In this document: piece after piece, positions 1 to 58,712 of the stretch
Numbering within the stretch: position 1 is the first letter of the stretch
Layout of the letters: each line of letters starts with the position of its first letter
IMG/VR virus record: IMGVR_UViG_3300026078_000033
Span: 1-58,712 of that record
Length of the DNA: 58,712 nucleotides
Source: a virus
Reading direction: 5' to 3' (one strand)
The notes under the pieces: generated by a model
What the model saw: only the letters and a program-made list of their open reading frames with translations
Told to the model about the DNA's origin: nothing
Database searches by the model: none
Translations under genes and position numbers: made by a program

Positions 1-126
1 GTTCCACGGGCGCCAGCCGCTCGAGTTCGGCCAGGACGGTGCGGAGGTCGGCGATTGTCAGCGGTGCGACGTCCTCGGCGTTGGCGAACCACACGACGTC
101 GCCGTGGGGCCAGTCGTCCAGGAACG
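1..126. repeat. Terminal direct repeat, left copy
   Basis: The first 126 bases are identical to 58576-58701. A long open reading frame crosses the join in frame (1063 down to 1, then 58575 down to 58205). The simplest reading is a circular molecule, or a circularly permuted phage genome, whose assembly overlaps itself. The repeat lies inside coding sequence, so a functional terminal repeat is less likely. Confidence 0.93.
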
Positions 127-1063
127 CCCCCACGCGTCCCGCCGCCCCCTGCGCCTGCTCGCCGCCCGTTGTCTCGGCCGCCTCAACGGCGGCACGGTTG
201 GGGGCGTCCTGTCGGCTGTGCGGCCACGAAGAGGCAATCGCGGCGGTGTGTGCAGCGCTGAGAATGCGTCGCTGCACGTCATCGATCTCGGGCCCGTCGA
301 GGTCGGCGAGCAGGACGCCGCCGATGCTGGTATCGACGAACATGTGCTCGGCGAGGTCGAGGTAGTCGAGTCCGGCCGCGTAGTCCTGGATGAGCACGGC
401 GGCGTATGCGCGGATCGCAGCATCGCTGATCTTGCGCTCGCTTTGCGGTCCGGGGACGGTCGGCGTCTCGGGCGGCTGGTGCTCGTCCGCCTTCGCAGGC
501 TCGGGCCGCATGGCCTTGCGACAGAAGCACACCTCGCTGGGGGGCGTCAGGCTGACGCACTGCGGGCAGCCCCGGCAGTAGCAGACCGCGCACGGGTCGC
601 CGTTGGCCGGTTGCGCGGTCCTTCCGCGTTCGTACGCGGCGAGCACCTTCTGCACGTCGTCGAGGTCTTCCTCGTCCATCACCAGCGGGCCCTCTGCCTG
701 GAACCAGGCGCGCAGCCTCGCCGCGGCGTCGGCGGTCTCGGCGTCGTCGTCGGCGGTCGGGGTTTCGCCACTGTCGTGGAGCTTGAGGCCGGCGATGGCG
801 ATGGCGCTGGTTGCGGTCGTAATCGCGTCGACGGGGGCGTCGCCTGCCGCGGTCAGCGCCGTCATGACATCGGCGAGGAACGCGGCGATGTGGATCATCA
901 GGTCGCCGTCGGCGGCTGTGACCTTCGGCAGCCGATAGTGGATGAGCGTGGTGAAACTGTCGGCGACCGGACGGGCCTGGGCGGTCAGCGTCGGCTGCGT
1001 GGCGATGCCTTCGCGGATGGAGGCGATGAGCCGGTCGGTGGTGATGGGGTCGTTGGTGGGCAT
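1..1063 (-). CDS. Unknown protein with Cys cluster, 5' part (gene crosses the circular junction)
   Basis: From ATG at 1063 the frame is open to base 1 and continues without a stop into 58575-58205, giving 477 residues. The start overlaps the stop of the preceding gene as TGATG. The translation begins MPTNDPITTDRLIASIREG. Residues about 155-175 hold a dense Cys cluster (CAVCYCRGCPQC, then CFC), probably a zinc site. The tail encoded at the window end has CRIMCVGPACAKPCDDC, a second Cys cluster. I do not recognise a family. Because the window edge cuts it, this gene appears as two halves and is easily missed; it is an ordinary member of the translationally coupled early operon. Confidence 0.8.
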   Translation of the reverse strand, partial: MPTNDPITTDRLIASIREGIATQPTLTAQARPVADSFTTLIHYRLPKVTAADGDLMIHIAAFLADVMTALTAAGDAPVDAITTATSAIAIAGLKLHDSGETPTADDDAETADAAARLRAWFQAEGPLVMDEEDLDDVQKVLAAYERGRTAQPANGDPCAVCYCRGCPQCVSLTPPSEVCFCRKAMRPEPAKADEHQPPETPTVPGPQSERKISDAAIRAYAAVLIQDYAAGLDYLDLAEHMFVDTSIGGVLLADLDGPEIDDVQRRILSAAHTAAIASSWPHSRQDAPNRAAVEAAETTGGEQAQGAAGRVGAFLDDWPHGDVVWFANAEDVAPLTIADLRTVLAELERLAPVE

Positions 1064-1284
1064 CAGGTCTGCTCCGGTCGTAGGGAGGCGATGGCGCGCT
1101 GCGCGGCCGCGGCCCACTCGGGGCTTTGGCGGTAGCCGGCGGACGGGTCGTAGGCGGCGTAGACGGCCTCCTGGATGTCTTGCGGGACCTGGTTCCAGCA
1201 GGCGCGGCACATGAGCTGGTCGCGGCGGCGGGTGTTGACGCAGTCGTCGGCGTGGCAGGTCAGGCGGGCGGTCATGGGCTTCAT
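1063..1284 (-). CDS. Small zinc-finger-like protein
   Basis: 73 residues. The first half carries C-x4-C followed by C-x2-C (CHADDC and CRACW), a compact four-Cys arrangement typical of small phage zinc-binding proteins. The second half is a short helical segment. It is coupled to the next gene by a TGATG overlap at 1061-1065. Function unknown; a nucleic-acid or protein adaptor is possible but is only inference. Confidence 0.7.
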   Translation of the reverse strand: MKPMTARLTCHADDCVNTRRRDQLMCRACWNQVPQDIQEAVYAAYDPSAGYRQSPEWAAAAQRAIASLRPEQT

Positions 1285-1306
1285 CGGCTGGCCCGGATGG
1301 TGTGGA

Positions 1307-1453
1307 TCATTCGCAGTCCCTTTCGGGTGGTGTCGGGTTGGGTCGGCGTCGTTCCGTCGGGGTGACGTCGGCGCGTGCTTCGGCTTCGAGGCGGGCCTCG
1401 CGGCGGTCGTCTCGGGTGGCGCCGCGGCCGCATGGGCCGGTGAAGCGGCTCAT
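1307..1453 (-). CDS. Small charged protein (48 aa)
   Basis: The ATG at 1453 overlaps the stop of the initiator gene as ATGA (1450-1453). The product, beginning MSRFTGPCGRGATRDDRRE, is rich in Arg, Glu and Asp and ends 22 bp before the next gene. It is shorter than usual gene-calling cut-offs. The tight coupling, identical in style to its neighbours, is the main support. Function unknown. Confidence 0.5.
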   Translation of the reverse strand: MSRFTGPCGRGATRDDRREARLEAEARADVTPTERRRPNPTPPERDCE

Positions 1454-2436
1454 GCTGCGCCGCCGGCGGCGTTGTCGATGGGTCTGGTGGCGAGGTGGGC
1501 GGCGCGGATCTCGACGCCACGTTTGGTGAGCGGGACGCCGTCGGCTTCGAGTGCGCGGCGGCCGGCGACGCGCCAAGCGGTCGCGGCGGCCGGTCGCATC
1601 GCGGCAAGGACAGCGCGGGCGGTGTCGAGTTCGTCGTCGGCCGGCGGCGGCTCGGACTCTTCATCCACTTCTTCGCTTCGTCCACAGGCGTCACCGTCTC
1701 GGGTAGGTGACTGGGTCACCTGAGGTGAGTTAGTTGGAAGAAGTAGGAAGAGATTGGTAGGCGGCACCGGGTTGCCGGTACTCGTGCAACCCGTTGCCGG
1801 TACTCGTGCAACCGGTTGCCGGTACGGCTGGTTATCCACAGGGTCCGTAGCGGCACCGGGTTGCCGGTACTCGTCAGTAGGTTCTGGATCCTCGACAAGC
1901 TGTAGCGGCACCGGGTTGCCGGTACCGTCCGAGTTATCCACAGGGACGTCAGGGTCAGGTTCCGACACGGGGTTGCCGGTACGTTCCACCGGCATCGGCC
2001 GCTCCGGAAGCTGCCTGCCCTGAAGCGACGCCAGCAGCGGGCGCAGCGCCGGCGGTTTCGGACGCTTCCCAACCCGCGGTTCACCGTCCAAACCGAGCGG
2101 CACACCCTTCGGGTCACGGCGCATCGGGATGCCCGGCAGGTCCCCGCCGGGTGTGGTCAGCTGGTAGGTGTTCGCGTCCGTGGCGGTCCGGCCGTAGCGG
2201 GTCACCTCGATCAGGCCCAGTAGCTCCAGCGCCTGGACCGAGTCGCGGGCATACCGCTCATCGCAGATCGCCTCGTCGCCGAGCCGCTTCTGTCCGCACG
2301 ATGCGTTGGAGCCGTCGGCGTCGGCGCTGATACCGAGGATGAAGGCCACCACCTTGATCTGCTGGGGCAGGTCAGAGCGGCGAATGACCTGCATCCAGGC
2401 GTAGTTGCCGAGTGCCTGGTGCTTCAACGTGGCCAA
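1450..2436 (-). CDS. Phage replication initiator, lambda-O-like, containing the origin
   Basis: 328 residues from a TTG start. Residues about 1-95 look like a winged-helix domain of the phage replication/helix-turn-helix type: KHQALGNYAWMQVIRR, an FILGISADADGSNASCGQKR-like stretch, then a helix ending LELLGLIEVTRYG. Residues about 120-235 are a low-complexity Pro/Asn linker, which is where the DNA carries six iterons and two DnaA boxes. The C-terminal about 60 residues are helical and acidic. The organisation recalls lambda O, where the origin lies inside the initiator gene and the N-terminal winged helix binds its iterons. An iteron-like core (tgccggtac, 2437-2445) abuts the start codon, suggesting autoregulation. 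No helicase-loader domain is evident. Confidence 0.7.
   Translation of the reverse strand: MATLKHQALGNYAWMQVIRRSDLPQQIKVVAFILGISADADGSNASCGQKRLGDEAICDERYARDSVQALELLGLIEVTRYGRTATDANTYQLTTPGGDLPGIPMRRDPKGVPLGLDGEPRVGKRPKPPALRPLLASLQGRQLPERPMPVERTGNPVSEPDPDVPVDNSDGTGNPVPLQLVEDPEPTDEYRQPGAATDPVDNQPYRQPVARVPATGCTSTGNPVPPTNLFLLLPTNSPQVTQSPTRDGDACGRSEEVDEESEPPPADDELDTARAVLAAMRPAAATAWRVAGRRALEADGVPLTKRGVEIRAAHLATRPIDNAAGGAA
1727..1982. other. Putative origin of replication: six iterons, two DnaA boxes, AT-richer flank
   Basis: Six copies of a 17-bp iteron with invariant core gttgccggtac lie at 1765-1781, 1787-1803, 1809-1825, 1854-1870, 1909-1925 and 1966-1982. The first three are spaced exactly 22 bp. 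Perfect consensus DnaA boxes TTATCCACA lie at 1832-1840 and 1934-1942. Beside the first iteron, 1727-1760 is unusually AT-rich for this genome and could be the unwinding element. The iterons fall in different reading frames of the initiator gene (giving e.g. TGNPVP, YRQP and VPATG), so DNA rather than peptide sequence is conserved. Confidence 0.8.
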
Positions 2437-2481
2437 TGCCGGTACCGCCCTTTCGTACGTGTGCTGATGTTCAAGGCGGTG

Positions 2482-2559
2482 CTATGCGGCCCGCACGGCC
2501 GTTGCGGCCGGTTTGGAACGGCGCCGGTTCTGGCCGACGTCGAGGGCTGACGCGGGCAT
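2482..2559 (-). CDS. Possible 25-aa peptide upstream of initiator
   Basis: An ATG at 2559 overlaps the stop of the upstream zinc-finger gene (TGATG) and opens a frame of 25 basic residues, MPASALDVGQNRRRSK and on. It has no recognisable feature. It is listed only because coupling overlaps of this kind mark nearly all real genes here. The stretch 2437-2481 between it and the initiator holds the iteron-like core and presumably the initiator's translation signals. Confidence 0.25.
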   Translation of the reverse strand: MPASALDVGQNRRRSKPAATAVRAA

Positions 2560-2897
2560 CAGGCGACACCTGCCTCGGTGAGGACCTCGGCCCAGGCCGC
2601 GTCCAACGCCGCCGCGCGCTCGGCCTTTGCCTGCCGGATCTTGGCCCGGCGGTCGTTGGTGTATTCGGCGTAGGCATCCAGGCACGCGCGGCAGGCCTTC
2701 TCACCGCGGTATCGGTGTGTGTAGTAGCCGGGGAGCGTGCCGCACTGCGCAGGCTCGCGCGCCGCGACCTTGCCGGCGCGGTAGTCGCGGGTGTACTGCG
2801 CCCGGGCCTCACGGCAGGCATCGCACGCCTCTTCACCTGCCTTGATGTGGCGCTGGTAGCGGCCCGGCGTGCCGTGCGGCTTTAGTTCACGCGGCAT
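2559..2897 (-). CDS. Two-repeat zinc-binding protein, paralogue of 5670-6032
   Basis: About 112 residues in two repeats of one motif: HGTPGRYQRHIKAGEEACDAC then CGTLPGY followed by HRYRGEKACRAC, each ending in a basic Y-x-R-x-YR-type helix. Each repeat can bind one zinc. Start chosen at ATG 2897, not the upstream GTG at 2903, because a GAGGAGG ribosome-binding site sits 5 nt before it and would overlap the GTG. The family is familiar in actinophages and is usually left uncharacterised; DNA binding is plausible. The same two-repeat architecture recurs at 5670-6032. Confidence 0.75.
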   Translation of the reverse strand: MPRELKPHGTPGRYQRHIKAGEEACDACREARAQYTRDYRAGKVAAREPAQCGTLPGYYTHRYRGEKACRACLDAYAEYTNDRRAKIRQAKAERAAALDAAWAEVLTEAGVA

Positions 2898-3324
2898 GAG
2901 CACCTCCTCGCGGGCCCCTCACCGCTTGCTTTCCGGCAGCCCCGGCGAACAGGGACCGGTGGTGGGCGTCGCAGTCGTCGCAGGTCGGCAGGACCTCCTC
3001 GCCGGTGTGCTTGAACCGGCCGGCGACGTCGGCGACGACCTGCTTCGGCTCGATGGCGCGCGGGTTGCCGCACCCGGGACACACCGGGCAGTCGTTGCAC
3101 CGCCGGGCGATCAGCGGGGCGGTGGCGAACCGCAGCCGGTTCTTGGCCATCGCGGCCTTCACGTCGGCCAGGCGGTACTCGCCGAGGCCCTTGATCTGCT
3201 TGGCGTTGTCCTCGGTGAGGGCGATCAGCTGGCCGATGGTGTCGATGCCGGCGGCGCGCAGCGCTTTCGGAGCTTCGGTGGTGCAGCCGAGCTCGGCGAT
3301 CGGGGAATCGAAGCGCAGCGCCAT
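2887..3324 (-). CDS. RNA polymerase alpha-CTD-like helix-hairpin-helix protein with zinc ribbon
   Basis: 145 residues from ATG 3324, which overlaps the upstream stop as TGATG; the longer frame to 3378 has no support. Residues 5-66 match the C-terminal domain of the RNA polymerase alpha subunit in pattern: DSPIAEL, then LRAAGIDTIGQLIALTE, IKGLGEYRLADVKAAM, LRF, which corresponds to PVDDLEL / GI-TIG-L / LGKKSL-EIK / GLSL. The DNA-contacting Arg and Asn of real alpha-CTD (E. coli R265, N268) are not conserved. Residues 76-85 (C-x2-C-x2-C-x2-C) and 115-122 (C-x2-C, HH) look like zinc sites. Inference: a transcription-modifying early protein that imitates or engages the alpha-CTD site. Alternatively it is a general HhH DNA-binding protein. 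Confidence 0.65.
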   Translation of the reverse strand: MALRFDSPIAELGCTTEAPKALRAAGIDTIGQLIALTEDNAKQIKGLGEYRLADVKAAMAKNRLRFATAPLIARRCNDCPVCPGCGNPRAIEPKQVVADVAGRFKHTGEEVLPTCDDCDAHHRSLFAGAAGKQAVRGPRGGAHAA

Positions 3325-3737
3325 CAGCCGCCGGCCTTCGCCACGTCGCTGTCGCTGCCAGTGCTGGCGTCTGCGCACAGCTCAGCGACGATGCGCTCCA
3401 GGTCCTCCACGGCGTTGGCGCCGCTGAACAGCTCCTCCGCCTGCTCCGGCGTCAGCCCGAGCAGGTGTCGCGCGGCCACCGAGACGTGGACGTAACCGGG
3501 CGAGGCCGGGTCGTCGTCGATGTGCTTTTGGAGCTCGTCCGGGCTGGGCAGGCTGGCGCGAAGGACTTCGTCGTCCTCGTCCAGCGTGACGCCGCCGAGC
3601 TTGACGGCCCAGCCTGCGAAGCAGTGAGCCGTGCCGCAGTCGGTCTGCAAAGACCAGTCCCCTTGGTACCAGGTGTCGGGGTACCGCTTGATATAGGTCA
3701 GCGTCTGCTGCAGCAGGACCTTGTTTGGGGTACTCAT
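3324..3737 (-). CDS. Conserved hypothetical protein with CGTAHCFAGWA motif
   Basis: 137 residues. ATG at 3737 is preceded by GGAGA at 7 nt. The N-terminal half has Y-P-x-T-W-Y-Q-x-x-W then CGTAHCFAGWAVKLGG, a motif seen in many phage and Streptomyces hypothetical proteins. The C-terminal half, including ARHLLGLTPEQAEELFSG, is helical and resembles the usual end of that family. Biochemical role unknown. The stop is coupled to the alpha-CTD-like gene by TGATG. Confidence 0.75.
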   Translation of the reverse strand: MSTPNKVLLQQTLTYIKRYPDTWYQGDWSLQTDCGTAHCFAGWAVKLGGVTLDEDDEVLRASLPSPDELQKHIDDDPASPGYVHVSVAARHLLGLTPEQAEELFSGANAVEDLERIVAELCADASTGSDSDVAKAGG

Positions 3738-3881
3738 ATCGGGTTCTCCATCGTCTTCAGGTCTGTGGGCGGCCGGCCGCCTGTCCCTCAACAGGCGGCC
3801 AGCCTCATCGCCGGCATCCCTCCGCGAACCCGAGGTCCGCGGCCCGGCGGTACTCCCCTTCCGGGGGGTTCGGTGGTCTGG

Positions 3882-3924
3882 GCCCGGCAGCCGGACCGGG
3901 GGTTATGGAGTCCGGCTGCCGGGC
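3882..3924. terminator. Strong hairpin between genes, probable terminator
   Basis: A perfect 14-bp inverted repeat (gcccggcagccgga at 3882-3895 with its complement at 3911-3924) encloses a 15-nt loop in the 244-bp gap between the genes ending at 3982 and starting at 3737. It has no U-tract, as is common for GC-rich actinomycete terminators. It could attenuate the early operon. Confidence 0.6.
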
Positions 3925-3981
3925 GGGGTGCCTGCTGACGGCCGGGGGGCAACCGTCGGCAGGCGGTCTGAGGGGCCGCGT

Positions 3982-4350
3982 CTACGGCTCTTCCAAGCCG
4001 AAGAGAACCTGCATCGTCAGGCACGGCCACAGGGCGGTGGCGAACGGCCGGGTGCATTCCTGGCACACGAGCAGGCCGCCGCCGCGATCGACTGCTTCGT
4101 GCAGCTGCCACGTGCGCTCCAGGCGCTGGGCCCAGCCGGCGTGCTGCTCGAGCAGGGTTTGCGCGCGCAGCCCGGCCCGGGCCAGAGCGATCAGCTCCGG
4201 GACATCGGCCGCGGATTCGCGGATCGGGCCGAGCCCGAGGCCGGCGCCCGGCACGGCCGCGGGTGAGAGCGAGGCGCGCCGGTACCGGGTCTCGGCTTCC
4301 TGCAGGAACGTCAGGCGTGCGGCGGAGCGGGAAGCGGTCGCTGGGCTCAT
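3982..4350 (-). CDS. Unknown helical protein (122 aa)
   Basis: Predominantly helical, beginning MSPATASRSAARLTFLQEAE, with a C-terminal C-x2-C (LVCQECTRPF) plus one more Cys, possibly half a zinc ribbon. ATGA overlap with the upstream membrane-protein gene. No family recognised; function unknown. Confidence 0.65.
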   Translation of the reverse strand: MSPATASRSAARLTFLQEAETRYRRASLSPAAVPGAGLGLGPIRESAADVPELIALARAGLRAQTLLEQHAGWAQRLERTWQLHEAVDRGGGLLVCQECTRPFATALWPCLTMQVLFGLEEP

Positions 4351-4787
4351 GGTCCGGGCACCTCTGCGGCGGCGACCAGGTCGGCCGTCATGAACCGGCG
4401 CGGGCCCCGGATCTCGTCCAGTTCCAGGGTGGGCTCCTCAGCCGCCCAGTTGTCGGCGCTGATGGCGTCGGTCAGGGCCAGGGTCGCGTCGGTGTCGTCG
4501 TCCTGGTGCTCGACACCGATCGGGTGCAGGGGGCGGCGCAGCGGGGCGCAGGCGACGGCCTGCACGAGGTAGCGGTGGCGGCCGCGGTGCCAGCCGATGC
4601 TGGTGGCGTAGGAGCAGGTGCCCAGGATCAGCACGACCGCGCCGACGCCGAACGCGAGCGCTGTCAGGTGCAGCAGCCCGTTCTCGGTGTGGATGATCCA
4701 CATGGCGTTGGCGCCGATGACGGCGGTGGTGGCGATGCGGGGCCCGATCTTCTGCCAGGGCTGGCGGCGGTGGCGCGAGGTGCTCAC
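4347..4787 (-). CDS. Predicted membrane protein (146 aa)
   Basis: A basic N-terminus is followed by two hydrophobic stretches at about residues 17-32 and 38-62 (ALAFGVGAVVLILGTCSYAT), then a hydrophilic acidic tail. This suggests two membrane passes with a cytoplasmic C-terminus. Coupled by ATGA on both sides. Early actinophage operons often contain such small membrane proteins. Function unknown; superinfection exclusion is one possibility, not supported by any motif. Confidence 0.65.
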   Translation of the reverse strand: MSTSRHRRQPWQKIGPRIATTAVIGANAMWIIHTENGLLHLTALAFGVGAVVLILGTCSYATSIGWHRGRHRYLVQAVACAPLRRPLHPIGVEHQDDDTDATLALTDAISADNWAAEEPTLELDEIRGPRRFMTADLVAAAEVPGP

Positions 4788-5461
4788 TGTGTGCCTCCAT
4801 GGGCTGCGAGATAGGCGAGGACGATGGCGCCGGGCAGCCGCTCACCGTCGGCGGGGACGGCCCAGCCGGCAGCAACGGCCCAGGCGCGGGCTTTGCGCGA
4901 GGTGGCCGGATCCAGGCCCGCGGCCGTCGTGGGCGGCGCGGCCGGCGGCGCCGGTTCCGGGGTGGTGTCGAGGAGTTCGGCGAGCTCGGCCTCGTTCTTG
5001 GCCAGCTGCTCGCGCAGCACCTCGACGACCGCTCGCAGGGTCCGGATCTTCTCGCCGCGGTCGACGGGCTTGCCGGGCTGCTTGATGGGACTGCGCAGTT
5101 GCTGCTTCGGGGCTGGCCGCCTCGGAGCGGCCGGGACTGTCGGTGGCGCCGCGGCCGCGCGCTCGCCGGCGTCGGGCTTCAGGTCGGCGGGCTCGGCCAG
5201 CGTGGGCGACGGCGCGATGGTGGCACCGGGCAGCTGCCGCACGGAGGCCTTGCGGACACGGGGCGGCTGCGCGGCCGGCGCGGGAACGGCGGTCGGCTGC
5301 AGAGCGGCCCGGGCGTGGAGCCGGCCGAGGTCGACCGCGGCCGCGATCTGCGGCCGGGTCAGCTTGAGCTGCTCGGCGATGGTCTGGACCGGGACGAGCT
5401 GCGCGTGCAGGGTGAAGGCCTCCTTCTCGGTGGCCGTCATCGGGCGTGGTCCGGCTGGCAT
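4784..5461 (-). CDS. Unknown protein with HTH-like N-terminus and coiled coil
   Basis: About 225 residues from ATG 5461; a GTG at 5467 in GTGA overlap with the WhiB-like gene is an alternative start. Residues about 8-50 (TATEKEAFTLHAQLVPVQTI, then AEQLKLTRPQIAAAVDLGRL) read like a helix-turn-helix. A Pro/Ala-rich linker follows, then a probable coiled coil (EKIRTLRAVVEVLREQLAKN) and a small C-terminal domain beginning ATSRKARAWAVAAGW. The last resembles a Lsr2-type C-terminal DNA-binding motif only loosely. Possibly a DNA-binding protein. Confidence 0.6.
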   Translation of the reverse strand: MPAGPRPMTATEKEAFTLHAQLVPVQTIAEQLKLTRPQIAAAVDLGRLHARAALQPTAVPAPAAQPPRVRKASVRQLPGATIAPSPTLAEPADLKPDAGERAAAAPPTVPAAPRRPAPKQQLRSPIKQPGKPVDRGEKIRTLRAVVEVLREQLAKNEAELAELLDTTPEPAPPAAPPTTAAGLDPATSRKARAWAVAAGWAVPADGERLPGAIVLAYLAAHGGTQ

Positions 5462-5463
5462 GG

Positions 5464-5673
5464 TCACCGCCGCCGTTTCGGGGCGGGGATGCCGAACTCG
5501 CGGCGCAGGGCGGCGCGGCCGTGCATGGTGTAGCCGCCGCAGAACCCATCCAGCTCCCACGCCAGGGCCCAGGTCAGGCATTCGGGCCGGTCCCAGCAGC
5601 CCGCGCACACGGCCTCGCTCGGCTCGCGGCGGACGCAGGCGGCGTGCGGCAGCCTCGGCATCGGGACGGTCAT
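5464..5673 (-). CDS. WhiB-like (Wbl) iron-sulfur regulator
   Basis: 69 residues. Cys at 13, 23, 26 and 32 give C-x9-C-x2-C-x5-C, followed by GFCGGYTMHGRAAL, the position of the Wbl G-[VI]-W-G-G turn and basic tail. Wbl proteins bind a [4Fe-4S] cluster, contact the sigma factor, and control development or lysogeny; phage copies are known in actinophages. Two deviations are visible: the first spacer is short, and the turn Trp is replaced by Cys. Coupled by ATGA to the upstream zinc protein. Inferred role: host transcription control early in infection. Confidence 0.75.
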   Translation of the reverse strand: MTVPMPRLPHAACVRREPSEAVCAGCWDRPECLTWALAWELDGFCGGYTMHGRAALRREFGIPAPKRRR

Positions 5674-6032
5674 GCTGCGCTCACCTCCGCCCAGGCGTCG
5701 GCGAGCATCGCCTCGAAGGCTTTGGCCTTGGCCTTCTTCGCGGCGCGGTAGTCGCGCTGCTTCTCGGTCTTGTAGTCCCGTTCGGCCTGCTTGCAGGGGT
5801 CGCACAGCTCTTCGTCGTGCGCCTTGTGCCGGCGGGCCGCGCCGTAGGTGCCGCAGGGGGCCAGGACGCGCGGGTTCGCGGCGCGGTCGGCGGCGCTGCG
5901 TGCCCGGTTGGCCCGGTAGTCGGCCTGGTAGATGCGGTTGGCTTCTCGGCAGGGGTCGCAGACCGGTTCTCCGCGCTTCTTGTGCCGGGAGTAGCCGCCG
6001 GGTGTGCCGCAGGGCTTGAGGTGGCGCGTCAT
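5670..6032 (-). CDS. Two-repeat zinc-binding protein, paralogue of 2559-2897
   Basis: 120 residues. Repeat one is CGTPGGYSRHKKRGEPVCDP-C, repeat two CGTYGAARRHKAHDEELCDP-C, each followed by a Tyr/Arg-rich helix; the end AMLADAWAEVSAA resembles the paralogue's AALDAAWAEVLTEAGVA. The shared architecture points to an internal duplication preceding gene duplication. Function unknown, nucleic-acid binding plausible. ATGA-coupled at both ends, and lies directly upstream of the WhiB-like gene. Confidence 0.75.
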   Translation of the reverse strand: MTRHLKPCGTPGGYSRHKKRGEPVCDPCREANRIYQADYRANRARSAADRAANPRVLAPCGTYGAARRHKAHDEELCDPCKQAERDYKTEKQRDYRAAKKAKAKAFEAMLADAWAEVSAA

Positions 6033-6445
6033 GCCGCGGTACCCCGTTCCTTGTCTGCGTGGCCCGGGTGGGTGTCGACGAGGAAAACCGGGGCGGTGCC
6101 GCCGAAGGTCCGGTCGCTCTCCGGGATGTTGCCCAGGTGCGCGATGTCCGGGGAGCGGCGCAGGATGCCGGTGTCGAGGTGCCAGTCGTGGTCGAAACGC
6201 CAGTCGATGTCCTGTCGCATGCTGCGGATCAGCAGGTCGATCGCTTCGATGGCGTCCCTGGTGAGACCGTGCCACTGGAAGTCGGCGTCGTAGGCGACAA
6301 CGTGGCGGTACGGCCGGTGGTGGCGGGTGTACAGCAGCTGCAGCCGGACCACGGCGATGTCCGGGTCGTCGGCGGCTGCGCGGATCGCCGCGGCGAGGGT
6401 GGCGGTGCGCGCGCTGCCGGCACGTAGGGTCTTGATCCGGTTCAC
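6029..6445 (-). CDS. Unknown protein (138 aa)
   Basis: Mixed alpha/beta composition with a conserved-looking HVVAYDADFQWHGLTRDAIE segment and a Trp/His/Asp-rich RFDHDWHLDTG. It sits between the ssDNA-annealing protein and the zinc paralogue with ATGA overlaps, so it may belong to the DNA-metabolism cluster. No family recognised. Confidence 0.65.
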   Translation of the reverse strand: MNRIKTLRAGSARTATLAAAIRAAADDPDIAVVRLQLLYTRHHRPYRHVVAYDADFQWHGLTRDAIEAIDLLIRSMRQDIDWRFDHDWHLDTGILRRSPDIAHLGNIPESDRTFGGTAPVFLVDTHPGHADKERGTAA

Positions 6446-7998
6446 GATCCACCGGCCAAACCGACCTGGCGGCCGCGCTTCTCCAGGCGTCCGGACAGGG
6501 CAGCGCCGTCGGCCTTGGTGATGGTGCCGCCGGTGAGGGCCTTGCCGATCTCGACCTTGATGGCGCCGGCGTCTTCCTCGGTGATGGCCTGCGAGATCTG
6601 CGCGCAGATGCCGTCGAAGACGCTCCGGTCGGGCTCGGATTCCGGCTCGGGCTCGGGCGCGGTGTCCTGCGCGGCGGCTGTCTGCGACGCGGGGGCAGCT
6701 GGCGGGTCGGCCGAGAAGTAGCCGCTGCCCAGACCACGAATCAGGATCTCGGCGTCCGCGGCGCTGAGCTTGTCCAGCGACTCGACGTCGCGGCCCAGGG
6801 CGCCGTTGATGATGCCCAGCCGGGTGGCGGCGTCGCCCTCGAGCACGCCGCGGCTGTTGAGCAGCGAGTTGATCGTGCGGACCTGGGCGTCGCTGATCCC
6901 GCCGGAAACCGGGGCCGCGGCCGCCGGGCGCGGCGACGGCTTCGGGCCGCCGCGTTTTGCCCGCGGCGCCGGTGCTGCCGGGCGTGCCGGCGGCTGCGGC
7001 GCGGGCGAGGACTGCGCGGGTTGTGCCGTCGGTGCCGGCACGGCGGCCGGCGGCTCGGGCACGACGGCGGCGGGCTGCTCGGCGGCCGGTGCCGGCGGAT
7101 ACAGGTCCGGGGTGCCGGACAGGATCCTGACGACCTGGCGGGCCTCATCCGGGCTGAGGTGCGCCGCATCGTCGACGTTGCGGCCCAGGATCTCGGACAG
7201 CTCGGACAGCCGGTCCGGGCCGTGGGCGCCGCGCTTGCGGGCCAGCAGCGAGTTGATCCGGGCGATCCAGTCGGGGCGCGCCCACTGCTCGGCGGGCGCG
7301 CCGTCGGCCGCGGACAGGTCGTGCCCGCAGCCGCTGCAGAACCTCGCGGCTTCGTCGTGGTCGGACCTGCCGCAGCTGGCGCAGTTCTTCGGCGCGGGCA
7401 GCTCGTGCCCGCAGCCGTCGCAGAACCGGGCCTTCGCATCAGTGGTGGTCTTCGCGCAGCCGGTGCAGGTCTTGGTCGCGGGGTGCAGGTCGGTCTGGGC
7501 CCACTGGTCCAGGGCCACACCGAAACGAATCCCGCCGTTCTTCAGCCCGTTGCTGATCAGTTCGGGCTTGCCGCCGATGCCGGGCTTGCCGTAGGCGGGC
7601 CGCTCGACTCCGCCGATGGAGACGTACATCCACATGCCGCCGTCGTCGTCGAGGGCGGGCAGGCCGCGCTCGTCGAACGCCATCGGACGCCAGTTCCAGG
7701 CCAGGTCAGCGTCCAGGAACCTGTCGGTGACTTCGGCGTGGCCGACGTAGTCGTCGTGGTCGTGGGCGTTGCTGACGGTGCTGCGGCAGGTGTTGCACCA
7801 GACGGCGGCGTGCCGGTCGCAGGTGGCGCCGGCCTTCTGTTCGCTGGCCCAGTTGCAGTCCCAGCAGTAGACCCGCGGCTTCTTGCCGATGCTGCGGGCC
7901 GGGATCGGCTCCCGCAGCGCCCGCAGCGCGCGGTGGTTGACGCGCCGCGGCTTCGGCTTCGGCACGGCGGCCGCGGGGGTGGTGTCGTTCTCTTCCAT
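6442..7998 (-). CDS. ssDNA-annealing protein, Rad52/ERF-like, with zinc ribbons and duplicated C-terminal domain
   Basis: 518 residues from ATG 7998. Residues 45-71 hold Cys/His pairs (CWDC, C, CNTC). Residues about 86-168 resemble the ERF/Rad52 annealing core: AEVTDRFLDADLAWNWRP, MYVSIGGVERPAYG, then ELISNGLKNGGIRFGVALD, corresponding to the family's VTDRL-W and SDALKRA-FG motifs. Two zinc ribbons follow (178-196 and 206-224; C-x2-C then C-D/S-G-C). A domain occurs twice, at about 246-296 and 374-424 (INSLL...LGR-V...LS-EA...IL-GL), separated by a Pro/Ala linker. Such proteins anneal single strands in phage recombination. No partner exonuclease is visible nearby. Confidence 0.6.
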   Translation of the reverse strand: MEENDTTPAAAVPKPKPRRVNHRALRALREPIPARSIGKKPRVYCWDCNWASEQKAGATCDRHAAVWCNTCRSTVSNAHDHDDYVGHAEVTDRFLDADLAWNWRPMAFDERGLPALDDDGGMWMYVSIGGVERPAYGKPGIGGKPELISNGLKNGGIRFGVALDQWAQTDLHPATKTCTGCAKTTTDAKARFCDGCGHELPAPKNCASCGRSDHDEAARFCSGCGHDLSAADGAPAEQWARPDWIARINSLLARKRGAHGPDRLSELSEILGRNVDDAAHLSPDEARQVVRILSGTPDLYPPAPAAEQPAAVVPEPPAAVPAPTAQPAQSSPAPQPPARPAAPAPRAKRGGPKPSPRPAAAAPVSGGISDAQVRTINSLLNSRGVLEGDAATRLGIINGALGRDVESLDKLSAADAEILIRGLGSGYFSADPPAAPASQTAAAQDTAPEPEPESEPDRSVFDGICAQISQAITEEDAGAIKVEIGKALTGGTITKADGAALSGRLEKRGRQVGLAGGS

Positions 7999-8000
7999 GG

Positions 8001-8423
8001 TTACGCTTCCGTCGTGAGCAGCTGGGTGGCGCGGGTGGTGCACGCGCGCAGACGGGCCTGGGCGACCTCGGGGTCGCAGGCGGCGTCGCGGTCGTAGACC
8101 CGCTGGGCGCGGGTGGTGGTGCCGTAGGACACGAGCAGCTGCTCGTGGCAGGCGGCGACGATGGCGTGGTCGCTGACGGCCCACGGGTCCAGGTCGGCGG
8201 CGAACAGCAGCAGCGCCACCGTGGGCACGTCCAGCTGCAGCCGCGGGCCGTTCACCTCGGGACCGTCGGCCCAGTGGAACCCGACGGGCAGCACCGGGAT
8301 CTGGGTCAGGCCCATCGCGGCCGCCATCGCCGGCGTGCGCTCGCGGCCGCGGTTCGGGTGGATCGGGTAGGCGTGGGTGCCGGCCAGCGGCACCGCGCAC
8401 GCGGGCATCGTCAGGGCGGTCAT
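8001..8423 (-). CDS. Unknown protein (140 aa)
   Basis: Starts at ATG 8423 (ATGA overlap with the upstream stop). Contains AYPIHPNRGRERTPAMAAAM and a helical C-terminal half. No transmembrane or Cys features. Lies directly upstream of the annealing-protein gene. Function unknown. Confidence 0.6.
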   Translation of the reverse strand: MTALTMPACAVPLAGTHAYPIHPNRGRERTPAMAAAMGLTQIPVLPVGFHWADGPEVNGPRLQLDVPTVALLLFAADLDPWAVSDHAIVAACHEQLLVSYGTTTRAQRVYDRDAACDPEVAQARLRACTTRATQLLTTEA

Positions 8424-8836
8424 CGCGCAGCCCCGCAGTCCTCGCATGAGCACGGGCTGACCAGGTACCAGAACCTGACCGACACGCCCTGGTAGTCGCC
8501 GCAGGCGGAGACCCGGTTCTGGCTCGGCGAGCCACCCAGCGGGTATTCGGCGTAGTCGAGGTCGAACTGCTCGGCCAGCTGCATCACTCGGCCGCGGATC
8601 TCGTGGTCGGAGAGCCCAAGGCCCCTGACGTGGACGTCGATGCTGCCGGAGCCGATGTTCCAGCCGCCGATTCGGATACCGATCGGTACACGCCCCATCA
8701 GCTCGCCGAGCACGCGGTATGCCAGCAGGTCCTGGTCACGCTGCTGCTGCTCGATGCTCTTGGGGCCCTGGCGTACCTCGGCGGTCGAGACGATGCCGTT
8801 CTGGACGAGGACGGCCGTGGCCTGTTCGGGGGTCAC
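8420..8836 (-). CDS. Unknown protein (138 aa)
   Basis: GTG start at 8836 overlaps the upstream stop (GTGA). The longer frame to 9322 runs over two other genes and is not supported. N-terminal helical region TPEQATAVLVQNGIVSTAEV, then a beta-rich portion with two Gly-rich turns and a Cys pair near the end (CSCEDC). Function unknown. Confidence 0.6.
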   Translation of the reverse strand: MTPEQATAVLVQNGIVSTAEVRQGPKSIEQQQRDQDLLAYRVLGELMGRVPIGIRIGGWNIGSGSIDVHVRGLGLSDHEIRGRVMQLAEQFDLDYAEYPLGGSPSQNRVSACGDYQGVSVRFWYLVSPCSCEDCGAAR

Positions 8837-9024
8837 TGGGCCGCACCACCTTCCGCGGCCTGCTCGGCGAACTGCGACCAGCGCGCGGCCGAGCGCCACA
8901 GCTTCGTCGCGCGGTGGTAGTCGCCGGCGTTCCAGGCCTCGTAGCCCTCGGCCGTCTCGACCGTGGCGTACGTCTTGTACTTGTCCTCCGCCGCCAGCGC
9001 GGCGGCGGTCTCGATGGCACTCAC
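8833..9024 (-). CDS. Small unknown protein (63 aa)
   Basis: Alpha-helical, with A-W-N-A-G-D-Y-x-R-A-x-K-L-W in the middle, resembling a single tetratricopeptide-like hairpin. ATGA/GTGA overlaps on both sides. Function unknown. Confidence 0.6.
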   Translation of the reverse strand: MSAIETAAALAAEDKYKTYATVETAEGYEAWNAGDYHRATKLWRSAARWSQFAEQAAEGGAAQ

Positions 9025-9512
9025 AGGTCCTCCCAGCGCTCGACGCCGGCAGCCTCCAGGGCCATCTCCTCGCGGATCTGGCGGACGTCCTCGGCCTCGG
9101 CGTAGTCCACGTACTCAGCCGGCAGCGCGTCCGCGCTGTTGTCGTCGACGGGGATGTCCGCGCCGTCGTAGCGCTGAAGGACGGCGGCGTGGTTGCCGGC
9201 GGCGTCGGTGCTGTATACGACGAAGGTGTCGGCGTCGACGGGCTCGATGTAGGCGCTGGCGCCGCTCGGGGCCGCGTCATCAGCCGGGGCGGCCGCTGCG
9301 GTGAACAGGTCCTGCTGGCCATCGTCGTGCTGCTGCTCTAGCAGGCCGTCGTTGATGGCGTCAATGGCCAGCGACAACGTGTAGGAGCGGGTCTTGGCCT
9401 GCAGCCTGCGCGCGGCAGTGCTCTTGTCCGCGGGCAGCTTCGCGCGGCCGTTCTGAACCTGGCGGGCGTCGTATAGCAGCTTGAGCAGGTAGTTGCGGTC
9501 GACGGCGGTCAC
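9021..9512 (-). CDS. Unknown protein (163 aa)
   Basis: An N-terminal basic helical part (AVDRNYLLKLLYDARQVQNG) is followed by an acidic, Ala/Asp-rich half. Coupled by ATGA to the next acidic protein. No recognisable motif. Confidence 0.6.
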   Translation of the reverse strand: MTAVDRNYLLKLLYDARQVQNGRAKLPADKSTAARRLQAKTRSYTLSLAIDAINDGLLEQQHDDGQQDLFTAAAAPADDAAPSGASAYIEPVDADTFVVYSTDAAGNHAAVLQRYDGADIPVDDNSADALPAEYVDYAEAEDVRQIREEMALEAAGVERWEDL

Positions 9513-9967
9513 TCGTCATCACCGCCGTCCACGTCCTCGTCGTCGACGTCGAAGTGCTCGTCGTCGTAGCGGCTGGCGGCGTTCTCCTCGGCGTAGCGGT
9601 CCTCGTCGGCCGCGTCGAGCTCCGCCTCGGCGGCGCGCTCGTCGCCGTAGAGCTCGTCGGCGGTCAGGACGTCGGCGTTGGTCAGGCCCTCGTACGGGTC
9701 GTCCTCGTCGTCCTTCTCCTGGACGCCGGCGACGCGGTCCCAGGCCTCGTGGTCGAGATAGTCCATGCCGCCGTGGGTGCCGAGCGCGGTCGCGGCCGCG
9801 AGGGCGAGGGTGGCGTGCACCTGGGCGTCGGCCAGGTCGGCGAGCCGCTGATTGATGCGCTCCTGCGCGGTCAGAGTCGCTTTCCAGCCGAGGTCAGCGT
9901 CTGCCCACTCGTCGGCGGCCGCGCGCATCCGCTCGGCTTCGAGGTAGTGCTCGGGTCCGGTAGCCAT
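9509..9967 (-). CDS. Acidic protein (152 aa) with Asp/Glu tail
   Basis: Start at ATG 9967, 1 nt after the upstream stop. The first half is helical (YLEAERMRAAADEW and on); the last 60 residues are dominated by Asp/Glu, ending DDEDVDGGDDE. The tail could mimic DNA or bind basic host proteins, but this is inference from composition only. Confidence 0.65.
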   Translation of the reverse strand: MATGPEHYLEAERMRAAADEWADADLGWKATLTAQERINQRLADLADAQVHATLALAAATALGTHGGMDYLDHEAWDRVAGVQEKDDEDDPYEGLTNADVLTADELYGDERAAEAELDAADEDRYAEENAASRYDDEHFDVDDEDVDGGDDE

Positions 9968-9968
9968 G

Positions 9969-11384
9969 TCAGGCCTCGCTCTCGATGCAAGCGGCGTGCG
10001 CGAACAGCTGGCCCACAACGAGGTCGTAGGCGGCCGGGACGGTGGGCTCCCCTACGGCGAACTCGCGGCCGCACACGGTGCAGGCCTCACCGTCCATCTG
10101 CGCGCGGCTGAAGTGGCTCTCGTCCCGGTCGGCGCCGTCCAGGTCCATCAGGTCGCGGATCTCGGCCTCGGTCTCGGCGTCGGCCGCGTCCTCGACGAAC
10201 TGCACGGGCTCGGCTTCCGGCGACAGGGAGAAGAACGAGATCGGCGTCAGCCCTTCCGGCGCCCGATCGAGCCGAACCAGCGCCCGACCGAGCGTGATCT
10301 TGACGACCATCCCGGCAGCGCCGGTCATGTTGTCGACGACACGGAGCCCCGGTGCGAACGATGCGGTCGCCTGATCGGCGTACCAGGCGTCGACGGCGTC
10401 GGCCGTGGCGTCCATGTCGGCGAACGCGCGCTCGGCTCCCGGGTCGGGCTCGCCCTCGGGCAGGACCAGGAGTTCGAGCTCCCAGTCGGCCAGCGACTCC
10501 TCGTCGTCGTCCTGGCGCATCGGCAGGCCGGCCGCGAGCGCGATCAGCTCGATTTCGTCGGCCTCGGCGTCAAACACGCCGCGGACGTCGCCGAGTTCGT
10601 CGGTGAGGTTCCCGATCGCCTCGTCGATCGCGTCGAGCTTCAGTGCCACGGTGAAGCGGCGGTCGGGCCCGAAGTCGTCGCTGGCGAACCGGGTGTGCGC
10701 CTCGCGGATGCTGGTCCATGCCGCGGTGAGCTGGCCGATGTGGTTGGACGGTTCCGCGTCCGGTTCGGCCAGTTGCGCGGCGAGCGGCGCCAGGTGCATG
10801 TGCATCTCATGCCGGCCGAGCAGCTCGGGGCGTAGCGCGGTGTAGGTCTGGATGGCGGCGATGCTGGCGGCCATTTCGGATGAGGCGGCGTCGACGGCGT
10901 ACAGGGCCGGGAGCCGGTCCAGGGCGTCGACCGCGTCGGACAGCGGCCGCGGGTTGGCGGCGGGCGTGTCCGCCGGCGCCTTGCGGGTGTCGAGCTGGGC
11001 GAGGTTGATGGTGCGCCGCAGGGACTTGCCGGGGACCAGGCGGTTCACGTCGAACGCGTGCTCGTCGCGCACGTTGGGCACGTAGGGCTGCTCCTGTTCG
11101 CGCAGCCAGGCCAGGGCCTCGACAGACACGCCGGGATACGCGAGCGGGAGCTCGCGGGCGGTCGGCTTGAGGTCCTCGTCGTCCTCGTCGACGGCGAGCA
11201 GGTCCTCGTGCGAGGGCTCGCGCCCGTTGCCGGCGATGAGGTCGTCGAAGCTGGGCTCACGCCAGCGGTCGCCGGTGAGGTGTGTTGCCTGCGGGGTGCG
11301 CGCCGTGGCGCACGGGATCGTCGCCTCGGCGGCGAGGTTGGCGCGCTTCTTCCGCGCGAGGCGCGGGAGGGTAAGATCTGACAT
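9969..11384 (-). CDS. Large unknown early protein (471 aa) with C-terminal Cys/His site
   Basis: First gene of the early operon after the terminator at 11435-11466. ATG preceded by AGAGG at 8 nt. Mostly acidic with several Ala/Asp-rich segments. A short beta-rich segment (LRVVDNMTGAAGMVVKITLG) may form a small SH3-like barrel. The last 45 residues carry C-x2-C then H-A-A-C (EACTVCGREF, FAHAACIE), a zinc-finger-like pattern. I do not recognise the family. Size and position as first early gene suggest an abundant takeover protein. Confidence 0.7.
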   Translation of the reverse strand: MSDLTLPRLARKKRANLAAEATIPCATARTPQATHLTGDRWREPSFDDLIAGNGREPSHEDLLAVDEDDEDLKPTARELPLAYPGVSVEALAWLREQEQPYVPNVRDEHAFDVNRLVPGKSLRRTINLAQLDTRKAPADTPAANPRPLSDAVDALDRLPALYAVDAASSEMAASIAAIQTYTALRPELLGRHEMHMHLAPLAAQLAEPDAEPSNHIGQLTAAWTSIREAHTRFASDDFGPDRRFTVALKLDAIDEAIGNLTDELGDVRGVFDAEADEIELIALAAGLPMRQDDDEESLADWELELLVLPEGEPDPGAERAFADMDATADAVDAWYADQATASFAPGLRVVDNMTGAAGMVVKITLGRALVRLDRAPEGLTPISFFSLSPEAEPVQFVEDAADAETEAEIRDLMDLDGADRDESHFSRAQMDGEACTVCGREFAVGEPTVPAAYDLVVGQLFAHAACIESEA

Positions 11385-11434
11385 TGATCAGCCTCTTTCT
11401 CTGGGTGGGAACTCTGGGGATTGCTGGTCATCTC

Positions 11435-11466
11435 GAGCCCGGACCTGTTCGCGCAGGTGCGGGCTC
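11435..11466. terminator. Hairpin after the Cro/HTH pair
   Basis: gagcccggacctg (11435-11447) pairs with caggtgcgggctc (11454-11466), 12 of 13 bp, around a 6-nt loop ttcgcg. It sits just beyond the stop of the HTH gene at 11481 and before the 471-aa gene, so it may act as an attenuator or antitermination point. Confidence 0.55.
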
Positions 11467-11480
11467 ACTGCTTTCGGCGC

Positions 11481-11777
11481 TCAGGACTTCCTGGCGCGAG
11501 TTTGGGAACTGGGCTGGATGTCCGGCACAGCGCCCGTTGCGGTGGTGTCAGGAGTGCTCTCGCTGTCGCTGGTCTGCGCGGCGAACTTGGCCGAGATGTC
11601 GAGCATGTCCGCGACGGAGAACCGGATGTAGCGACCGAACTCCCGGTGCGGCAGCGACTTGATGTGCCGTCGCAGCCAGCGCTCCGGCAGTTCGAACTCG
11701 GCGGCGGCGGTCTCGTAGCTGAAGTGCCGTGTCGGGCTGAAACCGACCGACGCTGTAGCCGCTTGTGCGGACGTCAT
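11481..11777 (-). CDS. Excisionase/MerR-type HTH protein
   Basis: 98 residues. Residues about 20-62 (SYETAAAEFELPERWLRRHI, then REFGRYIRFSVADMLDI) match the winged-helix pattern of HTH_17/excisionase proteins: an AAAEF helix, WLRRHI recognition helix and R-x-I-R-F-S wing. Coupled by ATGA to the Cro-like gene. Candidate Xis or early regulator; a second candidate is at 50793-50981. Confidence 0.6.
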   Translation of the reverse strand: MTSAQAATASVGFSPTRHFSYETAAAEFELPERWLRRHIKSLPHREFGRYIRFSVADMLDISAKFAAQTSDSESTPDTTATGAVPDIQPSSQTRARKS

Positions 11778-12001
11778 GCGTCGACCGTCGTTATTGAGCG
11801 GATCGTGGTGTCCAGTTCCTTAGCGATCTGGCGCATACGCTCGTGCGGCGGTAGGTAGCTGCCGCGCTCGACCTGGCTGATGTAGCTGTTGCTCATGCCG
11901 ATGCGCTCGCTCAGCTGGCGGGCACTGACGCCCTTGGCCTCGCGCACCTCTCTGAGAGCCGCCGGATCAATCCGGCGCCATCTGGGATCACGCTTTTGCA
12001 T
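11774..12001 (-). CDS. Cro-like XRE repressor
   Basis: 75 residues from ATG 12001; the longer frame reaches into the operator. A single HTH_3 domain fills it: LREVREAKGVSARQLSERIG, then SNSYISQVERG and RQIAKELD. As the first gene of the leftward lytic programme and divergent from the larger repressor at 12204, its position matches Cro. The 9-bp-armed palindrome at 12008-12030 sits immediately upstream of its start. Confidence 0.75.
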   Translation of the reverse strand: MQKRDPRWRRIDPAALREVREAKGVSARQLSERIGMSNSYISQVERGSYLPPHERMRQIAKELDTTIRSITTVDA

Positions 12002-12180
12002 GCTTAGATGTAAGCACTGACTGCTTACATAGGTCAAGCCTTTGGATGCTTACTCCGCTTACCCAGCGCCTACCGAGCAGCCCCCCAGGCTCGCAACATG
12101 TAGTTAAAAGTAAGCACCTTATGGCGTGGGGGTGGCGTAAAACCCTGGTCAAGACGGACGTTTCGTGCTGACGTGCTTAC
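12001..12180. promoter_or_regulatory. Lysis-lysogeny switch: GTAAGCA operators between divergent repressors
   Basis: A perfect inverted repeat ATGTAAGCA-N5-TGCTTACAT spans 12008-12030. Further half-sites occur at 12001-12007 (tgcttag), 12047-12053 (tgcttac), 12056-12062 (cgcttac), 12110-12116 (gtaagca) and 12174-12180 (tgcttac). They lie in the 202-bp region between the Cro-like gene and the repressor at 12204 and cover likely promoters in both directions. The multi-operator arrangement is typical of a phage genetic switch. Confidence 0.75.
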
Positions 12181-12203
12181 AAAAGTCGTGCATCATATGG
12201 AGC

Positions 12204-12680
12204 ATGGGAGACGACTGGAAGCGCCTAGGGAGGCTCGTTGCTGAGCGCCGCAAGGCACTCGGTATGAGCAGCCAGGTAGCCCTGGCTGAAGCGTCAGGAA
12301 TCGGGCGATCCACCATCCAAAAGATCGAATGGGGCACCGCCAGTCCTGAACGAAAAACCAGGCGGATGTTGGAGCTGGCCCTCCGCTGGGAGGAGGGGAG
12401 CATCACCGCGATCCTCGCCGGCGGCGACCCGACACCGACAGCGGGGGAAGTCGATGCTGAAACCGAACGTGCCTGGCAGCGCGAGCCCACAGCCCCCGGT
12501 GACCTATCGCAGTTGATTCGCAACGTCGTGTTCGAGGCGGCTATCGGCTTGGCTCCCGGTGCATCCGCAGCACAGATCCGTGCGGTCGAAGAGCGGGCTC
12601 GCAAACTTGCACGTGAAGCCGGTTATACCGTGGCTCGAGAGCGGCAGGACGCGCATACAGAGGAAGAGCCAGGACTCTGA
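12204..12680 (+). CDS. Immunity repressor candidate (XRE/HTH)
   Basis: 158 residues from ATG 12204; a GTG at 12165 would extend it through an operator half-site. HTH at residues about 8-60: LGRLVAERRKALGMSSQVAL, ASGIGRSTIQKIEWG, then RRMLELALRW. The C-terminal half is a helical, acidic region without a LexA-type protease, as in many actinophage repressors. Divergent from the Cro-like gene over shared operators. Its own stop codon lies within the loop of a strong terminator. Inferred to maintain lysogeny. Confidence 0.7.
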   Translation: MGDDWKRLGRLVAERRKALGMSSQVALAEASGIGRSTIQKIEWGTASPERKTRRMLELALRWEEGSITAILAGGDPTPTAGEVDAETERAWQREPTAPGDLSQLIRNVVFEAAIGLAPGASAAQIRAVEERARKLAREAGYTVARERQDAHTEEEPGL

Positions 12681-12695
12681 CGTCCTGGCTCTTCC
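12662..12695 (+). terminator. Strong terminator at repressor stop codon
   Basis: A perfect 14-bp stem (ggaagagccaggac with its complement) surrounds a 6-nt loop tctgac at 12676-12681, which overlaps the TGA stop of the repressor. An AT-rich stretch with cttttta follows about 15 nt later. Confidence 0.8.
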
Positions 12696-12815
12696 CGCGT
12701 TCGAACATACGTTCTTTTTAACGATGTACAGACCCTAGACCTGCAACACAACTTGGTGGCAGTGTGGATCGTCTAACCGTGAGACGGGCGTGAGCATCTA
12801 CGGGAGGACAAACCA

Positions 12816-13052
12816 GTGGTGGAATCTGACCAACCCAGCGAAACAGGCGTCTTAGCCGTCTTCCACGTAGTCGTAGGAGACATTCCCGACAAGGCAGCCT
12901 ACGGCTGCATCAACGAGGACGGCGAAGCAGTTGTCAACGCCGACCGCGCCGCCTTCGAAGGCGACCTCCAAGCGCGCGAGAACGCGAACAAGGTCGCAAT
13001 GGAGCTCTTCGCGAAACTCATGGCCGCCACCTCCATGAAGCTCGCCGTCTAA
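12816..13052 (+). CDS. Small unknown protein (78 aa)
   Basis: GTG start with GGGAGG 8 nt upstream. Acidic-to-neutral, with a hydrophobic N-terminal strand (GVLAVFHVVVGDI) and a helical C-terminal half. Follows the repressor after a terminator, so it has its own promoter, probably in 12700-12800. It could be expressed in the lysogen. No family recognised. Confidence 0.6.
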   Translation: MVESDQPSETGVLAVFHVVVGDIPDKAAYGCINEDGEAVVNADRAAFEGDLQARENANKVAMELFAKLMAATSMKLAV

Positions 13053-13080
13053 GCCACCGGCTCGCACCCGCCCCACCCAC

Positions 13081-13120
13081 GACCGCCGCCGACGCCGCAC
13101 ATGCGGCGCCAACGGCGGTC
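13081..13120. terminator. Bidirectional terminator between convergent genes
   Basis: gaccgccg (13081-13088) pairs with cggcggtc (13113-13120), and an inner cgccgc/gcggcg stem encloses acat. It separates the rightward small gene from the leftward integrase gene. Confidence 0.7.
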
Positions 13121-13128
13121 GAAACGCG

Positions 13129-14352
13129 TCAGGACACTACACGCAGCCGCGGACGGTCCAGGGCCGCCTCTATGGCCGCCAGGGCCTCAGTCTCCAGCTC
13201 CTTCACCAAGTGCCCGTATCGGTCCACGGTCGTGGTGATGGACTCGTGCCCCAGGCGCCGCTGAATCGCCGGCAGCGGCACGTTCGCGGCGATCAGCCAC
13301 GATGCGTGAGTGTGCCGCAGGTCCTGTAGCGAGGGGTGCTTGCGTAGGCCGCGCTTCTGCGCCTCCGGCACGGCAAGCCGCCAAAACCGGTGGTACCACT
13401 TCGAGTTCGGCCACGGTTGGTCGGCCTCGTCGACGAAGAGGAAGTCCTCCAGGTCGCGTCCCTTGGCCAGTCGGCGCACGACCTTCGCGCCGGTCTCGGA
13501 GACCGCGAGTGTCCGGCGGGCGCGCTTGCTCTTCGGCGCACCCAGGAACGGCTTGCGGTTCTCGTCTTCCTTCCAGGCCCGATGCACGGTGATGCGCAGC
13601 GGCTCGGCGCCGGGGCTCGGGTCGAGGATGTCCTTCACCTTCAGCGCGAACAGCTCCCCGCGGCGTAGCCCGGTCGAGACGGCCAGCACGGCGACGTCCT
13701 GGGCTTCCGGGGCGAGGCTGCCGAGAAGCAGCTGGAACTCGTCGTACTCCAGGAAGCACATGGTTTCGTCGATCTGGTGATCAGGGCGTGGCAGGTCCGT
13801 CTCCGCGCACGGGTTCGAGGAGCGCAGCGCCGGCCGGGCCTTCATGGCCCCCTTCATGATCTGGAACAGCAGCCCGTGAAGGTTCCAGATGTACTTCGGC
13901 GAGTACGGCTTGCGCAGCCACTCGTCGTCGTCGTTCGGGTCCCGTTCGCCGTCGGCGAGCGCGTTCACCCACAGCGCCACGGTCTCCTCGTTGAAGGCGT
14001 CTTCGTCGCGTACGTCGAGCTGGCCGAAGTACGGGCTCATATGCCGTGCCACAAGCTTGCGGTAGTCGTTGCGGGTCTTGGCGTCAATGCCGGACTTCTT
14101 CTTCAGGTATCGCTCGGCCCAGGCATCGAACAGGACCGGTTCGGGCTTCTCCGCCGGCTTCTCGACGGTGACGAAACCCACCTTCGGCACCCAGCCGGGC
14201 GGGTAGCGGTCGCCGTAGCCCTTGACCAGGCCGAGGAACTTCTCGCGAGTCTCGGGGTCGTCGAAGGTCTCCTGACACGGCTTACCGTCCTGGCGCCACA
14301 GCACCAGATAGGCCATGCCGTTCTTGCGGGGCAGATCTTTGGTGTAGGCCAT
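13129..14352 (-). CDS. int: Tyrosine site-specific integrase
   Basis: 407 residues from ATG 14352. The open frame to 14544 reads through the attP core and is not used here. An N-terminal arm-binding region (about 1-65) is followed by a core-binding SAM-like domain (about 70-180) and the catalytic domain. Visible catalytic residues are R230 (STGLRRGELFALK), a Lys in the PKSKRAR turn, R346 (DLRHTHASWL), H369 (LGHES) and nucleophile Y379 (TVDRYGHL). The first His of the H-x-x-R box is Gln343, a tolerated variation. It directs integration into, and with Xis excision from, a host tRNA gene. attP lies immediately upstream. Confidence 0.93.
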   Translation of the reverse strand: MAYTKDLPRKNGMAYLVLWRQDGKPCQETFDDPETREKFLGLVKGYGDRYPPGWVPKVGFVTVEKPAEKPEPVLFDAWAERYLKKKSGIDAKTRNDYRKLVARHMSPYFGQLDVRDEDAFNEETVALWVNALADGERDPNDDDEWLRKPYSPKYIWNLHGLLFQIMKGAMKARPALRSSNPCAETDLPRPDHQIDETMCFLEYDEFQLLLGSLAPEAQDVAVLAVSTGLRRGELFALKVKDILDPSPGAEPLRITVHRAWKEDENRKPFLGAPKSKRARRTLAVSETGAKVVRRLAKGRDLEDFLFVDEADQPWPNSKWYHRFWRLAVPEAQKRGLRKHPSLQDLRHTHASWLIAANVPLPAIQRRLGHESITTTVDRYGHLVKELETEALAAIEAALDRPRLRVVS

Positions 14353-14404
14353 GCCGCGACGGTAGAACCCCGGAGCTTGATCGTTCCGGGGTTCGACAAG
14401 TTTT

Positions 14405-14604
14405 CTGCAAGTAATTCTCGGGCTGTCGATCTTGTCTTGGGGCTCGCGCTGGTCAGTGCATGTGTGACTGTGCGGAGGATGTGGGATTCGAACCTCCGGC
14501 GTCACCCGTTTGACGTGCGGCGCCGCAGGTCGCCCATCCGACACGTGACGCTAAGAACCCGTGGATAACCGCTAAGGATCAGTTCGCTGCAAGTAAAACT
14601 TGCA
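14405..14604. other. attP: attP: tRNA 3'-end core flanked by integrase arm-type repeats
   Basis: The core at 14471-14494, read on the minus strand, is GGTTCGAATCCCACATCCTC followed by CGCA: a T-loop, T-stem half and acceptor 3' strand (ATCCTCC, discriminator G) like actinobacterial tRNA-Ser genes, which begin GGAGGAT. No 5' tRNA part is present. ctgcaagtaa occurs at 14405-14414 and again at 14587-14596, with an inverted acttgca at 14598-14604, flanking the core as P and P' arm sites would. Integration would rebuild the tRNA 3' end with int next to it. Confidence 0.75.
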
Positions 14605-14622
14605 CCGCACTACGCTGGCTCT

Positions 14623-14949
14623 ATGACCGCCGACTACGTCCTCGTGACGACCACCGTGGAAGACGTCGAAGACGCCAAAATGCTCGCCGACTCGATCGTG
14701 AACGCACGACTCGCGGCATGCGCTCACCTCGAACCGACCCGCTCGGTCTACTGGTGGGCCGGCGCCGTCCAGGACGACGAGGAATGGAAGGTGGAGTTCA
14801 AAACGACCGCGCACCGCGCCGCCGAGCTCCAGCAAGCCATCCTCGACCAGCACACCTACAAGACACCGCAGGTGGTCGTGACACCGATCATCGGCGGCTC
14901 GCCGGCCTACCTCGCGTGGCTCACCGCCGAGACGACGCCGCGCACCTAG
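14623..14949 (+). CDS. cutA: CutA1-family divalent-ion tolerance protein
   Basis: 108 residues, the normal CutA1 length. Family signatures in order: TVEDVEDAKMLADSIVNARL then AACAHLEP, SVYWWAGAVQDDEEW, EFKTTAH, and the C-terminal HTYKTPQVVVTPIIGGSPAY with LAWL. CutA1 forms very stable trimers related in fold to PII proteins and is linked to copper or divalent-cation tolerance, though its activity is unsettled. It is a cellular protein, unusual in a phage. It sits just beyond attP and would lie at the prophage end, a typical place for host-benefit cargo. Its stop overlaps that of the convergent regulator. Confidence 0.85.
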   Translation: MTADYVLVTTTVEDVEDAKMLADSIVNARLAACAHLEPTRSVYWWAGAVQDDEEWKVEFKTTAHRAAELQQAILDQHTYKTPQVVVTPIIGGSPAYLAWLTAETTPRT

Positions 14950-16211
14950 ACCTGCTCGGGCGCCACCGCGCGGATCCGCTCCCGCAGCTCGATCGCCTCG
15001 GCCGCGTCGGGCAGCTGCCCGGCGAGCGCGGCCAGGCGCGTACGGCCCATCGTGGTGTCGTCCTCGATTGTGGCGGCGAGCGCGCGCTTGCCGACGTCGA
15101 CCGCCTGGTCGACGTCGCCGGCGGCGAGCCATCCGAGCGCGCTGTCACCGAGCACACTGCACCGGATCTTGGCGTCGTCGTCGCCGAGCGCATCGAGCGC
15201 GTCGACGACGGCGGCGCCGAGCTCGGAGTGTCCAATCCCGGCGTATGTAGAGATGGCCATCGAACCCAGGCGGGCCCGGCGGAAGAAGCGGGTCCAGGCC
15301 TGCTCCGACTCGGGGTTGGCGTAGTCGAAGACGGCACGCGCGCGCTCCAACGCCCGGACGGCGCCCTCGCGGTCGCCGAGGACCGCGGCCTCCTCGGCCT
15401 CCCGGGCGGCCAGCCACGCCGAGGCGGTCGCGTAGCCAGGGCCGCGGACGTGCCGTTGTGCCTCGGCCAGCATGTCGCGCGCACGCTTGGCGGGCGCGGC
15501 GTAGGAGCCGTACCCCAGGGCGAGCGCGGTGACAGCGCCGTGGCCGGCCGCCTGTCCGGCCTGGACGGCGACGTTGTAGTACTGCGCGGCCTTCTTCCGG
15601 TCGCCGAGGTCGTACTCCATCCACCCGGCCAGGGCCGCGGTCTCCCCGGCCGCGATGGCCAGGGCCGCGCGGTATCGGCCGGCGTGAGGCATGAGCGACG
15701 TGAGTGTGTCCAGGTGAGCGGTCAGCCGGTCGATCATCAGCCGGGCCGGGATGTGCTCCTCGGACTCGAACATGCCCGCGGTGGTGGCTTCCAGCGCGTC
15801 CACGGTGGGCTGGTCCAAGCCGCAGCCGTCGAGGGCCGCCGCGAGACGCCCCCAGGGCTCTGAGGCCGCGCCAGCGACGAGGGCCGCGGCGCCGAGGAAG
15901 GTGAATGAGCGCCTGTCCACCTCGCTCTCCGTGCCGTCTAGCATGATCTTGCCGAACGTGCGCTCGGCCCTGGCTGCACTGGCAGCCTTGTCCACCTCGC
16001 GCCGCGGAATTCCGTAGGCCGTGGCGATGGCGTCGCGCCAGAACGGCTCGGGGATCCGCTTGCCGAGCTCCCAGCGCTTGACGTTGCCGAGAACACCCTC
16101 AACGTCCCTTCCCATGGCGGTGGCGATCACCGTCGCGATCTCCTTGCGGGTACGCCCCGACTGCTGGCGTAACTGGGTGAGCAGCGGTGCGACGGTGTTG
16201 GCATTCATCAT
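14946..16211 (-). CDS. XRE-type regulator with TPR-like C-terminal domain
   Basis: 421 residues from ATG 16211. HTH at about 5-70 (LLTQLRQQSGRTRKEIATVI and VKRWELGKRIPEPFWRDAIA). Then DRRSFTFLGAAALVAG, a signature seen in Streptomyces XRE regulators, and a long helical repeat region of TPR type (repeated A...A-L...A pairs to the C-terminus). Such proteins sense ligands or partners and control development or secondary metabolism in Streptomyces. Convergent with cutA, stops overlapping by 4 bp. Four TGGCCCCCT repeats lie in its upstream region, candidate autoregulatory sites. Probably lysogenic cargo. Confidence 0.75.
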   Translation of the reverse strand: MMNANTVAPLLTQLRQQSGRTRKEIATVIATAMGRDVEGVLGNVKRWELGKRIPEPFWRDAIATAYGIPRREVDKAASAARAERTFGKIMLDGTESEVDRRSFTFLGAAALVAGAASEPWGRLAAALDGCGLDQPTVDALEATTAGMFESEEHIPARLMIDRLTAHLDTLTSLMPHAGRYRAALAIAAGETAALAGWMEYDLGDRKKAAQYYNVAVQAGQAAGHGAVTALALGYGSYAAPAKRARDMLAEAQRHVRGPGYATASAWLAAREAEEAAVLGDREGAVRALERARAVFDYANPESEQAWTRFFRRARLGSMAISTYAGIGHSELGAAVVDALDALGDDDAKIRCSVLGDSALGWLAAGDVDQAVDVGKRALAATIEDDTTMGRTRLAALAGQLPDAAEAIELRERIRAVAPEQV

Positions 16212-16252
16212 GGGGTCCGCTCTGGGGTGTGTGGGAGCCAGCATTCTCATTC

Positions 16253-16366
16253 TGGCCCCCTAACTGGCCCCCTGTCAGCAAAATGGCCCCCTGCGTGGCG
16301 CCTGACGTGCGCATCTACTTCACGAACACTGGATCAGGGCCCTTGCAAGTGCCACCGTGGCCCCCT
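16253..16366. repeat. Four direct repeats TGGCCCCCT, putative operators
   Basis: Copies at 16253-16261, 16265-16273, 16284-16292 and 16358-16366 lie in the 187-bp region between the leftward TPR regulator and the rightward small genes. The first two begin 12 bp apart. They are likely binding sites of the adjacent regulator, possibly controlling both directions, including the start of the transfer block. Confidence 0.55.
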
Positions 16367-16398
16367 TCCATCAGGCAGCCAAGTAGTAAGAGGCACAT

Positions 16399-16590
16399 GT
16401 GACGAGCTCGACGAGCACCGACATCACCGAGGCCAACGTCTCCGACGCGGAGTTCGGCGCCAGGTTTCTCGCCTACGTCGAGGAGCGCGTCGCCTATCAC
16501 ACCGCCGAGCTGGCCAAGCTGAACGAACTGCGGGAGCTCTGGGCCGCGCGACAGACTCCCCAGGAGGTACACGATGAACAGCCCGGCTGA
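16399..16590 (+). CDS. Small helical protein (63 aa)
   Basis: GTG start preceded by AGAGG. Contains EFGARFLAYVEERVAYHTAE and a Leu-rich helix LAKLNELRELWAARQ, probably a short coiled coil. Overlaps the next gene by 17 bp, whose ribosome-binding site lies in it. Function unknown. Confidence 0.55.
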   Translation: MTSSTSTDITEANVSDAEFGARFLAYVEERVAYHTAELAKLNELRELWAARQTPQEVHDEQPG

Positions 16591-16849
16591 GCCGCCCCCC
16601 GACTGCCGCTGCGGCGGCACCGGCGCCTACACCACCGAAATCTCGCTGGCTGACGCCGTGGTGGTCGTGCGCCGCGTGTGCCTGAAGCACCTGGAGCTCC
16701 GGACCCGGCTGAAGGACACCGCCACCGGCCGCATCGGCGAGGTGATGGAGAAGAACAAGGCTTACCAGCGCGTGCACCTGCGGCCCGTCGGCGGCGGCCG
16801 GGAGTGGACGGCCGACGTCGGCAGCCTCGAATTCGTGGTGCCGGCATGA
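16574..16849 (+). CDS. Small protein with CRCGGTG zinc knuckle (91 aa)
   Basis: AGGAGG 6 nt before the ATG. The N-terminal CRCGGTGAY plus a later Cys (RRVCLKHL) suggest half a DnaJ-type zinc finger. The C-terminal part has a GRIGEVMEKN-like beta segment. ATGA overlap with the next gene. Family unknown. Confidence 0.6.
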   Translation: MNSPAEPPPDCRCGGTGAYTTEISLADAVVVVRRVCLKHLELRTRLKDTATGRIGEVMEKNKAYQRVHLRPVGGGREWTADVGSLEFVVPA

Positions 16850-17100
16850 CCATCCGTACCAAGCACCTCGACAGCGTGACCGTCTACGCAGGCAGCCCCG
16901 CCGAACTCGCGGCCGTCGCTGACGAGTACGCCGACGGCCGACGGCCCATGCCGCGCGGCCTGAACGCCGGACATTTGGAGGTGGTCGCCGAGCAGCTGCG
17001 TGCCGGGCACCGCGTGCACAACCTGGGGCCGTTGCGGTTCTACGCCGACAGGCCCGACGGGACGCCATTCCGCGGGCCCTTCGCGCCCGATGCCCAGTAA
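16846..17100 (+). CDS. Small unknown protein (84 aa)
   Basis: ATG overlaps the previous stop (ATGA). Contains SVTVYAGSPAELAAVADEYA and ADRPDGTPFRGPF near the end. Followed by a strong convergent terminator. Function unknown. Confidence 0.6.
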   Translation: MTIRTKHLDSVTVYAGSPAELAAVADEYADGRRPMPRGLNAGHLEVVAEQLRAGHRVHNLGPLRFYADRPDGTPFRGPFAPDAQ

Positions 17101-17113
17101 CACCACCACGACA

Positions 17114-17140
17114 AGCGCCCGGCCCGAGTGGCCGGGCGCT
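17114..17140. terminator. Convergent terminator
   Basis: An 11-bp perfect inverted repeat (agcgcccggcc / ggccgggcgct) surrounds a 5-nt loop, between the rightward gene ending at 17100 and the leftward HTH gene ending at 17147. Confidence 0.75.
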
Positions 17141-17146
17141 GGTGCG

Positions 17147-17350
17147 TTAGTCGGCCTTCGGAGGGCGCCCGCGCTCGCGGATCTCCACACCGGCGCGAGT
17201 CAGGACAGCCCGCACGTTCTCGTAGCTGAGGTGCGTGAGCCGGGCAATGTCCCGCAGGGCGTTGCGTGCCCGGTAAGCCTCGACGATCAGCGCCTGCGTC
17301 TTGGCGTGCTCCTCGTCCTCGCGGGCCACCTGCGCGGCGAGTCGGCTCAT
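17147..17350 (-). CDS. Small HTH protein (67 aa)
   Basis: ATG 17350 is preceded by GGAGG at 8 nt; an upstream start at 17374 is possible. Residues about 22-58 (VEAYRARNALRDIARLTHLS, YENVRAVLTRAGVEI) form a homeodomain-like helix-turn-helix, ending in a basic RERGRPPK tail. Divergent from the transfer operon, so it may regulate it, as KorA/KorSA-type repressors regulate tra in actinomycete elements. That role is inferred from position. Confidence 0.65.
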   Translation of the reverse strand: MSRLAAQVAREDEEHAKTQALIVEAYRARNALRDIARLTHLSYENVRAVLTRAGVEIRERGRPPKAD

Positions 17351-17449
17351 CACGTCGTCCTCCACGGTGCACATGATCGCAGGTCTAGGCGACGATTCAC
17401 AGCAACCTGAGCTGGGCTGGTTGACGCCATCCGGAAGCGCTGCAACCCT

Positions 17450-17455
17450 TACAAT
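17450..17455 (+). promoter_or_regulatory. Possible promoter (-10 TACAAT) of transfer operon
   Basis: The divergent interval 17351-17509 contains a notably AT-rich patch with TACAAT at 17450-17455. A TTGACG at 17421 is too far (23 bp) to be a standard -35 partner. This is the only obvious promoter-like sequence before the 17510-22684 gene block. Confidence 0.35.
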
Positions 17456-17509
17456 GATAGAGATTCTAACTTTTCTCGGCTGACTACACCACGACCCGAA
17501 GGGCGTCCC

Positions 17510-17800
17510 ATGCGTTCCCACCTCATCGCCCGCGCAGGCCTGGCCACGGCACCCGTGACGGTATTCGCACCCGCCGCCGGTACCGCTCTCACCGGCCACG
17601 GCGCGCCGTGGATCGTCGCGCCCGTCGGCTCGGTGGTCGCGGCCGTCGTCGGCATCCGCGCCGAGCGCCGCGCCGCCTCCACGCGCCGCCGCGGTGTCGT
17701 CGTCGCCGACCCGGCCCCGGACGCCGACGGCATCGTGTGCGCCACCGCGCCACGGGACCTGGTCGGCGTTGACTACGCCTGGTCCGACGAGGCGGCGTGA
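17510..17800 (+). CDS. Small membrane protein of transfer block (96 aa)
   Basis: Two hydrophobic segments (about 5-25 and 32-50: WIVAPVGSVVAAVVGI) are followed by a basic patch AERRAASTRRRG and a soluble tail. The layout resembles small Spd/Tra-associated membrane proteins of actinomycete conjugative elements. First gene of a tightly packed operon leading to the TraB-like translocase. Confidence 0.55.
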   Translation: MRSHLIARAGLATAPVTVFAPAAGTALTGHGAPWIVAPVGSVVAAVVGIRAERRAASTRRRGVVVADPAPDADGIVCATAPRDLVGVDYAWSDEAA

Positions 17801-18009
17801 TGGACACGCGCCCGGACCTGCCGCCGCGGCCCGGTATCGGCTTGGCCGCCGCCGGGCTGCTGGAGGTCGGCCTGACATCGCTGGAGGCCGGCCACCTGCC
17901 CGCCGCAATCGGCTCGCTGGCCGCGATCGACGCCGACGCCTGGACCGCGATCCTCGACCGCTTCCCGAACCTTCCCGCCTTGATCCAGAAATGGAGCAGC
18001 CCCCGATGA
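17800..18009 (+). CDS. Small protein (69 aa) in transfer block
   Basis: ATG overlaps the preceding stop (TGATG); GTG 17797 is an alternative. Amphipathic helices (IGLAAAGLLEVGLTSLEAGH, AWTAILDRFPNLP). ATGA overlap with the next gene. Function unknown. Confidence 0.5.
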   Translation: MDTRPDLPPRPGIGLAAAGLLEVGLTSLEAGHLPAAIGSLAAIDADAWTAILDRFPNLPALIQKWSSPR

Positions 18010-18482
18010 CCACTTCCCTGCTGCCCGCGGCCGTGCTCACGGTCGCCTCGGCGGCGCTGTTCGCCGCGCACCAGTTCGGCGACCACTGGGCCCAAACGCC
18101 GACGCAAGCCATGACCAAGGGCGGATCCGGCTGGTCGGCGCGCACCGCGTGCGCCAGTCACGTCCTGGTCCTGACCGCGGTGAAGCTCGCCGCGCTGCTA
18201 GCCGCGTTCGCCGTGGCCGGCCTGCCGATCCGGCCGGCCTGGTGGGCCGCCGGCCTCGGCGTCGACGCCGCCTCCCACTACTGGGCCGACCGTCGCAGCA
18301 CCCTGCGCGCCCTGGCCGCCGCGTTCGGACCGGGCAAGGCCGCGTTCTTCGACCTCGGCGCCCCTCGCCCCGGCCGCGACGACAACCCGACGCTGGGCAC
18401 CGGTGCGTACGCCCTCGATCAGTCCTGGCACGTCGGATGGCTGTTCATCGCGGCCCTGATCCTCGCGGCGGGTGCCCGATGA
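18006..18482 (+). CDS. DUF3307-like membrane protein
   Basis: 158 residues with about four hydrophobic segments. AAHQFGDHWAQTPTQAMTKG, then HVLVLTAVKLAALLA, and later DAASHYWADRR match the H-x-x-G-D-x-x-x-Q...K-G and HYW-AD landmarks of DUF3307-type proteins found in actinomycete mobile elements. Role unknown. Lies between small membrane proteins and the Spd-like protein with ATGA overlaps, so probably part of the spread machinery. Confidence 0.55.
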   Translation: MTTSLLPAAVLTVASAALFAAHQFGDHWAQTPTQAMTKGGSGWSARTACASHVLVLTAVKLAALLAAFAVAGLPIRPAWWAAGLGVDAASHYWADRRSTLRALAAAFGPGKAAFFDLGAPRPGRDDNPTLGTGAYALDQSWHVGWLFIAALILAAGAR

Positions 18483-19564
18483 ACATCACGAACCTGACGC
18501 ACTGGGCCTCGGCGAACTCGCCATGGTCCTACATCGGCGTCGGCGTCGCAGCGCTACTGACCCTGGTCCTGCTGCTGCTCGCCGCGCTACTGGTGAGCAA
18601 TGCCGTCCGTGTCGCCGGCCGCGAACGCCGCATCTCCGGCCTGATCAACGTGGCCGGCCTGCTGGCCACGTCCGTTCAGGCCACCGGCATGTGGAAGTTC
18701 TTCGGCACCACCATGGGCCTGCCGGGCGCCTTCCGGGTCGTCCTGTTCGGGTTCATGGAAATCGCGCTGCTGGCCTGTGCCCTGCGAGCCCGAGACAACG
18801 TCGAGCGCGGCGACGACGCGGGCATCGACTGGTTCCTGGTGGTGGCGCTGGCGCTGTCCTCCGGCGTCCTGTCGTCCACGGACGCCGCCTCGGCGCAGGA
18901 AGTGCTGATGCGCATCCTGGTGTCTGTTGTGGTGGCGCTGCTGTGGACGCGGGACCTGATGGCCGCGAAGCGGGCGGCCCGCGCGAACGGCGGCCGGCGT
19001 TCCGGCCCGGTGCGCTGGCGCATCACCCCCGAGCGCATCTTCGTGTGGCTTCGCCTGGCGGACGCCATCGACACCACCGTCCAGGGCGTTGAGGCCGGCC
19101 GCCGTGTCTCGCGGTACCTGCGGGCCACCGACCGCGCCGCGCGGTCCTGGCGCTGGCCCTGGAGTTCGGAGGCCCGTGCCGACCGGGCCCGGATGCGACT
19201 CACCACGCACGCCCTGATGCACGGCGACCCGACCGACGTCCACGAGCAGCTGGCCGGCGCGGCGTTCAGCGACGCCCTGAAGCGGCTCGGAATCGGCACG
19301 CCGCAGACGCCCCAGGAACGGCCCGTTCTCAACGTCCTGTCGCCGTTCACACGGCCGTTCCCCCCGCAGACCAAGCCGTTCAGTGTGCCCGTCAAGACCC
19401 TGCCTTCGCCGCCGCCTGAGAACGCGGCCCAGCACGCGCGTGAACTCCACCAGCAGGGCCTGTCCTATCAGGAGATCGGCGACCGCCTCGGCCGGTCGAA
19501 GACGTGGGCCTTCAACGCGGTCAAGGGCCACGCGCCGGCGTCCGTGAACGGCCACGGCGGCTGA
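18479..19564 (+). CDS. Spd-like (DUF2637-type) multi-span membrane protein with C-terminal HTH
   Basis: 361 residues, ATG overlapping the previous stop. Residues 1-150 carry about four to five membrane spans (YIGVGVAALLTLVLLLLAAL; VVLFGFMEIALLACALRA; WFLVVALALSS; MRILVSVVVALLW). A basic cytosolic region follows. The last about 50 residues form a helix-turn-helix (LHQQGLSYQEIGDRLGRSKT, AFNAVKG). DUF2637-type proteins accompany tra genes in Streptomyces plasmids and AICEs. The membrane-HTH fusion could couple DNA recognition to septum-located transfer. Confidence 0.6.
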   Translation: MNITNLTHWASANSPWSYIGVGVAALLTLVLLLLAALLVSNAVRVAGRERRISGLINVAGLLATSVQATGMWKFFGTTMGLPGAFRVVLFGFMEIALLACALRARDNVERGDDAGIDWFLVVALALSSGVLSSTDAASAQEVLMRILVSVVVALLWTRDLMAAKRAARANGGRRSGPVRWRITPERIFVWLRLADAIDTTVQGVEAGRRVSRYLRATDRAARSWRWPWSSEARADRARMRLTTHALMHGDPTDVHEQLAGAAFSDALKRLGIGTPQTPQERPVLNVLSPFTRPFPPQTKPFSVPVKTLPSPPPENAAQHARELHQQGLSYQEIGDRLGRSKTWAFNAVKGHAPASVNGHGG

Positions 19565-19654
19565 TCCCGCATGGTGCCCGGCCGGCACGCACCACCGGCC
19601 GGGTGGCCATGGGGGATCAGCCCTCGATCCGACTCGACCCAAGGAGACACCGCC

Positions 19655-19831
19655 ATGATCCCGAAGACTGCCGCCCAGCACATCGCCGCCGCTGAGAGAG
19701 CTCTGGAACGCGCCGAGCAGCCCTCGGCCTCCCCGTCGGTGGCGAATCACTACCTGCGCGTGGCCGAGGTGCACACGCAGCTCGCCGCCGTCGTGCAGAC
19801 CGAGGCCCGGCAGGCCCGCGACCGGGACTGA
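19655..19831 (+). CDS. Small helical protein (58 aa)
   Basis: AAGGAG 8 nt before ATG 19655. Almost entirely alpha-helical, Ala-rich (TAAQHIAAAERALERAEQPS; VAEVHTQLAAVVQTEA). Common type in the spread regions of actinomycete elements. Function unknown. Confidence 0.6.
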   Translation: MIPKTAAQHIAAAERALERAEQPSASPSVANHYLRVAEVHTQLAAVVQTEARQARDRD

Positions 19832-19931
19832 CGCCCTGGTGGTGCCCGACCGTCCGGAGCGCGGCGGTCGGGCGCCACGAGGGCGTCGACCGGCGTCCCT
19901 CCACAACAAGCCACAGAAAGGAAAACTGATC

Positions 19932-20177
19932 ATGACACGAGCCGACCGGATCCGCCGAGCCAACGAAGCCGCCGCCGACGCGCAGCAGCGCGCCGATGCC
20001 CACCGCAAGGAAACCGACGAGGGCATCCGCAACGCGCGCGGTAGCCGCTACCAGAAGCCCGACACCGAGTTCATCCGCAACTGGAAGCCCCAGCGCGACG
20101 CCGACCAGGAGTACCTCGACGACCGCGCTCGCGAGACCGCCAAGGACGCCGCCAAGGCCAGAAGGCGCTGGTGGTAG
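19932..20177 (+). CDS. Small basic helical protein (81 aa)
   Basis: AAAGGAA precedes ATG 19932. Strongly charged, Arg/Asp/Ala-rich helix (RADRIRRANEAAADAQQRAD; ETAKDAAKARRRWW). No motif. Probably part of the spread/transfer operon. Confidence 0.6.
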   Translation: MTRADRIRRANEAAADAQQRADAHRKETDEGIRNARGSRYQKPDTEFIRNWKPQRDADQEYLDDRARETAKDAAKARRRWW

Positions 20178-20182
20178 CAGCT

Positions 20183-20479
20183 ATGACCCACAGACCGCGC
20201 ACCACCGAGGACGACCTCACGCCTGAGCAGAAAGCCGCGCGTGACGCCGAGCTCGGCCGCCGCCCGCCACACATCACGAAGGAGCACCTCATGAGCCGCA
20301 GCATCCGAGGCCACGCGCAGTACAACAACAAGCCCGACACCAGGCCCACAGGCACCGGCGGCATTCGCGACTACGACCCGAAGCGCCCCGGAGGCGACGC
20401 CGGCACCGGCCCCTACACCGGCGACCACGACTTCAACAGCCGACCCGCGCAGAAGCGGTGGCCCCACGGACGCGGCTGA
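20183..20479 (+). CDS. Small hydrophilic protein (98 aa; alternative start 20291)
   Basis: The frame opens at ATG 20183, but a much better ribosome-binding site (AAGGAG, 7 nt) precedes an in-frame ATG at 20291, which would give 62 residues. The product is Gly/Pro/Asp-rich, containing RDYDPKRPGGDAGTGPYTGD, and probably disordered. Directly upstream of the translocase gene. Confidence 0.5.
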   Translation: MTHRPRTTEDDLTPEQKAARDAELGRRPPHITKEHLMSRSIRGHAQYNNKPDTRPTGTGGIRDYDPKRPGGDAGTGPYTGDHDFNSRPAQKRWPHGRG

Positions 20480-20518
20480 TCCGGCCCGACCTGGCATCTA
20501 TCAGCGAAGGAACCCGCA

Positions 20519-22684
20519 ATGCCCGAGCACACGCTCAACGGCCACGCCAGGGCTGGCGAAATCCCCGTCCAGGCCAAGCCTCTGGCATTCGACCCGTACA
20601 CCGCGCCGCTGGACCCGAACACGCCGCCGGACGCCGTCCCGGCCGCCGCACCGCAGCCGGTGCCGGCGCCCGAGCCGGACGTCGTCGACGAGCGGCAGGA
20701 CCAGACGTCCGACGAGCAGGCCGAGCCGCGCCGGGGCTTCCACCGGATCCGCACCGTCGCAGGCCACCGGCACACCCGCACCGTTGTCCGGCACGCCGCC
20801 TACGTCGCGCAGGGCGCGGCCATCGCGGCACGTCAGCGGCGTGACACCCGCTCGACTGCGCGGCATGAGCGGATGATGCGGGTCGCCGAATCGCAGGGGG
20901 ACCACGCCACCGCGCTGTTGTGGGAGGAGCGGAAGCACCGGCACCTCGCGGACAGGCACGCCCGGCGTATGCAGCTGCTCCACGCACCGGTGCACGCCGC
21001 GAAGTCCGGCGCCTACGGCACCGCGACCGCGGCCGGGCTGCTGCTCGTCATCGGCATATGCCTCGCCGCCGCCGAACACGACCCGCACCAGGTCGCCGCG
21101 CCGTTCATCGACGCCGCCGACGTGGTGAAGTTCGTCATCGCCATGGTGTCGATCCTGTGGCCGCCGGCGGTCCTGGCCGGCATGTTCGCCGGCATCGCCG
21201 CCCTGTGGTCCACCGGCCGCAAGCGTGCCGACATGCCGGGCTGGCTGGTGACCTCCGCCGAGGGCGACGACCTCGTCATCGACGAGCGCACCATCACGCT
21301 GGCGATCAAGGCGCTGCGGATCCAGGGCGTCACGGAGTACATCAAGAAGGGCCTGCCGCTGCAGTACCTGGTGCCCGCCCGCGAAGACGGCCGCGGCACC
21401 TACGCCTCCCTGCGCCTGCCGTCCGGTGTCAGCGCCGAGAAGGTAGCCAAGCGGCGCACCGACCTGGCCACCGGCCTGCACCGGGCGGCGAAGGAGGTGT
21501 TCCCGACCGTCGGCGCCGAGGCCGGGATCCTGAACCTGTGGATCGCCGACAAGGGACGCCTGGAGGAAGGCGCCGGACCGTACCCGCTGCTCACCGAAGG
21601 CAAAGCAGACTTCTTCAAGGGCCTGCCGCTCGGGCGGACCCTGCGCGGGGACCTGATCAGCGCGCCGGTCAACGGCAGGAACACGATCGTCGGCGGCATG
21701 CCTGGTCAGGGCAAGTCCTCGGCAGCGCGGGCCCTGATGGCCGGCGCGGCGCTGGACCCGTCGTGCGAGCTGCGGATCTGGGTGCCGGACGCGAACTTCG
21801 ACTTCGAAGGCTTCAAGACCCGGTGCTCCCGATACGTCATGGGCGCCGAGGACGAACTGATCGAGCTGATCCTGGAGGACTGCGAACTGCTGCACGAGGA
21901 AATCCAGGCCCGGGGCCGGCTGCTGATCGAGTACGAGGAGCCGGAAGTGACGCGCAAGCTCGCCAACGCCGAGCCGCGTCTTCGGCCGCTGATGACGCTG
22001 CTGGAGGAGGCGCACATCGCGTTCAACCACGCCAAGCACGGCAAGGACATCTCGGCGCTGACCATCGAGAACGTGCGTCTCGGACGTAAGCGCGCGGTCC
22101 ATCAGATCGTGTCGACGCAGGCCCCGACGAAGGACAGCATCCCGCGGGACGTCACCCGCAACTGCTCCAACGGGCTCGCCTTCGCCGTCGGCGACCACGT
22201 CGCGAACGATGCGCTGCTCGGCCAGGGCGCCTACCGCGGCGGTCACCGCGCCACCGAGCTGCTGCCGGGCGTGGACCGGGGCGTGTGCCTGGCCAAGGGC
22301 ATCACCGGCGAGCGGTCGGACCTGATCCAGGTGCACTTCATCTCGATCACGCGCGACCGGGACGAGATCACGCCGCTGATCGGTCGCGCGCTCGACGCCG
22401 CGAACGCGTCGGTGTTGCAGGCGCCGGAGCGGCTGGAGAAGCGGGACCTGCTGGAGGACCTCGACGAGGTGCTCGGAACGGAGGCCACGCGGATCGCGGA
22501 CGTGCCGCACCTGCTGCGGCGGCTCGCGCCGACGTGGCCGGCCTACACGAAGCTGACCGGCACGGCGCTGGTGAAGCTGCTCGCCGGGCACGGGATCAAG
22601 GTTCCGTCGACCGGCAACACGTGGCCGCTTGACCCCGCCACCGTCCGCCGCGCGCTCGCCGAACGGTCCGAAAACGACAAGTGA
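20519..22684 (+). CDS. TraB/FtsK-type conjugative DNA translocase
   Basis: 721 residues. A disordered Pro-rich N-terminus is followed by two membrane spans (about 164-186 and 204-230) and the FtsK/HerA motor: Walker A GGMPGQGKS (392-400) and Walker B LMTLLEEAH (491-499). The C-terminal part (about 655-721) reads as a winged helix (PHLLRRLAPTWPAYTKLTGT). This is the size and layout of Streptomyces TraB/TraSA proteins, hexameric pumps that move double-stranded DNA between mycelial compartments after recognising short repeats. A host-type FtsK is less likely given the tra-like neighbours. Last gene of the rightward operon. Confidence 0.8.
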   Translation: MPEHTLNGHARAGEIPVQAKPLAFDPYTAPLDPNTPPDAVPAAAPQPVPAPEPDVVDERQDQTSDEQAEPRRGFHRIRTVAGHRHTRTVVRHAAYVAQGAAIAARQRRDTRSTARHERMMRVAESQGDHATALLWEERKHRHLADRHARRMQLLHAPVHAAKSGAYGTATAAGLLLVIGICLAAAEHDPHQVAAPFIDAADVVKFVIAMVSILWPPAVLAGMFAGIAALWSTGRKRADMPGWLVTSAEGDDLVIDERTITLAIKALRIQGVTEYIKKGLPLQYLVPAREDGRGTYASLRLPSGVSAEKVAKRRTDLATGLHRAAKEVFPTVGAEAGILNLWIADKGRLEEGAGPYPLLTEGKADFFKGLPLGRTLRGDLISAPVNGRNTIVGGMPGQGKSSAARALMAGAALDPSCELRIWVPDANFDFEGFKTRCSRYVMGAEDELIELILEDCELLHEEIQARGRLLIEYEEPEVTRKLANAEPRLRPLMTLLEEAHIAFNHAKHGKDISALTIENVRLGRKRAVHQIVSTQAPTKDSIPRDVTRNCSNGLAFAVGDHVANDALLGQGAYRGGHRATELLPGVDRGVCLAKGITGERSDLIQVHFISITRDRDEITPLIGRALDAANASVLQAPERLEKRDLLEDLDEVLGTEATRIADVPHLLRRLAPTWPAYTKLTGTALVKLLAGHGIKVPSTGNTWPLDPATVRRALAERSENDK

Positions 22685-22949
22685 TCACGGGTTAGGTTCG
22701 GCGATCGGAGTTAGATCCCTAACCTCACCCGGTCAAGATCTTTACATACGCGCTGGTCAGGGCAGATGAGCCCAGTTAACTCGCCGACGCGAGTGAGATC
22801 GGCGGTCCGCGAGGCCCTGGAAACCCGGTTTCGCGGACGCCGGTCCGCCTTACCTCACCGGTCCGGCCCGCCATTTTCAGCCAATGGATGATCACCACCA
22901 TGCCCGGCCGTACGCGGCCGGGCGTCGACGTGTCTGGCATGATCAGCGC
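22685..22949. other. Intergenic region after the translocase: hairpin and short CGGTCCG repeats
   Basis: No gene fits here. ggttagg (22690-22696) pairs with cctaacc (22718-22724), a weak terminator. The heptamer CGGTCCG occurs at 22803-22809, 22841-22847 and 22859-22865. tccgcga and tcgcgga near 22806-22836 can also pair. Short direct repeats next to traB are a feature of clt transfer loci, so this is a candidate, not a demonstration. Confidence 0.35.
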
Positions 22950-23207
22950 GTGTCCGACACCGAGATCCCCGCCGACCTGATCGCGCTCAAGCTCGAGTTC
23001 TACACCGCCGAACGCGAGCTCCCGACCCTCGCCGACGACCCCGAGCGGTGGCGGGCCACGCACCAGAGAATGGGCGACCTGGCCGTCGCGATCCACCGGC
23101 ACCCGGCGCTCCGGGCGCTGGCCGGGCCGGAGCGGCTCAAGCTGGACACCGCGGCGTCGAAGGCCGCGCGCGAGCAGCTGGGCGCTCAGGAATCGACCGG
23201 CGGCTGA
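22950..23207 (+). CDS. Small helical protein (85 aa)
   Basis: GTG 22950 is chosen because the upstream frame is His/Arg-rich and non-typical. Mostly helical: PADLIALKLEFYTAERELPT; RATHQRMGDLAVAIHRHPAL. Resembles small conserved Streptomyces hypothetical proteins in mobile elements. Its 3' end overlaps the convergent gene by 22 bp. Confidence 0.55.
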   Translation: MSDTEIPADLIALKLEFYTAERELPTLADDPERWRATHQRMGDLAVAIHRHPALRALAGPERLKLDTAASKAAREQLGAQESTGG

Positions 23208-23464
23208 GGCCACGCCGCCCGGTCCAGGATCGCCTCCGGGGCGTAGCGGAAGTGGCCCCAGAGCGGCGCGATGGTCGGGTGCTCCGGGTCGGCGTGGTAC
23301 GTCACCCAGCAGCCCCAGCCGCCGCCCGGCAGCCGATACCAGCGCTGGATATGGCCCGGCAGCCAGCGGCCGGCGATGCGGATCCAGACCGCGCCGCGGC
23401 CGCGCGTGTCGCGTTTCGGCCACCGCGGCGGCGGGGCCGGGATCGGCTGGGCATCGCGGAACAC
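23186..23464 (-). CDS. Mobile-element hypothetical protein with APLWGHFRYAPEAI motif
   Basis: About 92 residues from GTG 23464; the longer frame runs back through the terminator at 23517-23540 and is unlikely. Contains IAGRWLPGHIQRWY, GGGWGCWVTYH, and APLWGHFRYAPEAI. This Trp-rich signature is familiar from short proteins encoded near tra genes in actinomycete elements. Function unknown. Confidence 0.55.
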   Translation of the reverse strand: MFRDAQPIPAPPPRWPKRDTRGRGAVWIRIAGRWLPGHIQRWYRLPGGGWGCWVTYHADPEHPTIAPLWGHFRYAPEAILDRAAWPQPPVDS

Positions 23465-23516
23465 GCCGCGATCATCGAACGCCCGTACGATGTGCGCAAG
23501 TCCGGACACGCAAAAG

Positions 23517-23540
23517 CGGCCCCGCCCGAAGGCGGGGCCG
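23517..23540 (-). terminator. Intrinsic terminator ending the late operon
   Basis: Perfect 10-bp stem cggccccgcc / ggcggggccg with a cgaa/ttcg tetraloop. On the minus strand it is followed by CTTTTG. It lies just after the stop of the last late gene (23548), so it closes the leftward structural and lysis transcript. Confidence 0.85.
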
Positions 23541-23547
23541 TTGTGCT

Positions 23548-24276
23548 TCATCGGCAGGAGTATTGCGGCGCGGGCGTACCGTCGGTCGGCGTGCACGTGT
23601 GGGTGACGCCCAGGGCGTCCTTGTAGGTCCAGCCAGACGGCGCCGCACCGGAAGCACCGGACGGCCCCGCCGGACCGGTCGGACCCGGCGCGCCGGGGCT
23701 TCCCTGGGGACCCGCAGGCCCCGTAGCACCGACACCGCTCGGTCCCGGCGGCCCGGACGGCCCGGGCGGACCGGTGACAGTCGCCACCGGATGCCCCGAC
23801 TCCCACACAGCCACGGCATCCGCGATCTGCGTGTCAGACGGCCCCGGACCCGCGGCGCCGGAGGGCCCGGGCGGACCGGCCGGGGCAGGATGCTGAGCCA
23901 TGTACACCGCCACCACTGCGGCAACCTGGTCCGTCGTCGGCGGCTGCCCGGCGATCGGATGCTGCAAGAGGTAGGTCTGCACCGCAGCAGCCACCTGGGC
24001 ATCAGACGGCCCGGGTCCGGCAGGACCAGGCGGCCCGGCGACGATGCTCGCTACCGGCGGGGCAACGGGCGTCAGGCCGTGCGCTTTCAGCTGCGCATCA
24101 TCGGCGCTCTGGCCCGACGACAGCGCGGTGATGATCCTGCCCTGCTGATCGATCTGACCGCTCGCGCTGTTCAGCTTGACGAGGCAGAAGACCAGCAGCG
24201 CCGCCGTACACACGCCGAGGACCGCCAGCGACACGTGCCACCAGCGGTCTTTCCCGACGCGGATCAGGGTACGCAT
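23548..24276 (-). CDS. Membrane-anchored collagen-like protein
   Basis: 242 residues from ATG 24276. A basic start is followed by one membrane span (HVSLAVLGVCTAALLVFCLV), a helical stalk, then blocks of Gly-X-Y with many Gly-Pro-X triplets (GPPGPAGPGPS; GPPGPSGPPGPSG; GPAGPQGSPGAPGPTGPAGP) separated by two similar segments (DAQVAAAVQTYLLQHP and TDQVAAVVAVYMAQHP). The C-terminus has two Cys. Collagen-like repeats are common in phage fibres but rarely on a membrane anchor. Last gene of the lysis module; it could be an envelope-spanning (spanin-like) factor or a surface protein. Confidence 0.75.
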   Translation of the reverse strand: MRTLIRVGKDRWWHVSLAVLGVCTAALLVFCLVKLNSASGQIDQQGRIITALSSGQSADDAQLKAHGLTPVAPPVASIVAGPPGPAGPGPSDAQVAAAVQTYLLQHPIAGQPPTTDQVAAVVAVYMAQHPAPAGPPGPSGAAGPGPSDTQIADAVAVWESGHPVATVTGPPGPSGPPGPSGVGATGPAGPQGSPGAPGPTGPAGPSGASGAAPSGWTYKDALGVTHTCTPTDGTPAPQYSCR

Positions 24277-24277
24277 A

Positions 24278-24595
24278 TCAATGGATCCCCTTAGTTGTGG
24301 CATAGGCGCCGATGGCCGCGGCGATGAGAGTGACCGCCATACCCGCCACGGCCAGGATCTTGGTCCACGACATTTCGCTTCGCTTGTCGCGCTGCTCGAA
24401 CCGCTTGTTGACCTGCGCGAATCGCTCCACGTTCGCCTTCTCGGCCGCCTCCGCGCGCTCGCGGCAGTCCCGGTCGAGCTCTGTCAGATTCGCGGCGACG
24501 TGGCTGTTCTGCAGGTTCCAGCTGTCGAGCGGGACCATGCGGTCCAGCCGCTTGTCGATGCCGTTGAACCGCTCGAGGATTTCCCGGTCCGACAT
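24278..24595 (-). CDS. Coiled-coil protein with C-terminal membrane span, holin-like
   Basis: 105 residues. Residues 1-75 form a charged coiled coil (RFNGIDKRLDRMVPLDSWNL; VERFAQVNKRFEQRDKRSEM). Residues about 78-100 are one hydrophobic span (KILAVAGMAVTLIAAAIGAY). The layout matches XhlA-type haemolysin/holin partner proteins found beside endolysins. Start at ATG 24595; GTG 24610 is possible. Confidence 0.65.
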   Translation of the reverse strand: MSDREILERFNGIDKRLDRMVPLDSWNLQNSHVAANLTELDRDCRERAEAAEKANVERFAQVNKRFEQRDKRSEMSWTKILAVAGMAVTLIAAAIGAYATTKGIH

Positions 24596-24650
24596 TCGCT
24601 CATCGGCCACAGCGCACCCCATCTCGTGCACAGGCGCGCACGCGCGTCGT

Positions 24651-24863
24651 TCAGCCCTTCACCGGCGGTGCCGGGTCGGTAGTGACCGTCGGCACCGGCG
24701 CGACCGGCAGCACCTCCCGCAGTCCGGTCTCGCCCGCGCCGGCCAGCATTGCCCACAGCGACGACCAGCCGATGTGGCCGCCGGTCATGAACAGAGAGGC
24801 GACGAACGTCAGCGCGGAGGTGCGGGCGAACCGCAGCGCCTGCGCCTTCGCGTGCGGGGTCAT
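24651..24863 (-). CDS. Holin candidate
   Basis: 70 residues. A basic N-terminus, one or two short hydrophobic segments (TSALTFVASLFMTGGHIGWS; LWAMLAGAGE) and a Pro-rich tail. Size, topology and position directly downstream of the lysin, with a TGATG overlap, fit an actinophage holin of the r1t type. Confidence 0.65.
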   Translation of the reverse strand: MTPHAKAQALRFARTSALTFVASLFMTGGHIGWSSLWAMLAGAGETGLREVLPVAPVPTVTTDPAPPVKG

Positions 24864-25867
24864 CACTGAGCCTCGATCTTGATGTGCGGCGCCAGAGCCG
24901 CGGCGAAGGCAACCGCGTCCGGCGCGCCGACGTGCGGGGCCAGCGCGGTTGCGAGGGCGTTCACGTCGGTGGTCGGGTGCAGCAGCGGGCCCAGCTGCGC
25001 CGCCAGAGCGCCGACGTCGACCGACTGGCCGGAGACCTTCGCGGCGAGCGCGGTGATCGCGTCGCGAGCCTGCCTCGCGTAGAGCATCGCCGCAGCGGCG
25101 CGGGCGTCGGCCCAGATGATGGCGGTGTCGTCGTTGTACGGGCCGTTCGGCGGGAAGTCCTTCGCGACGTCGGGAATGTCCTGCGCGATGCTCGGGGGAA
25201 TGTTCGGCATGGCGCTACCTCCAGGGTTGGTTGTCGGGTCCGTCAGGTACACCGCGAGCTGCCCGATCGAGCCGCGGAAGGCGTTGAAGTCGACCTGCTG
25301 GCCGCCGTCGCTGGCCTTGTCGGTGAACTGGTACAGCAGCGGCGTCATGCCGCCGTAGCTGTTCCAGCCGGCCGCGCTGTCGCCCGGGTACAGCTGCGCC
25401 GCGGTGCCCGAGCCGCCCGGGTATGCCGACGACACCAGGTGCACGCCGAGCGCTGCCAGCTCCGACAGGTCCGGGCTGCCGAGCCGCTCCCAGTACCAGC
25501 GCGGCAGGTAGACCAGGCGCAGGTTCAGGCCAGCCGCATGCGAGGCCTTCACGTAGGCGATGATCTGCGCCAAGGTCGGTGCGAACTTGCCCTCGGGCTC
25601 GCAGTCGAGCATGCCCGGCAGCGCGGTCGGGCCGAGGATCTTCGAGGTGTACGCGGCCTGCGCGGCCGCTCCCTCCCCGGACAGGAAGTGGTACCAGATC
25701 AGCGGCTTGCCGACCTGGGCGGCCTGGGCACGCCAGCCGGGGAAGTCGTCGTCCTTGTAGTACGTGCCCTCGGTAACCTTCGCGATGACGAAGGCGGCGT
25801 CGGCAAGTTTCGCGAGGTTGAGCCCGGCCTGGAACGACGAGATGTCCGGGCCAAAGATGGTGGTCAC
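24863..25867 (-). CDS. Endolysin, GH25 muramidase
   Basis: 334 residues from GTG 25867 with GAGGAGG 8 nt upstream. The N-terminal GH25 domain (about 1-205) shows PDISSFQ (D8), AAFVIAKVTEGTYY, WYHFL, MLDCEPEG (D88, E90, the catalytic D-x-E) and YQFTDKASDGGQQVDFNAFRG. Such enzymes cut the MurNAc-GlcNAc bond of peptidoglycan. The C-terminal about 120 residues are helical and Ala-rich with no recognised cell-wall motif; they may bind the wall or mediate oligomers. No signal peptide, so a holin is needed; one is encoded next door. Confidence 0.9.
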   Translation of the reverse strand: MTTIFGPDISSFQAGLNLAKLADAAFVIAKVTEGTYYKDDDFPGWRAQAAQVGKPLIWYHFLSGEGAAAQAAYTSKILGPTALPGMLDCEPEGKFAPTLAQIIAYVKASHAAGLNLRLVYLPRWYWERLGSPDLSELAALGVHLVSSAYPGGSGTAAQLYPGDSAAGWNSYGGMTPLLYQFTDKASDGGQQVDFNAFRGSIGQLAVYLTDPTTNPGGSAMPNIPPSIAQDIPDVAKDFPPNGPYNDDTAIIWADARAAAAMLYARQARDAITALAAKVSGQSVDVGALAAQLGPLLHPTTDVNALATALAPHVGAPDAVAFAAALAPHIKIEAQ

Positions 25868-25943
25868 GTTCGATTCCTCCTCAGAGGCTGACATCAACGT
25901 CTGATCTCTACCGAAAACGGGCGACTGGCAGCACACTGCGAGA

Positions 25944-26189
25944 GTGCCGACAGCTGACGTCCCTACCGCACTCGCGACCTACATCGCGCTCGCCACGGTC
26001 CCCGGCATGTGCATCGGGCAGTGGGTCATCAACCGGTTCGTGCCGCCGCGCTACGGGCGCACGATCAGGGGCTGGTCACTGCTGCGTCGGCTGGGCCGTC
26101 GTGCCGAGCCTCGCCTGCAGAACCACGAGGAGCACGTACTGCCTTCGCCGGCACAAACTCCGCCGGCGCCGGCGCACCATCTCGCTTGA
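25944..26189 (+). CDS. Possible small membrane protein on the opposite strand
   Basis: An 81-residue frame with a hydrophobic segment (ALATYIALATVPGMCIGQWV) and a basic follow-up (RYGRTIRGWSLLRRLGRR). Divergent from the lysin gene, and overlaps the 3' end of the HNH gene by 125 bp. Composition looks like a real single-span protein, but an antisense artefact cannot be excluded. Confidence 0.35.
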   Translation: MPTADVPTALATYIALATVPGMCIGQWVINRFVPPRYGRTIRGWSLLRRLGRRAEPRLQNHEEHVLPSPAQTPPAPAHHLA

Positions 26190-26574
26190 ACCGCACCGCC
26201 AGCCACAACGGCTCGGGAAGCACGTGGATGCCGTAGTGGGTGCGGTGGTGGTTGACGCACAGCACCTCCAGGTTGCCGGGCGACTCGGCCCACGCCTGGA
26301 AGTCCTCGTCGGAGGCGAAGTGCAGGCCGAGAGCCTTGGCCACCTTCTCAGAATCGGTCGAGCCGATCTCCGAGAACTCGATCACCGAGTGGTGAAGTTC
26401 CGCGCCGCCGCCGCACAGGTCGTCGTCGATGATGCACTTCCACAGCCCCTGCTTCTTCAGCCGGGCCTTGGCCTGCTCGAACAGGTGGTAGTGCGGGTCG
26501 TTCTCGCGTGGCTCGTGGGCCTCGACGTGCTGCTTCAGGTGCAGAGTCATCAGCTGATCGTGTGCTGCGGTCAC
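26065..26574 (-). CDS. HNH-type nuclease-like protein
   Basis: 169 residues from GTG 26574 (GTGA overlap). Core landmarks are ELHHSVIEFSEIG (paired His) and NLEVLCVNHHRTHYGIH, the C-x2-H-H-R loop of treble-clef HNH folds. An upstream C plus CGGG may complete a zinc site. HNH proteins of phages often assist packaging or act as homing nucleases. Here it lies in the lysis region rather than next to terminase. The C-terminal 30 residues are Ala/Pro-rich. Confidence 0.6.
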   Translation of the reverse strand: MTAAHDQLMTLHLKQHVEAHEPRENDPHYHLFEQAKARLKKQGLWKCIIDDDLCGGGAELHHSVIEFSEIGSTDSEKVAKALGLHFASDEDFQAWAESPGNLEVLCVNHHRTHYGIHVLPEPLWLAVRFKRDGAPAPAEFVPAKAVRAPRGSAGEARHDGPADAAVTSP

Positions 26575-26714
26575 TGCTGCTTCGCCTCCTCGACGGCCCT
26601 CGTGACGTGCTTCTTCATGCGCCGGTGGTGCCAGACGAACGCCGGTGGCAATGACAGGGCCGATGCGGCGAGGTTCGGCCAGATCTGGGTCCACCACTCC
26701 GACAGGAGCTTCAC
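26571..26714 (-). CDS. Small single-span membrane protein (47 aa)
   Basis: GTG 26714 overlaps the SGNH stop (GTGA). One hydrophobic segment (IWPNLAASALSLPPAFVWHH) and a basic helix. Coupled by GTGA to the HNH gene. Size fits an accessory holin or phage membrane peptide; role unknown. Confidence 0.55.
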   Translation of the reverse strand: MKLLSEWWTQIWPNLAASALSLPPAFVWHHRRMKKHVTRAVEEAKQQ

Positions 26715-27943
26715 GGCGCTACTCCGGTCCCGACGAGCTCGGCGAGGTTGATGACGTTCCCGAGCATCGCCGCGCCCTGGCTGTTCGGGTGCAGGTGGTC
26801 GCCGCTGTCGTAGATGGGTTTCAGCGCGCCCCCGGCATCCACCGCCGCGTCGAAGTCCGCGACGCCATCGGCCCCGGATAGTCCGGAGCGCACCCAGGTG
26901 TTGTAGGCGCCGATCTGTGCCTGTACGGCGGTGGTGCACAGGGTCTCGCCCGCGCAGGGCGTGATGGTCGACAGAAATATGTGCAGGCCGGCCGCGTGCG
27001 CCGAGGCGACCAGCGAGGCCTGCGCCTGCTCCAGCACCGCCGCGGTGACCCCGTTGCGCAGATCGTTGATCCCGTCGGCGTCGACGACGTCGCGGACGCC
27101 CGGGATCGACAGCACGTCGCGCTGCCACCGGTTCTGCAGCGACTGCCCGGACGCGCCCTGGTCGCTGGTGACCCGGTTGCCGCCGATGCCTTCGTCGACG
27201 ACCGCCAGGCCGGTCCCGGCCAGCCGGTTCGCCAGGTAGTCGGGCCAGCGCGTGTCCGTGTCCGACGCCGTGTTCAGGCCGTCGGTGATGCTGTCGCCGA
27301 CCGCGACCACCGTGCCCGCAAGGGCCGGCGCGGCCGCCAGGACGTCGATGCCGTCGAGCAGCGTCGTGAAGCTGAACGTGTTCGACGTCGGGTAGTACTG
27401 CGCGGTCGAGACGTCGCCGCCGTTGTGGTTGTACTCGGTCTCGTCGGCGTAGTCGTGCCGCGGGGCCTGCGCCAGCTGCGCGCCCGCCGCAATGTAGATC
27501 GACACCAGCAGCCTGGTGTTCGCCGTCACGGTGAACGCCACCGGGTCGGACGCGACCTCGCCGCCGGCCGGGATCGTGACGGCCTGCGCCCCGCCGAACG
27601 TCACCGTCGTCGGTACCGCCTCGAGCGTGGAGCCGCCGTTCATCTGCGTGCCGACGGTGACGTGCCCGATCTGCGCGGCCTGCGACGAGAACACGTCCGA
27701 CAGCCGGATCCGGATCGACGTGCCGCCGGCGCTCACCCTCGCGACCATCCTGAGCGTCTGGTTGTCCCACGCCCCGGCCGCCGGCGCGTACGCCAACCCG
27801 GTGGACTCCACCGCCTCCTCGACCGGCGCCACCACGGTGGCGGCGTGGCCGGCAACGACGTGGACCGGCGGTGGCGCCGAGGCCACGGCAGCGACGCCGA
27901 ACAACAGCGCGGCGGTCGCGCGGACAGCGCGCATCAGCATCAT
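26711..27943 (-). CDS. Secreted SGNH/GDSL esterase
   Basis: 410 residues. A signal peptide (basic start, AALLFGVAAVASAPPP) is followed by a beta-rich N-terminal half (NQTLRMVARVSAGGTSIRIR; SDVF) and an SGNH hydrolase domain: block I VAVGDSITDG (S218), block II GIGGNR (N256), block III DADGINDLR (N293), block V SGDHLHPNSQG (D382, H385). The overall arrangement resembles secreted Streptomyces GDSL lipase/esterase proteins. It is encoded between tail-fibre-like and lysis genes, which is unexpected for a Sec-exported enzyme. Possibilities include a captured host esterase used for cell-envelope (O-acetyl or lipid) deacylation, or a lysogenic-conversion factor. Confidence 0.85.
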   Translation of the reverse strand: MMLMRAVRATAALLFGVAAVASAPPPVHVVAGHAATVVAPVEEAVESTGLAYAPAAGAWDNQTLRMVARVSAGGTSIRIRLSDVFSSQAAQIGHVTVGTQMNGGSTLEAVPTTVTFGGAQAVTIPAGGEVASDPVAFTVTANTRLLVSIYIAAGAQLAQAPRHDYADETEYNHNGGDVSTAQYYPTSNTFSFTTLLDGIDVLAAAPALAGTVVAVGDSITDGLNTASDTDTRWPDYLANRLAGTGLAVVDEGIGGNRVTSDQGASGQSLQNRWQRDVLSIPGVRDVVDADGINDLRNGVTAAVLEQAQASLVASAHAAGLHIFLSTITPCAGETLCTTAVQAQIGAYNTWVRSGLSGADGVADFDAAVDAGGALKPIYDSGDHLHPNSQGAAMLGNVINLAELVGTGVAP

Positions 27944-27956
27944 GGTGTCCTTGGGG

Positions 27957-28481
27957 TTAGGCGTGGATCCACAGCACGCCCAGCGTCGAGCCGCCCGCGT
28001 GCGTGGAGATGGTGGAACCCGAGTCCTGGTAGGCGATGGCCTCGACGTAGTCGCCGGCGAGCAGCTGCACCTTCGCCCAGGCGCTCACTTGCGGGAACAC
28101 GGCGGTGCCGGCGGCCGGGTACGCGCCGCCGAACTGCGTGACCGCCGAGCCGTTCTTGTTGAACGTGAGGTTCCTGTTGCCGGTCGAAACGTTGGTCCAG
28201 GCGACCGTCCCGAGCAGTAGGTACGTGCCGCCGACCTGCGCGGTGTACCTGGTGTTGTTGGTCGTGTTGGAGTGGCCGCCGTAGGTGTCGGTGATGGTCG
28301 CGTCGAACGTGAGCGCGGCGGCGGCGCCGGAAGTGAACGACTGGGCCACGGACTGGTAGACCGTCGCCTCGGGCGGGTTCGCCAGGAAGTTGATCGCGTC
28401 GCGGTACATGTTCATGTACGCGGCGGTCTCGAACTCCCCAGCAACCGCGGTCCTGGGGTTGGGCACCGGCAGGTTCGCCAC
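27957..28481 (-). CDS. Tail protein with C1q-like beta domain
   Basis: 174 residues. The start NLPVPNPRTAVAGEFETAAY resembles conserved N-termini of actinophage tail proteins. The remainder is beta-rich with TRYTAQVGGTYLLLGTVAW and GDYVEAIAYQDSG, the jelly-roll pattern of C1q/TNF-like receptor-binding domains. It follows the large minor tail protein. Probable receptor-binding or baseplate component. Confidence 0.65.
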   Translation of the reverse strand: MANLPVPNPRTAVAGEFETAAYMNMYRDAINFLANPPEATVYQSVAQSFTSGAAAALTFDATITDTYGGHSNTTNNTRYTAQVGGTYLLLGTVAWTNVSTGNRNLTFNKNGSAVTQFGGAYPAAGTAVFPQVSAWAKVQLLAGDYVEAIAYQDSGSTISTHAGGSTLGVLWIHA

Positions 28482-28490
28482 CGCGGCCTC

Positions 28491-31400
28491 CTAGTAGGTG
28501 ACGCGCGTGGTCGGCGCGAAGGTCGCAGGGTTCGTACCGGCGGTCAGGAACTGATCGCTCACGTAGTCGCCGGCCGGGTGGTTGTTGGCCAGATTCGCCG
28601 TGAACGTGATCGTCGCCGAGGTGTAGCCGGGGTACGTCGTCGACACCGACTGGATGGTCGCGGTCTCCGCAGTGCCGACCCCGCCGGAGGACAGCACCAC
28701 GGTGTCGCCGGTGTTCCAGGTCTGCCCGAGCGCGTTGTACGCCGCGTCCGGCAGCGGCCCGACCGTGACGGTGTTGGTGCCGGCCCCGCCGCCGGACAGG
28801 ATCGGCGCGTAGGACGCCCCGAGCACCGAGGACACGTCCCAGCTGGTCGGGTCGGTGTAGCCGGTCTGCAGCGGCTCGCACACCACCGAGTTCGCCGGGT
28901 GGGTAAACGCGAAGTTGCTGTTCATCACCAGCGTCGCCGTGGCGTAGCCGAGCACCGTCGACGGGATCGTCTTGACGGTGACCGCCTCGAACCTCGCCGT
29001 GCCCGGCTCGAACCACAGCACCTGGCTCTGAGGCATGGACTGCGCGAGTTTGTTCCTGGCCGCGTCCGGCAGAGCATTGATCGTGGCGTTCGCCTGCCCC
29101 GAGGCCGCCTGCGCGTTTAGCGTCGTGTGCAGCGCACCGATCCGCCAGTACGCCACCAGGTCCGCCGGCGAGGCCTGGTACTGCACGGTGACGTCGTTGA
29201 CGTCGGCGGTCCAGGTCCACACGATCCGCTGAATGAACCCGTCCAACGTCCTTGCCGGGGAGCCGACCGGGCGCTTGATGTACCGGATCCGCGCGTTCTT
29301 ATCCAGACGCGCCACCACCGGAAACAGCCCGACGATCGCCGCCGGGTGCAGCAGGATCGCATCGGCACGCTGATGCGGGTCTTTCAGCTGCGACAGAAGG
29401 TAGTTCGCGGCATCCTGCGCCTCGTTGCCAGAGGAGACATTGACGGTGCGCTGGAACAGCCGCGAGTAGTACCGCCGGATCGACGTGGCGTCGGTAGCGG
29501 TGTAGATCGGCCCGTTGTACTGCGTGACCTGGACGACGTTCGCCAGGTGCGACGGGTCGAAATCGATGCTGCCGACCTCGCACGGCCACTCGCCGGCGTT
29601 GCCGACCGGCCGCCCCTCGCCGAACGTCACCACCGGGGTTCGGACCCCGTACAGCGCCGAGCGGGCCGTGAACGTCAACACGCCCGCCGCGTTGACGTAG
29701 GACTCGCCGTTCTCGGTGGTGGCCGTTCCGTTCAGCGCATCCAGCGGCACCTGGCCGTTGGTGTCGGTCGCCGGCCCCATGGACTGCGTCGACCCCGAGG
29801 CGATACTCGTCGGACCGGTCCAGCCGATCCATCGCAGGATCCGCGCGTACCGGGCATCGGTCGACTCGCCGGAGGATGCGCTGCGCCAGGAGTTGTACAG
29901 GCTCGTGACCTGCGCGGCCGTGAGTGCCGTCGGGAACTCGATCGCGTGGGCCAGGTCGCCGACGTGGCCCTGCTCATAGATGCCGGCTCCGAGCTGTACC
30001 TGACAGCCCAGCACGTCAGATACGAACCCGGACGGGTTCTGGGTCAGGTTGCCGCTGCGGACCTGCACCCCGTCCAGGTAGTACGTCACCAGGTGGGTGC
30101 TCTGTATGTAGGTGACGACCAGCTGGTGCCAGTTGCCGTCGCAGACGGTGGAGACGCCGCTGTAGTTGACCGCCCCGCCGACGGCGTCGCGCACACCCAG
30201 CGACAGTGCGCCTGACGAGCCAGCGATGGCCAGGACGAAGTCGGAGTTGTTGGCGCCGTTCCAGGTGGGCGGGAACGCCCCCCACAGCGTGTACGCGGTC
30301 AGAGTCCCGGTGGAGGTCGGGCAGCGGAACGCGATCGCGCGCGTCCAGTCGCCGGCGGCCGGCGGGCCGGGTGTCGCTGTGGTCTTGTGCAGCGAAACGA
30401 ACGTCTCCGCGTACTGCGGGTTGAGCCCGGTGTTCGGGTTGTCGTTGAACGTCGCGACCGGCCCGGGGCTGCCGAGGAATCCGAGTCCGGTGTTGGTCGA
30501 GGTGATCGAGTTTCCGAACACCAGTGACCCGGCGCCGTACGGCCCGTTCTCCACCGGCGCGGCCACGCGCTTACCGGCCGTGTCGACGCAGGCGGTGGCC
30601 CCGACCGGCTCGTTCAGCTGGTAGAAGAAGTTGGGTGCGAGGGCCAGGACCTCCTGCACGAACGGCGCCAGCAGCGGAAACTGGCTCAGCGCCGCGGTGA
30701 TATCGACGCACTCCAGCTTCGAGGTGCCGTAGGTGCCGTCGAGGTCGTCGTAGGTGCCGGGGAACCGCTCCACCAGCCCGGTGAACAAGTAGCACGGCGC
30801 GCCCGGGTCGGCCCAGGTGCTCGCGGCCGCGGCCTGTTCCATCTGCCAGCCGGTGGCGTAGATGGTCTCGGCTCCGGTGAACGTGCCCGGCGAGGCGATC
30901 GCGACATACATCCGGCCCCAGGCCGCGCCAGCCGGGGCGGCGCCGGACACGGTCGCCCGCACCCAGCTCCCTGCTGTCGGCACCGTCGCAGCGGAACCCA
31001 CCCGGGTACTGAGCACCGCGCCGGCCGCAGTGAACCAGACGATGTTCGCAGTCGCGGTGACGGTCGCATCCGGGCCCGTCCGGGTCAGATACACCGAGGC
31101 GGTGTACTGGCTGCCCGCGGTCACCTGAACGTTGTCGATCACCGGTCCGGTGCCGCCGGCCGCGGCCACCCCCGCATACAGCGCATACGACGTGGTGGAC
31201 CCGGCCGCCAGCGCCCACGCCACCGCGGTGGTGGCGCCGGTCGGCGCCGCGGTCAGGTTCGTGGCCTGCGTGATAGACCCGGCCGCCGGGAACCACCAGT
31301 TGCTGATGGCGTCGGTGATGAGGTTCACCGTCTCGGAGCCGGTGGCCACGTTCTGCGGCAGCAGGTTGGTGCCGGGCAGCCACGGCATCTGGAACCGGGT

Positions 31401-32198
31401 AGCGTAGCCGCGGGCCTCCAGCTGCAGACCGTCAGTCCACACGGTGCTGTTCGCGCTCGGCGTGGTCGTGGTGACGACCCGCAGCATCGCCGCGACCGCC
31501 CCGGCCGGCGCCGTCCCGGTAACCGCGAGCTGCGTCCACGTGCCGGCGCCGCCGGTCAGGACCGTCGGCGACCCGGACGTCGTCGACAGCACCTGCCCGG
31601 CCGTGCCGACCCAGTTGATCGCCACGGACGTCGACGGGTTCTGGCCGGAGGTGACGGCCTGCGCCTGGGTGCTGAACGTGTAGGTGACGCCGGCGGTCAC
31701 CTGCCACACGGACACGTCGAGCAGGTCCGCGCCGGCAGTGCCGGACGGGACTGTCGTCGACCACACGCGGGTGCCCTGGTACGCCGCGGCCCCGACGATG
31801 GCGATAGTCGCCAGCGACACGCCGAAGGCGCCGACACCGACCCACGCGGGGGCCGGGCCGGCGTTCAGCTGCGCGTACTCCCCGGCCGCGGCGGCGTCGG
31901 GGACGAGCAAGTTGTTGCCGAGGACCACCCGGATTCGGCACGGCCGATACAGCAGGATCGGCGCGTACGGCGACGCGCTGTTGGACGGGTCCAGGGCGCC
32001 GTCGGGGTTGTCGAGCTCCACCTCCCACGTGCCGGCCTCGTCGCTGTCGAGCTCGTACTGCCGGCCCCGAGTCAGGGCCCAGCCGTGGGTGACCCGCGAC
32101 GACAGGTCGGACCACCACGGCGGGACCGCGTTCTGATTCGGATCAACGTTGAAGGAGAACTCGTAGTAGATGCTGGGGATGGAGGCGACGTTGCTCAC
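28491..32198 (-). CDS. Large minor tail protein with LamG domain
   Basis: 1235 residues from GTG 32198 (GTGA overlap with tape measure). The N-terminal about 120 residues (YYEFSFNVDPNQNAVPPWWS; WEVELDNPDGALDPSNSAS) match the start of actinophage tail-tip proteins. Then two similar beta-sandwich segments (W-T-L/R-V-T-G-T-A/AP-AGA repeats, about 110-390). Around residues 600-720 there is a LamG/concanavalin-like domain (DGNWHQLVVTYIQ; YYLDGVQV). The C-terminal part is beta-rich with paired Y-P-G-Y/T-S-A-T-I-T-F repeats. Probably the tail-tip hub and carbohydrate-binding fibre, setting host specificity. Confidence 0.75.
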   Translation of the reverse strand: MSNVASIPSIYYEFSFNVDPNQNAVPPWWSDLSSRVTHGWALTRGRQYELDSDEAGTWEVELDNPDGALDPSNSASPYAPILLYRPCRIRVVLGNNLLVPDAAAAGEYAQLNAGPAPAWVGVGAFGVSLATIAIVGAAAYQGTRVWSTTVPSGTAGADLLDVSVWQVTAGVTYTFSTQAQAVTSGQNPSTSVAINWVGTAGQVLSTTSGSPTVLTGGAGTWTQLAVTGTAPAGAVAAMLRVVTTTTPSANSTVWTDGLQLEARGYATRFQMPWLPGTNLLPQNVATGSETVNLITDAISNWWFPAAGSITQATNLTAAPTGATTAVAWALAAGSTTSYALYAGVAAAGGTGPVIDNVQVTAGSQYTASVYLTRTGPDATVTATANIVWFTAAGAVLSTRVGSAATVPTAGSWVRATVSGAAPAGAAWGRMYVAIASPGTFTGAETIYATGWQMEQAAAASTWADPGAPCYLFTGLVERFPGTYDDLDGTYGTSKLECVDITAALSQFPLLAPFVQEVLALAPNFFYQLNEPVGATACVDTAGKRVAAPVENGPYGAGSLVFGNSITSTNTGLGFLGSPGPVATFNDNPNTGLNPQYAETFVSLHKTTATPGPPAAGDWTRAIAFRCPTSTGTLTAYTLWGAFPPTWNGANNSDFVLAIAGSSGALSLGVRDAVGGAVNYSGVSTVCDGNWHQLVVTYIQSTHLVTYYLDGVQVRSGNLTQNPSGFVSDVLGCQVQLGAGIYEQGHVGDLAHAIEFPTALTAAQVTSLYNSWRSASSGESTDARYARILRWIGWTGPTSIASGSTQSMGPATDTNGQVPLDALNGTATTENGESYVNAAGVLTFTARSALYGVRTPVVTFGEGRPVGNAGEWPCEVGSIDFDPSHLANVVQVTQYNGPIYTATDATSIRRYYSRLFQRTVNVSSGNEAQDAANYLLSQLKDPHQRADAILLHPAAIVGLFPVVARLDKNARIRYIKRPVGSPARTLDGFIQRIVWTWTADVNDVTVQYQASPADLVAYWRIGALHTTLNAQAASGQANATINALPDAARNKLAQSMPQSQVLWFEPGTARFEAVTVKTIPSTVLGYATATLVMNSNFAFTHPANSVVCEPLQTGYTDPTSWDVSSVLGASYAPILSGGGAGTNTVTVGPLPDAAYNALGQTWNTGDTVVLSSGGVGTAETATIQSVSTTYPGYTSATITFTANLANNHPAGDYVSDQFLTAGTNPATFAPTTRVTY

Positions 32199-35056
32199 CG
32201 GAAGCCTCCTCCGGCCAGCGACAGCCCGTTGGAGGAGTTGCGCAGGTCGTAGCGCAGGTTCTTGGTGCGCAGCAGCCCGGACACCTCCGTGCCGTCCAGG
32301 AAGACCTGGATGGTCGGGGCCGCACCGAACGCGCCAGTGCCCGCGATGCCTCCGGCGCCGGCAACCGCGGCGCCGGTCATGCCGCCGGCGGCCAGGTTCG
32401 CCCCGCCCCACAGCACGTTGCCGGTGGCGGTCATCGACGGGGAACCGAACCCAGCCATGGCGGAGCGGGCAAGCGCGGCCGCGGCATTGGCGACTCCGGC
32501 CTGCTGGCTGTTCATCCCGCCGATGGCGCCCTGGCCGATCCAGATGCCGTATTGGTGCATGAGCCGGGACGGCGAGCCGAAGTGCAGGATCGAGCCGAGG
32601 CCGCTGGTGATGTTGCCGGCGATGCTCTTGGCTGCGTCCCATACGGCGCTACCCATCGAGCCGATGCCGTTGATCAGGCCTTGGATAACGTCCTTGCCGA
32701 CCTGCCACAGCCACGTCCCGGCGTCCTTAAAGAAGCCGATGAACATGTGGTAGAGGTCGTCCATGGCCTTGAACACGCCGCCGAACGCGTCGCTGATGCC
32801 CTTGGCGAAGCCGCCGATGATGTGGCCGGCGGCGTCGACGACGGTGGTGTAGATGGTGCCGAGAACGCCGCCGATCATGGTTTTGATGTCGTTCCAGATG
32901 CTGGAGGCGGTGTCCTTGACGTCACCCCAGAGCTTGCCCCACTTGCCGGTGACGAAGTCCGTGAAGGTCTGGAACAGGCCCTTGACGAAGTCCATTCCGA
33001 TGTTGACATAGCCCTTGATCAGGTCCCAGGCGACCTGGACGATGCCGGTGATGGTGTCCCAGCCGGCCTTCACGTAGCCGGTGGCGATGTCGAACCCGGC
33101 CTTGACGTATCCGACGGCGAGATCCCACGCCGTCTTCACGATCCCGGTGATCACGTCCCAGGCCAGATGGAAAACGCCGACGATCGTGTCCCAGTAGGCC
33201 TTCGCGATCCCGAGCATGATCTCGAACTGGCCGTGGATGATGCCGTAGATGTAGTTCCAGGCGCCGCGGACAACGGCCTCGATGTGGCCCATGTTGTTCG
33301 AGATGAAGCTGACCAGCTTGCCGCCGGTGTCGTTCCACAGCTCGACGATGTTGCCCCAGATCGAGGACAGGTCGCCGGTGATGTGGTCCCACTCGGCGGA
33401 TACCGACTTCGAGATGGAATCCCAGCCGTCAGAGATCGCCGAGACGAGCTTGCCGCCGCTGCCGTTCCAGATCCCGACCAGGTCCTGCCACACGCCGGAC
33501 ACGTAGCCGGTGATGTCGTCCCAGGTCGTCTTGGTGTCGGCGTAGGCGGTGTTCCAGGCATCGACGAACGGCTTGGTGGCCGAGTGCCAGATCGAGCCGA
33601 AGTTGTCGACGAAGGACTTGGCCTCGTCCCACAGCCACACGAAGGCGTCGCCCACCGCTTTCACCGCGGTGCGGAACCAGCCCCAATGCTGGTAGGCGTA
33701 GATCACGCCGTAGGTCAGGCCGGCGATCGCGCCGGCGATGGCCACGAACGGCCACGTCGCGGCAACGACCGCGGCCGCCATGTTCCACAGCGCGACCGTG
33801 GCGGTGGCCAGGCCGTACAGCAGCACCCCGCCGAGCACGACACCGAGTGCGGCCGCGGCGTCGTGGTGCTGCTTGAACCAGTTGACGACGTCGCCGACGC
33901 CGCGCCCAAGGTCTTGAATCCAGCCCAGTAGCCGGGTCACGGCCGGGATCAGGACGTTGCCGAGCTTGATCCCGAGCGCCTCGGCCGCCGACTCCAATGA
34001 CTTGATCTTGTAGGCGAGGGTGTCCTGAGTCTGTGCCCAGTCCTTGGAGAAGTTCTTGCCGCTCTCGGAGACCGCCTGGAACTTCTCGTTGAAGTTCGAC
34101 GTCGACGAGGACAGCGAGTCGAGCAGGATGTTCAGGCCGCCGCCGGCCTTCTTCCCGAAAGCCTCCGTGATCAGCGACCCGGCGTTCTGCGACGTGTAGC
34201 CGGCCTTCAGCATGTGGTCCTGCAGGTCGTTCAGCGCCTGCTTCAGACCGCCCTGCTGCAAGTCCTTGCGCAGCGTGTCGGTGGCCAGGCCGATGCTGTC
34301 CAGCGCCTTGCCGCCGGTCGCGGCCGGCACCGCCAGCGCCTGCACCGCCATCCGCAGTTCGGTCGCCGCCTCCGACCCGCGGATGTTCCGGTCGCCGAAC
34401 ACCGCCAGGCCCGCGCCCACATCGGTGATCGACAGGCCGTAGCCCTTGACCGTGGCCAGCATCGGCCCGCCGAGCGCGTCGGCAAGGTTCTGCATGGTCA
34501 TGTCGCCGGCGCCGACGGTGGCGTTCAGCTCACCCATGGCCTGGCTGTAGTTCTGGACGCCGGGAATGTTGACGGCGATCGCCGCGTCCAGCGCGTTGGT
34601 GACGTCGGTCAGGTTGGCGTGGCCGACGGTCGCGCCCTCACCGGCGATCCGCATGACGTCGAGGGCTTGCGCGCCCTTCAGGCCGGCGCCGTAGACGTGG
34701 ATCATCGCCTCGGCCAGATCGTCCGGGGCCTGTGCGGTTGGGCCGGCCAGGTTCAGCACCGCGGTGCGCAGATTCTTCATCTGCTGCGTGGTGAGGTCGG
34801 CGTTGTCCTGGGTGTTGATCCGTGTCATGGACGCGTCGAACTGGGTCGCCATGTGCACGGACTCGGCGCCGACCGCCAGGGCGCCGCCGGCGAGCGCAAG
34901 CAGCCCGGCCTTGCCGAACGCGCCGGTGCGGGCGGCGGTGCCCTCGACACCGGCCATTTCGGCTTTGGCCTCGCCCATCTTGGCCTTGAACTCGCCGATG
35001 TCCGCGGCCAGAGTCGCGACCACCGGCGGGAGAAGCCCACCCAGACTGGGAGCCAC
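32195..35056 (-). CDS. Tail tape measure protein
   Basis: 953 residues from GTG 35056. The N-terminal TP901-type region (TLAADIGEFKAKMGEAKAEM; TLTDVTNALDAA-like; NIRGSEAATELRMAVQALAV) is followed by hydrophobic spans (about 405-460) and a long run of Trp-containing repeats (AWDVITGIVKTAWDLAVGYV; KAGWDTITGIVQVAWDLIKG). The C-terminus has HFGSPSRLMHQYGIWIGQGA, usual for actinophage tape measures. Length implies a tail of roughly 140 nm by the 0.15 nm per residue rule. Flanked by chaperone and tail-tip genes as expected. Confidence 0.9.
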   Translation of the reverse strand: MAPSLGGLLPPVVATLAADIGEFKAKMGEAKAEMAGVEGTAARTGAFGKAGLLALAGGALAVGAESVHMATQFDASMTRINTQDNADLTTQQMKNLRTAVLNLAGPTAQAPDDLAEAMIHVYGAGLKGAQALDVMRIAGEGATVGHANLTDVTNALDAAIAVNIPGVQNYSQAMGELNATVGAGDMTMQNLADALGGPMLATVKGYGLSITDVGAGLAVFGDRNIRGSEAATELRMAVQALAVPAATGGKALDSIGLATDTLRKDLQQGGLKQALNDLQDHMLKAGYTSQNAGSLITEAFGKKAGGGLNILLDSLSSSTSNFNEKFQAVSESGKNFSKDWAQTQDTLAYKIKSLESAAEALGIKLGNVLIPAVTRLLGWIQDLGRGVGDVVNWFKQHHDAAAALGVVLGGVLLYGLATATVALWNMAAAVVAATWPFVAIAGAIAGLTYGVIYAYQHWGWFRTAVKAVGDAFVWLWDEAKSFVDNFGSIWHSATKPFVDAWNTAYADTKTTWDDITGYVSGVWQDLVGIWNGSGGKLVSAISDGWDSISKSVSAEWDHITGDLSSIWGNIVELWNDTGGKLVSFISNNMGHIEAVVRGAWNYIYGIIHGQFEIMLGIAKAYWDTIVGVFHLAWDVITGIVKTAWDLAVGYVKAGFDIATGYVKAGWDTITGIVQVAWDLIKGYVNIGMDFVKGLFQTFTDFVTGKWGKLWGDVKDTASSIWNDIKTMIGGVLGTIYTTVVDAAGHIIGGFAKGISDAFGGVFKAMDDLYHMFIGFFKDAGTWLWQVGKDVIQGLINGIGSMGSAVWDAAKSIAGNITSGLGSILHFGSPSRLMHQYGIWIGQGAIGGMNSQQAGVANAAAALARSAMAGFGSPSMTATGNVLWGGANLAAGGMTGAAVAGAGGIAGTGAFGAAPTIQVFLDGTEVSGLLRTKNLRYDLRNSSNGLSLAGGGFR

Positions 35057-35125
35057 GCGCGCACCCCCGATCCGGACAGGGCGCGGGAGCGCAAGGGTGC
35101 TGGTTTCAGGTGTGAGGGCGGCCGG

Positions 35126-35593
35126 TCAGAACGCGGTGCGCCAGGCGGTGGCGTAGCAGTCGGCCAGCGTGCCGTTGGCGATGACGTTGTCCAGGGCCGG
35201 TTTCAGGAACGGCCGGGCCGGCAGGTGCGTGCTGCCGCCCCGCCCCGTGTCACCGCCGAGTTCATGGATTCGGCCGTAGATGACGGTCGGGCCGACCGAG
35301 ATGGTCCAGCCGGTCGGCCCGGTGGAGTCGGGACCGACGACCTTGATAGAGCGGCGCAGGGTGCCGGTCTGCAGCATCGGCGGCGACCCGGGCGGCGACG
35401 ACGGGCGCGCGACCTTGACGAACCGGCCGTTCTCATCGCGGCCCTGCGCACCGGCGGTCCCGCTGTTGCTCAGCAGCCGCTTCGTCTCCGCCTCAAGCAC
35501 GTGACCGCCGGTGGTCACCGCCTGACGGGTGGCGGCGTTGGTGCGGGCCACGATGTCGTCCAGGGCGCGCTGGAACTCGGCGACGCCGGTCAT
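35126..35593 (-). CDS. HK97 gp10-like tail-completion/neck protein
   Basis: 155 residues from ATG 35593; GTG 35602, overlapping the chaperone stop, is an alternative. Features include ALDDIVARTNAATRQAVTTG, VLEAETKRLL and the C-terminal THLPARPFLKPALDN, which is the R-P-F-L-x-P-A landmark of HK97 gp10-type proteins. Unusually, it lies downstream of the tail chaperones rather than with the connectors. Confidence 0.75.
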   Translation of the reverse strand: MTGVAEFQRALDDIVARTNAATRQAVTTGGHVLEAETKRLLSNSGTAGAQGRDENGRFVKVARPSSPPGSPPMLQTGTLRRSIKVVGPDSTGPTGWTISVGPTVIYGRIHELGGDTGRGGSTHLPARPFLKPALDNVIANGTLADCYATAWRTAF

Positions 35594-35598
35594 GATGA

Positions 35599-35796
35599 TC
35601 ACTTCTTGTTCGCCTCCTGCTGTTTCTTCTCGCGGTAGGCGTCGAAGCGGGAAGCGATCAGCGGGTAGTAGTCGATCGCTTCCCAGCTGAGCTCGCCGAC
35701 TTGGTTTTCGTCCCAGCGGTACCGCTCCGCGAACCACGCGACTTCGTAGAAGAGGTCGATTTCGGTGACCGGGCTCCCGGCTTTCGGCTGCCCCCC
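35599..35796 (-). CDS. Tail assembly chaperone, C-terminal extension made by -1 frameshift (gpT-like)
   Basis: This segment has no good start of its own. It is joined to the upstream chaperone frame by a -1 shift at the slippery G-GGG-GGC (35796 to 35790). The fused tail reads QPKAGSPVTEIDLFYEVAWF and ends KKQQEANKK, a short helical Trp/Tyr-rich T domain like those of other siphovirus chaperones. The fusion product would be about 201 residues. It acts with the unshifted form to chaperone the tape measure encoded next. Confidence 0.8.
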   Translation of the reverse strand, partial: GGQPKAGSPVTEIDLFYEVAWFAERYRWDENQVGELSWEAIDYYPLIASRFDAYREKKQQEANKK

Positions 35797-36206
35797 GTCG
35801 AGCCGGGCGTCGATGCGCCGGAGGGCGCGGTAGGGGACGCCGGGTCGTCGTAGCCGTCGGGGTTGTCGGCGGCGCCGGCGGACTGCTTGCGGGCCTCCAG
35901 AATCCGCCGCGTGAACTCCTCCACCAGCGGAGACGCACACAGCGCCTCGTAGTCGCCGTCCGCGCATTCCTCCAGCGACTTCAGGTCCACCGACGGCAGC
36001 GGCAGCGGCTGCCCGGTATCCGGGTCGCACACGTCCCAGTCGACGATCAGGACCGCCAGGGCCCCGTCGACCAGGTCGATCATGAACGCGCCGACGCGGT
36101 CCGAGTCGTTCAGGGCGCGGGCGACCTGCTTGCGGTGTTTGGCTTTCAGGGTGCCGGGGTCAAGCAGCTCTGCGAAAGCCCCGGAGGGCAGCGTCAAGCG
36201 GGTCAT
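35658..36206 (-). CDS. Tail assembly chaperone (gpG-like)
   Basis: 182 residues; AAGGA 10 nt before the ATG. The N-terminal domain (LTLPSGAFAELLDPGTLKAK; MIDLVDGALAVLIVDW; LECADGDYEALCASPLV) is the usual actinophage G-type chaperone. After the slippery site the zero frame gives a low-complexity Ser/Thr/Lys tail, consistent with only a minority of ribosomes shifting to the T frame. Sits between the tail tube and tape measure, the canonical place. Confidence 0.82.
   Translation of the reverse strand: MTRLTLPSGAFAELLDPGTLKAKHRKQVARALNDSDRVGAFMIDLVDGALAVLIVDWDVCDPDTGQPLPLPSVDLKSLEECADGDYEALCASPLVEEFTRRILEARKQSAGAADNPDGYDDPASPTAPSGASTPGSTGGSRKPGARSPKSTSSTKSRGSRSGTAGTKTKSASSAGKRSTTTR
35790..35796 (-). 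promoter_or_regulatory. Programmed -1 frameshift slippery site G-GGG-GGC
   Basis: On the minus strand the zero frame reads ACG GGG GGC, so the heptamer has X-XXY-YYZ form with X and Y both G and Z C, in the correct frame. Slipping back one base joins the chaperone to the 35599-ending frame. A short GC-rich inverted sequence (CCGG-GAGC-CCGG) follows within about 15 nt. Confidence 0.78.
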
Positions 36207-36232
36207 AGCGGGTTGTCCTTCGGAAGTGCCGG

Positions 36233-37501
36233 CTACACGTACGAGCCGGGGGTGACGGAATTGGTCAAGGTGACCTTGGCCGGGCTCAGGCCGCCGGAAT
36301 AGCCGGCGTTGGTCGTGTTGAACACGGTCTTGCCGCTGCAGTCGAAACCGACGACCTCCGTGCCCTGGTTGGGCTTGGCCTCGGTGAAAGCAGCCTGCTG
36401 CATGTCCACCTGCAGCCCGAGCAGGTTCGCGCCGGCAAGGCCGTTGCTCAGCACGAATTGGTACTGGGGCTGGGTGTTGTTCTCCATGTACAGCAGCGGT
36501 GTTTCATCAGCCGCGATGAACGCGGTCTTCCACTCGGCGGTCAGGCCGCCACGCGGGATGAAGTACGGGTTCTGCGAGCCCTGCGCGGTGAACCGCGGCT
36601 TCGCGGTCCGCTTGAACGTGTACTCGCCGTTCTCGGCGGTCACGACCTGGGTGCCGCCAGTCGCCGGGCCGGCCAGGCCGAGCGCGGCGCGCCAGGACGC
36701 GATCGGGATCGCGCTGGTGTAGACCGGCGCCGGCGACGAGCCGGGGATCGTCGACGCCCACGCGATCGCCTTGGCGGAGTAGGTGAGAAGCTCCGTCTCC
36801 GCGTTCCATTTGAGCGTGATCTCGGTGAACACCACGTTCACGAACTGCCGCGCACCGGATCCGGCAGCCGGGCCGTAGTACTGGGTGAGGGTGAGCGTCG
36901 ACGGCTGGCAGCTGTTCGCCGCCATGCCCCGGCCCGCGCCGGAGTTCATCAGCGAGAACGCGTGCTGGAACCCGGTGGACTGGATTGCGGTGATGGCCAC
37001 GCCGGACGCGTGCAGCTTGCTCAGCGCCGGGACGGGGATCGTGTACGGGCCAACCCCGGTTGGCGCGCCGGAGGTGGTGACGATCTCGGCCAAGTTGCCG
37101 ACGTCGATCTGGATCTGCGTCCCGTTCGGGATCGACACCGACGACGACACCGAGGTGGCGCCGAGAACGGTGACGGCGGCCGCGAGCGTCCCGGTCGGCG
37201 CCTGAGTGGTGCCTGTGGCGGTGACGTCGCCGAACAGGTTGCCCAGCCAGTACCCGAAGGTGTCCAGGTAGGCGGGGCCTTCGATGGTGAGTTCGCCGAT
37301 CTTGACGCCCTGGATGATGGCGAACGCGTCGTTGCCCATGACGCCGCGGCCGGCCATGTCCGACAACCAGCTCGGCTTGTCGTTCCACTCGAATTTGGTG
37401 ACCGGCATGGAGAACGTCGGCGCCACCGCGGTGCCGGGGATCGTCTCCACGGCACCGCCGATGGTCTGCTTTCCTGTGGGGTAGACGGCGGGCGCGGTCA
37501 C
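36233..37501 (-). CDS. Major tail tube protein
   Basis: 422 residues, GTG start overlapping the previous stop. N-terminal AVYPTGKQTIGGAVETIPGT and FSMPVTKFEWNDKPSWLSDM, and C-terminal QYQFVLSNGLAGANLLGLQV with a final Gly/Thr-rich strand, fit the long actinophage tail-tube family (larger than lambda V because of an Ig-like insertion). Position directly before the G/T chaperones supports it. Confidence 0.8.
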   Translation of the reverse strand: MTAPAVYPTGKQTIGGAVETIPGTAVAPTFSMPVTKFEWNDKPSWLSDMAGRGVMGNDAFAIIQGVKIGELTIEGPAYLDTFGYWLGNLFGDVTATGTTQAPTGTLAAAVTVLGATSVSSSVSIPNGTQIQIDVGNLAEIVTTSGAPTGVGPYTIPVPALSKLHASGVAITAIQSTGFQHAFSLMNSGAGRGMAANSCQPSTLTLTQYYGPAAGSGARQFVNVVFTEITLKWNAETELLTYSAKAIAWASTIPGSSPAPVYTSAIPIASWRAALGLAGPATGGTQVVTAENGEYTFKRTAKPRFTAQGSQNPYFIPRGGLTAEWKTAFIAADETPLLYMENNTQPQYQFVLSNGLAGANLLGLQVDMQQAAFTEAKPNQGTEVVGFDCSGKTVFNTTNAGYSGGLSPAKVTLTNSVTPGSYV

Positions 37502-37908
37502 GATTCACTCCCTGCGGTGTCGGCGTCCGCCGCGGCCGGCTCCGGCTCGGCGGCCGGTTCCGGGGCGTCGCAGCGTTCGAGGTTCGGGTGGCGCGGGTCG
37601 TCGGGCAGCCACGCGGCCTCGCCTGGCGCGAGCTTCGCGGCCGGGTACTGGTCGGGGATGACCGTCAGCGGTGTCTTCGCGGTATTGCGGAACCAGCCCG
37701 GTTCCGGCTCCGGGGGCGTCGGCGGTTCGGGCTCGGCCGCCGCGTCCTCGACGGGCTCGGCGGTGTCGGCCGGCGCCACGGCGGCCTGATCGGCGGCCGC
37801 CGGATCGGACGCTTTCGAGCCGCTGCCACGCTTGCCGCCCTTACCTGCGGCGGCGGGCGACGGCGGCGTGGTGTCGGACGGCTGCGCCGTGTCGGCTGCT
37901 GCTGGCAT
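37498..37908 (-). CDS. Low-complexity structural-region protein (136 aa)
   Basis: Pro/Ala/Glu/Asp-rich ends flank a compact core (GWFRNTAKTPLTVIPDQYPA; PGEAAWLPDDPRHPNLERC). GAAGGG 8 nt before ATG. Its first 68 bp overlap the end of the histone-like gene in another frame. Short proteins with this W-F-R/P-D-D-P core occur next to tail tubes in actinophages. Function unknown. Confidence 0.6.
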   Translation of the reverse strand: MPAAADTAQPSDTTPPSPAAAGKGGKRGSGSKASDPAAADQAAVAPADTAEPVEDAAAEPEPPTPPEPEPGWFRNTAKTPLTVIPDQYPAAKLAPGEAAWLPDDPRHPNLERCDAPEPAAEPEPAAADADTAGSES

Positions 37909-38266
37909 GGTGTTGGCCCTTCTGGCGTTGCGACTGCGCCGCCTTCTGCGCGGCCGTCTCGTGATGGGGGTGCGCCCGCAGGCGGGCAGAGAGCCGCGCC
38001 CGGGCCGCGGCAGACATCGGCCGGCGCTTCTTGTGCGAGCCCTTGTGGTGCAGGCCCTTACGCCGATGCACCTTGTGCTTGAGGTGCCGTCTCAGCCCTT
38101 TGCGGCGGTGCACCTTGTGCTTCTGGTGCCGCTTCAGGCCCTTGCGCCGCGGCCTGTGGCTGCCCCGGTGCGGGCGTTTCTTGCCGCGCATCCGCGCCGA
38201 CTCCTTGGCCCGGGCCGCGGCTGACAGGTGCCGCTTGGTGCGGCGCGTGCTTCTGCCCCGGGCCAT
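37841..38266 (-). CDS. Very basic histone-like protein with tandem repeats (141 aa)
   Basis: Extremely rich in Arg, Lys and His. Two SAAARAK/R-x-SAR-type segments, near the N-terminus and at about residue 85, resemble NUMOD-like 'S-x-A-x-K-G-K-x-x-P-H-x-G' motifs. Between them is a 14-residue repeat KGLKRHQKHKVHRR / KGLRRHLKHKVHRR / partial KGLHHKGSHKK. The composition suggests nucleic-acid condensation or structural DNA binding inside the capsid. The reading frame is unbroken despite the repeats. Overlap with the next gene is unusual. Confidence 0.65.
   Translation of the reverse strand: MARGRSTRRTKRHLSAAARAKESARMRGKKRPHRGSHRPRRKGLKRHQKHKVHRRKGLRRHLKHKVHRRKGLHHKGSHKKRRPMSAAARARLSARLRAHPHHETAAQKAAQSQRQKGQHHASSSRHGAAVRHHAAVARRRR
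38053..38152. repeat. Tandem 42-bp repeats inside histone-like gene
   Basis: Two near-identical 42-bp units (38053-38094, 38095-38136) sharing tgcaccttgtgctt and a third partial unit to 38152. They encode the 14-residue basic repeat. Copy number could vary between isolates. Confidence 0.75.
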
Positions 38267-38267
38267 G

Positions 38268-38789
38268 TCAGGCCTGGATGATCTCGGTGATGCGGAAGGT
38301 GATGGCCCGGTTGGACAGCACCTTGGCCGGCTCCACCACCGGGCTGTCAGCGGTCACCTGCAGCGAGCGGTTCTCCTGGCCGGAGACCAGGATCACGCCC
38401 GGCGCGCCGAGGGCCGGATCGGAGTGGAGCCGGTCTTTGATGGCCTGGATGATGGCGTCCTCGCCGTCGACCCAGCCGTCGACCGCGACCGGCGCCGCAG
38501 TCTGCTGCGGGACCAGGTACTGGTACTGCACGAGGATCGCGACCTCGTAATGGACGGCCTTGTCGCCGGCGCCGCTCTGGCCCGGCCACATCGCCGGGAC
38601 TGACAGGCGGTCCTCGGAGGACTCGCCGAGTTCGACCCACGCCCACGCGGCCACGCCGGTGTCGGCTGCGGCGTCCAGCTGCTCGCCGGCGTAGAACCGC
38701 GGCTCGGCCTTGTACACCCCGTTCAGGCCGACGATGTTCGCGTCCTGCAGGAACGTGGCGATCGCGGCCCGTACCGTGGCGCGGCTCAC
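38268..38789 (-). CDS. Head-tail joining / tail terminator protein
   Basis: 173 residues from GTG 38789 (GTGA overlap). N-terminal VRAAIATFLQDANIVGLNGV and a C-terminal ALSNRAITFRITEII-like strand fit actinophage tail-terminator or minor connector proteins that lie between the adaptor and tail tube. The very long frame to 39707 is an artefact across two genes. Confidence 0.6.
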   Translation of the reverse strand: MSRATVRAAIATFLQDANIVGLNGVYKAEPRFYAGEQLDAAADTGVAAWAWVELGESSEDRLSVPAMWPGQSGAGDKAVHYEVAILVQYQYLVPQQTAAPVAVDGWVDGEDAIIQAIKDRLHSDPALGAPGVILVSGQENRSLQVTADSPVVEPAKVLSNRAITFRITEIIQA

Positions 38790-39700
38790 CAGACCCGCCT
38801 CAGCGGTTCCAGCAACTCCATGCCCAGGTCGATGTCCTCGCCTGCGCCGGGCAGCAGCTGCTCCACCTTCATCTGCTGCCGGGGCCCGGACGGCATGACG
38901 TAGGAGTCGGCGCCGCGCGTCTTGATCAGCGCCGAGGTGAAACAGACCACGGCTTCGCGGACGAACCCGGGCAACGCCGATGCCGAGCAGCCGGCGCCGT
39001 GTGCGAACAGCGCGGGCGCGGCCAGCGGCACCGTGGAGGAACCGAAGACGTACCCGGGCCCGACGATGACCTGTTCGGTGTTGGCGCCGTTGGCGGCGCC
39101 GTCGTAGATGGTCAGCGGCAGGCCCGGGACGATGCCCAGGCCGTTGTTGGCCACCTGGATCTGCGTTGCCCCAGCGATGGAGCCCGTGGCGGTTACCGAG
39201 TGGGCGTAGCCGTTGACGTAGGTGGTGTCGGCGTAGACGTAGCCGCTGCGGGCCTGCGCGGCCGCCGTGTACGGCGACCACAACGCCGACGTCATGACCT
39301 GCGCGGTCGGGATCTTGACGAGTTTGCGGGTCAGGCGGCACTTCGACAGGTCCGTCAGGTTCACCAGCGACCCGGCGACCAGGCCCATGGCCACGTTCGT
39401 CACCTGGATCAGCGGCGTGTTGTCGACCGGTACCCAGATGGTGCCGTCGCCGCGGACCCGGTACTCGCCGGACTGCACGTCCAGCGTCGCGGCGAGCACC
39501 TTGCGGCAGTACTGGTCGGCCCAGGACGACGCGCGCGCGATGACCCGGGTCAGGACCGCGGTCTGTGCCGCCCCTGACGCCCCCGGGATCAGCGCTGAGA
39601 CGTCCACGCCGGTCGGTTCGGCCAGGTACTCGGCCGGGGTCAGGTACGGCGTGTACGTGGCGTACGAGGGGGCGTACGGGGCTGTCACCGGCGTGGCCAC
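38786..39700 (-). CDS. Head-tail connector (adaptor) protein
   Basis: 304 residues. The N-terminal YLTPAEYLAEPTGVDVSALI and SSWADQYCRKVLAATLDVQS correspond to the helical start of gp6/gp15-type connectors (a phage 'gp6-like' pattern), followed by a beta-rich insertion and a C-terminal helix PGFVREAVVCFTSALIKTRG. Placed between capsid and terminator genes. Confidence 0.6.
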   Translation of the reverse strand: MATPVTAPYAPSYATYTPYLTPAEYLAEPTGVDVSALIPGASGAAQTAVLTRVIARASSWADQYCRKVLAATLDVQSGEYRVRGDGTIWVPVDNTPLIQVTNVAMGLVAGSLVNLTDLSKCRLTRKLVKIPTAQVMTSALWSPYTAAAQARSGYVYADTTYVNGYAHSVTATGSIAGATQIQVANNGLGIVPGLPLTIYDGAANGANTEQVIVGPGYVFGSSTVPLAAPALFAHGAGCSASALPGFVREAVVCFTSALIKTRGADSYVMPSGPRQQMKVEQLLPGAGEDIDLGMELLEPLRRVW

Positions 39701-39714
39701 GGCTCACCTCCGGC

Positions 39715-40179
39715 TCAGTAGGCGTGGTAGTGGATCACGTCCGGGGTGTGCTCGTGCTGCTCGTAGCCGCGGCGGTGCAGCTCGTCGAGGATCCGCACGT
39801 CCAGGCGCGCCCAGTGCCGCGCCGGCAGGCCGCCGGTCCCGTCTTGGCCAACGAGGTCGAGCAGGTCCGGCTCGGCGGCCTTCAGCTCGGCGGTGAACCT
39901 GGTACAGCCCAGGGCGATCAGGCGCTGTGAGCCGGTCAGGTACGGGTGGCCGCACCACGGGCGCCGACAGGCGGTCAGGCCGGGCACCACGTCGGCGTGG
40001 ATGCCGACGTCGTGCTCGATGACCAGCAGATCCCCGGTTTCGCGCCAGGCCGCCGCGAGCAGCTCCCAGTACGCGAAGTCGTCGCCAGGGTCGATACGGG
40101 CCCTGATGTGCCCGGGGGCGTGTTCGTCGGCCAGGCGTGCGGTGTCGGGGTGTAGCCGGGTGTACGGGAGCAGGATCAC
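39715..40179 (-). CDS. Glycosyltransferase-like hypothetical protein (154 aa)
   Basis: Contains WRETGDLLVIEHDVGIHADV, reminiscent of the acidic metal-binding turn of GT-A glycosyltransferases, then RRPWCGHPYLTG and LGCTRFTAELKAAEPDLL. Short for a full transferase. Similar small proteins sit in the head modules of some actinophages. It may modify capsid or tail, but an unrelated function is equally possible. ATGA overlap with the next gene. Confidence 0.5.
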   Translation of the reverse strand: MILLPYTRLHPDTARLADEHAPGHIRARIDPGDDFAYWELLAAAWRETGDLLVIEHDVGIHADVVPGLTACRRPWCGHPYLTGSQRLIALGCTRFTAELKAAEPDLLDLVGQDGTGGLPARHWARLDVRILDELHRRGYEQHEHTPDVIHYHAY

Positions 40180-40661
40180 CCGCGGCGCTTGGCAGTGGTC
40201 TTGCGCGCGGTGGGCTTGCGCAGCGGCGCGTCGGCGGCCGGCTCCTCGTCGCCGTCGTCGGACTTGTCGCTGTCGCCGGCGTCCTCGGCGGTCTCCGGCT
40301 GCTTGTCCGGCTCAGCGGCCGCGGTCTTCGTCGACTCGGGCGTGTCCGCCTCGGCCGGGGACGCGTCGCCGCCGAAGAACGTCTCCCAGGCGGCGACCTT
40401 GTCTTCCAGGGCCGTGACACGCTCCAGCAGCGCCTTCAGCGTCGGCGCCGTGTTGTGCGGGTTCGCCAGCGTCTCGGCCTTCGTCGCCGCGAGCATGGCC
40501 TCGTGGTCGGACTCGCGACGGAACATGCCCGCGTGCCGGGTGACGTAGTGGGCGCCGACGTGTTCGGGCAGGTCGAACACGCCATCGTCGCCGACCTCGT
40601 AGGTGGTGCTGGTCTCGGGGTCGGTGAAGCTGTCCGCACCCATCAGGTGGATGACTCGCAT
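40176..40661 (-). CDS. Head-associated protein with acidic tail (161 aa)
   Basis: AGAGGA 5 nt before ATG 40661. An N-terminal small domain (VIHLMGADSFTDPETSTTYE; GVFDLPEHVGAHYVTRHAGM) is followed by a coiled segment and a long Glu/Asp/Lys-rich tail ending RKTTAKRRG. It follows the major capsid gene after a terminator. A head-stabilising or decoration role is plausible. Confidence 0.55.
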   Translation of the reverse strand: MRVIHLMGADSFTDPETSTTYEVGDDGVFDLPEHVGAHYVTRHAGMFRRESDHEAMLAATKAETLANPHNTAPTLKALLERVTALEDKVAAWETFFGGDASPAEADTPESTKTAAAEPDKQPETAEDAGDSDKSDDGDEEPAADAPLRKPTARKTTAKRRG

Positions 40662-40684
40662 GGGTCCTCTTCTCAAGGGTGGAG

Positions 40685-40724
40685 CGCACCCGGCCCGCAC
40701 CGGCGGGGGTACGGGCCGGGTGCG
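40685..40724 (-). terminator. Hairpin after the major capsid gene
   Basis: Perfect 13-bp stem cgcacccggcccg / cgggccgggtgcg with a 14-nt loop, in the gap between the capsid stop (40730) and the next start (40661). It probably reduces downstream transcription relative to capsid. Confidence 0.75.
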
Positions 40725-40729
40725 AGCTG

Positions 40730-42241
40730 TTACGGAGTCGGGGCGATGCTCTGGATCAGCCCCTGCGCGACCGGCGCGCGGTTGACGAACGTCTCGACCG
40801 CGCGGGACTCGCCGTCCTCGCGGGGGCCGCCGTGGGCCCGGTCCGAGCCGTAGACGTAGTTGTAGAGGTCGTCCAGGCACCGCATCTCGAACACCCGGTT
40901 GACGTTCGAGTTCGGGAAGTCGACCATGTCGCGGCGGGCCACCAGCGTGCCCGGGGGCATGTGCGGGTGCAGCTCGATCGGCACCTGCTTGCCGGTGAGC
41001 CGGTTGACGTAGGAGCCGACCCGGCCGCCGGCCACGACCTTGGAACGGCCCTCCGGGTCGTCCATGGTCAGGTAGGTGACCGCGCCCGGGGAGTTCAGGA
41101 TCAGCTTGCCGAGGCTGTTGGCCTCCTGCGCGCTGACCATGTACACCTGCGGCGACTCGTAGATGCTGTTGTAGTAGGCCGTGTTCAGCGAGTCGAGCTG
41201 GGTGATGCCGCCGCCGGACACGGTGAACTGGGAGCCGGCGGCGTCCTGGAGGATCGCGCCGGAGCTGGTGCCGGACCCGTGCTGAACGATCGCGCCACCG
41301 CCGGCGGCGGAGTTGTAGTCGCCGGTGATGGTGGCCAGCAGGCCGTTGAACTCCGCGCCCGCGCCGGTGCCGGCCGAGCCGTTGTCCGCGGCCAGGTTCA
41401 GCGTCGGAACGGTCGTGGACAGCCCTGGCAGCGTCAGCGACGGCGGGGTCTGGTTCGCTACGATCGTCGAGGTCATCGTGACCGACGGGATCGTGGTGGT
41501 GGTGTAGTACCACCAGGTGACGCCGTCGGGGGACTGGAACCAGTCGTAGGCCACGGCCCCGACAATCGACGCGATCGACGCGGACACCGAGTGGGTGCCG
41601 GCTCCGACGGTCGAGGTGGTCAGGTTCGCGGAGTTGCCCTGGGAGTTGCCGTGGCCGGCGCCGGTGCCGTCGCCGTTGCAGTAGTAGTAGCCGGACCCGG
41701 TGCGGGCGGCCACGGCCACGTAGGTGGCCTTGGAGTTGGCGATGGTGCCGCCGGTGGTGGAGTCGGCCAGCACCGGGGCGCCGGGGCGTGCGAGCGCGAA
41801 GTTCTGCGCCCCGATCGCCAGGATGTCCTCGCCGATTTTCCACTGGTTGATCGAGTTGTACACCGCCAGGGCCTTGGCGTCGGCGTAGCCCTTGGCGCGG
41901 GCGATCGCGTCGCGGGTCACGGTGTAGCCCATCGCCACCGGCTCGTACGGCGCGGAGACGTTGAGTTCCTGCAGCAGCGCCAGCGGGCCCGCGGCGTCGA
42001 ACGCGACACCGGGCTTGGGCTGCTGGTTGTTGATGTTGATGAGGACTTTCCACTGCGCGACGTCGGCGCCCATGTCCGGGCCCGTACGGGCCAGGGAGTC
42101 GCGGAACGTTGCCGGCACCGGGACCAGCGAGATCATGTCCGACAGGTCGATGCCGAAGATGCCGGTCGCGGTGGTGACGCCTGCGGTGGCGCCCTTGCTG
42201 AAGATCGCGAGGGTTTCCTCGGTGATCTCAAGAGTGTTCAT
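40730..42241 (-). CDS. Major capsid protein (HK97-like) with inserted domain
   Basis: 503 residues. The N-arm and E-loop region (about 1-165; VAQWKVLINI, EPVAMGYTVTRDAIARAKGY) and the C-terminal P/A domains (about 345-503; LNTAYYNSIYESPQVYMVSA; VPIELHPHMPPGTLVARRDM; FEMRCLDDLYNYVYGSDRAH) are standard for actinophage major capsids. Residues about 165-290 are a Thr/Ser/Gly-rich beta insertion (YDWFQSPDGVTWWYYTTTTI) that would project as an Ig-like surface domain. Flanked by hairpins that isolate it as a highly expressed unit. Confidence 0.85.
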   Translation of the reverse strand: MNTLEITEETLAIFSKGATAGVTTATGIFGIDLSDMISLVPVPATFRDSLARTGPDMGADVAQWKVLININNQQPKPGVAFDAAGPLALLQELNVSAPYEPVAMGYTVTRDAIARAKGYADAKALAVYNSINQWKIGEDILAIGAQNFALARPGAPVLADSTTGGTIANSKATYVAVAARTGSGYYYCNGDGTGAGHGNSQGNSANLTTSTVGAGTHSVSASIASIVGAVAYDWFQSPDGVTWWYYTTTTIPSVTMTSTIVANQTPPSLTLPGLSTTVPTLNLAADNGSAGTGAGAEFNGLLATITGDYNSAAGGGAIVQHGSGTSSGAILQDAAGSQFTVSGGGITQLDSLNTAYYNSIYESPQVYMVSAQEANSLGKLILNSPGAVTYLTMDDPEGRSKVVAGGRVGSYVNRLTGKQVPIELHPHMPPGTLVARRDMVDFPNSNVNRVFEMRCLDDLYNYVYGSDRAHGGPREDGESRAVETFVNRAPVAQGLIQSIAPTP

Positions 42242-42272
42242 ATGGAGCTTCCCCTTTCAGGGCATGCCGAGC

Positions 42273-42298
42273 AGCCCCGTGCGCCAGGCGCCGGGGCT
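42273..42298 (-). terminator. Weak hairpin before the capsid gene
   Basis: agccccg (42273-42279) pairs with cggggct (42292-42298) in the 75-bp gap between scaffold stop and capsid start. It may be an attenuator or RNA-processing site. Confidence 0.4.
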
Positions 42299-42316
42299 CG
42301 CGTCAAAGGCTGTGGC

Positions 42317-43555
42317 TTAGCTGCCGGGGGTGAACCGGGCCTTCAGCGCCGCGAGCGTGACGTTCTTCATCGCCTGCTCGCGAACCGGGCCTTCGGGGAA
42401 CTGGTCCTCGACGGCCTTCAGGACGGCCTGGAACTCCGGCGTGTTGGTCGGGCCGTCGCCGCGCATCGCGAGCGAGGGCTGGCCGATCGCCCCGTTCAGC
42501 AGCGGGGACCTGCGGTCGTCGGGCTGGGCCGCCATCTTGCTCACGCGCTCTTCCGTGCCGTTCACCTTCGCGGCCAGCTCACCGAGCTGCTTCACCACGG
42601 GTGCCATGACCTGGTCGAGTGCGGAGGCGAGGCTGCCCGCCGCCTTGGTGACGTCGTCGGTGCCCTGCGCGGGCGACTGGACGGTGTCGGTGCCCGGGAT
42701 GGTCCGGGTCTCGTCCGGCGCCTGCGCGGCGCCGGAAGCCTTCGCGGCCGCGGCGGCCTTCGCCGCCTTCTTCGCCGCCTTCTTGATCAGGGCCTGGCGG
42801 CCGTACTCGGCCAGCTGCTCCTGCGTCAGGCCGACGCCGGTGGGCTCGGTGGCCTTGGCCACCGGCTCGGTCGCGGTCGCCGTCGCGGTTGTGGTCGCGG
42901 CCGGGGCGGTCGTCTCGGTGCTCATGGTGTTCTCCTCCGAGGGGGATGCCGCCTGTGCGGCGTGGGCGGGCGCTTCCTGCGCCTTGGTGACCGGGCCGCC
43001 GGTCTCGGTCGTCTCAGTCGGGTCGGTGTCGGCGGCCTTGGAGACCTCGACACCGAGCCGCTTCGCCGCCGCCCGGATCTTCGGCATGGCGGCGCCGGCG
43101 ATGCGTTTGCTGTCGGCGTCATCGCCGTTCATCGCCGCGGCCGCGCGCCCCAGGGCGTTGCGGGCGTGCGCGGCGTCGTGGACGGGGTAGTGCCGGTTGG
43201 ACCGTGGCGTGGTCTTGCCGGCGTTGTCCTTGCTGCCGCCCGGCTCGATGTGCGCGAACGCGCTGTCGGGGAGGTCGTTGACGTCCGCGGTGGACATGTC
43301 GGCCTTGCGGACAGACGCGGCGTGGATCAGGGCCATGGCCTGTGCCGGGGTCAGCCGCTCCTCCGGCGCCTGGTCCTGCTCGGCGCCCTTGGCGATCAGG
43401 TCCCGGACGTAGTCCGACCCGAACACGCCGTCGGCGCCGGCTTCGGCGGCCTTCGCGAACAGAATCGTGGTGCCGTTCGCGGCCTTGCCGACGGTGTGCA
43501 CCGTGTCGATGTCCGCGCCGGTCAGCTCGCTGAACTCTTCGTCGTCGTCGGCCAT
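42317..43555 (-). CDS. Capsid scaffold/maturation protein with a nested internal start
   Basis: 412 residues. The N-terminal half has LTPAQAMALIHAASVRKADM, LPDSAFAHIEPGGSKD and TTPRSNRHYPVHDAAHARNA, a His-rich domain seen in phage head operons. The C-terminal half is a typical scaffold: Ala/Lys-rich coiled region and VKQLGELAAKVNGTEERVSK. An in-frame ATG at 42925 has a very strong GGAGGAG at 6 nt and would give a 202-residue scaffold alone, like lambda C/Nu3. Lies between the XkdF-like protease and the capsid. Confidence 0.7.
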   Translation of the reverse strand: MADDDEEFSELTGADIDTVHTVGKAANGTTILFAKAAEAGADGVFGSDYVRDLIAKGAEQDQAPEERLTPAQAMALIHAASVRKADMSTADVNDLPDSAFAHIEPGGSKDNAGKTTPRSNRHYPVHDAAHARNALGRAAAAMNGDDADSKRIAGAAMPKIRAAAKRLGVEVSKAADTDPTETTETGGPVTKAQEAPAHAAQAASPSEENTMSTETTAPAATTTATATATEPVAKATEPTGVGLTQEQLAEYGRQALIKKAAKKAAKAAAAAKASGAAQAPDETRTIPGTDTVQSPAQGTDDVTKAAGSLASALDQVMAPVVKQLGELAAKVNGTEERVSKMAAQPDDRRSPLLNGAIGQPSLAMRGDGPTNTPEFQAVLKAVEDQFPEGPVREQAMKNVTLAALKARFTPGS

Positions 43556-43950
43556 CAGGCCGCCCTCCTGGTGGTGATTCGGCGGGCTCTGCCCTGCGGG
43601 GACAACCCGGTGATCTCGCCGGCCTTGTACAGCTCCCAGCCGGCGGGGCTGAGGTAGCCGCCGACAAGCCAGTCACCGGCTTTCACGACCGTGACCGACC
43701 CGTCGGGGCCGGTGACTGGCCAGTCCGGGCCGCGGTGGATCCACGACTCGGTCGGCTCGAAGTCCTGGCCGGTGCCGTCGAGGTGGAACTGGCCGCCGCC
43801 CATGCCGTTGCGGGCGAAGGAGTGCGCGGCCTTCTCCAGCTCCTCAGCGGTGAAGTAGTCGCGCTTGCCGTCCTGGCCCTTGACGATCCCGTCGTCCGGC
43901 CCGGCCCTGTAGGCGATCGCCACGATGAACCGCATCGGTTCGTCAGCCAT
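43555..43950 (-). CDS. XkdF-like prohead protease
   Basis: 131 residues. RDYFTAEELEKAAHSFARNG, GGGQFHLDG, ESWIHRGPDWPV, KAGDWLVGGYLSPAGWELYK and GEITGLSPQGRARR follow the XkdF family order (helix 'ae-ie-aah-f', His, W-I, gsWvv, kkGei-G-S-GG). The His of FHLDG and the Ser of GLSPQG are candidate catalytic residues. It overlaps the portal-MuF stop by 8 bp and is followed by the scaffold. Confidence 0.65.
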   Translation of the reverse strand: MADEPMRFIVAIAYRAGPDDGIVKGQDGKRDYFTAEELEKAAHSFARNGMGGGQFHLDGTGQDFEPTESWIHRGPDWPVTGPDGSVTVVKAGDWLVGGYLSPAGWELYKAGEITGLSPQGRARRITTRRAA

Positions 43951-46900
43951 CCGAACCTCCGATCACGAATCCAGGGCCGGGCGCGCAACGGCATCGGGGG
44001 TGGCCTGGCGGCCCGTCGTCGCCGCTGGGGAACGCGTCGTCGAGTGGGATCACGCCGGCGTCGGCGTTGTCCTCGCAGATGGCACAGGCGCCGCTGCTAG
44101 CGATCAGCCACTCCTTGCCGGGCAGGCCGTTGCGCCGGTAGGTGTCCAGCGACGCCTGGGACACGGCGCGGGCGAGTTCGGTGACGGCGACCATCTGGGC
44201 TCGGCTGCCGTTGTCGAGGATGTCCCGCAGGTCCCGCGCCAGGGTGTCGACGCTGTCGCCGTTCTCCAGCGACAGCGCGATCGCCTGGGCCAGGTCGTCG
44301 AAGCGGCCGGCACCGAGGGACTTGATCTGCTGGATTCCCTGCGCGGCGAGCATCTGCTGCAGGCCGGCACCGAGGCCGTCGAACCCGAGGACCAGGTTCG
44401 CCGCGTCCGGGTCACCCGGTGTCCAAGCGCCCCAGTCTGGTGCGGCGCCGTTCACCATGGCCTGCGCGGACCGGTCGCCGAGGACGTAGGCCTCGGTGTA
44501 GGCGTTCGTCAGCACGGCACGGAACGCATCGACCAGCTGCTGGCGGACGCCCTGGTGTTCCAGCCACGCGCGCGCCGTAGCGAGGCCTTCGTCGACATTG
44601 TCGTTGGCTGCCTCGTCGTCGCCGGCGGCCTTGCGGACCGGGTTGAGCGCGAGCCACCGGGCCGCGTAGTCCGCGGTGTCGATACGGGCTGTCAGCGCCG
44701 TACGGAGCCGCTCGGCGTAGATCCGGGCCAGCTCCTGATCCCGTGCCCAGCCAGGCCACTGCTGGACGTTGTCAGGCCCCTGCGGGGCCCGGCCTTTTGG
44801 GTCGTCGGCGGCCTTCGCCATGCCGTCGTGGCAGGTGCAGGCGCCGACGTCGCCGGTATCGGCTCCCGAGCCCTCGCAGCATTCGCAGGGGCCATCGGCG
44901 TGCGCGCCGGCACCAGAGCAGCACGGGCATACCGGCAGGCCGCCGGCTGTCCCTTGACCGCCCTGCGGACCGAGCGGAATCCGTGTCACCTGGTCGCCGC
45001 GGTGTACGGCAAGGTGGGTGAACGTCACCGGCGTCGGCGTGACCGGCTCCGGCGTCTGCTCGCCGTCGTCCAGGTACTTCAGCGTCACGTGCGGGTGGTA
45101 GACCCGGTGCTCGGACGCAGATAGGTCGGCGAGCATGCCGTTCAGGTCGTGCGCTGCGGGCAGCTCGACCCTCGCGAACGCCGGCGTCTTGCCGTCGCTG
45201 CCTGCCGACGGCGTGAACGTGTCGACGCCGTGCACGGTCCCGGACACCGGCCCGGGTATCGCCGCGGCGGCCGCGCCGGCACGCGCGACCGCCTGGGCGA
45301 ACGCGTCGTCGTCGACGTCCGGGCCGAGGTACACGATCGTGATGTGGTGGTCGGCAAGGCCGCCGGGCGTGACCGGGATGGTTCCGGGCTCCAGGTCCAG
45401 CGAGATCATGCCGGAGCGCTTCGTTAGGCCCGGCACGGCGCCGGCCTTGTTCACTTGCTGGGAGGAGTGCATCTCGTCCCAGGGGCCGACTGCCTTGTCT
45501 GGGTGGGCGATGTAGGCCCGCAGCGGCACCCCGGCGCGCTGGGCGCCTTCGGCCCTGTGGTGGCCGTCGGCGACCATCAGCGCGCTCTCACCCGGCCGTT
45601 CGATCAGTACCGCCGGCTTCACCGGCTTCCCGGCGCGGATCTTCCGGACGGTCTTGTCGACACGGCCGGGCTCGGAGCTGGCGGCCCAGGTGTCCTGGTC
45701 GGAGAAGTCGATGTTCTCCAGCGGCACCGACACCGGGCCGGTCCAGCGCAGACCCTTGACCCAGCCGATGGCCTCGGCCGGGAAGTTGTCGGCCAGCTGC
45801 TCGTACACGGCCTGCGCGGTCGCATCGGCCTTGGCCTTGACGACCTGGGCGACTTCGGCCCGACCGCCGCGGTTCAGCTCGGCGGCCACGGCCTGCGGGA
45901 CGGTGGTGAAGGCGAAGTCCCTGTCCCACGCGCCGCGGCGGCTCGCACCCTTGACGAACACCCGAAACGCGGCCAGCTCGCCCTCCTGGGCGCGGTCGCG
46001 ATCACCCTGGTACTGCCAGCCGCGCCGATGCGTCACGACCGTGTCGCCCTTGACGACCTGCCACGAAACGCCCTTGCTGACGTCCTTCTCGTCGTCCTCT
46101 TGGTCGTCCTGCTGCGCCGGGGACGGGGCGGCAGCTGGTGCCGCCGGGGCGGCCGGCGCCGCGGTGGCGTCCGGCGTCGGCTGGCTCTCGCGGTTCGGGT
46201 TCTCCGACGCGTCGAGCTGCTGCCGTGCGGCCACCTGCGCGGCGTCGGTCGCGGCGAGCGAGGCCTTGTCGTCGGTGGTGCCCGGGTGCGGGATCACACC
46301 GATCGCCGGAACGAACGGCTGATCCAGCGCCTTCTGGCTCCTGTCGGGGCCAAACGTTTCCGGATCGGTCTTGCCCGCGACGCTCTCGATCGACAGCAGC
46401 GGGATCGGGCCCAGCCGCGCGGTGGAGTAGAACCGCGGGGTCGGGCGTTCCTTGTCGATCGGCTTGCCGAGCACGTCCACACGCACCTCGTCCGAAGACA
46501 GGGCACCCATGTCCACGTACAGCTTGTTCGCCTGCGCCTCCTGGAGCCGGTCCTCGACCTCGCGGCCTGTGTCCAGCCGCACCTTCACCGGCAGCCCGAT
46601 GTCGTGCTGCAGGTACCGGGTCAGGATGCCCTCGACGTACCGCACCCACGGCAGCGTATTGACGCGGAACTGAATGTCCGTCTGCGTCTCGCCGGTAGCG
46701 CGGTTGACGTCGCCGGTCAGGGACAGGTCCTGGGACACCACGCCGAACGCGGCGCAGGTCCGGATCATCAGGTACTCGGGGAAAGCCTTGTCGAACGTCG
46801 CCGGCTTGGTCGCGATGTAGTCGGAGTCGGCAGGGACGGCGATCAGCTGGCGCATCTTGGCCTGGTCGCCCATCACCATGGCGTCCCAGTAGTCCTGCCA

Positions 46901-47779
46901 CTCGGCAACCTGGTCCGGGGAGGACACGTCCGGCGGGACCTTGATGAACCCGGCCGGCACCGAGCCCTCGGTGAACATCTGCAGGAAGTGCCACTGGAAC
47001 CGGATGTCGGTGTTCGCGGTCAGCAGGATCGACTCGATCGGGGCCAGCCCGAACGGGGAGTCCTCCTGGGGCCGGAACGGCACGTAGATGATGTCGTCGG
47101 TGGTGAGCCAGTCGGCGACCATGCCGTGGACGGTCTGCCAGTACGCCGGCGCGGGTGCTTTCGGGCGGCGGCCGTTCTCGTCGATGTACGGGTTGATCGT
47201 CTTACCGTCGACGACCTCCAGGGCGATGATGTTGCCGTCGTAGTCACGGCGGCGGTACAGCGGCGCACTGTCGTATTTGAGGGCGTTCTCCAGCCACTTG
47301 GAGACCCACGACTCGTACGGCAGCTCCCGGTCCGGGTAGGCCAGGACCAGCTTCGCGACGTCGATGGCTTCGTCGACGTCGTCCTTGACGCCGTCGGCGG
47401 GCTGGAACATCAGCTCCATCGACCGGATTTCGTCGATCTTGTGGTTGATGCACATCCGCGCGACGTCGTAGGCGTCGATGAGGGCCTTGAGGACGTCGTA
47501 GGAGACCTTCCCCCACGACGCGCGGGAGCGGGTGCTGATGTTGACGCCGACCGGGTAGTCCATGGCGCGGGTGCGCTGGGAGTACCCGAAGTACGGGTTC
47601 ATCGGCGCGCCGGGCCCGAACGATCCCGTGGTGTTCATGCCGTGCTGGTTCAGCGACTGCCGGATCGGCGCCGGCGTGGCAGGCGCGACGGTGGTCGGCC
47701 GGCGCACGGCCACCGTGGAGCCGCCGCTAGGGGCGCTCGAGCCGTTGCGGAGCTGCCGAGGCAGAGATGACCGTGGCAC
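43943..47779 (-). CDS. Portal-ParB-like-2H phosphodiesterase-zinc-MuF fusion protein
   Basis: 1278 residues from GTG 47779 (GTG 47713 possible). Residues about 60-480 are a siphovirus portal (YDVARMCINHKIDEIRSMEL; DDIIYVPFRPQEDSPFGLAP; FGVVSQDLSLTGDVNRATGE). After a Pro/Ala linker, about 600-765 ends in a ParB-like core (AVLIERPGESALMVADGHHR, then AEGAQRAGVPL). Residues about 805-905 have both motifs of the 2H phosphoesterase superfamily: DHHITIVYLG (H812-x-T814) and YHPHVTLKYL (H897-x-T899). Residues 951-983 hold eight Cys in DnaJ-like CPCC/CECC/CTC clusters. Residues about 1075-1268 are a MuF minor-head domain ending CAICEDNAD...PPGHPRCRC. Portal and MuF are usually separate genes. The inserted enzymes would be packaged in the virion; anti-defence or effector action is inferred. 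Confidence 0.82.
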   Translation of the reverse strand: MPRSSLPRQLRNGSSAPSGGSTVAVRRPTTVAPATPAPIRQSLNQHGMNTTGSFGPGAPMNPYFGYSQRTRAMDYPVGVNISTRSRASWGKVSYDVLKALIDAYDVARMCINHKIDEIRSMELMFQPADGVKDDVDEAIDVAKLVLAYPDRELPYESWVSKWLENALKYDSAPLYRRRDYDGNIIALEVVDGKTINPYIDENGRRPKAPAPAYWQTVHGMVADWLTTDDIIYVPFRPQEDSPFGLAPIESILLTANTDIRFQWHFLQMFTEGSVPAGFIKVPPDVSSPDQVAEWQDYWDAMVMGDQAKMRQLIAVPADSDYIATKPATFDKAFPEYLMIRTCAAFGVVSQDLSLTGDVNRATGETQTDIQFRVNTLPWVRYVEGILTRYLQHDIGLPVKVRLDTGREVEDRLQEAQANKLYVDMGALSSDEVRVDVLGKPIDKERPTPRFYSTARLGPIPLLSIESVAGKTDPETFGPDRSQKALDQPFVPAIGVIPHPGTTDDKASLAATDAAQVAARQQLDASENPNRESQPTPDATAAPAAPAAPAAAPSPAQQDDQEDDEKDVSKGVSWQVVKGDTVVTHRRGWQYQGDRDRAQEGELAAFRVFVKGASRRGAWDRDFAFTTVPQAVAAELNRGGRAEVAQVVKAKADATAQAVYEQLADNFPAEAIGWVKGLRWTGPVSVPLENIDFSDQDTWAASSEPGRVDKTVRKIRAGKPVKPAVLIERPGESALMVADGHHRAEGAQRAGVPLRAYIAHPDKAVGPWDEMHSSQQVNKAGAVPGLTKRSGMISLDLEPGTIPVTPGGLADHHITIVYLGPDVDDDAFAQAVARAGAAAAAIPGPVSGTVHGVDTFTPSAGSDGKTPAFARVELPAAHDLNGMLADLSASEHRVYHPHVTLKYLDDGEQTPEPVTPTPVTFTHLAVHRGDQVTRIPLGPQGGQGTAGGLPVCPCCSGAGAHADGPCECCEGSGADTGDVGACTCHDGMAKAADDPKGRAPQGPDNVQQWPGWARDQELARIYAERLRTALTARIDTADYAARWLALNPVRKAAGDDEAANDNVDEGLATARAWLEHQGVRQQLVDAFRAVLTNAYTEAYVLGDRSAQAMVNGAAPDWGAWTPGDPDAANLVLGFDGLGAGLQQMLAAQGIQQIKSLGAGRFDDLAQAIALSLENGDSVDTLARDLRDILDNGSRAQMVAVTELARAVSQASLDTYRRNGLPGKEWLIASSGACAICEDNADAGVIPLDDAFPSGDDGPPGHPRCRCAPGPGFVIGGSDG

Positions 47780-49133
47780 GCCGCCCCCCTGTCTTGGGTA
47801 TCTGGTCGCGCCAGGAACGGGCGGTGGACGGGACTTCGATGCCTTCGGCCTCGGCGCGGGCCTTCAGCGCCTCGAGGAACGCGGCGCCCTGGCCGAGCTG
47901 CGCAAGCTCGGTCAGGACCCAGACGAGGGCGTCCATGCGGTCGGGGCTGGTGCCGTCGATCGGGGTCCAGGTGGTCATCTGGTCTTCGAGCGTCGGCATC
48001 GGGCCGACGTGGTGAACCCGGTGCTGCTCGTACAGCGCGGCCACCGGTTCGGCGCGCTGGACCTTGCCGCGGGACGCGGTGATGACGTCGACGGGGACTT
48101 TCTTGTCGACGTTGCGGATGGTCGACTTGACCATCGCCCCGCCGTAGTTGATCTCTGCGACGATGCGGTCTGCGGAGAACTCGTGGTAGGCGCCGACGGC
48201 GCGGGAGGCCCAGCCGTTCGGCGAGAGCTTGCACGAGCGGTCGGCCAGCACGTACAGGTCGCCGTCGACGCCGAGGCCGGCGACGATGATGCCCTGCTCG
48301 TCGTTGTCCTCACCCTCGCCGCCGGACGGGTCGATGCCGATGCAGATCCGCACCAGGTCCGGGACGTTCTCGAGGGCGACGCGGTCGCCGTCGATACCGG
48401 CGATGGTCCACAGCGCGCCTTCGACGTCCTCCAGCAGCTCCCCGAGGAGCTCCTGGCGGCCGATGCGCGTGCCCTCATAGGTGGCCAGGACGTGCCGGCG
48501 GAACGACGGGGCGAGGTTGGCGAGGTTGTCGTACGTCGACCCGGAGGTGCGCACGGTGGTGTCCTGGCCCAGCAGCGTCCGCATCAGTGCGTTCGGCTTC
48601 GGGGTGGTGGTCACCACGGCCTGCGGCAGCTCCCCGAGGCGCAGCCCCAGCATGAGGTTGTTCCAGGACGTGTCCAGGACGTCGCCCTTGCGGGCGTCTT
48701 TCCATGCCGCGGCCTCATCGGCCCAGGCGAAGTGGTGTTGCGGGCCACGCAACGCCGCCGGCACCTCGGCCGAGTAGGCGTAGGCGGTGGTTCCGTTGGC
48801 CCAGGTGAGCCGCCGCTTCGATGACTGGTATTCGGGGGCTCCGGCGCCGGCGACGGCCAGCAGCCCGGACTCGCCTTCGACCATGACGTCGCGGACGTCG
48901 GCGGGGGTGCGTCCGACCAGTGCGATTCGGCAGCCGGGGTTGTCGGTGGCTTTCTCGTGGACCCATTCGGCGGCCGAGCGGGTCTTGCCGGCGCCGCGGC
49001 CGGCGATGAACGCCCACACGAGCCAGTCGCCGAGTGGGGCGAGTTGTTCGGGGCGGGCGATCGTCCGCCATGGCGGCCGGTAGGTGTCGAAGGCGCGGGC
49101 GGCGTGCTCGGCCCAGTCGATTGTGGCCGCCAT
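47727..49133 (-). CDS. Terminase large subunit
   Basis: 468 residues. ATPase: Walker A AFIAGRGAGKTRSAAEW (about 41-57) and Walker B HHFAWADEAAAW. The nuclease domain begins at IGIDPSGGEGEDNDEQGIIV, giving the first catalytic Asp, with MDALVWVLTEL near the end carrying another. Drives DNA packaging into the prohead through the portal encoded next, with which it overlaps by 53 bp. Separated from the small subunit by a 105-bp gap holding an AT-rich palindrome. Confidence 0.92.
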   Translation of the reverse strand: MAATIDWAEHAARAFDTYRPPWRTIARPEQLAPLGDWLVWAFIAGRGAGKTRSAAEWVHEKATDNPGCRIALVGRTPADVRDVMVEGESGLLAVAGAGAPEYQSSKRRLTWANGTTAYAYSAEVPAALRGPQHHFAWADEAAAWKDARKGDVLDTSWNNLMLGLRLGELPQAVVTTTPKPNALMRTLLGQDTTVRTSGSTYDNLANLAPSFRRHVLATYEGTRIGRQELLGELLEDVEGALWTIAGIDGDRVALENVPDLVRICIGIDPSGGEGEDNDEQGIIVAGLGVDGDLYVLADRSCKLSPNGWASRAVGAYHEFSADRIVAEINYGGAMVKSTIRNVDKKVPVDVITASRGKVQRAEPVAALYEQHRVHHVGPMPTLEDQMTTWTPIDGTSPDRMDALVWVLTELAQLGQGAAFLEALKARAEAEGIEVPSTARSWRDQIPKTGGRRATVISASAAPQRLERP

Positions 49134-49194
49134 GACGGCCCCCTTACACGGCCTGCCCGCTGCTCGCCGGTGTCCGCTTTGGGGTAAATAAGAC

Positions 49195-49218
49195 TCCGCA
49201 TAATCACTGTTATGCGGA
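49195..49218. promoter_or_regulatory. AT-rich palindrome between terminase genes
   Basis: TCCGCATAA (49195-49203) and its complement TTATGCGGA (49210-49218) flank tcactg. On the minus strand the stem is followed by GTCTTATTT, so it could be an intrinsic terminator or attenuator. As one of very few AT-rich palindromes and lying by the terminase genes, it could also be part of a packaging site. Confidence 0.5.
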
Positions 49219-49238
49219 TCGTATGATCTTGAACCGTC

Positions 49239-49862
49239 CTACGCGGCGAGCTCCCGCAGCCGCCGGGGCACGACCTCGGACACCTTCGCCTGCTGCTCAG
49301 CCGTCAGCTGCAGATCGCCGAGGATCGCGCGGATGACGCTGGCAACGAGAGCGCCCTGAGACTCGGCGAGCTTCACACGGCGTTCTTCGATGCCGCAGCG
49401 GATCGCCTCGGCCGAAACCCGCACCAGCTGCTTGCGCTCCTCCTGGTACAGCTGAAGCAGCACGTGCGGCTTGGCTTCCTCGGTGGTGCCGCGGTCCTCC
49501 CCGCCCCACTTGTCCTTCGTGCGGCCCCAGATCAGCTCGTGCTCCTCGAGCTCTGCCACGCAGTCGCCGAGCCACTTCACGTGGCCGGCGGTGCGGTGAA
49601 CCTCAGACAGCAGCGCGTCAGCGGGGCTGGTCTCGATCGGCCGGCCGTAGGTGGCCATCTCCTCGCGGAGCCGCTTCTCGGCCAGCCGCAGGTGCGAACC
49701 TTTACTGACGCTCCATGTGGAGCCGCCGTGGAGCTTGCACGGGCCCTGGCCGACGTGGGTGGTGCCCCAGCCGGCGACCTGCCCGCAGGTGCCTTCGCTC
49801 TGCCGCTTGTTGGCCCCGCACAGCGGACCGTCATGACCTCCGGGTTTTTGGGCCACCGTCAT
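49239..49862 (-). CDS. Terminase small subunit
   Basis: 207 residues. The N-terminal Cys/His region (PLCGANKRQSEGTCGQVAGW; GQGPCKLHGGS) is the usual zinc-like start of actinophage small terminases, followed by helical segments (HVKWLGDCVAELEEHELIWG; ERKQLVRVSAEAIRCGIEER) and a C-terminal oligomerisation part. Recognises the packaging site and recruits the large subunit encoded downstream. Confidence 0.8.
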   Translation of the reverse strand: MTVAQKPGGHDGPLCGANKRQSEGTCGQVAGWGTTHVGQGPCKLHGGSTWSVSKGSHLRLAEKRLREEMATYGRPIETSPADALLSEVHRTAGHVKWLGDCVAELEEHELIWGRTKDKWGGEDRGTTEEAKPHVLLQLYQEERKQLVRVSAEAIRCGIEERRVKLAESQGALVASVIRAILGDLQLTAEQQAKVSEVVPRRLRELAA

Positions 49863-49877
49863 GACCTCCCGGCGCGG

Positions 49878-50459
49878 CTACTGCTCGTTGTGTTTGTAGA
49901 TCCCCTCGAACGGCAGCTTCGCGCCGAGCGGGGGCGGCAACGCCGGAAGCCGCATCTCGATGACGTAGCAGCGGAACACCTTGCTGTAGGGCTGCTCCGG
50001 GTTGTCGGGGTCCGGGACCACGTTGGCCGGAGCGCCGATCAGCGGCTGGCCGTCGGCGTCGACGAACGTCTTGATGTCGGCCTGGATGACCTCGCCGTTC
50101 CACTGCTCGCCGCCGAGCGCGATGCTCAGACCTGTGATGGCCAGCAGCGGCTCGCCGGTGGCGTGGTCGTGGGCCATCATCCGCAGGGTGGTCAGTGCTC
50201 CGCCGTTGCCGACGGGCGCGGGCCAGGTGATGTCGATGCCGAGGCCGGGGTACGGCTCGGGCTTGAGGGGTTCGAGCTGTGCGGCGATGGTGCCGCCGCG
50301 GTGCGGGTTGCGGTCGCCGGGGCATGCGCGGCTGGCTGCGACCAGGTCGATCTCGATGCGGGCTGCGAAGCGGCATGTGCAGTCCTCGCCGTGCTTCTCC
50401 TCGATGGGCACGAACGGCGTGCCGTCCTTGCCCGTGAGGATGTCTGGTGCTTCGGCCAT
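49878..50459 (-). CDS. Unknown protein upstream of terminase (193 aa)
   Basis: Beta-rich, with EDCTCRFAARIEIDLVAASR, a stretch LTTLRMMAHDHATGEPLLAI and GEVIQADIKTFVDADGQPLI. No motif recognised. TGATG-type coupling with the helical gene before it. Possibly a virion or packaging accessory protein. Confidence 0.6.
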   Translation of the reverse strand: MAEAPDILTGKDGTPFVPIEEKHGEDCTCRFAARIEIDLVAASRACPGDRNPHRGGTIAAQLEPLKPEPYPGLGIDITWPAPVGNGGALTTLRMMAHDHATGEPLLAITGLSIALGGEQWNGEVIQADIKTFVDADGQPLIGAPANVVPDPDNPEQPYSKVFRCYVIEMRLPALPPPLGAKLPFEGIYKHNEQ

Positions 50460-50716
50460 CAGGTGGTCGGGTGCTCGGTGCTGTCGGTCGCCGCGGCGGG
50501 GGCCGGCTTGGCGGGGGCGCCGGTGGCGGCCTCGGCGGCGAGGTTCTTCGCGTCCTGTTCGGCCTCGGCGAGGACCGGCTTGGCGGCGGCCGCGGCGTCG
50601 TGGGCGAGCTGGTGCTCGTCGAGGCCGAGGGTGTGCAGCAGGTGGGCGCGCAGCTTGTGGTAGGAGGCGTCGAAGTCCTCGAAGGCCTGCCGGATGTGCT
50701 GGGTGATCTCGCTCAT
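50459..50716 (-). CDS. Helical protein (85 aa)
   Basis: ATG 50716 has GAGGAGAACACC in front; the same 18-nt start region occurs at the nested scaffold start (42920-42937). Product: EITQHIRQAFEDFDASYHKL and a Leu/Ala-rich coiled segment, ending in a disordered Ala/Thr/Pro tail. Function unknown. Confidence 0.65.
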   Translation of the reverse strand: MSEITQHIRQAFEDFDASYHKLRAHLLHTLGLDEHQLAHDAAAAAKPVLAEAEQDAKNLAAEAATGAPAKPAPAAATDSTEHPTT

Positions 50717-50748
50717 GGTGTTCTCCTCAGCGGGTGTAGCGGGTGGTG

Positions 50749-50782
50749 CCCGGCCGCCCGACCCGCTTGGCGGACGGCCGGG
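50749..50782. terminator. Hairpin downstream of excisionase-like gene
   Basis: cccggccg (50749-50756) pairs with cggccggg (50775-50782). It lies between the stop of the HTH gene (50793) and the start of the next gene (50716). Confidence 0.5.
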
Positions 50783-50792
50783 GGTCTGTGGT

Positions 50793-50981
50793 CTATGCCG
50801 CGACGGCGGCGGCCTCGGGGTGGCGCTTGTTGTACGCCTTCTGGATCTCGCCAATGGGGTAGCGCTTGCCGCGGCCGTAGGGCACGCCCTGGATGCGGTC
50901 CTTGCTGATCCAGTAGTGGACGGTGCCGGGCTCGCAGTGGTAGATCTGCGCGAGTTCCTTGACGGTGAAGAGCTCGTCCAC
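50793..50981 (-). CDS. Excisionase-like HTH_17 protein (62 aa)
   Basis: The whole protein is one MerR/excisionase winged helix: ELFTVKELAQIYHCEPGTVH, WISKDRIQGVPYGRGKRYPI, GEIQKAYNKRH. Such proteins act as recombination directionality factors or small regulators. If it is Xis, it is far from int but would be transcribed in the lytic programme, as expected for excision. The 11481-11777 protein is the competing candidate. Confidence 0.65.
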   Translation of the reverse strand: MDELFTVKELAQIYHCEPGTVHYWISKDRIQGVPYGRGKRYPIGEIQKAYNKRHPEAAAVAA

Positions 50982-51002
50982 GATCCCCCCTGGAAAGCAG
51001 GA

Positions 51003-51028
51003 ACGCCCCGGCGGTGGCCGCGGGGCGT
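51003..51028. terminator. Hairpin between tRNA-like gene and HTH gene
   Basis: acgccccg (51003-51010) pairs with cggggcgt (51021-51028) around a 10-nt loop. It could end the early/middle transcript and tRNA before the late genes. Confidence 0.5.
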
Positions 51029-51099
51029 CGTGGGCAGAGATCGAACAGGATGACTGTGATCAGTTTGGCCGCAGGTCAGAAAGGCTGTCAACTGGGGGT

Positions 51100-51203
51100 G
51101 CGGCCCGACGGGATTCGAACCCGCTACCTGCGATCTCAGAGGGCTTGGCTCCGGCCGGAAGCACCTACCTCACACGCTGCTCTGCCCATTGAGCTACGGG
51201 CCG
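51100..51203 (-). tRNA. tRNA-like gene with atypical anticodon/variable region
   Basis: On the minus strand, a 7-bp acceptor CGGCCCG/CGGGCCG, TA, a D-arm GCTC-AATGGGCA-GAGC and a T-arm GCGGG-TTCGAAT-CCCGT are all intact. Between D- and T-arms there are about 54 nt instead of 22, containing a GCTTCCGGCCGGAGC hairpin. No clean 5-bp anticodon stem with U33 is found. The best loop candidates contain GTGAGGT (GAG, Leu-like with G37) or, further on, CTCTGAG. No encoded CCA. It may be a long-variable-arm tRNA, an intron-bearing or decayed tRNA, or a tRNA mimic. Isotype not assigned. Confidence 0.6.
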
Positions 51204-51281
51204 CACGAGCTCCGGCGCGGGTCTCCCAGGACGTTGACGGGTTCACGCGCCGGAGCGGTTCGAGCGTAGCGCCGGCGACCG

Positions 51282-52148
51282 TCAGCTGGGCTGCTTAAGC
51301 CGGTCCCGCAGCGGGATCCACTGGGTGCTGTCCCACTCCTTGCCGCAGGCCTCGCAGCGGATGACGGGCAGCCGGGGCGGCAGATGGACGGTAGACCATA
51401 GAGCGCCGCCGCACCCGTGCTCAGGGCAGATCCCTGCCGGTACGCGGGCCGCGTGGGGCAGGTCGATCAGGCGCCGGCTGGAGCGCAGGAGCTCGCCGAG
51501 GACGTCGGCGTACTTTCCTGCCCAGGGTTGTGCGGCGGCCCAGTCGAGCCGGACGGCGAGCCATGCGGTAAGGATGGCGGGGTGGGCGTCGCGTTCGGGC
51601 GCGATCGCCTCGCCGTGTTCGATGTGCTCGGTGACCCAGTGTGCGAGGTCGTGGCGGATTTGGGAGCGGAGCTCGGCGACGGGGTCCGGGGCCGGGTCGG
51701 GGACGTCGACGGCGTTGCCGCCCCGGATCTTCTCGCCGGTGGTGATACCGGCCAGGCGGTCGGCGAGTTCGCTGTAGAGGCGGGCGAGGCCTCCGGGGCG
51801 GTAGCGGCCGGGCTCGAGCCAGATCGTGCCGTCGCCGCACACGACCGGCCCGGGGATGGTGTAGAGCGCGTCCTGCATCTCGTGCTGGCTGTCGATGGTT
51901 TGCAGGCGCCTGATCCAGGCGCGGCGGGCGGCGGTGCGCAGCTCGGTGGCGCGCTGCTGGCCGTCGCAGATGATGACGCGCCGGCCGATGGGGTAGCCCC
52001 AGGCAGTGGCGACGGTCGGGTCAGCGGCGGCCGACGGGCCAGTGAGTGCGTCGACGAGCGCGGCGTTGTGGCCGCCGCACAGGCGCAGGCCTCCGAGTGC
52101 GGTGGGCGGCTTGTCGCGGTGGGTGGCTTCGCACAGTTGGTGGGCCAT
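51282..52148 (-). CDS. Zinc-ribbon hypothetical protein (288 aa)
   Basis: An N-terminal GGLRLCGGHNAALVDALTG, then a helical central part, and a C-terminal region with CPEHGCGGALWSTVH and IRCEACGKEWDSTQW, forming a C-x4-C/C-x2-C zinc ribbon. Proteins of this layout are frequent in Streptomyces phages and conjugative elements, where they are annotated as hypothetical or helix-turn-helix. Function unknown. Confidence 0.65.
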   Translation of the reverse strand: MAHQLCEATHRDKPPTALGGLRLCGGHNAALVDALTGPSAAADPTVATAWGYPIGRRVIICDGQQRATELRTAARRAWIRRLQTIDSQHEMQDALYTIPGPVVCGDGTIWLEPGRYRPGGLARLYSELADRLAGITTGEKIRGGNAVDVPDPAPDPVAELRSQIRHDLAHWVTEHIEHGEAIAPERDAHPAILTAWLAVRLDWAAAQPWAGKYADVLGELLRSSRRLIDLPHAARVPAGICPEHGCGGALWSTVHLPPRLPVIRCEACGKEWDSTQWIPLRDRLKQPS

Positions 52149-52149
52149 C

Positions 52150-52521
52150 TCAGTACCCCTGATTCTCGAACGGGCCTGACAGGTAGTAGCTGCGATAGGA
52201 GGTCTTCATCACCGCTTCGGCTTCCTGGCGCAGCTTCTCCAGCCGTCGCTGGTACGGCGTGGAGTCTTCGACGCGCTCAACGATGATGATCGGCGTGCCG
52301 AAGAGCGGCGCCGGCACCGTCCCGGGAAGCACGGGCTCGACCGTGGCTCTGACTTCGTCGAGCTGTTCCTGTGTGAGTTTGATGGGTTCGACGGGCTTGA
52401 GCGGCGTCAGGGTGGCGTAGAACTCCGCGATGACGTCGGTGAAGCCGGCCGCGTCGGCCAGCGGGTGGCCGTCCGTGACCGTGAACGGGGGAATCGGCCG
52501 GTATGGGCTTTCGTCGGTCAC
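52150..52521 (-). CDS. Unknown protein (123 aa)
   Basis: GTG 52521 overlaps the upstream stop (GTGA). Contains AGFTDVIAEFYATLTPLKPV and YQRRLEKLRQEAEAVMKTSY. No recognisable domain. Confidence 0.6.
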   Translation of the reverse strand: MTDESPYRPIPPFTVTDGHPLADAAGFTDVIAEFYATLTPLKPVEPIKLTQEQLDEVRATVEPVLPGTVPAPLFGTPIIIVERVEDSTPYQRRLEKLRQEAEAVMKTSYRSYYLSGPFENQGY

Positions 52522-52757
52522 AGCTCGATCCTCAATCCCTCGGCAATGAGCACTACGGTCGGACAGTGCTTGAACTGGTCCGGGCTCCACCAGGCCCCGT
52601 CTTCGAGCTTTAGGCACGGGTCAGTGTCGTAGCTGCCGTGCAGTTCGAGCACGGCCAGGATCGTGTCTCTGAACGCGTTGTAGGCGACTGCCAGATCCGG
52701 GGTCGCGCTGGTGGCAGTGGGAAACTTCGCTTGGATCTCGGTGTCCAGGTCGCTCAC
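52518..52757 (-). CDS. Small protein, tandem paralogue A (79 aa)
   Basis: Starts MSDLDTEIQAK and ends CPTVVLIAEGLRIEL, matching the beginning and end of the neighbouring gene (MSDLDAAIRER ... CPTVKAIAQGLGIEVEP). The middle has RDTILAVLELHGS. Probably a tandem gene duplication. Family common in Streptomyces phages, function unknown. ATGA overlap. Confidence 0.65.
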   Translation of the reverse strand: MSDLDTEIQAKFPTATSATPDLAVAYNAFRDTILAVLELHGSYDTDPCLKLEDGAWWSPDQFKHCPTVVLIAEGLRIEL

Positions 52758-53071
52758 GGTTCAACCTCGATCCCGAGTCCCTGCGCGATCGCCTTCACGG
52801 TCGGGCACGGCGACAACTCCTGGCAGGTGTTGCACCAGTACGGCGGCACTGGTTCGCCCTTCACGGGCAGGTAACCGATGAGCTTGCCGCCGCTGTCGTA
52901 GGCGGGTTCGTTGCGCCACTCGTACTCGATCTCGTTGCCGGGGTAGCCGGCCGTGTGCAGTTCGAGCCCTGCGAACACGGCGCCCCGGATCATCTCGCAG
53001 TCGTATTCGAAGTAGTAGCTGTCCTGATTGACGGCCAGCCGTTCGCGGATCGCCGCGTCCAGGTCGCTCAC
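52754..53071 (-). CDS. Small protein, tandem paralogue B (105 aa)
   Basis: See the 52518 gene for the shared ends. It also carries an insertion with WCNTCQELSPCPTV, a Cys trio that may bind zinc and that paralogue A has largely lost. ATGA overlaps on both sides. Confidence 0.65.
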   Translation of the reverse strand: MSDLDAAIRERLAVNQDSYYFEYDCEMIRGAVFAGLELHTAGYPGNEIEYEWRNEPAYDSGGKLIGYLPVKGEPVPPYWCNTCQELSPCPTVKAIAQGLGIEVEP

Positions 53072-53496
53072 GACTTCCTCCTGCGGTTCCGGTGCTTGGT
53101 GCGGCGGCGGTAGTCCCGGGCGGCGGGGAACGGCTTCGGGTGGCAGAAGCAGGGCTCGTTCCAGCCGTGCGGCCAGGGCTCAAGGCGAAGGGTGCGGGAC
53201 AGCGCGAGTACGGATTCGCACGCGTTGCGCATCGTCGCGACGAAGCTATCGAGCTGGCCAGCATCCCTCAGTGCTCCGGCCAGTAGTTGTCCCTCAACTC
53301 GCGCCCACGGGGCGGGCGCCACCCACAGCGGGTCGGCCTGCAGGTCCATCGGCGTGAGCTTGAACTCGATGCCGTCCGGCAGGATGCCCTCCGCCCAGAA
53401 GAACTCGGCTATGGCCTGGTGCGCTGCTTCGGCGCGGGCGGGCAGCTCGGCGGCGAACGCGGCCCGCTCGGCGAAGTCGTCAGTCGGGTCAGTCAC
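53068..53496 (-). CDS. Unknown protein with basic C-terminus (142 aa)
   Basis: GTG 53496 overlaps the upstream stop (GTGA). Helical N-terminal half; GWNEPCFCHPKPFPAARDYR followed by RRRTKHRNRRRKS, a strongly basic tail. Possibly nucleic-acid binding. Confidence 0.6.
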   Translation of the reverse strand: MTDPTDDFAERAAFAAELPARAEAAHQAIAEFFWAEGILPDGIEFKLTPMDLQADPLWVAPAPWARVEGQLLAGALRDAGQLDSFVATMRNACESVLALSRTLRLEPWPHGWNEPCFCHPKPFPAARDYRRRTKHRNRRRKS

Positions 53497-54032
53497 CTTC
53501 GCCACCAATTCCGCCGCGAGGGCGTCTCGTGCTGGTCCTTCTGGTTCGGGTGGTCGCTGAGCCACGCCAGCAGCTCGCCGCCGGTCACGCCCCGGTCCCA
53601 GGTTCGGGCCCGGCCGCAGCCGCAGCTGACCACCGCGGTGGCATGGCGGAGCTGGCCGTCGACGATGGCCGCGTCGCCGACGGTAATGCCGAACGGCCCG
53701 TGCGGCACTGTGATCGGCGCGGCCCATCCGAGTGCGATGTCGAGTCCGCGGTACGGTTCGCGGCCGTTGATGAGCTTGCGCAGGATGCGGTTGCGCTGCT
53801 CGGGGGTGGCGCCTTCGTCAGCGAGGGCCTGGTCGACTGTGTGCAGGTTCTGCCGGTGTAGGTCGATCTGCATGCGGAATCCGAGGTCGTGGCGATACCG
53901 CTCGGATGCTTCGGGGTCGGTGAGGGCCTGGGCGTAGGCGGCTTCGTCGAGCTGGCGGGCGCGGTCGGCTGCGATGTGGTCGGCGTCGAGCTGTTCGTAG
54001 GTGGCCGGCGGGATACCGAAGAATTCAGTCAC
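53493..54032 (-). CDS. Unknown protein (179 aa)
   Basis: GTG 54032. N-terminal VTEFFGIPPATYEQLDADHI, helical centre, then a beta part VSCGCGRARTWDRGVTGGEL with a CGC pair. The reading frame to 54251 crosses another gene and is rejected. Function unknown. Confidence 0.6.
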   Translation of the reverse strand: MTEFFGIPPATYEQLDADHIAADRARQLDEAAYAQALTDPEASERYRHDLGFRMQIDLHRQNLHTVDQALADEGATPEQRNRILRKLINGREPYRGLDIALGWAAPITVPHGPFGITVGDAAIVDGQLRHATAVVSCGCGRARTWDRGVTGGELLAWLSDHPNQKDQHETPSRRNWWRR

Positions 54033-54034
54033 GG

Positions 54035-54277
54035 CTATCGCCAGATTCCCCAGACGAGGTGGCCGACGAGCCACACGGCGAACACGGTGAAGATCCCTGC
54101 GAACAGGAAGTGGCTTGCGCTCCAGTCCCTCATGGGCTGGTGGAAGACGACGTGGACGTGGCGCCAGACCCACCACGAAAGGGTGTTGCCGGGGTTGCCG
54201 GTGGCGAGCGCGACGGTCTCGGGGACGATGAAGGTGACGAACAGGGCGCACAGCCAGATGAGCCAGTAGCGGTTCAC
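54035..54277 (-). CDS. Small membrane protein (80 aa)
   Basis: GTG 54277 (GTGA overlap). Two hydrophobic spans: YWLIWLCALFVTFIVPETVA and HFLFAGIFTVFAVWLVGHLV, with a loop WWVWRHVHVVFHQPMRDW between. Topology resembles small phage membrane proteins with N and C termini inside. Role unknown. Confidence 0.65.
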   Translation of the reverse strand: MNRYWLIWLCALFVTFIVPETVALATGNPGNTLSWWVWRHVHVVFHQPMRDWSASHFLFAGIFTVFAVWLVGHLVWGIWR

Positions 54278-54618
54278 GTCAGGCCTCCGTTGCCGTCCAC
54301 GGGCCCGTACTTCCGCTGCCACTCCTCGTCCTTTTGGCCGAGCCCCCATTCGTGCATGGATCGGTCAACGGTGACGTCCGTGTACGACTTGTCCAGTGAC
54401 TCGATCATCCGCCCCATGCTGCGGGCTATGCGGTCCGGGTCGCTCGGCCACGTCAGGTGCTGTCCGAGGTAGTCGCGGCCGGCCATGCGGCTGTCGTAGT
54501 GGTGGATGAAGTCTTCGCACTGCTGGCGTAGGGCGTGGGCCAGCTTGATGAAGCGGACGACGGGATCTTCTTCGCGGTAGACGCGGCCGCTGTCGGGGTG
54601 GACGTAGTCGTGGCTCAT
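54274..54618 (-). CDS. Unknown protein (114 aa)
   Basis: ATG 54618 overlaps the upstream stop (ATGA). N-terminal SHDYVHPDSGRVYREEDPVV; helical FIKLAHALRQQCEDFIHHYD; ends KDEEWQRKYGPVDGNGGLT. No domain recognised. Confidence 0.6.
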   Translation of the reverse strand: MSHDYVHPDSGRVYREEDPVVRFIKLAHALRQQCEDFIHHYDSRMAGRDYLGQHLTWPSDPDRIARSMGRMIESLDKSYTDVTVDRSMHEWGLGQKDEEWQRKYGPVDGNGGLT

Positions 54619-55049
54619 GCCGCACCGCCGCACTGGCATTCGCCGTGGCCGCCGCAGTCGGCGGCGTGGGTGAGCGCGCGCAGGTCGGCCCCGGCCTGCT
54701 TGGCCGCAGCGGTGGCCGCGTTGATCGCCTTGATGCTGCCGTTGTGGTCGTCGTCCGGCGCGGGCGACAGGTCGTGCTCGTCGCACCCGAACACGGCCTT
54801 GGTCACTGGCTGCGTGCGGTCGGCGGTGTACTCGGCGTTGCTGGCATCGAACAGGTTCGGCTGGCTCCTGATGTTCGCCTCCATCGCGTCCCAGTAGCCC
54901 TCGCGTTCGGCGTCGGTGGCGGCGCGCTTCCAGGAGGTGGTGGCGTCGCTGTCGCAGCGGTGGCACGGCGGCGCGGATTCGGTGGTGGTGTGGGTGCTGA
55001 GGCTGGCGGCCAGGGCCGGCGGGAGCGGGGCGGGGAGTTGCTCGTTCAC
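54615..55049 (-). CDS. Cys-rich hypothetical protein (144 aa)
   Basis: GTG 55049 with GGAGA ahead. Contains PPCHRCDSDATTSW, a middle helical part and a C-terminal CGGHGECQCGG; together these could bind one or two metals. The 100-bp gap upstream (55050-55149) is less GC-rich, and its minus strand has GATACT near 55080, a possible internal promoter. Confidence 0.6.
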   Translation of the reverse strand: MNEQLPAPLPPALAASLSTHTTTESAPPCHRCDSDATTSWKRAATDAEREGYWDAMEANIRSQPNLFDASNAEYTADRTQPVTKAVFGCDEHDLSPAPDDDHNGSIKAINAATAAAKQAGADLRALTHAADCGGHGECQCGGAA

Positions 55050-55149
55050 GGTGTCTCCGGGTGTTGATGCTCTACGGCCAGTATCGCACTGGAGTTCGAT
55101 GTGGTTTTGCTGGTGACGTGGTTGTCGTGCGCCGGCGGCGGGCGGCTGC

Positions 55150-55647
55150 TTATCGGCGGTCCGGGCAGCGGCAGATGCTGTAGATCGCGGTGCAGGGGCA
55201 GCGGTCCGGCGGCTGGGTGCGGCGTGGCGGCCGCGGCGGCGCGACGGTGGTTGTCGACTGGACGGTGATGGTGCCGTCGGTGGCGAGGGTGCCGGCGACG
55301 ATGACGTTCCCGTCGACGCCGACGATGGTGCGGCCGGGTTCGGGCTTCGGCGGCTCCCAGGTGAATTCGAGCTCTGAGAACTTGACCGGCGCTGCGGTGC
55401 TGCCGGCGTGCAAGGTGGCGTCGGCGAAGGTGAACGGGTTCTCGGCGTCGGCACGGCGCGGTGCGGGCGTCGGGTCGGCGAGGGCGTCGGCGGCCATGGC
55501 CAGCTCGGTGGACGGCGCCAGGAGGCTGTAGGCCGGGCAGATGGGCGGCTCGTTGAACACCGCGGCGTCGGGTGCGGGGCCGTCGGCGGGCTTCGGCCGG
55601 CGGATGCGGGTGGCGAGCGCGCGTAGGCGCTGTGGGAAGGTTTCCAT
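55150..55647 (-). CDS. Unknown protein with Cys-rich C-terminus (165 aa)
   Basis: ATG 55647 overlaps the upstream stop (TGATG). Pro/Ala-rich throughout, with a beta stretch TIVGVDGNVIVAGTLATDGT and a C-terminal CPCTAIYSICRC. Probably a small beta domain plus a metal-binding tail. Function unknown. Confidence 0.6.
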   Translation of the reverse strand: METFPQRLRALATRIRRPKPADGPAPDAAVFNEPPICPAYSLLAPSTELAMAADALADPTPAPRRADAENPFTFADATLHAGSTAAPVKFSELEFTWEPPKPEPGRTIVGVDGNVIVAGTLATDGTITVQSTTTVAPPRPPRRTQPPDRCPCTAIYSICRCPDRR

Positions 55648-56150
55648 CAGTTCTCTGGTCCGTTCGGGTTCCAGCCGCAGCTCGGGCAGCGGCCGTTCTG
55701 AAGGTGTGTGCCGGGGTGGAACCGGCAGCGGGAGACGTTCAGGCCGGCCGGGGCGTGGGCCTTCCAGCCGTTGCGGTGGTAGATGGTGTGGATGCTGGTG
55801 GCGATGGCGTCGACGTCGCCGCCGCGGCGGATGACGGCGACAACTTTGCGGTGGAGTTCGGGGTTGATCCGGACGTCGTTGCGAACCGCTGCGCCGGCTC
55901 CGGGTTCTTTCGGGCTCCATCCGCAGGTGGGTATGGGGCACACGCCGTTCTCCAACGCGGTCATGTAGTGGATCTGGCAGCGCGGGATGCTGGCGGGAGC
56001 CGGGGCGGCGAAAGCGCCGTGACGCAGGTAGATGTCGTGGATCTCGTTGGCGACCGCGTCGGGGGCGCCGCCGCGGCTTGCGATGCCAACGACGCGTCGG
56101 TGGAGCTCGTGGCTTGCCTTCCAGTCGTTGCGGGTTCTTCGGCGGGGCAT
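55647..56150 (-). CDS. Internally duplicated zinc-binding protein (167 aa)
   Basis: Two about 70-residue repeats: LHRRVVGIASRGG ... IHDIYLRHGAF ... RCQIHY ... CPIPTCGWSP and LHRKVVAVIRRGG ... IHTIYHRNGW ... RCRFHP ... CPSCGWNP. Each combines a small HTH-like helix pair with a C-H/C-C zinc site, suggesting duplicated DNA-binding modules. GAGGAG 9 nt before the ATG. Confidence 0.7.
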   Translation of the reverse strand: MPRRRTRNDWKASHELHRRVVGIASRGGAPDAVANEIHDIYLRHGAFAAPAPASIPRCQIHYMTALENGVCPIPTCGWSPKEPGAGAAVRNDVRINPELHRKVVAVIRRGGDVDAIATSIHTIYHRNGWKAHAPAGLNVSRCRFHPGTHLQNGRCPSCGWNPNGPEN

Positions 56151-56153
56151 TGG

Positions 56154-56264
56154 TCATGTCTCCTCGAGGGCGGGTTCTGGCGCGGGGCCGGGTGGCGGGG
56201 TTGCGGGTCGGCCGCCGAACACCGCGGCGGTGGGTGTGGCCGGGTGTTCGGCGGCGTGGGTCAT
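56154..56264 (-). CDS. Possible 36-aa Pro/Ala-rich peptide
   Basis: ATG 56264 overlaps the stop of the small membrane-protein gene as ATGA (56261-56264); the frame ends TGA at 56154. Composition Ala/Pro/Thr-rich, no structure evident. It fills the 110-bp gap exactly, which supports it weakly. Confidence 0.35.
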   Translation of the reverse strand: MTHAAEHPATPTAAVFGGRPATPPPGPAPEPALEET

Positions 56265-56359
56265 CGGCGGCCGCGGATCCTGGACCGTTCGCGGCGGACG
56301 CCGTACACGAGCAGCAGCCAGAAGGCCGCGCACACGGCGCAGCTGATCAGGTCAGCCAT
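56261..56359 (-). CDS. Very small membrane protein (32 aa)
   Basis: MADLISCAVCAAFWLLLVYG then VRRERSRIRGRR: one span followed by a basic tail. The ATG lies 8 bp inside the 3' end of the upstream gene. Typical of tiny membrane peptides in actinophage early regions. Confidence 0.5.
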   Translation of the reverse strand: MADLISCAVCAAFWLLLVYGVRRERSRIRGRR

Positions 56360-56573
56360 GGTCGGCGTCCTGGGTGGTGTAGTAGGCGCTGAGGGGCGCG
56401 TTCCAGGGCACGCTGCGCCAGGCCTCGGTGCCGGCGGCCACGGTCTGCTCGGCGGCCGGCTGCTGCCTGGCTCCGCGTTCGGCCTGGATGGCTTGGAGCG
56501 CGGTGGGGTAGTCCTCGCCGGTCGCGGCCATGCGGTCGCGGACCGAGGTCGCGGGCGCATCGTTGGGGTTCAC
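56352..56573 (-). CDS. Small protein (73 aa)
   Basis: GTG 56573 (GTGA overlap). Contains SVRDRMAATGEDYPTALQAI, a helix-turn-helix-sized pattern seen in small mobile-element proteins, and a Trp-containing C-terminal part. Function unknown. Confidence 0.55.
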   Translation of the reverse strand: MNPNDAPATSVRDRMAATGEDYPTALQAIQAERGARQQPAAEQTVAAGTEAWRSVPWNAPLSAYYTTQDADHG

Positions 56574-57349
56574 GACTGCTCGCCGCGGATCCGAGCCAGC
56601 AGCTCACGCGCTTCGGGGATGTCGCAAGGCTTGGACAAATTGTGTTCCTGGCAGTAGCCGTTGTGGTCGAGCCGGCAACGGGTGTCCTCGTGGTCAACGA
56701 GGCGGCCGAGCAGTTCGACGGCGGTGGCGTAGTGGCTCTGCAGCAGGGCCTGGCCCTCCTCGGTTGCCGGAACCGTGGCGGCCGTGGCCGCGGCGGCCTC
56801 GCCGACTGTCGTGCCGTCCCAGTCGTGCCAGGTCTGGGTGGCCTCGTCCCAGGCCTGAATCTCCATGGACTGGTGGTAGTTGTCCGCTCCGGTGCGCCAT
56901 TCGACGGGGCGGATGCGCCAGGTGCCGAGGCCGACCGGCCACCACGAGTGGTAGGGCTCGTGGTTGAACCAGCACACGGCCCACGGGGGCAGGTGGCGGC
57001 ATTCCTCGGGGTGGGTGTGTTCAATCAGCTCGGCGTCGACGGCGTTGAACAAGTCCGGGCCGACGTAGCGGCGGATGACGTGCCAGGCCGCTTCGGAGTC
57101 GCCGTCGGCGGGGCCGATGATGGCGGTGGCCGATGTTCCGGGCCAGCCGATCGTGACGGTTGCGGCGCCGATGGCGTCATCGACACGCTTCTGGACGGCG
57201 TCGAAGTCGTCCTCGGGCAGGTTCTTGAACCGGTCGTCGTCGGCCATCATCTCGGCGATGGACAGGGACTCGACGTCCTCGAGGTGGCTGCGCATGATCT
57301 TCCCGGCCACCTCGCGGATCGCGTCGTCGTCGATGGTCTGGTTGCTCAT
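56570..57349 (-). CDS. Unknown protein (259 aa)
   Basis: ATG 57349 overlaps the upstream stop (ATGA). Acidic helical N-terminus, a beta-rich centre AIGAATVTIGWPGTSATAII, a Trp/His-rich region WAVCWFNHEPYHSWWPVGLG, and near the end CRLDHNGYCQEHNLSKPC, a Cys/His cluster. No family recognised. Confidence 0.65.
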   Translation of the reverse strand: MSNQTIDDDAIREVAGKIMRSHLEDVESLSIAEMMADDDRFKNLPEDDFDAVQKRVDDAIGAATVTIGWPGTSATAIIGPADGDSEAAWHVIRRYVGPDLFNAVDAELIEHTHPEECRHLPPWAVCWFNHEPYHSWWPVGLGTWRIRPVEWRTGADNYHQSMEIQAWDEATQTWHDWDGTTVGEAAAATAATVPATEEGQALLQSHYATAVELLGRLVDHEDTRCRLDHNGYCQEHNLSKPCDIPEARELLARIRGEQS

Positions 57350-57858
57350 TCGCCGTCCTCCGGGTACTGGGCCACCGGCTCCCACGGCTTCCCCGGCGGG
57401 TAGCTGGCGGCCTCGTCCAGGCTGCGAGGCGTGATGCCGTACACGAGGTCGGGGCAGACGTCGCAAGTGCCGTCGCGGCCCTGCTGCCACGGGCGTTCGC
57501 ACGCGGGGCAGAAGCGGCCGGGCTGAATGTTCAGGCCGAGTCGGGACGCGTCGGAACCCGGGTGCAGGGTGGGGATGCGGTAGCAGAACCGAACCTCGGC
57601 GGCGCCCTGGCGGTCGAGCTCGGCCGCGTAGGTGCAGGCGATGGCGTAGACGTCGCGGACGACGCCCGGGCCGGTGCCGGCGGCACAGTCGGCGAGGTGG
57701 CCAAGGTGGTCCCACCATCCGGCGCGGGCGTCCAGGAGCGCGGCGTACCGGTACGGGTCGAGCGGTGTGCCGTGGCCGGAGGCTTTGCCGATGGCGATGT
57801 TGGTCTCGTGCCAGCGGGCGCGGGCGTGCTCGAGCGCGGTGGGCTGGGGTTCGCTCAT
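57346..57858 (-). CDS. Zinc-ribbon protein (170 aa)
   Basis: Helical first half (ALEHARARWHETNIAIGKAS; VRDVYAIACTYAAELDRQGA), then RFCPACERPWQQGRDGTCDV-C, a C-x2-C/C-x2-C zinc ribbon. ATGA-coupled. Function unknown. Confidence 0.65.
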   Translation of the reverse strand: MSEPQPTALEHARARWHETNIAIGKASGHGTPLDPYRYAALLDARAGWWDHLGHLADCAAGTGPGVVRDVYAIACTYAAELDRQGAAEVRFCYRIPTLHPGSDASRLGLNIQPGRFCPACERPWQQGRDGTCDVCPDLVYGITPRSLDEAASYPPGKPWEPVAQYPEDGE

Positions 57859-58208
57859 GACTGTTCTCCAGAGGATGGGTAGGCGTGGTGCGCGGCCTCG
57901 TGGAGTGCGGCGCGGAGCTGCTGTTCGAAGGCGGTGGTTCTGGCAGCTCGGGCGTTCTCGTCGGCCTGGCGGTCGTCCTGCTCGGTGATGGTCGGCAGGC
58001 GGTAGGCGGCGACGAGTGCGCCGGGCGGCCAGCCCGGGCGCTGCACCCACACGGTGACGACGGTGCCGGCCTTCTCCAGCCGGTCCAGGTCGTCCCAGAT
58101 CTGGAGCCGCGGTCGGCGGAGCGCGCGCGCCAGTTGCCGGACCGTCGCGGGCCCGCGCAGCAGCTGACACTCGATGGCCTCGCGGCGACGCACGGCGCGG
58201 CGCGTCAC
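57855..58208 (-). CDS. Winged-helix DNA-binding protein (117 aa)
   Basis: GTG 58208 (GTGA overlap). RREAIECQLLRGPATVRQLA then RPRLQIWDDLDRLEKAGTVV and a wing (VTVWVQRPGWPPGALVAAYR) give a classic winged helix with an HTH followed by beta strands. The C-terminal part is helical. Probably a regulator within the early operon. Confidence 0.6.
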   Translation of the reverse strand: MTRRAVRRREAIECQLLRGPATVRQLARALRRPRLQIWDDLDRLEKAGTVVTVWVQRPGWPPGALVAAYRLPTITEQDDRQADENARAARTTAFEQQLRAALHEAAHHAYPSSGEQS

Positions 58209-58701
58209 GACTTGTTTCCTGTCTCTGGCGGCAGCCCGAACTCTGCCCGGGCGGCGGTGACGGACGCGCGGATCTCGCTGGGCATCTTGGCGTTCCGTGC
58301 GCTGTCGCGTCGGCAGTCGTCGCACGGCTTGGCACAGGCCGGGCCGACGCACATGATGCGGCACCAGGTGACCAGCTCGGCACGGGCCTCAGCGGCCGCC
58401 TGGAACGCAAGCCGCATCCCGCCGGTCACCGTCTGCATGGTTACGAACTCGCCGTGCCGCGGCGCGGCCTCCATCTCGACGCGGCTGAACTCGACGTCGC
58501 CGCCGAGCCGCGTCAGCAGCAGCGCGAGCGTGCGGTCGACGTTGCGGTCTTCGCGCTTTCGCGCCACGAGCTCGTGTTCCACGGGCGCCAGCCGCTCGAG
58601 TTCGGCCAGGACGGTGCGGAGGTCGGCGATTGTCAGCGGTGCGACGTCCTCGGCGTTGGCGAACCACACGACGTCGCCGTGGGGCCAGTCGTCCAGGAAC
58701 G
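58205..58701 (-). CDS. 3' part of the junction-spanning Cys-cluster protein
   Basis: Continuation of the gene beginning at 1063. The region beyond 58575 duplicates 1-126. The part visible here encodes the C-terminal about 124 unique residues, helical with LADLRTVLAELERLAPVEHE-type segments (start of this stretch is in the repeat), and ends with RIMCVGPACAKPCDDCRRDS. Initiation at the GTG at 58669 would be an artefact of the window edge. Confidence 0.75.
58576..58701. repeat. Terminal direct repeat, right copy
   Basis: Identical to bases 1-126. The sequences diverge at 127/58702. Confidence 0.93.
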
Positions 58702-58712
58702 ACTGGCCCCAC
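58679..58712. repeat. Fold-back inverted repeat at the extreme end
   Basis: gtggggccagtcg (58679-58691) and its exact complement (58700-58712) flank tccaggaa, and the pairing runs to the last base. The final 11 bases therefore do not match the left end but match the opposite strand of the region just before, as expected from a snap-back read or assembly turn. Confidence 0.85.

What the first reader, a model, noticed from the sequence alone, without database searches (positions are those of the whole stretch)
43943..47779. Portal-MuF fusion carrying a ParB-like segment, a 2H phosphodiesterase and a zinc cluster
One 1278-codon frame joins a portal, a ParB-like motif (ADGHHR at 737-742), a 2H phosphoesterase with both H-x-T motifs (H812-x-T814, H897-x-T899), eight clustered Cys and a MuF minor-head domain. 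MuF proteins of temperate phages are known carriers of toxin domains, and the 2H superfamily includes phage Acb1, which degrades CBASS cyclic nucleotides. Inference: each virion would carry about a dozen copies of a nucleotide-processing effector that could act on entry, for example as anti-CBASS or RNA end processing. I know of no described portal-2H-MuF fusion.
Basis: partly seen in the sequence, partly recalled or inferred. Interest (0 to 1): 0.9.

Follow-up and report, generated by a model that had tools for sequence, protein, structure and literature searches.

The report
Phage portal polyprotein carrying enzyme cargo
This phage makes its DNA-entry portal as one long protein strung with small nucleotide-handling enzymes, and sequence marks between the pieces suggest that the virus's own capsid protease cuts them apart, so that the enzymes could travel into the next host inside the particle.

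Summary
In detail: one intact 1278-codon frame, on the minus strand, with portal, ParB/sulfiredoxin-like, 2H phosphoesterase (both HxT motifs), eight clustered Cys and MuF. The 2H fold is well predicted (pLDDT 92.8). It resembles LigT/2',3'-cyclic phosphodiesterases more than Acb1. Fusion of 2H or Nudix to portal/MuF was already reported (Iyer 2017 and 2022), so the fusion and the injected-effector idea are not new. What appears new is how the protein is built. In about 50 related virus sequences the same portal/MuF backbone carries 2H, Nudix and ParB-like modules in shuffled orders, or none. The linkers between modules are strongly enriched for [VILMF]-x-K-[AGS] (140 seen, 28 expected; no other residue tested at the Lys position is enriched). 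The same motif is enriched in the neighbouring scaffold and S78_2/XkdF protease, and sits at an invariant place near the capsid protein N-terminus. It is not enriched in tail, terminase or other genes tested. HK97, which has an S78-type protease, is cut at K103|S104. I infer a polyprotein cut inside the procapsid, releasing the 2H enzyme as possible ejectable cargo. Cleavage, packaging and substrate are untested. Anti-CBASS activity is one option, not the favoured one.

The parts
43943..47779 (-). Whole fusion ORF, 1278 aa (P0001): portal - W module - ParB-like - 2H - Cys cluster - MuF
   Evidence: GC3 periodicity
46340..47530 (-). Portal domain, residues 84-480
   Evidence: Pfam PF04860 E 5e-21; family HMM
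45851..45979 (-). Short conserved 'W module', residues 601-643, present in most relatives; in Sonali/Mufasa8 it lies after the Nudix module instead
45458..45808 (-). ParB/sulfiredoxin-superfamily domain with DGHHR motif, residues 658-774
   Evidence: AlphaFold2 pLDDT 93.6; nearest folds sulfiredoxin, Noc, PadC, ParB; profile match to free serine kinase SerK with DGHHR aligned
44960..45433 (-). 2H phosphoesterase domain, residues 783-940; catalytic motifs H812-x-T814 and H897-x-T899
   Evidence: PF13563 30.4 bits vs cut-off 27; pLDDT 92.8; LigT/CPDase fold
44831..44929 (-). Eight-Cys linker cluster, residues 951-983, possible zinc site; absent from most relatives
43970..44542 (-). MuF minor head domain, residues 1080-1270
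   Evidence: PF04233 E 1e-9; family HMM
46070..46081 (-). Candidate protease site VSK569|G, portal/W-module linker
   Evidence: motif scan
46046..46057 (-). Candidate protease site VVK577|G, portal/W-module linker
45833..45844 (-). Candidate protease site VVK648|A between W module and ParB-like domain
45443..45454 (-). Candidate protease site VNK778|A between ParB-like domain and 2H
44810..44821 (-). Candidate protease site MAK989|A between 2H/Cys cluster and MuF region
44627..44638 (-). Candidate protease site VRK1050|A before the MuF domain
43555..43950 (-). Head maturation protease, Peptidase_S78_2/XkdF (131 aa); its ATG overlaps the stop of the fusion
   Evidence: PF14550 51.9 bits vs cut-off 24; overlap with GGAGG upstream
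42317..43555 (-). Scaffold-like protein (412 aa) with 10 hxK[AGS] sites (1.5 expected)
40730..42241 (-). Major-capsid-like protein (503 aa), identified by gene order and by similarity to the annotated capsid proteins of Sonali/Mufasa8; candidate cleavage site K16|G near its N-terminus
47727..49133 (-). Terminase large subunit, directly upstream
   Evidence: PF03237/PF17289

Best explanation
The gene encodes a portal polyprotein. A portal domain, a short conserved module, a ParB/Srx-like domain, a 2H phosphoesterase and a MuF head domain are joined by flexible linkers, each holding at least one site for the neighbouring S78_2 (XkdF-type) maturation protease, which cuts after Lys in [VILMF]-x-K|[AGS]. 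During assembly the C-terminal extensions would lie inside the procapsid; the protease that trims the capsid protein and digests the scaffold also separates the modules. The 2H enzyme is thus freed as a protein of about 17 kDa that can be packaged and leave with the DNA. In the new host it would hydrolyse 2',3'-cyclic-phosphate or 2'-5'-linked nucleotides (RNA ends, ADP-ribose 1'',2''-cyclic phosphate or defence signals). Shown here: the architecture, the fold, the module shuffling, and the motif enrichment with its link to capsid protein, scaffold and protease. Inferred: cleavage, retention in the virion, ejection, enzyme activity and substrate.
For: Motif: in 125 linkers of the related polyproteins hxK[AGS] occurs 140 times vs 28.2 in composition-keeping shuffles (z 20.5), and 100 linkers have at least one vs 24 expected; R, E, D, T, Q or N at the same position is not enriched. 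With 18 mutually divergent representatives: 51 sites vs 12.8, 33 of 43 linkers vs 10.3. Window alone: 6 vs 0.57, 0 of 2000 shuffles, all four linkers hit (P 0.001); in the window only the fusion, scaffold and protease are clearly enriched, not TerL, tape measure or other genes tested. The capsid protein has K|A or K|G at the same place near its N-terminus in all 18 relatives found. A peptide like the start of the mature capsid protein (TAGVTxxTGIxGVD, or TAGITxxTGIYSYD) recurs in the portal linker of 16 polyproteins, and the GVD/SYD type agrees with that of the same phage's capsid protein in most pairs that can be compared. S78_2 protease is next door and in at least 20 related loci. HK97 is cut at K103/S104 (PMC10275583). 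Cassettes swap at these borders: ParB+2H, ParB+Nudix, ParB alone, 2H alone, Nudix+2H, none. An upstream K[AGS] lies 8-15 residues before most 2H domains. Arthrobacter phage Edmundo carries 2H fused to the S78_2 protease itself with LTK|A between.
Against: No cleavage data exist for these phages in anything I read. S78_2/XkdF specificity has not been measured to my knowledge; the Lys rule is borrowed from HK97. Linkers of related sequences are not independent, so the z-score is inflated (the 18-representative test reduces this). Two motif matches lie inside the portal fold (K98, K331) and one inside the W module (K610), so a match is not always a site. Strict matches are few in ParB-2H linkers (2 of 10) and Wmod-2H linkers (4 of 10). 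Freed modules could leak from the procapsid, as HK97 fragments do (own knowledge), rather than be ejected.
Confidence: 0.62

Rival explanations
1. Uncut fusion: the enzymes stay tethered to the 12 portal subunits and act from there, or act during assembly; the Lys motifs are ordinary linker residues or scaffold-binding sites.
For: No cleavage data. Linkers are flexible and Ala-rich, where Lys-Ala pairs arise easily. The capsid-N-arm-like peptide in the portal linker could be a docking site rather than a cut site.
Against: Shuffles keep linker composition and still give 5-fold fewer motifs; Lys alone among seven residues tested at that position shows enrichment. The motif clusters in head-precursor proteins and sits at an invariant capsid N-terminal place.
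Confidence: 0.2
2. Acb1-like anti-CBASS effector: the ejected 2H cleaves cyclic oligonucleotide signals of the host.
For: Same superfamily; 15 of 23 family members weakly match Pfam Acb1 (best 1.2e-4); poxvirus cGAMP nuclease and Acb1 appear among fold matches. Iyer 2022 proposed targeting of nucleotide-signal systems.
Against: Nearest folds are LigT/CPDase (E 1e-5 to 1e-4); Acb1 ranks 46th (E 0.02, TM 0.49). The window's own 2H matches LigT_PEase and 2_5_RNA_ligase2 but not Acb1 at the limit used. Host and its defences unknown.
Confidence: 0.25
3. RNA-end or ADP-ribose by-product processing: 2H opens 2',3'-cyclic phosphates on cut tRNA, or ADP-ribose 1'',2''-cyclic phosphate, with Nudix as alternative or partner.
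For: LigT/CPDase-type fold including A. thaliana cyclic nucleotide phosphodiesterase; 2H and Nudix occupy the same slot and co-occur in L040, L043, L047, L049, L051. Iyer 2022 discusses both in ADP-ribose pathways.
Against: No RNA ligase or kinase was found among the window genes scanned with PHROGs; Iyer 2017 notes that these 2H types are not found next to RNA ligases. 2H substrate cannot be read from the fold.
Confidence: 0.35
4. MuF polymorphic toxin with a 2H RNase warhead.
For: The phage has an integrase and MuF proteins of temperate phages carry toxins. Iyer 2017 suggested an RNase role for such 2H domains.
Against: 2H is upstream of MuF, not C-terminal; the next gene, overlapping the stop, is the protease, so there is no adjacent small immunity ORF.
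Confidence: 0.07

Closest known systems
Phage polyvalent proteins and 2H/Nudix-MuF/portal fusions (Iyer et al. 2017, PMC5512222; 2022, PMC9503650)
   Same: 2H or Nudix domains fused to MuF or portal domains; proposed packaging and injection; idea of countering nucleotide signals or cutting RNA.
   Different: The passages read mention autoproteolysis of P1 DdrB by its own peptidase domain, but no maturation-protease sites at module borders. Shuffled slots, empty versions and the capsid-N-arm-like peptide are described here from new sequences.
Arthrobacter phages Sonali and Mufasa8 gp3 (portal-Nudix-MuF)
   Same: Same backbone, same gene order (terminase, fusion, S78_2-type protease, capsid); annotated 'portal and MuF-like fusion' or 'MutT/NUDIX'.
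   Different: Nudix instead of ParB+2H; W module placed after the Nudix.
Portal-MuF fusions of Microbacterium phages (PMC7302621)
   Same: Portal and MuF in one gene (clusters EA3, EA5, EA8, EB).
   Different: No 2H cargo reported in the passages read; the EA phages are said to lack a maturation protease gene.
HK97 capsid protein/protease system
   Same: S78-type protease, cut after Lys before a small residue (K103|S104).
   Different: HK97 cuts a scaffold domain from the capsid protein; no cargo polyprotein.
Phage P1 Dar proteins and SPN3US ejection proteins
   Same: Internal head proteins; [quoted passage not shown]
   Different: There they are separate gene products, and SPN3US cuts after A-x-E and removes N-terminal propeptides.
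2H phosphoesterases LigT, CPDase/ThpR, Acb1
   Same: Fold and both HxT motifs.
   Different: Part of a portal polyprotein; about 15-18% identity to solved LigT/CPDase structures; substrate unknown.

Membership tests
2H phosphoesterase superfamily | Two H-x-[T/S] motifs | tested here: met
   H812-x-T814 and H897-x-T899; both His invariant in 23 sequences
2H phosphoesterase superfamily | Bilobal 2H fold | tested here: met
   Model pLDDT 92.8; top PDB matches drCPDase and E. coli LigT, prob 1.00
2H phosphoesterase superfamily | Phosphodiesterase activity | not testable with these tools
   needs enzyme assay
Acb1 anti-CBASS nucleases | Best similarity to Acb1 rather than to LigT/CPDase | tested here: not met
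   Acb1 ranks 46th by fold (E 0.02), LigT/CPDase E 1e-5 to 1e-4; no Acb1 Pfam match for the window domain at E 0.1
Acb1 anti-CBASS nucleases | Cleaves CBASS cyclic oligonucleotides | not testable with these tools
   needs enzyme assay
MuF head proteins | MuF domain next to portal and terminase genes | tested here: met
   PF04233 E 1e-9; terminase upstream; portal fused
MuF polymorphic toxins | Toxin domain C-terminal to MuF, usually with a small downstream immunity ORF | tested here: not met
   2H is N-terminal to MuF; next gene is the protease and overlaps the stop; definition from PMC5576092
ParB/sulfiredoxin superfamily | ParB/Srx fold | tested here: met
   pLDDT 93.6; Srx, Noc, PadC, ParB best folds, TM about 0.5
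ParB partition protein | Full ParB: CTPase domain followed by DNA-binding HTH | tested here: inconclusive
   Only the N-terminal type of fold is seen in the 126-aa domain, with a DGHHR motif as in SerK/SbnI; an HTH, parS and ParA were not searched for specifically
Polyprotein processed by the head maturation protease | Adjacent maturation protease | tested here: met
   PF14550 S78_2 above cut-off
Polyprotein processed by the head maturation protease | Shared candidate cut motif at module borders, scaffold and capsid N-terminus | tested here: met
Polyprotein processed by the head maturation protease | Observed cleavage products in virions | not testable with these tools
   needs mass spectrometry

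The most novel reading that the evidence does not exclude
A widespread phage lineage uses its portal gene as a cargo polyprotein: interchangeable enzyme modules (2H, Nudix, ParB/SerK-like) sit between sites for the capsid maturation protease, so that assembly itself frees a matched set of enzymes, up to 12 copies each, inside every virion for delivery with the DNA.
Probability: 0.5. Interest if true: 0.75.

Novelty: new variant of a known kind. Interest (0 to 1): 0.62.

Why it matters
If true, it gives a general and easily tested rule for how phage-head effectors fused to portal or MuF proteins become free, deliverable enzymes: the capsid protease cuts them out. It would let one predict cargo boundaries from sequence, explain how such enzymes can be swapped without harming the portal, and suggest a way to load chosen proteins into phage heads. 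Related isolates (Arthrobacter phages Sonali and Mufasa8) make it directly testable.

Tried and rejected
Frame-error explanation: rejected. Acb1 membership: nearest folds are LigT/CPDase. MuF toxin with immunity gene: no adjacent small ORF, wrong order. Zinc cluster as part of the 2H: it is a linker element shared by few relatives. Genome scan for the 2H alignment in genome contigs: 50 pattern matches, none a relative, so no host was assigned. tblastn of the window 2H against isolate phages: no match at 0.01; the 2H of L049 gave only weak matches (E 0.04 and above) to proteins annotated RNA ligase or capsid protease. Sequence search of the capsid protein and protease against solved structures: nothing useful. 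EMBO Rep 2025 phage phosphoesterase: a metallophosphoesterase, unrelated. An earlier paper on such protease-site polyproteins in phage heads: none seen in the library searches, which do not cover most subscription journals.

Full report
OBSERVATION. The frame 43943-47779 is a single 1278-codon gene on the minus strand. Pfam gives portal (106-433), 2'-5' RNA ligase/2H (812-909) and MuF (1163-1266); PHROGs adds a ParB-like match (702-749) and strong portal and head-morphogenesis matches. As an isolated segment the 2H part passes the Pfam cut-off (30.4 vs 27 bits), and 22 of 23 relatives match. GC3 of 0.84-0.95 along the whole frame and continuous fusions in many relatives exclude a frame error. 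Neighbours: terminase upstream; S78_2/XkdF protease, scaffold-like protein and capsid protein downstream. The phage carries an integrase.

FOLDS. AlphaFold2 on 23 aligned relatives gives the 2H domain at pLDDT 92.8, pTM 0.88. The best solved matches are D. radiodurans CPDase and E. coli LigT; viral 2'-5' phosphodiesterases and Usb1 follow; Acb1 is far down (rank 46, E 0.02). The ParB-like domain (pLDDT 93.6) has the ParB/sulfiredoxin fold, and its DGHHR motif aligns with that of the free serine kinase SerK, so 'ParB-like' is right for the fold but a partition role is not implied.

RELATIVES. 28 viral contigs match the whole protein and 29 the 2H alignment. Mapping modules with HMMs built here shows one backbone with changing cargo: ParB+2H (window), ParB+Nudix (L003, L004, L007, L023), ParB only (L005), 2H only (L008, L024, L034-L039, L041, L046), Nudix only (L009, L011, L012, L018, L019, Sonali, Mufasa8), Nudix+2H (L040), no cargo (L026). 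In a second, more distant group the order is portal-MuF followed by ParB, 2H and Nudix in several orders (L044, L049, L052, L054, L056). In L013 and L015 the MuF part is a separate ORF. Pfam confirms Nudix in representative cases. So 2H is an exchangeable, dispensable cassette: it is not needed for portal function.

THE LINKER MOTIF. At module borders a short pattern recurs: hydrophobic, any residue, Lys, then Ala/Gly/Ser. In 125 linkers there are 140 matches against 28.2 in shuffles that keep each linker's composition; replacing Lys by R, E, D, T, Q or N gives no excess; 100 of 125 linkers have a match against 24 expected. Reducing to 18 divergent representatives leaves 51 vs 12.8. In the window alone all four linkers hold a match, 6 vs 0.57 expected, never reached in 2000 shuffles; across the window genes tested, clear excess appears only in this fusion, the scaffold-like protein (10 vs 1.5) and the protease (4 vs 0.3). 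The 8-15 residues before most 2H domains contain K[AGS]. The capsid protein has K followed by A or G at one fixed place near the N-terminus in all 18 relatives found, within ETLxxIKK|A-T-TAGVxxxTGIxGVDLSDLISLIPV. A copy of the peptide after that Lys lies in the portal linker of 16 polyproteins, and in phages with a 'SYD' capsid version the portal copy is also of the SYD type (the window's own linker lacks it). HK97, whose protease is the S78 prototype (own knowledge), is cut at K103/S104 (PMC10275583). In Arthrobacter phage Edmundo a 2H domain is joined to the S78_2 protease itself by LTK|A.

MECHANISM. These facts fit a polyprotein cut by the head protease inside the procapsid. Shown: architecture, fold, shuffling, motif statistics, shared motif in capsid protein, scaffold and protease. 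Inferred from knowledge of tailed phages: the portal C-terminus faces the capsid interior; 12 copies. Inferred only: cleavage, retention, ejection, substrate. The fold and the exchange with Nudix favour small nucleotide or RNA-end substrates with 2',3'-cyclic or 2'-5' bonds; whether the aim is RNA repair, ADP-ribose by-products or a defence signal cannot be told from sequence. The uncut-fusion rival competes with the polyprotein claim; the Acb1, RNA-end and toxin rivals concern the enzyme's role and are compatible with it, so their confidences are not meant to sum with the main one.

KNOWN WORK. Iyer et al. 2017 state that 2H domains are fused to MuF or portal domains and suggest RNase or anti-signal roles; Iyer et al. 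2022 repeat this for 2H and for Nudix, also fused to the capsid-processing peptidase. The figures could not be viewed, so exact architectures there were not compared. Portal-MuF fusions are described in Microbacterium phages. Protease-trimmed ejection proteins are known in SPN3US, cut after A-x-E. I found no account of maturation-protease sites between portal/MuF modules; the library does not cover most subscription journals.

LIMITS. Motif tests use related sequences; some matches fall inside folded domains (K98, K331) or inside the W module (K610). The motif was first noticed by eye in these same sequences and then tested, so the exact P-values should be read with that in mind; the unaffected checks are the other-residue controls, the non-head genes and the capsid N-terminus. 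The protease family's specificity is unmeasured. The host is unknown (one search found no bacterial genome match).

Noticed in passing
L021 (ORF residues 676-1022), L043 (portal pieces 121-284 and 657-902), L044 (LAGLIDADG match at 670-720): Portal genes of several relatives carry large insertions; the one in L021 looks like an intein (starts with Cys, ends near CGN|T) and L044 has a LAGLIDADG match.
   Followed up: partly
L057 ORF, residues 1454-1601: An ADP-ribosyltransferase domain (PF03496) in the same ORF as ParB-like and 2H modules.
   Followed up: no
L024:2255-4636: Protease and scaffold are fused in one ORF with a VPLAK|GS site between them.
   Followed up: partly
L060 (Arthrobacter phage Edmundo gp18) and L061 (Microbacterium phage ValentiniPuff gp7): Genes annotated capsid maturation protease are 2H + S78_2 protease fusions; homologues are variously annotated RNA ligase or aldolase.
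   Followed up: partly
window 20519-22684 (+) and 13129-14544 (-): FtsK/SpoIIIE-like protein and an integrase by PHROGs match, so the phage is probably temperate.
   Followed up: no
window 6442-8535 (-): Single-strand annealing protein domain inside a 697-aa ORF.
   Followed up: no
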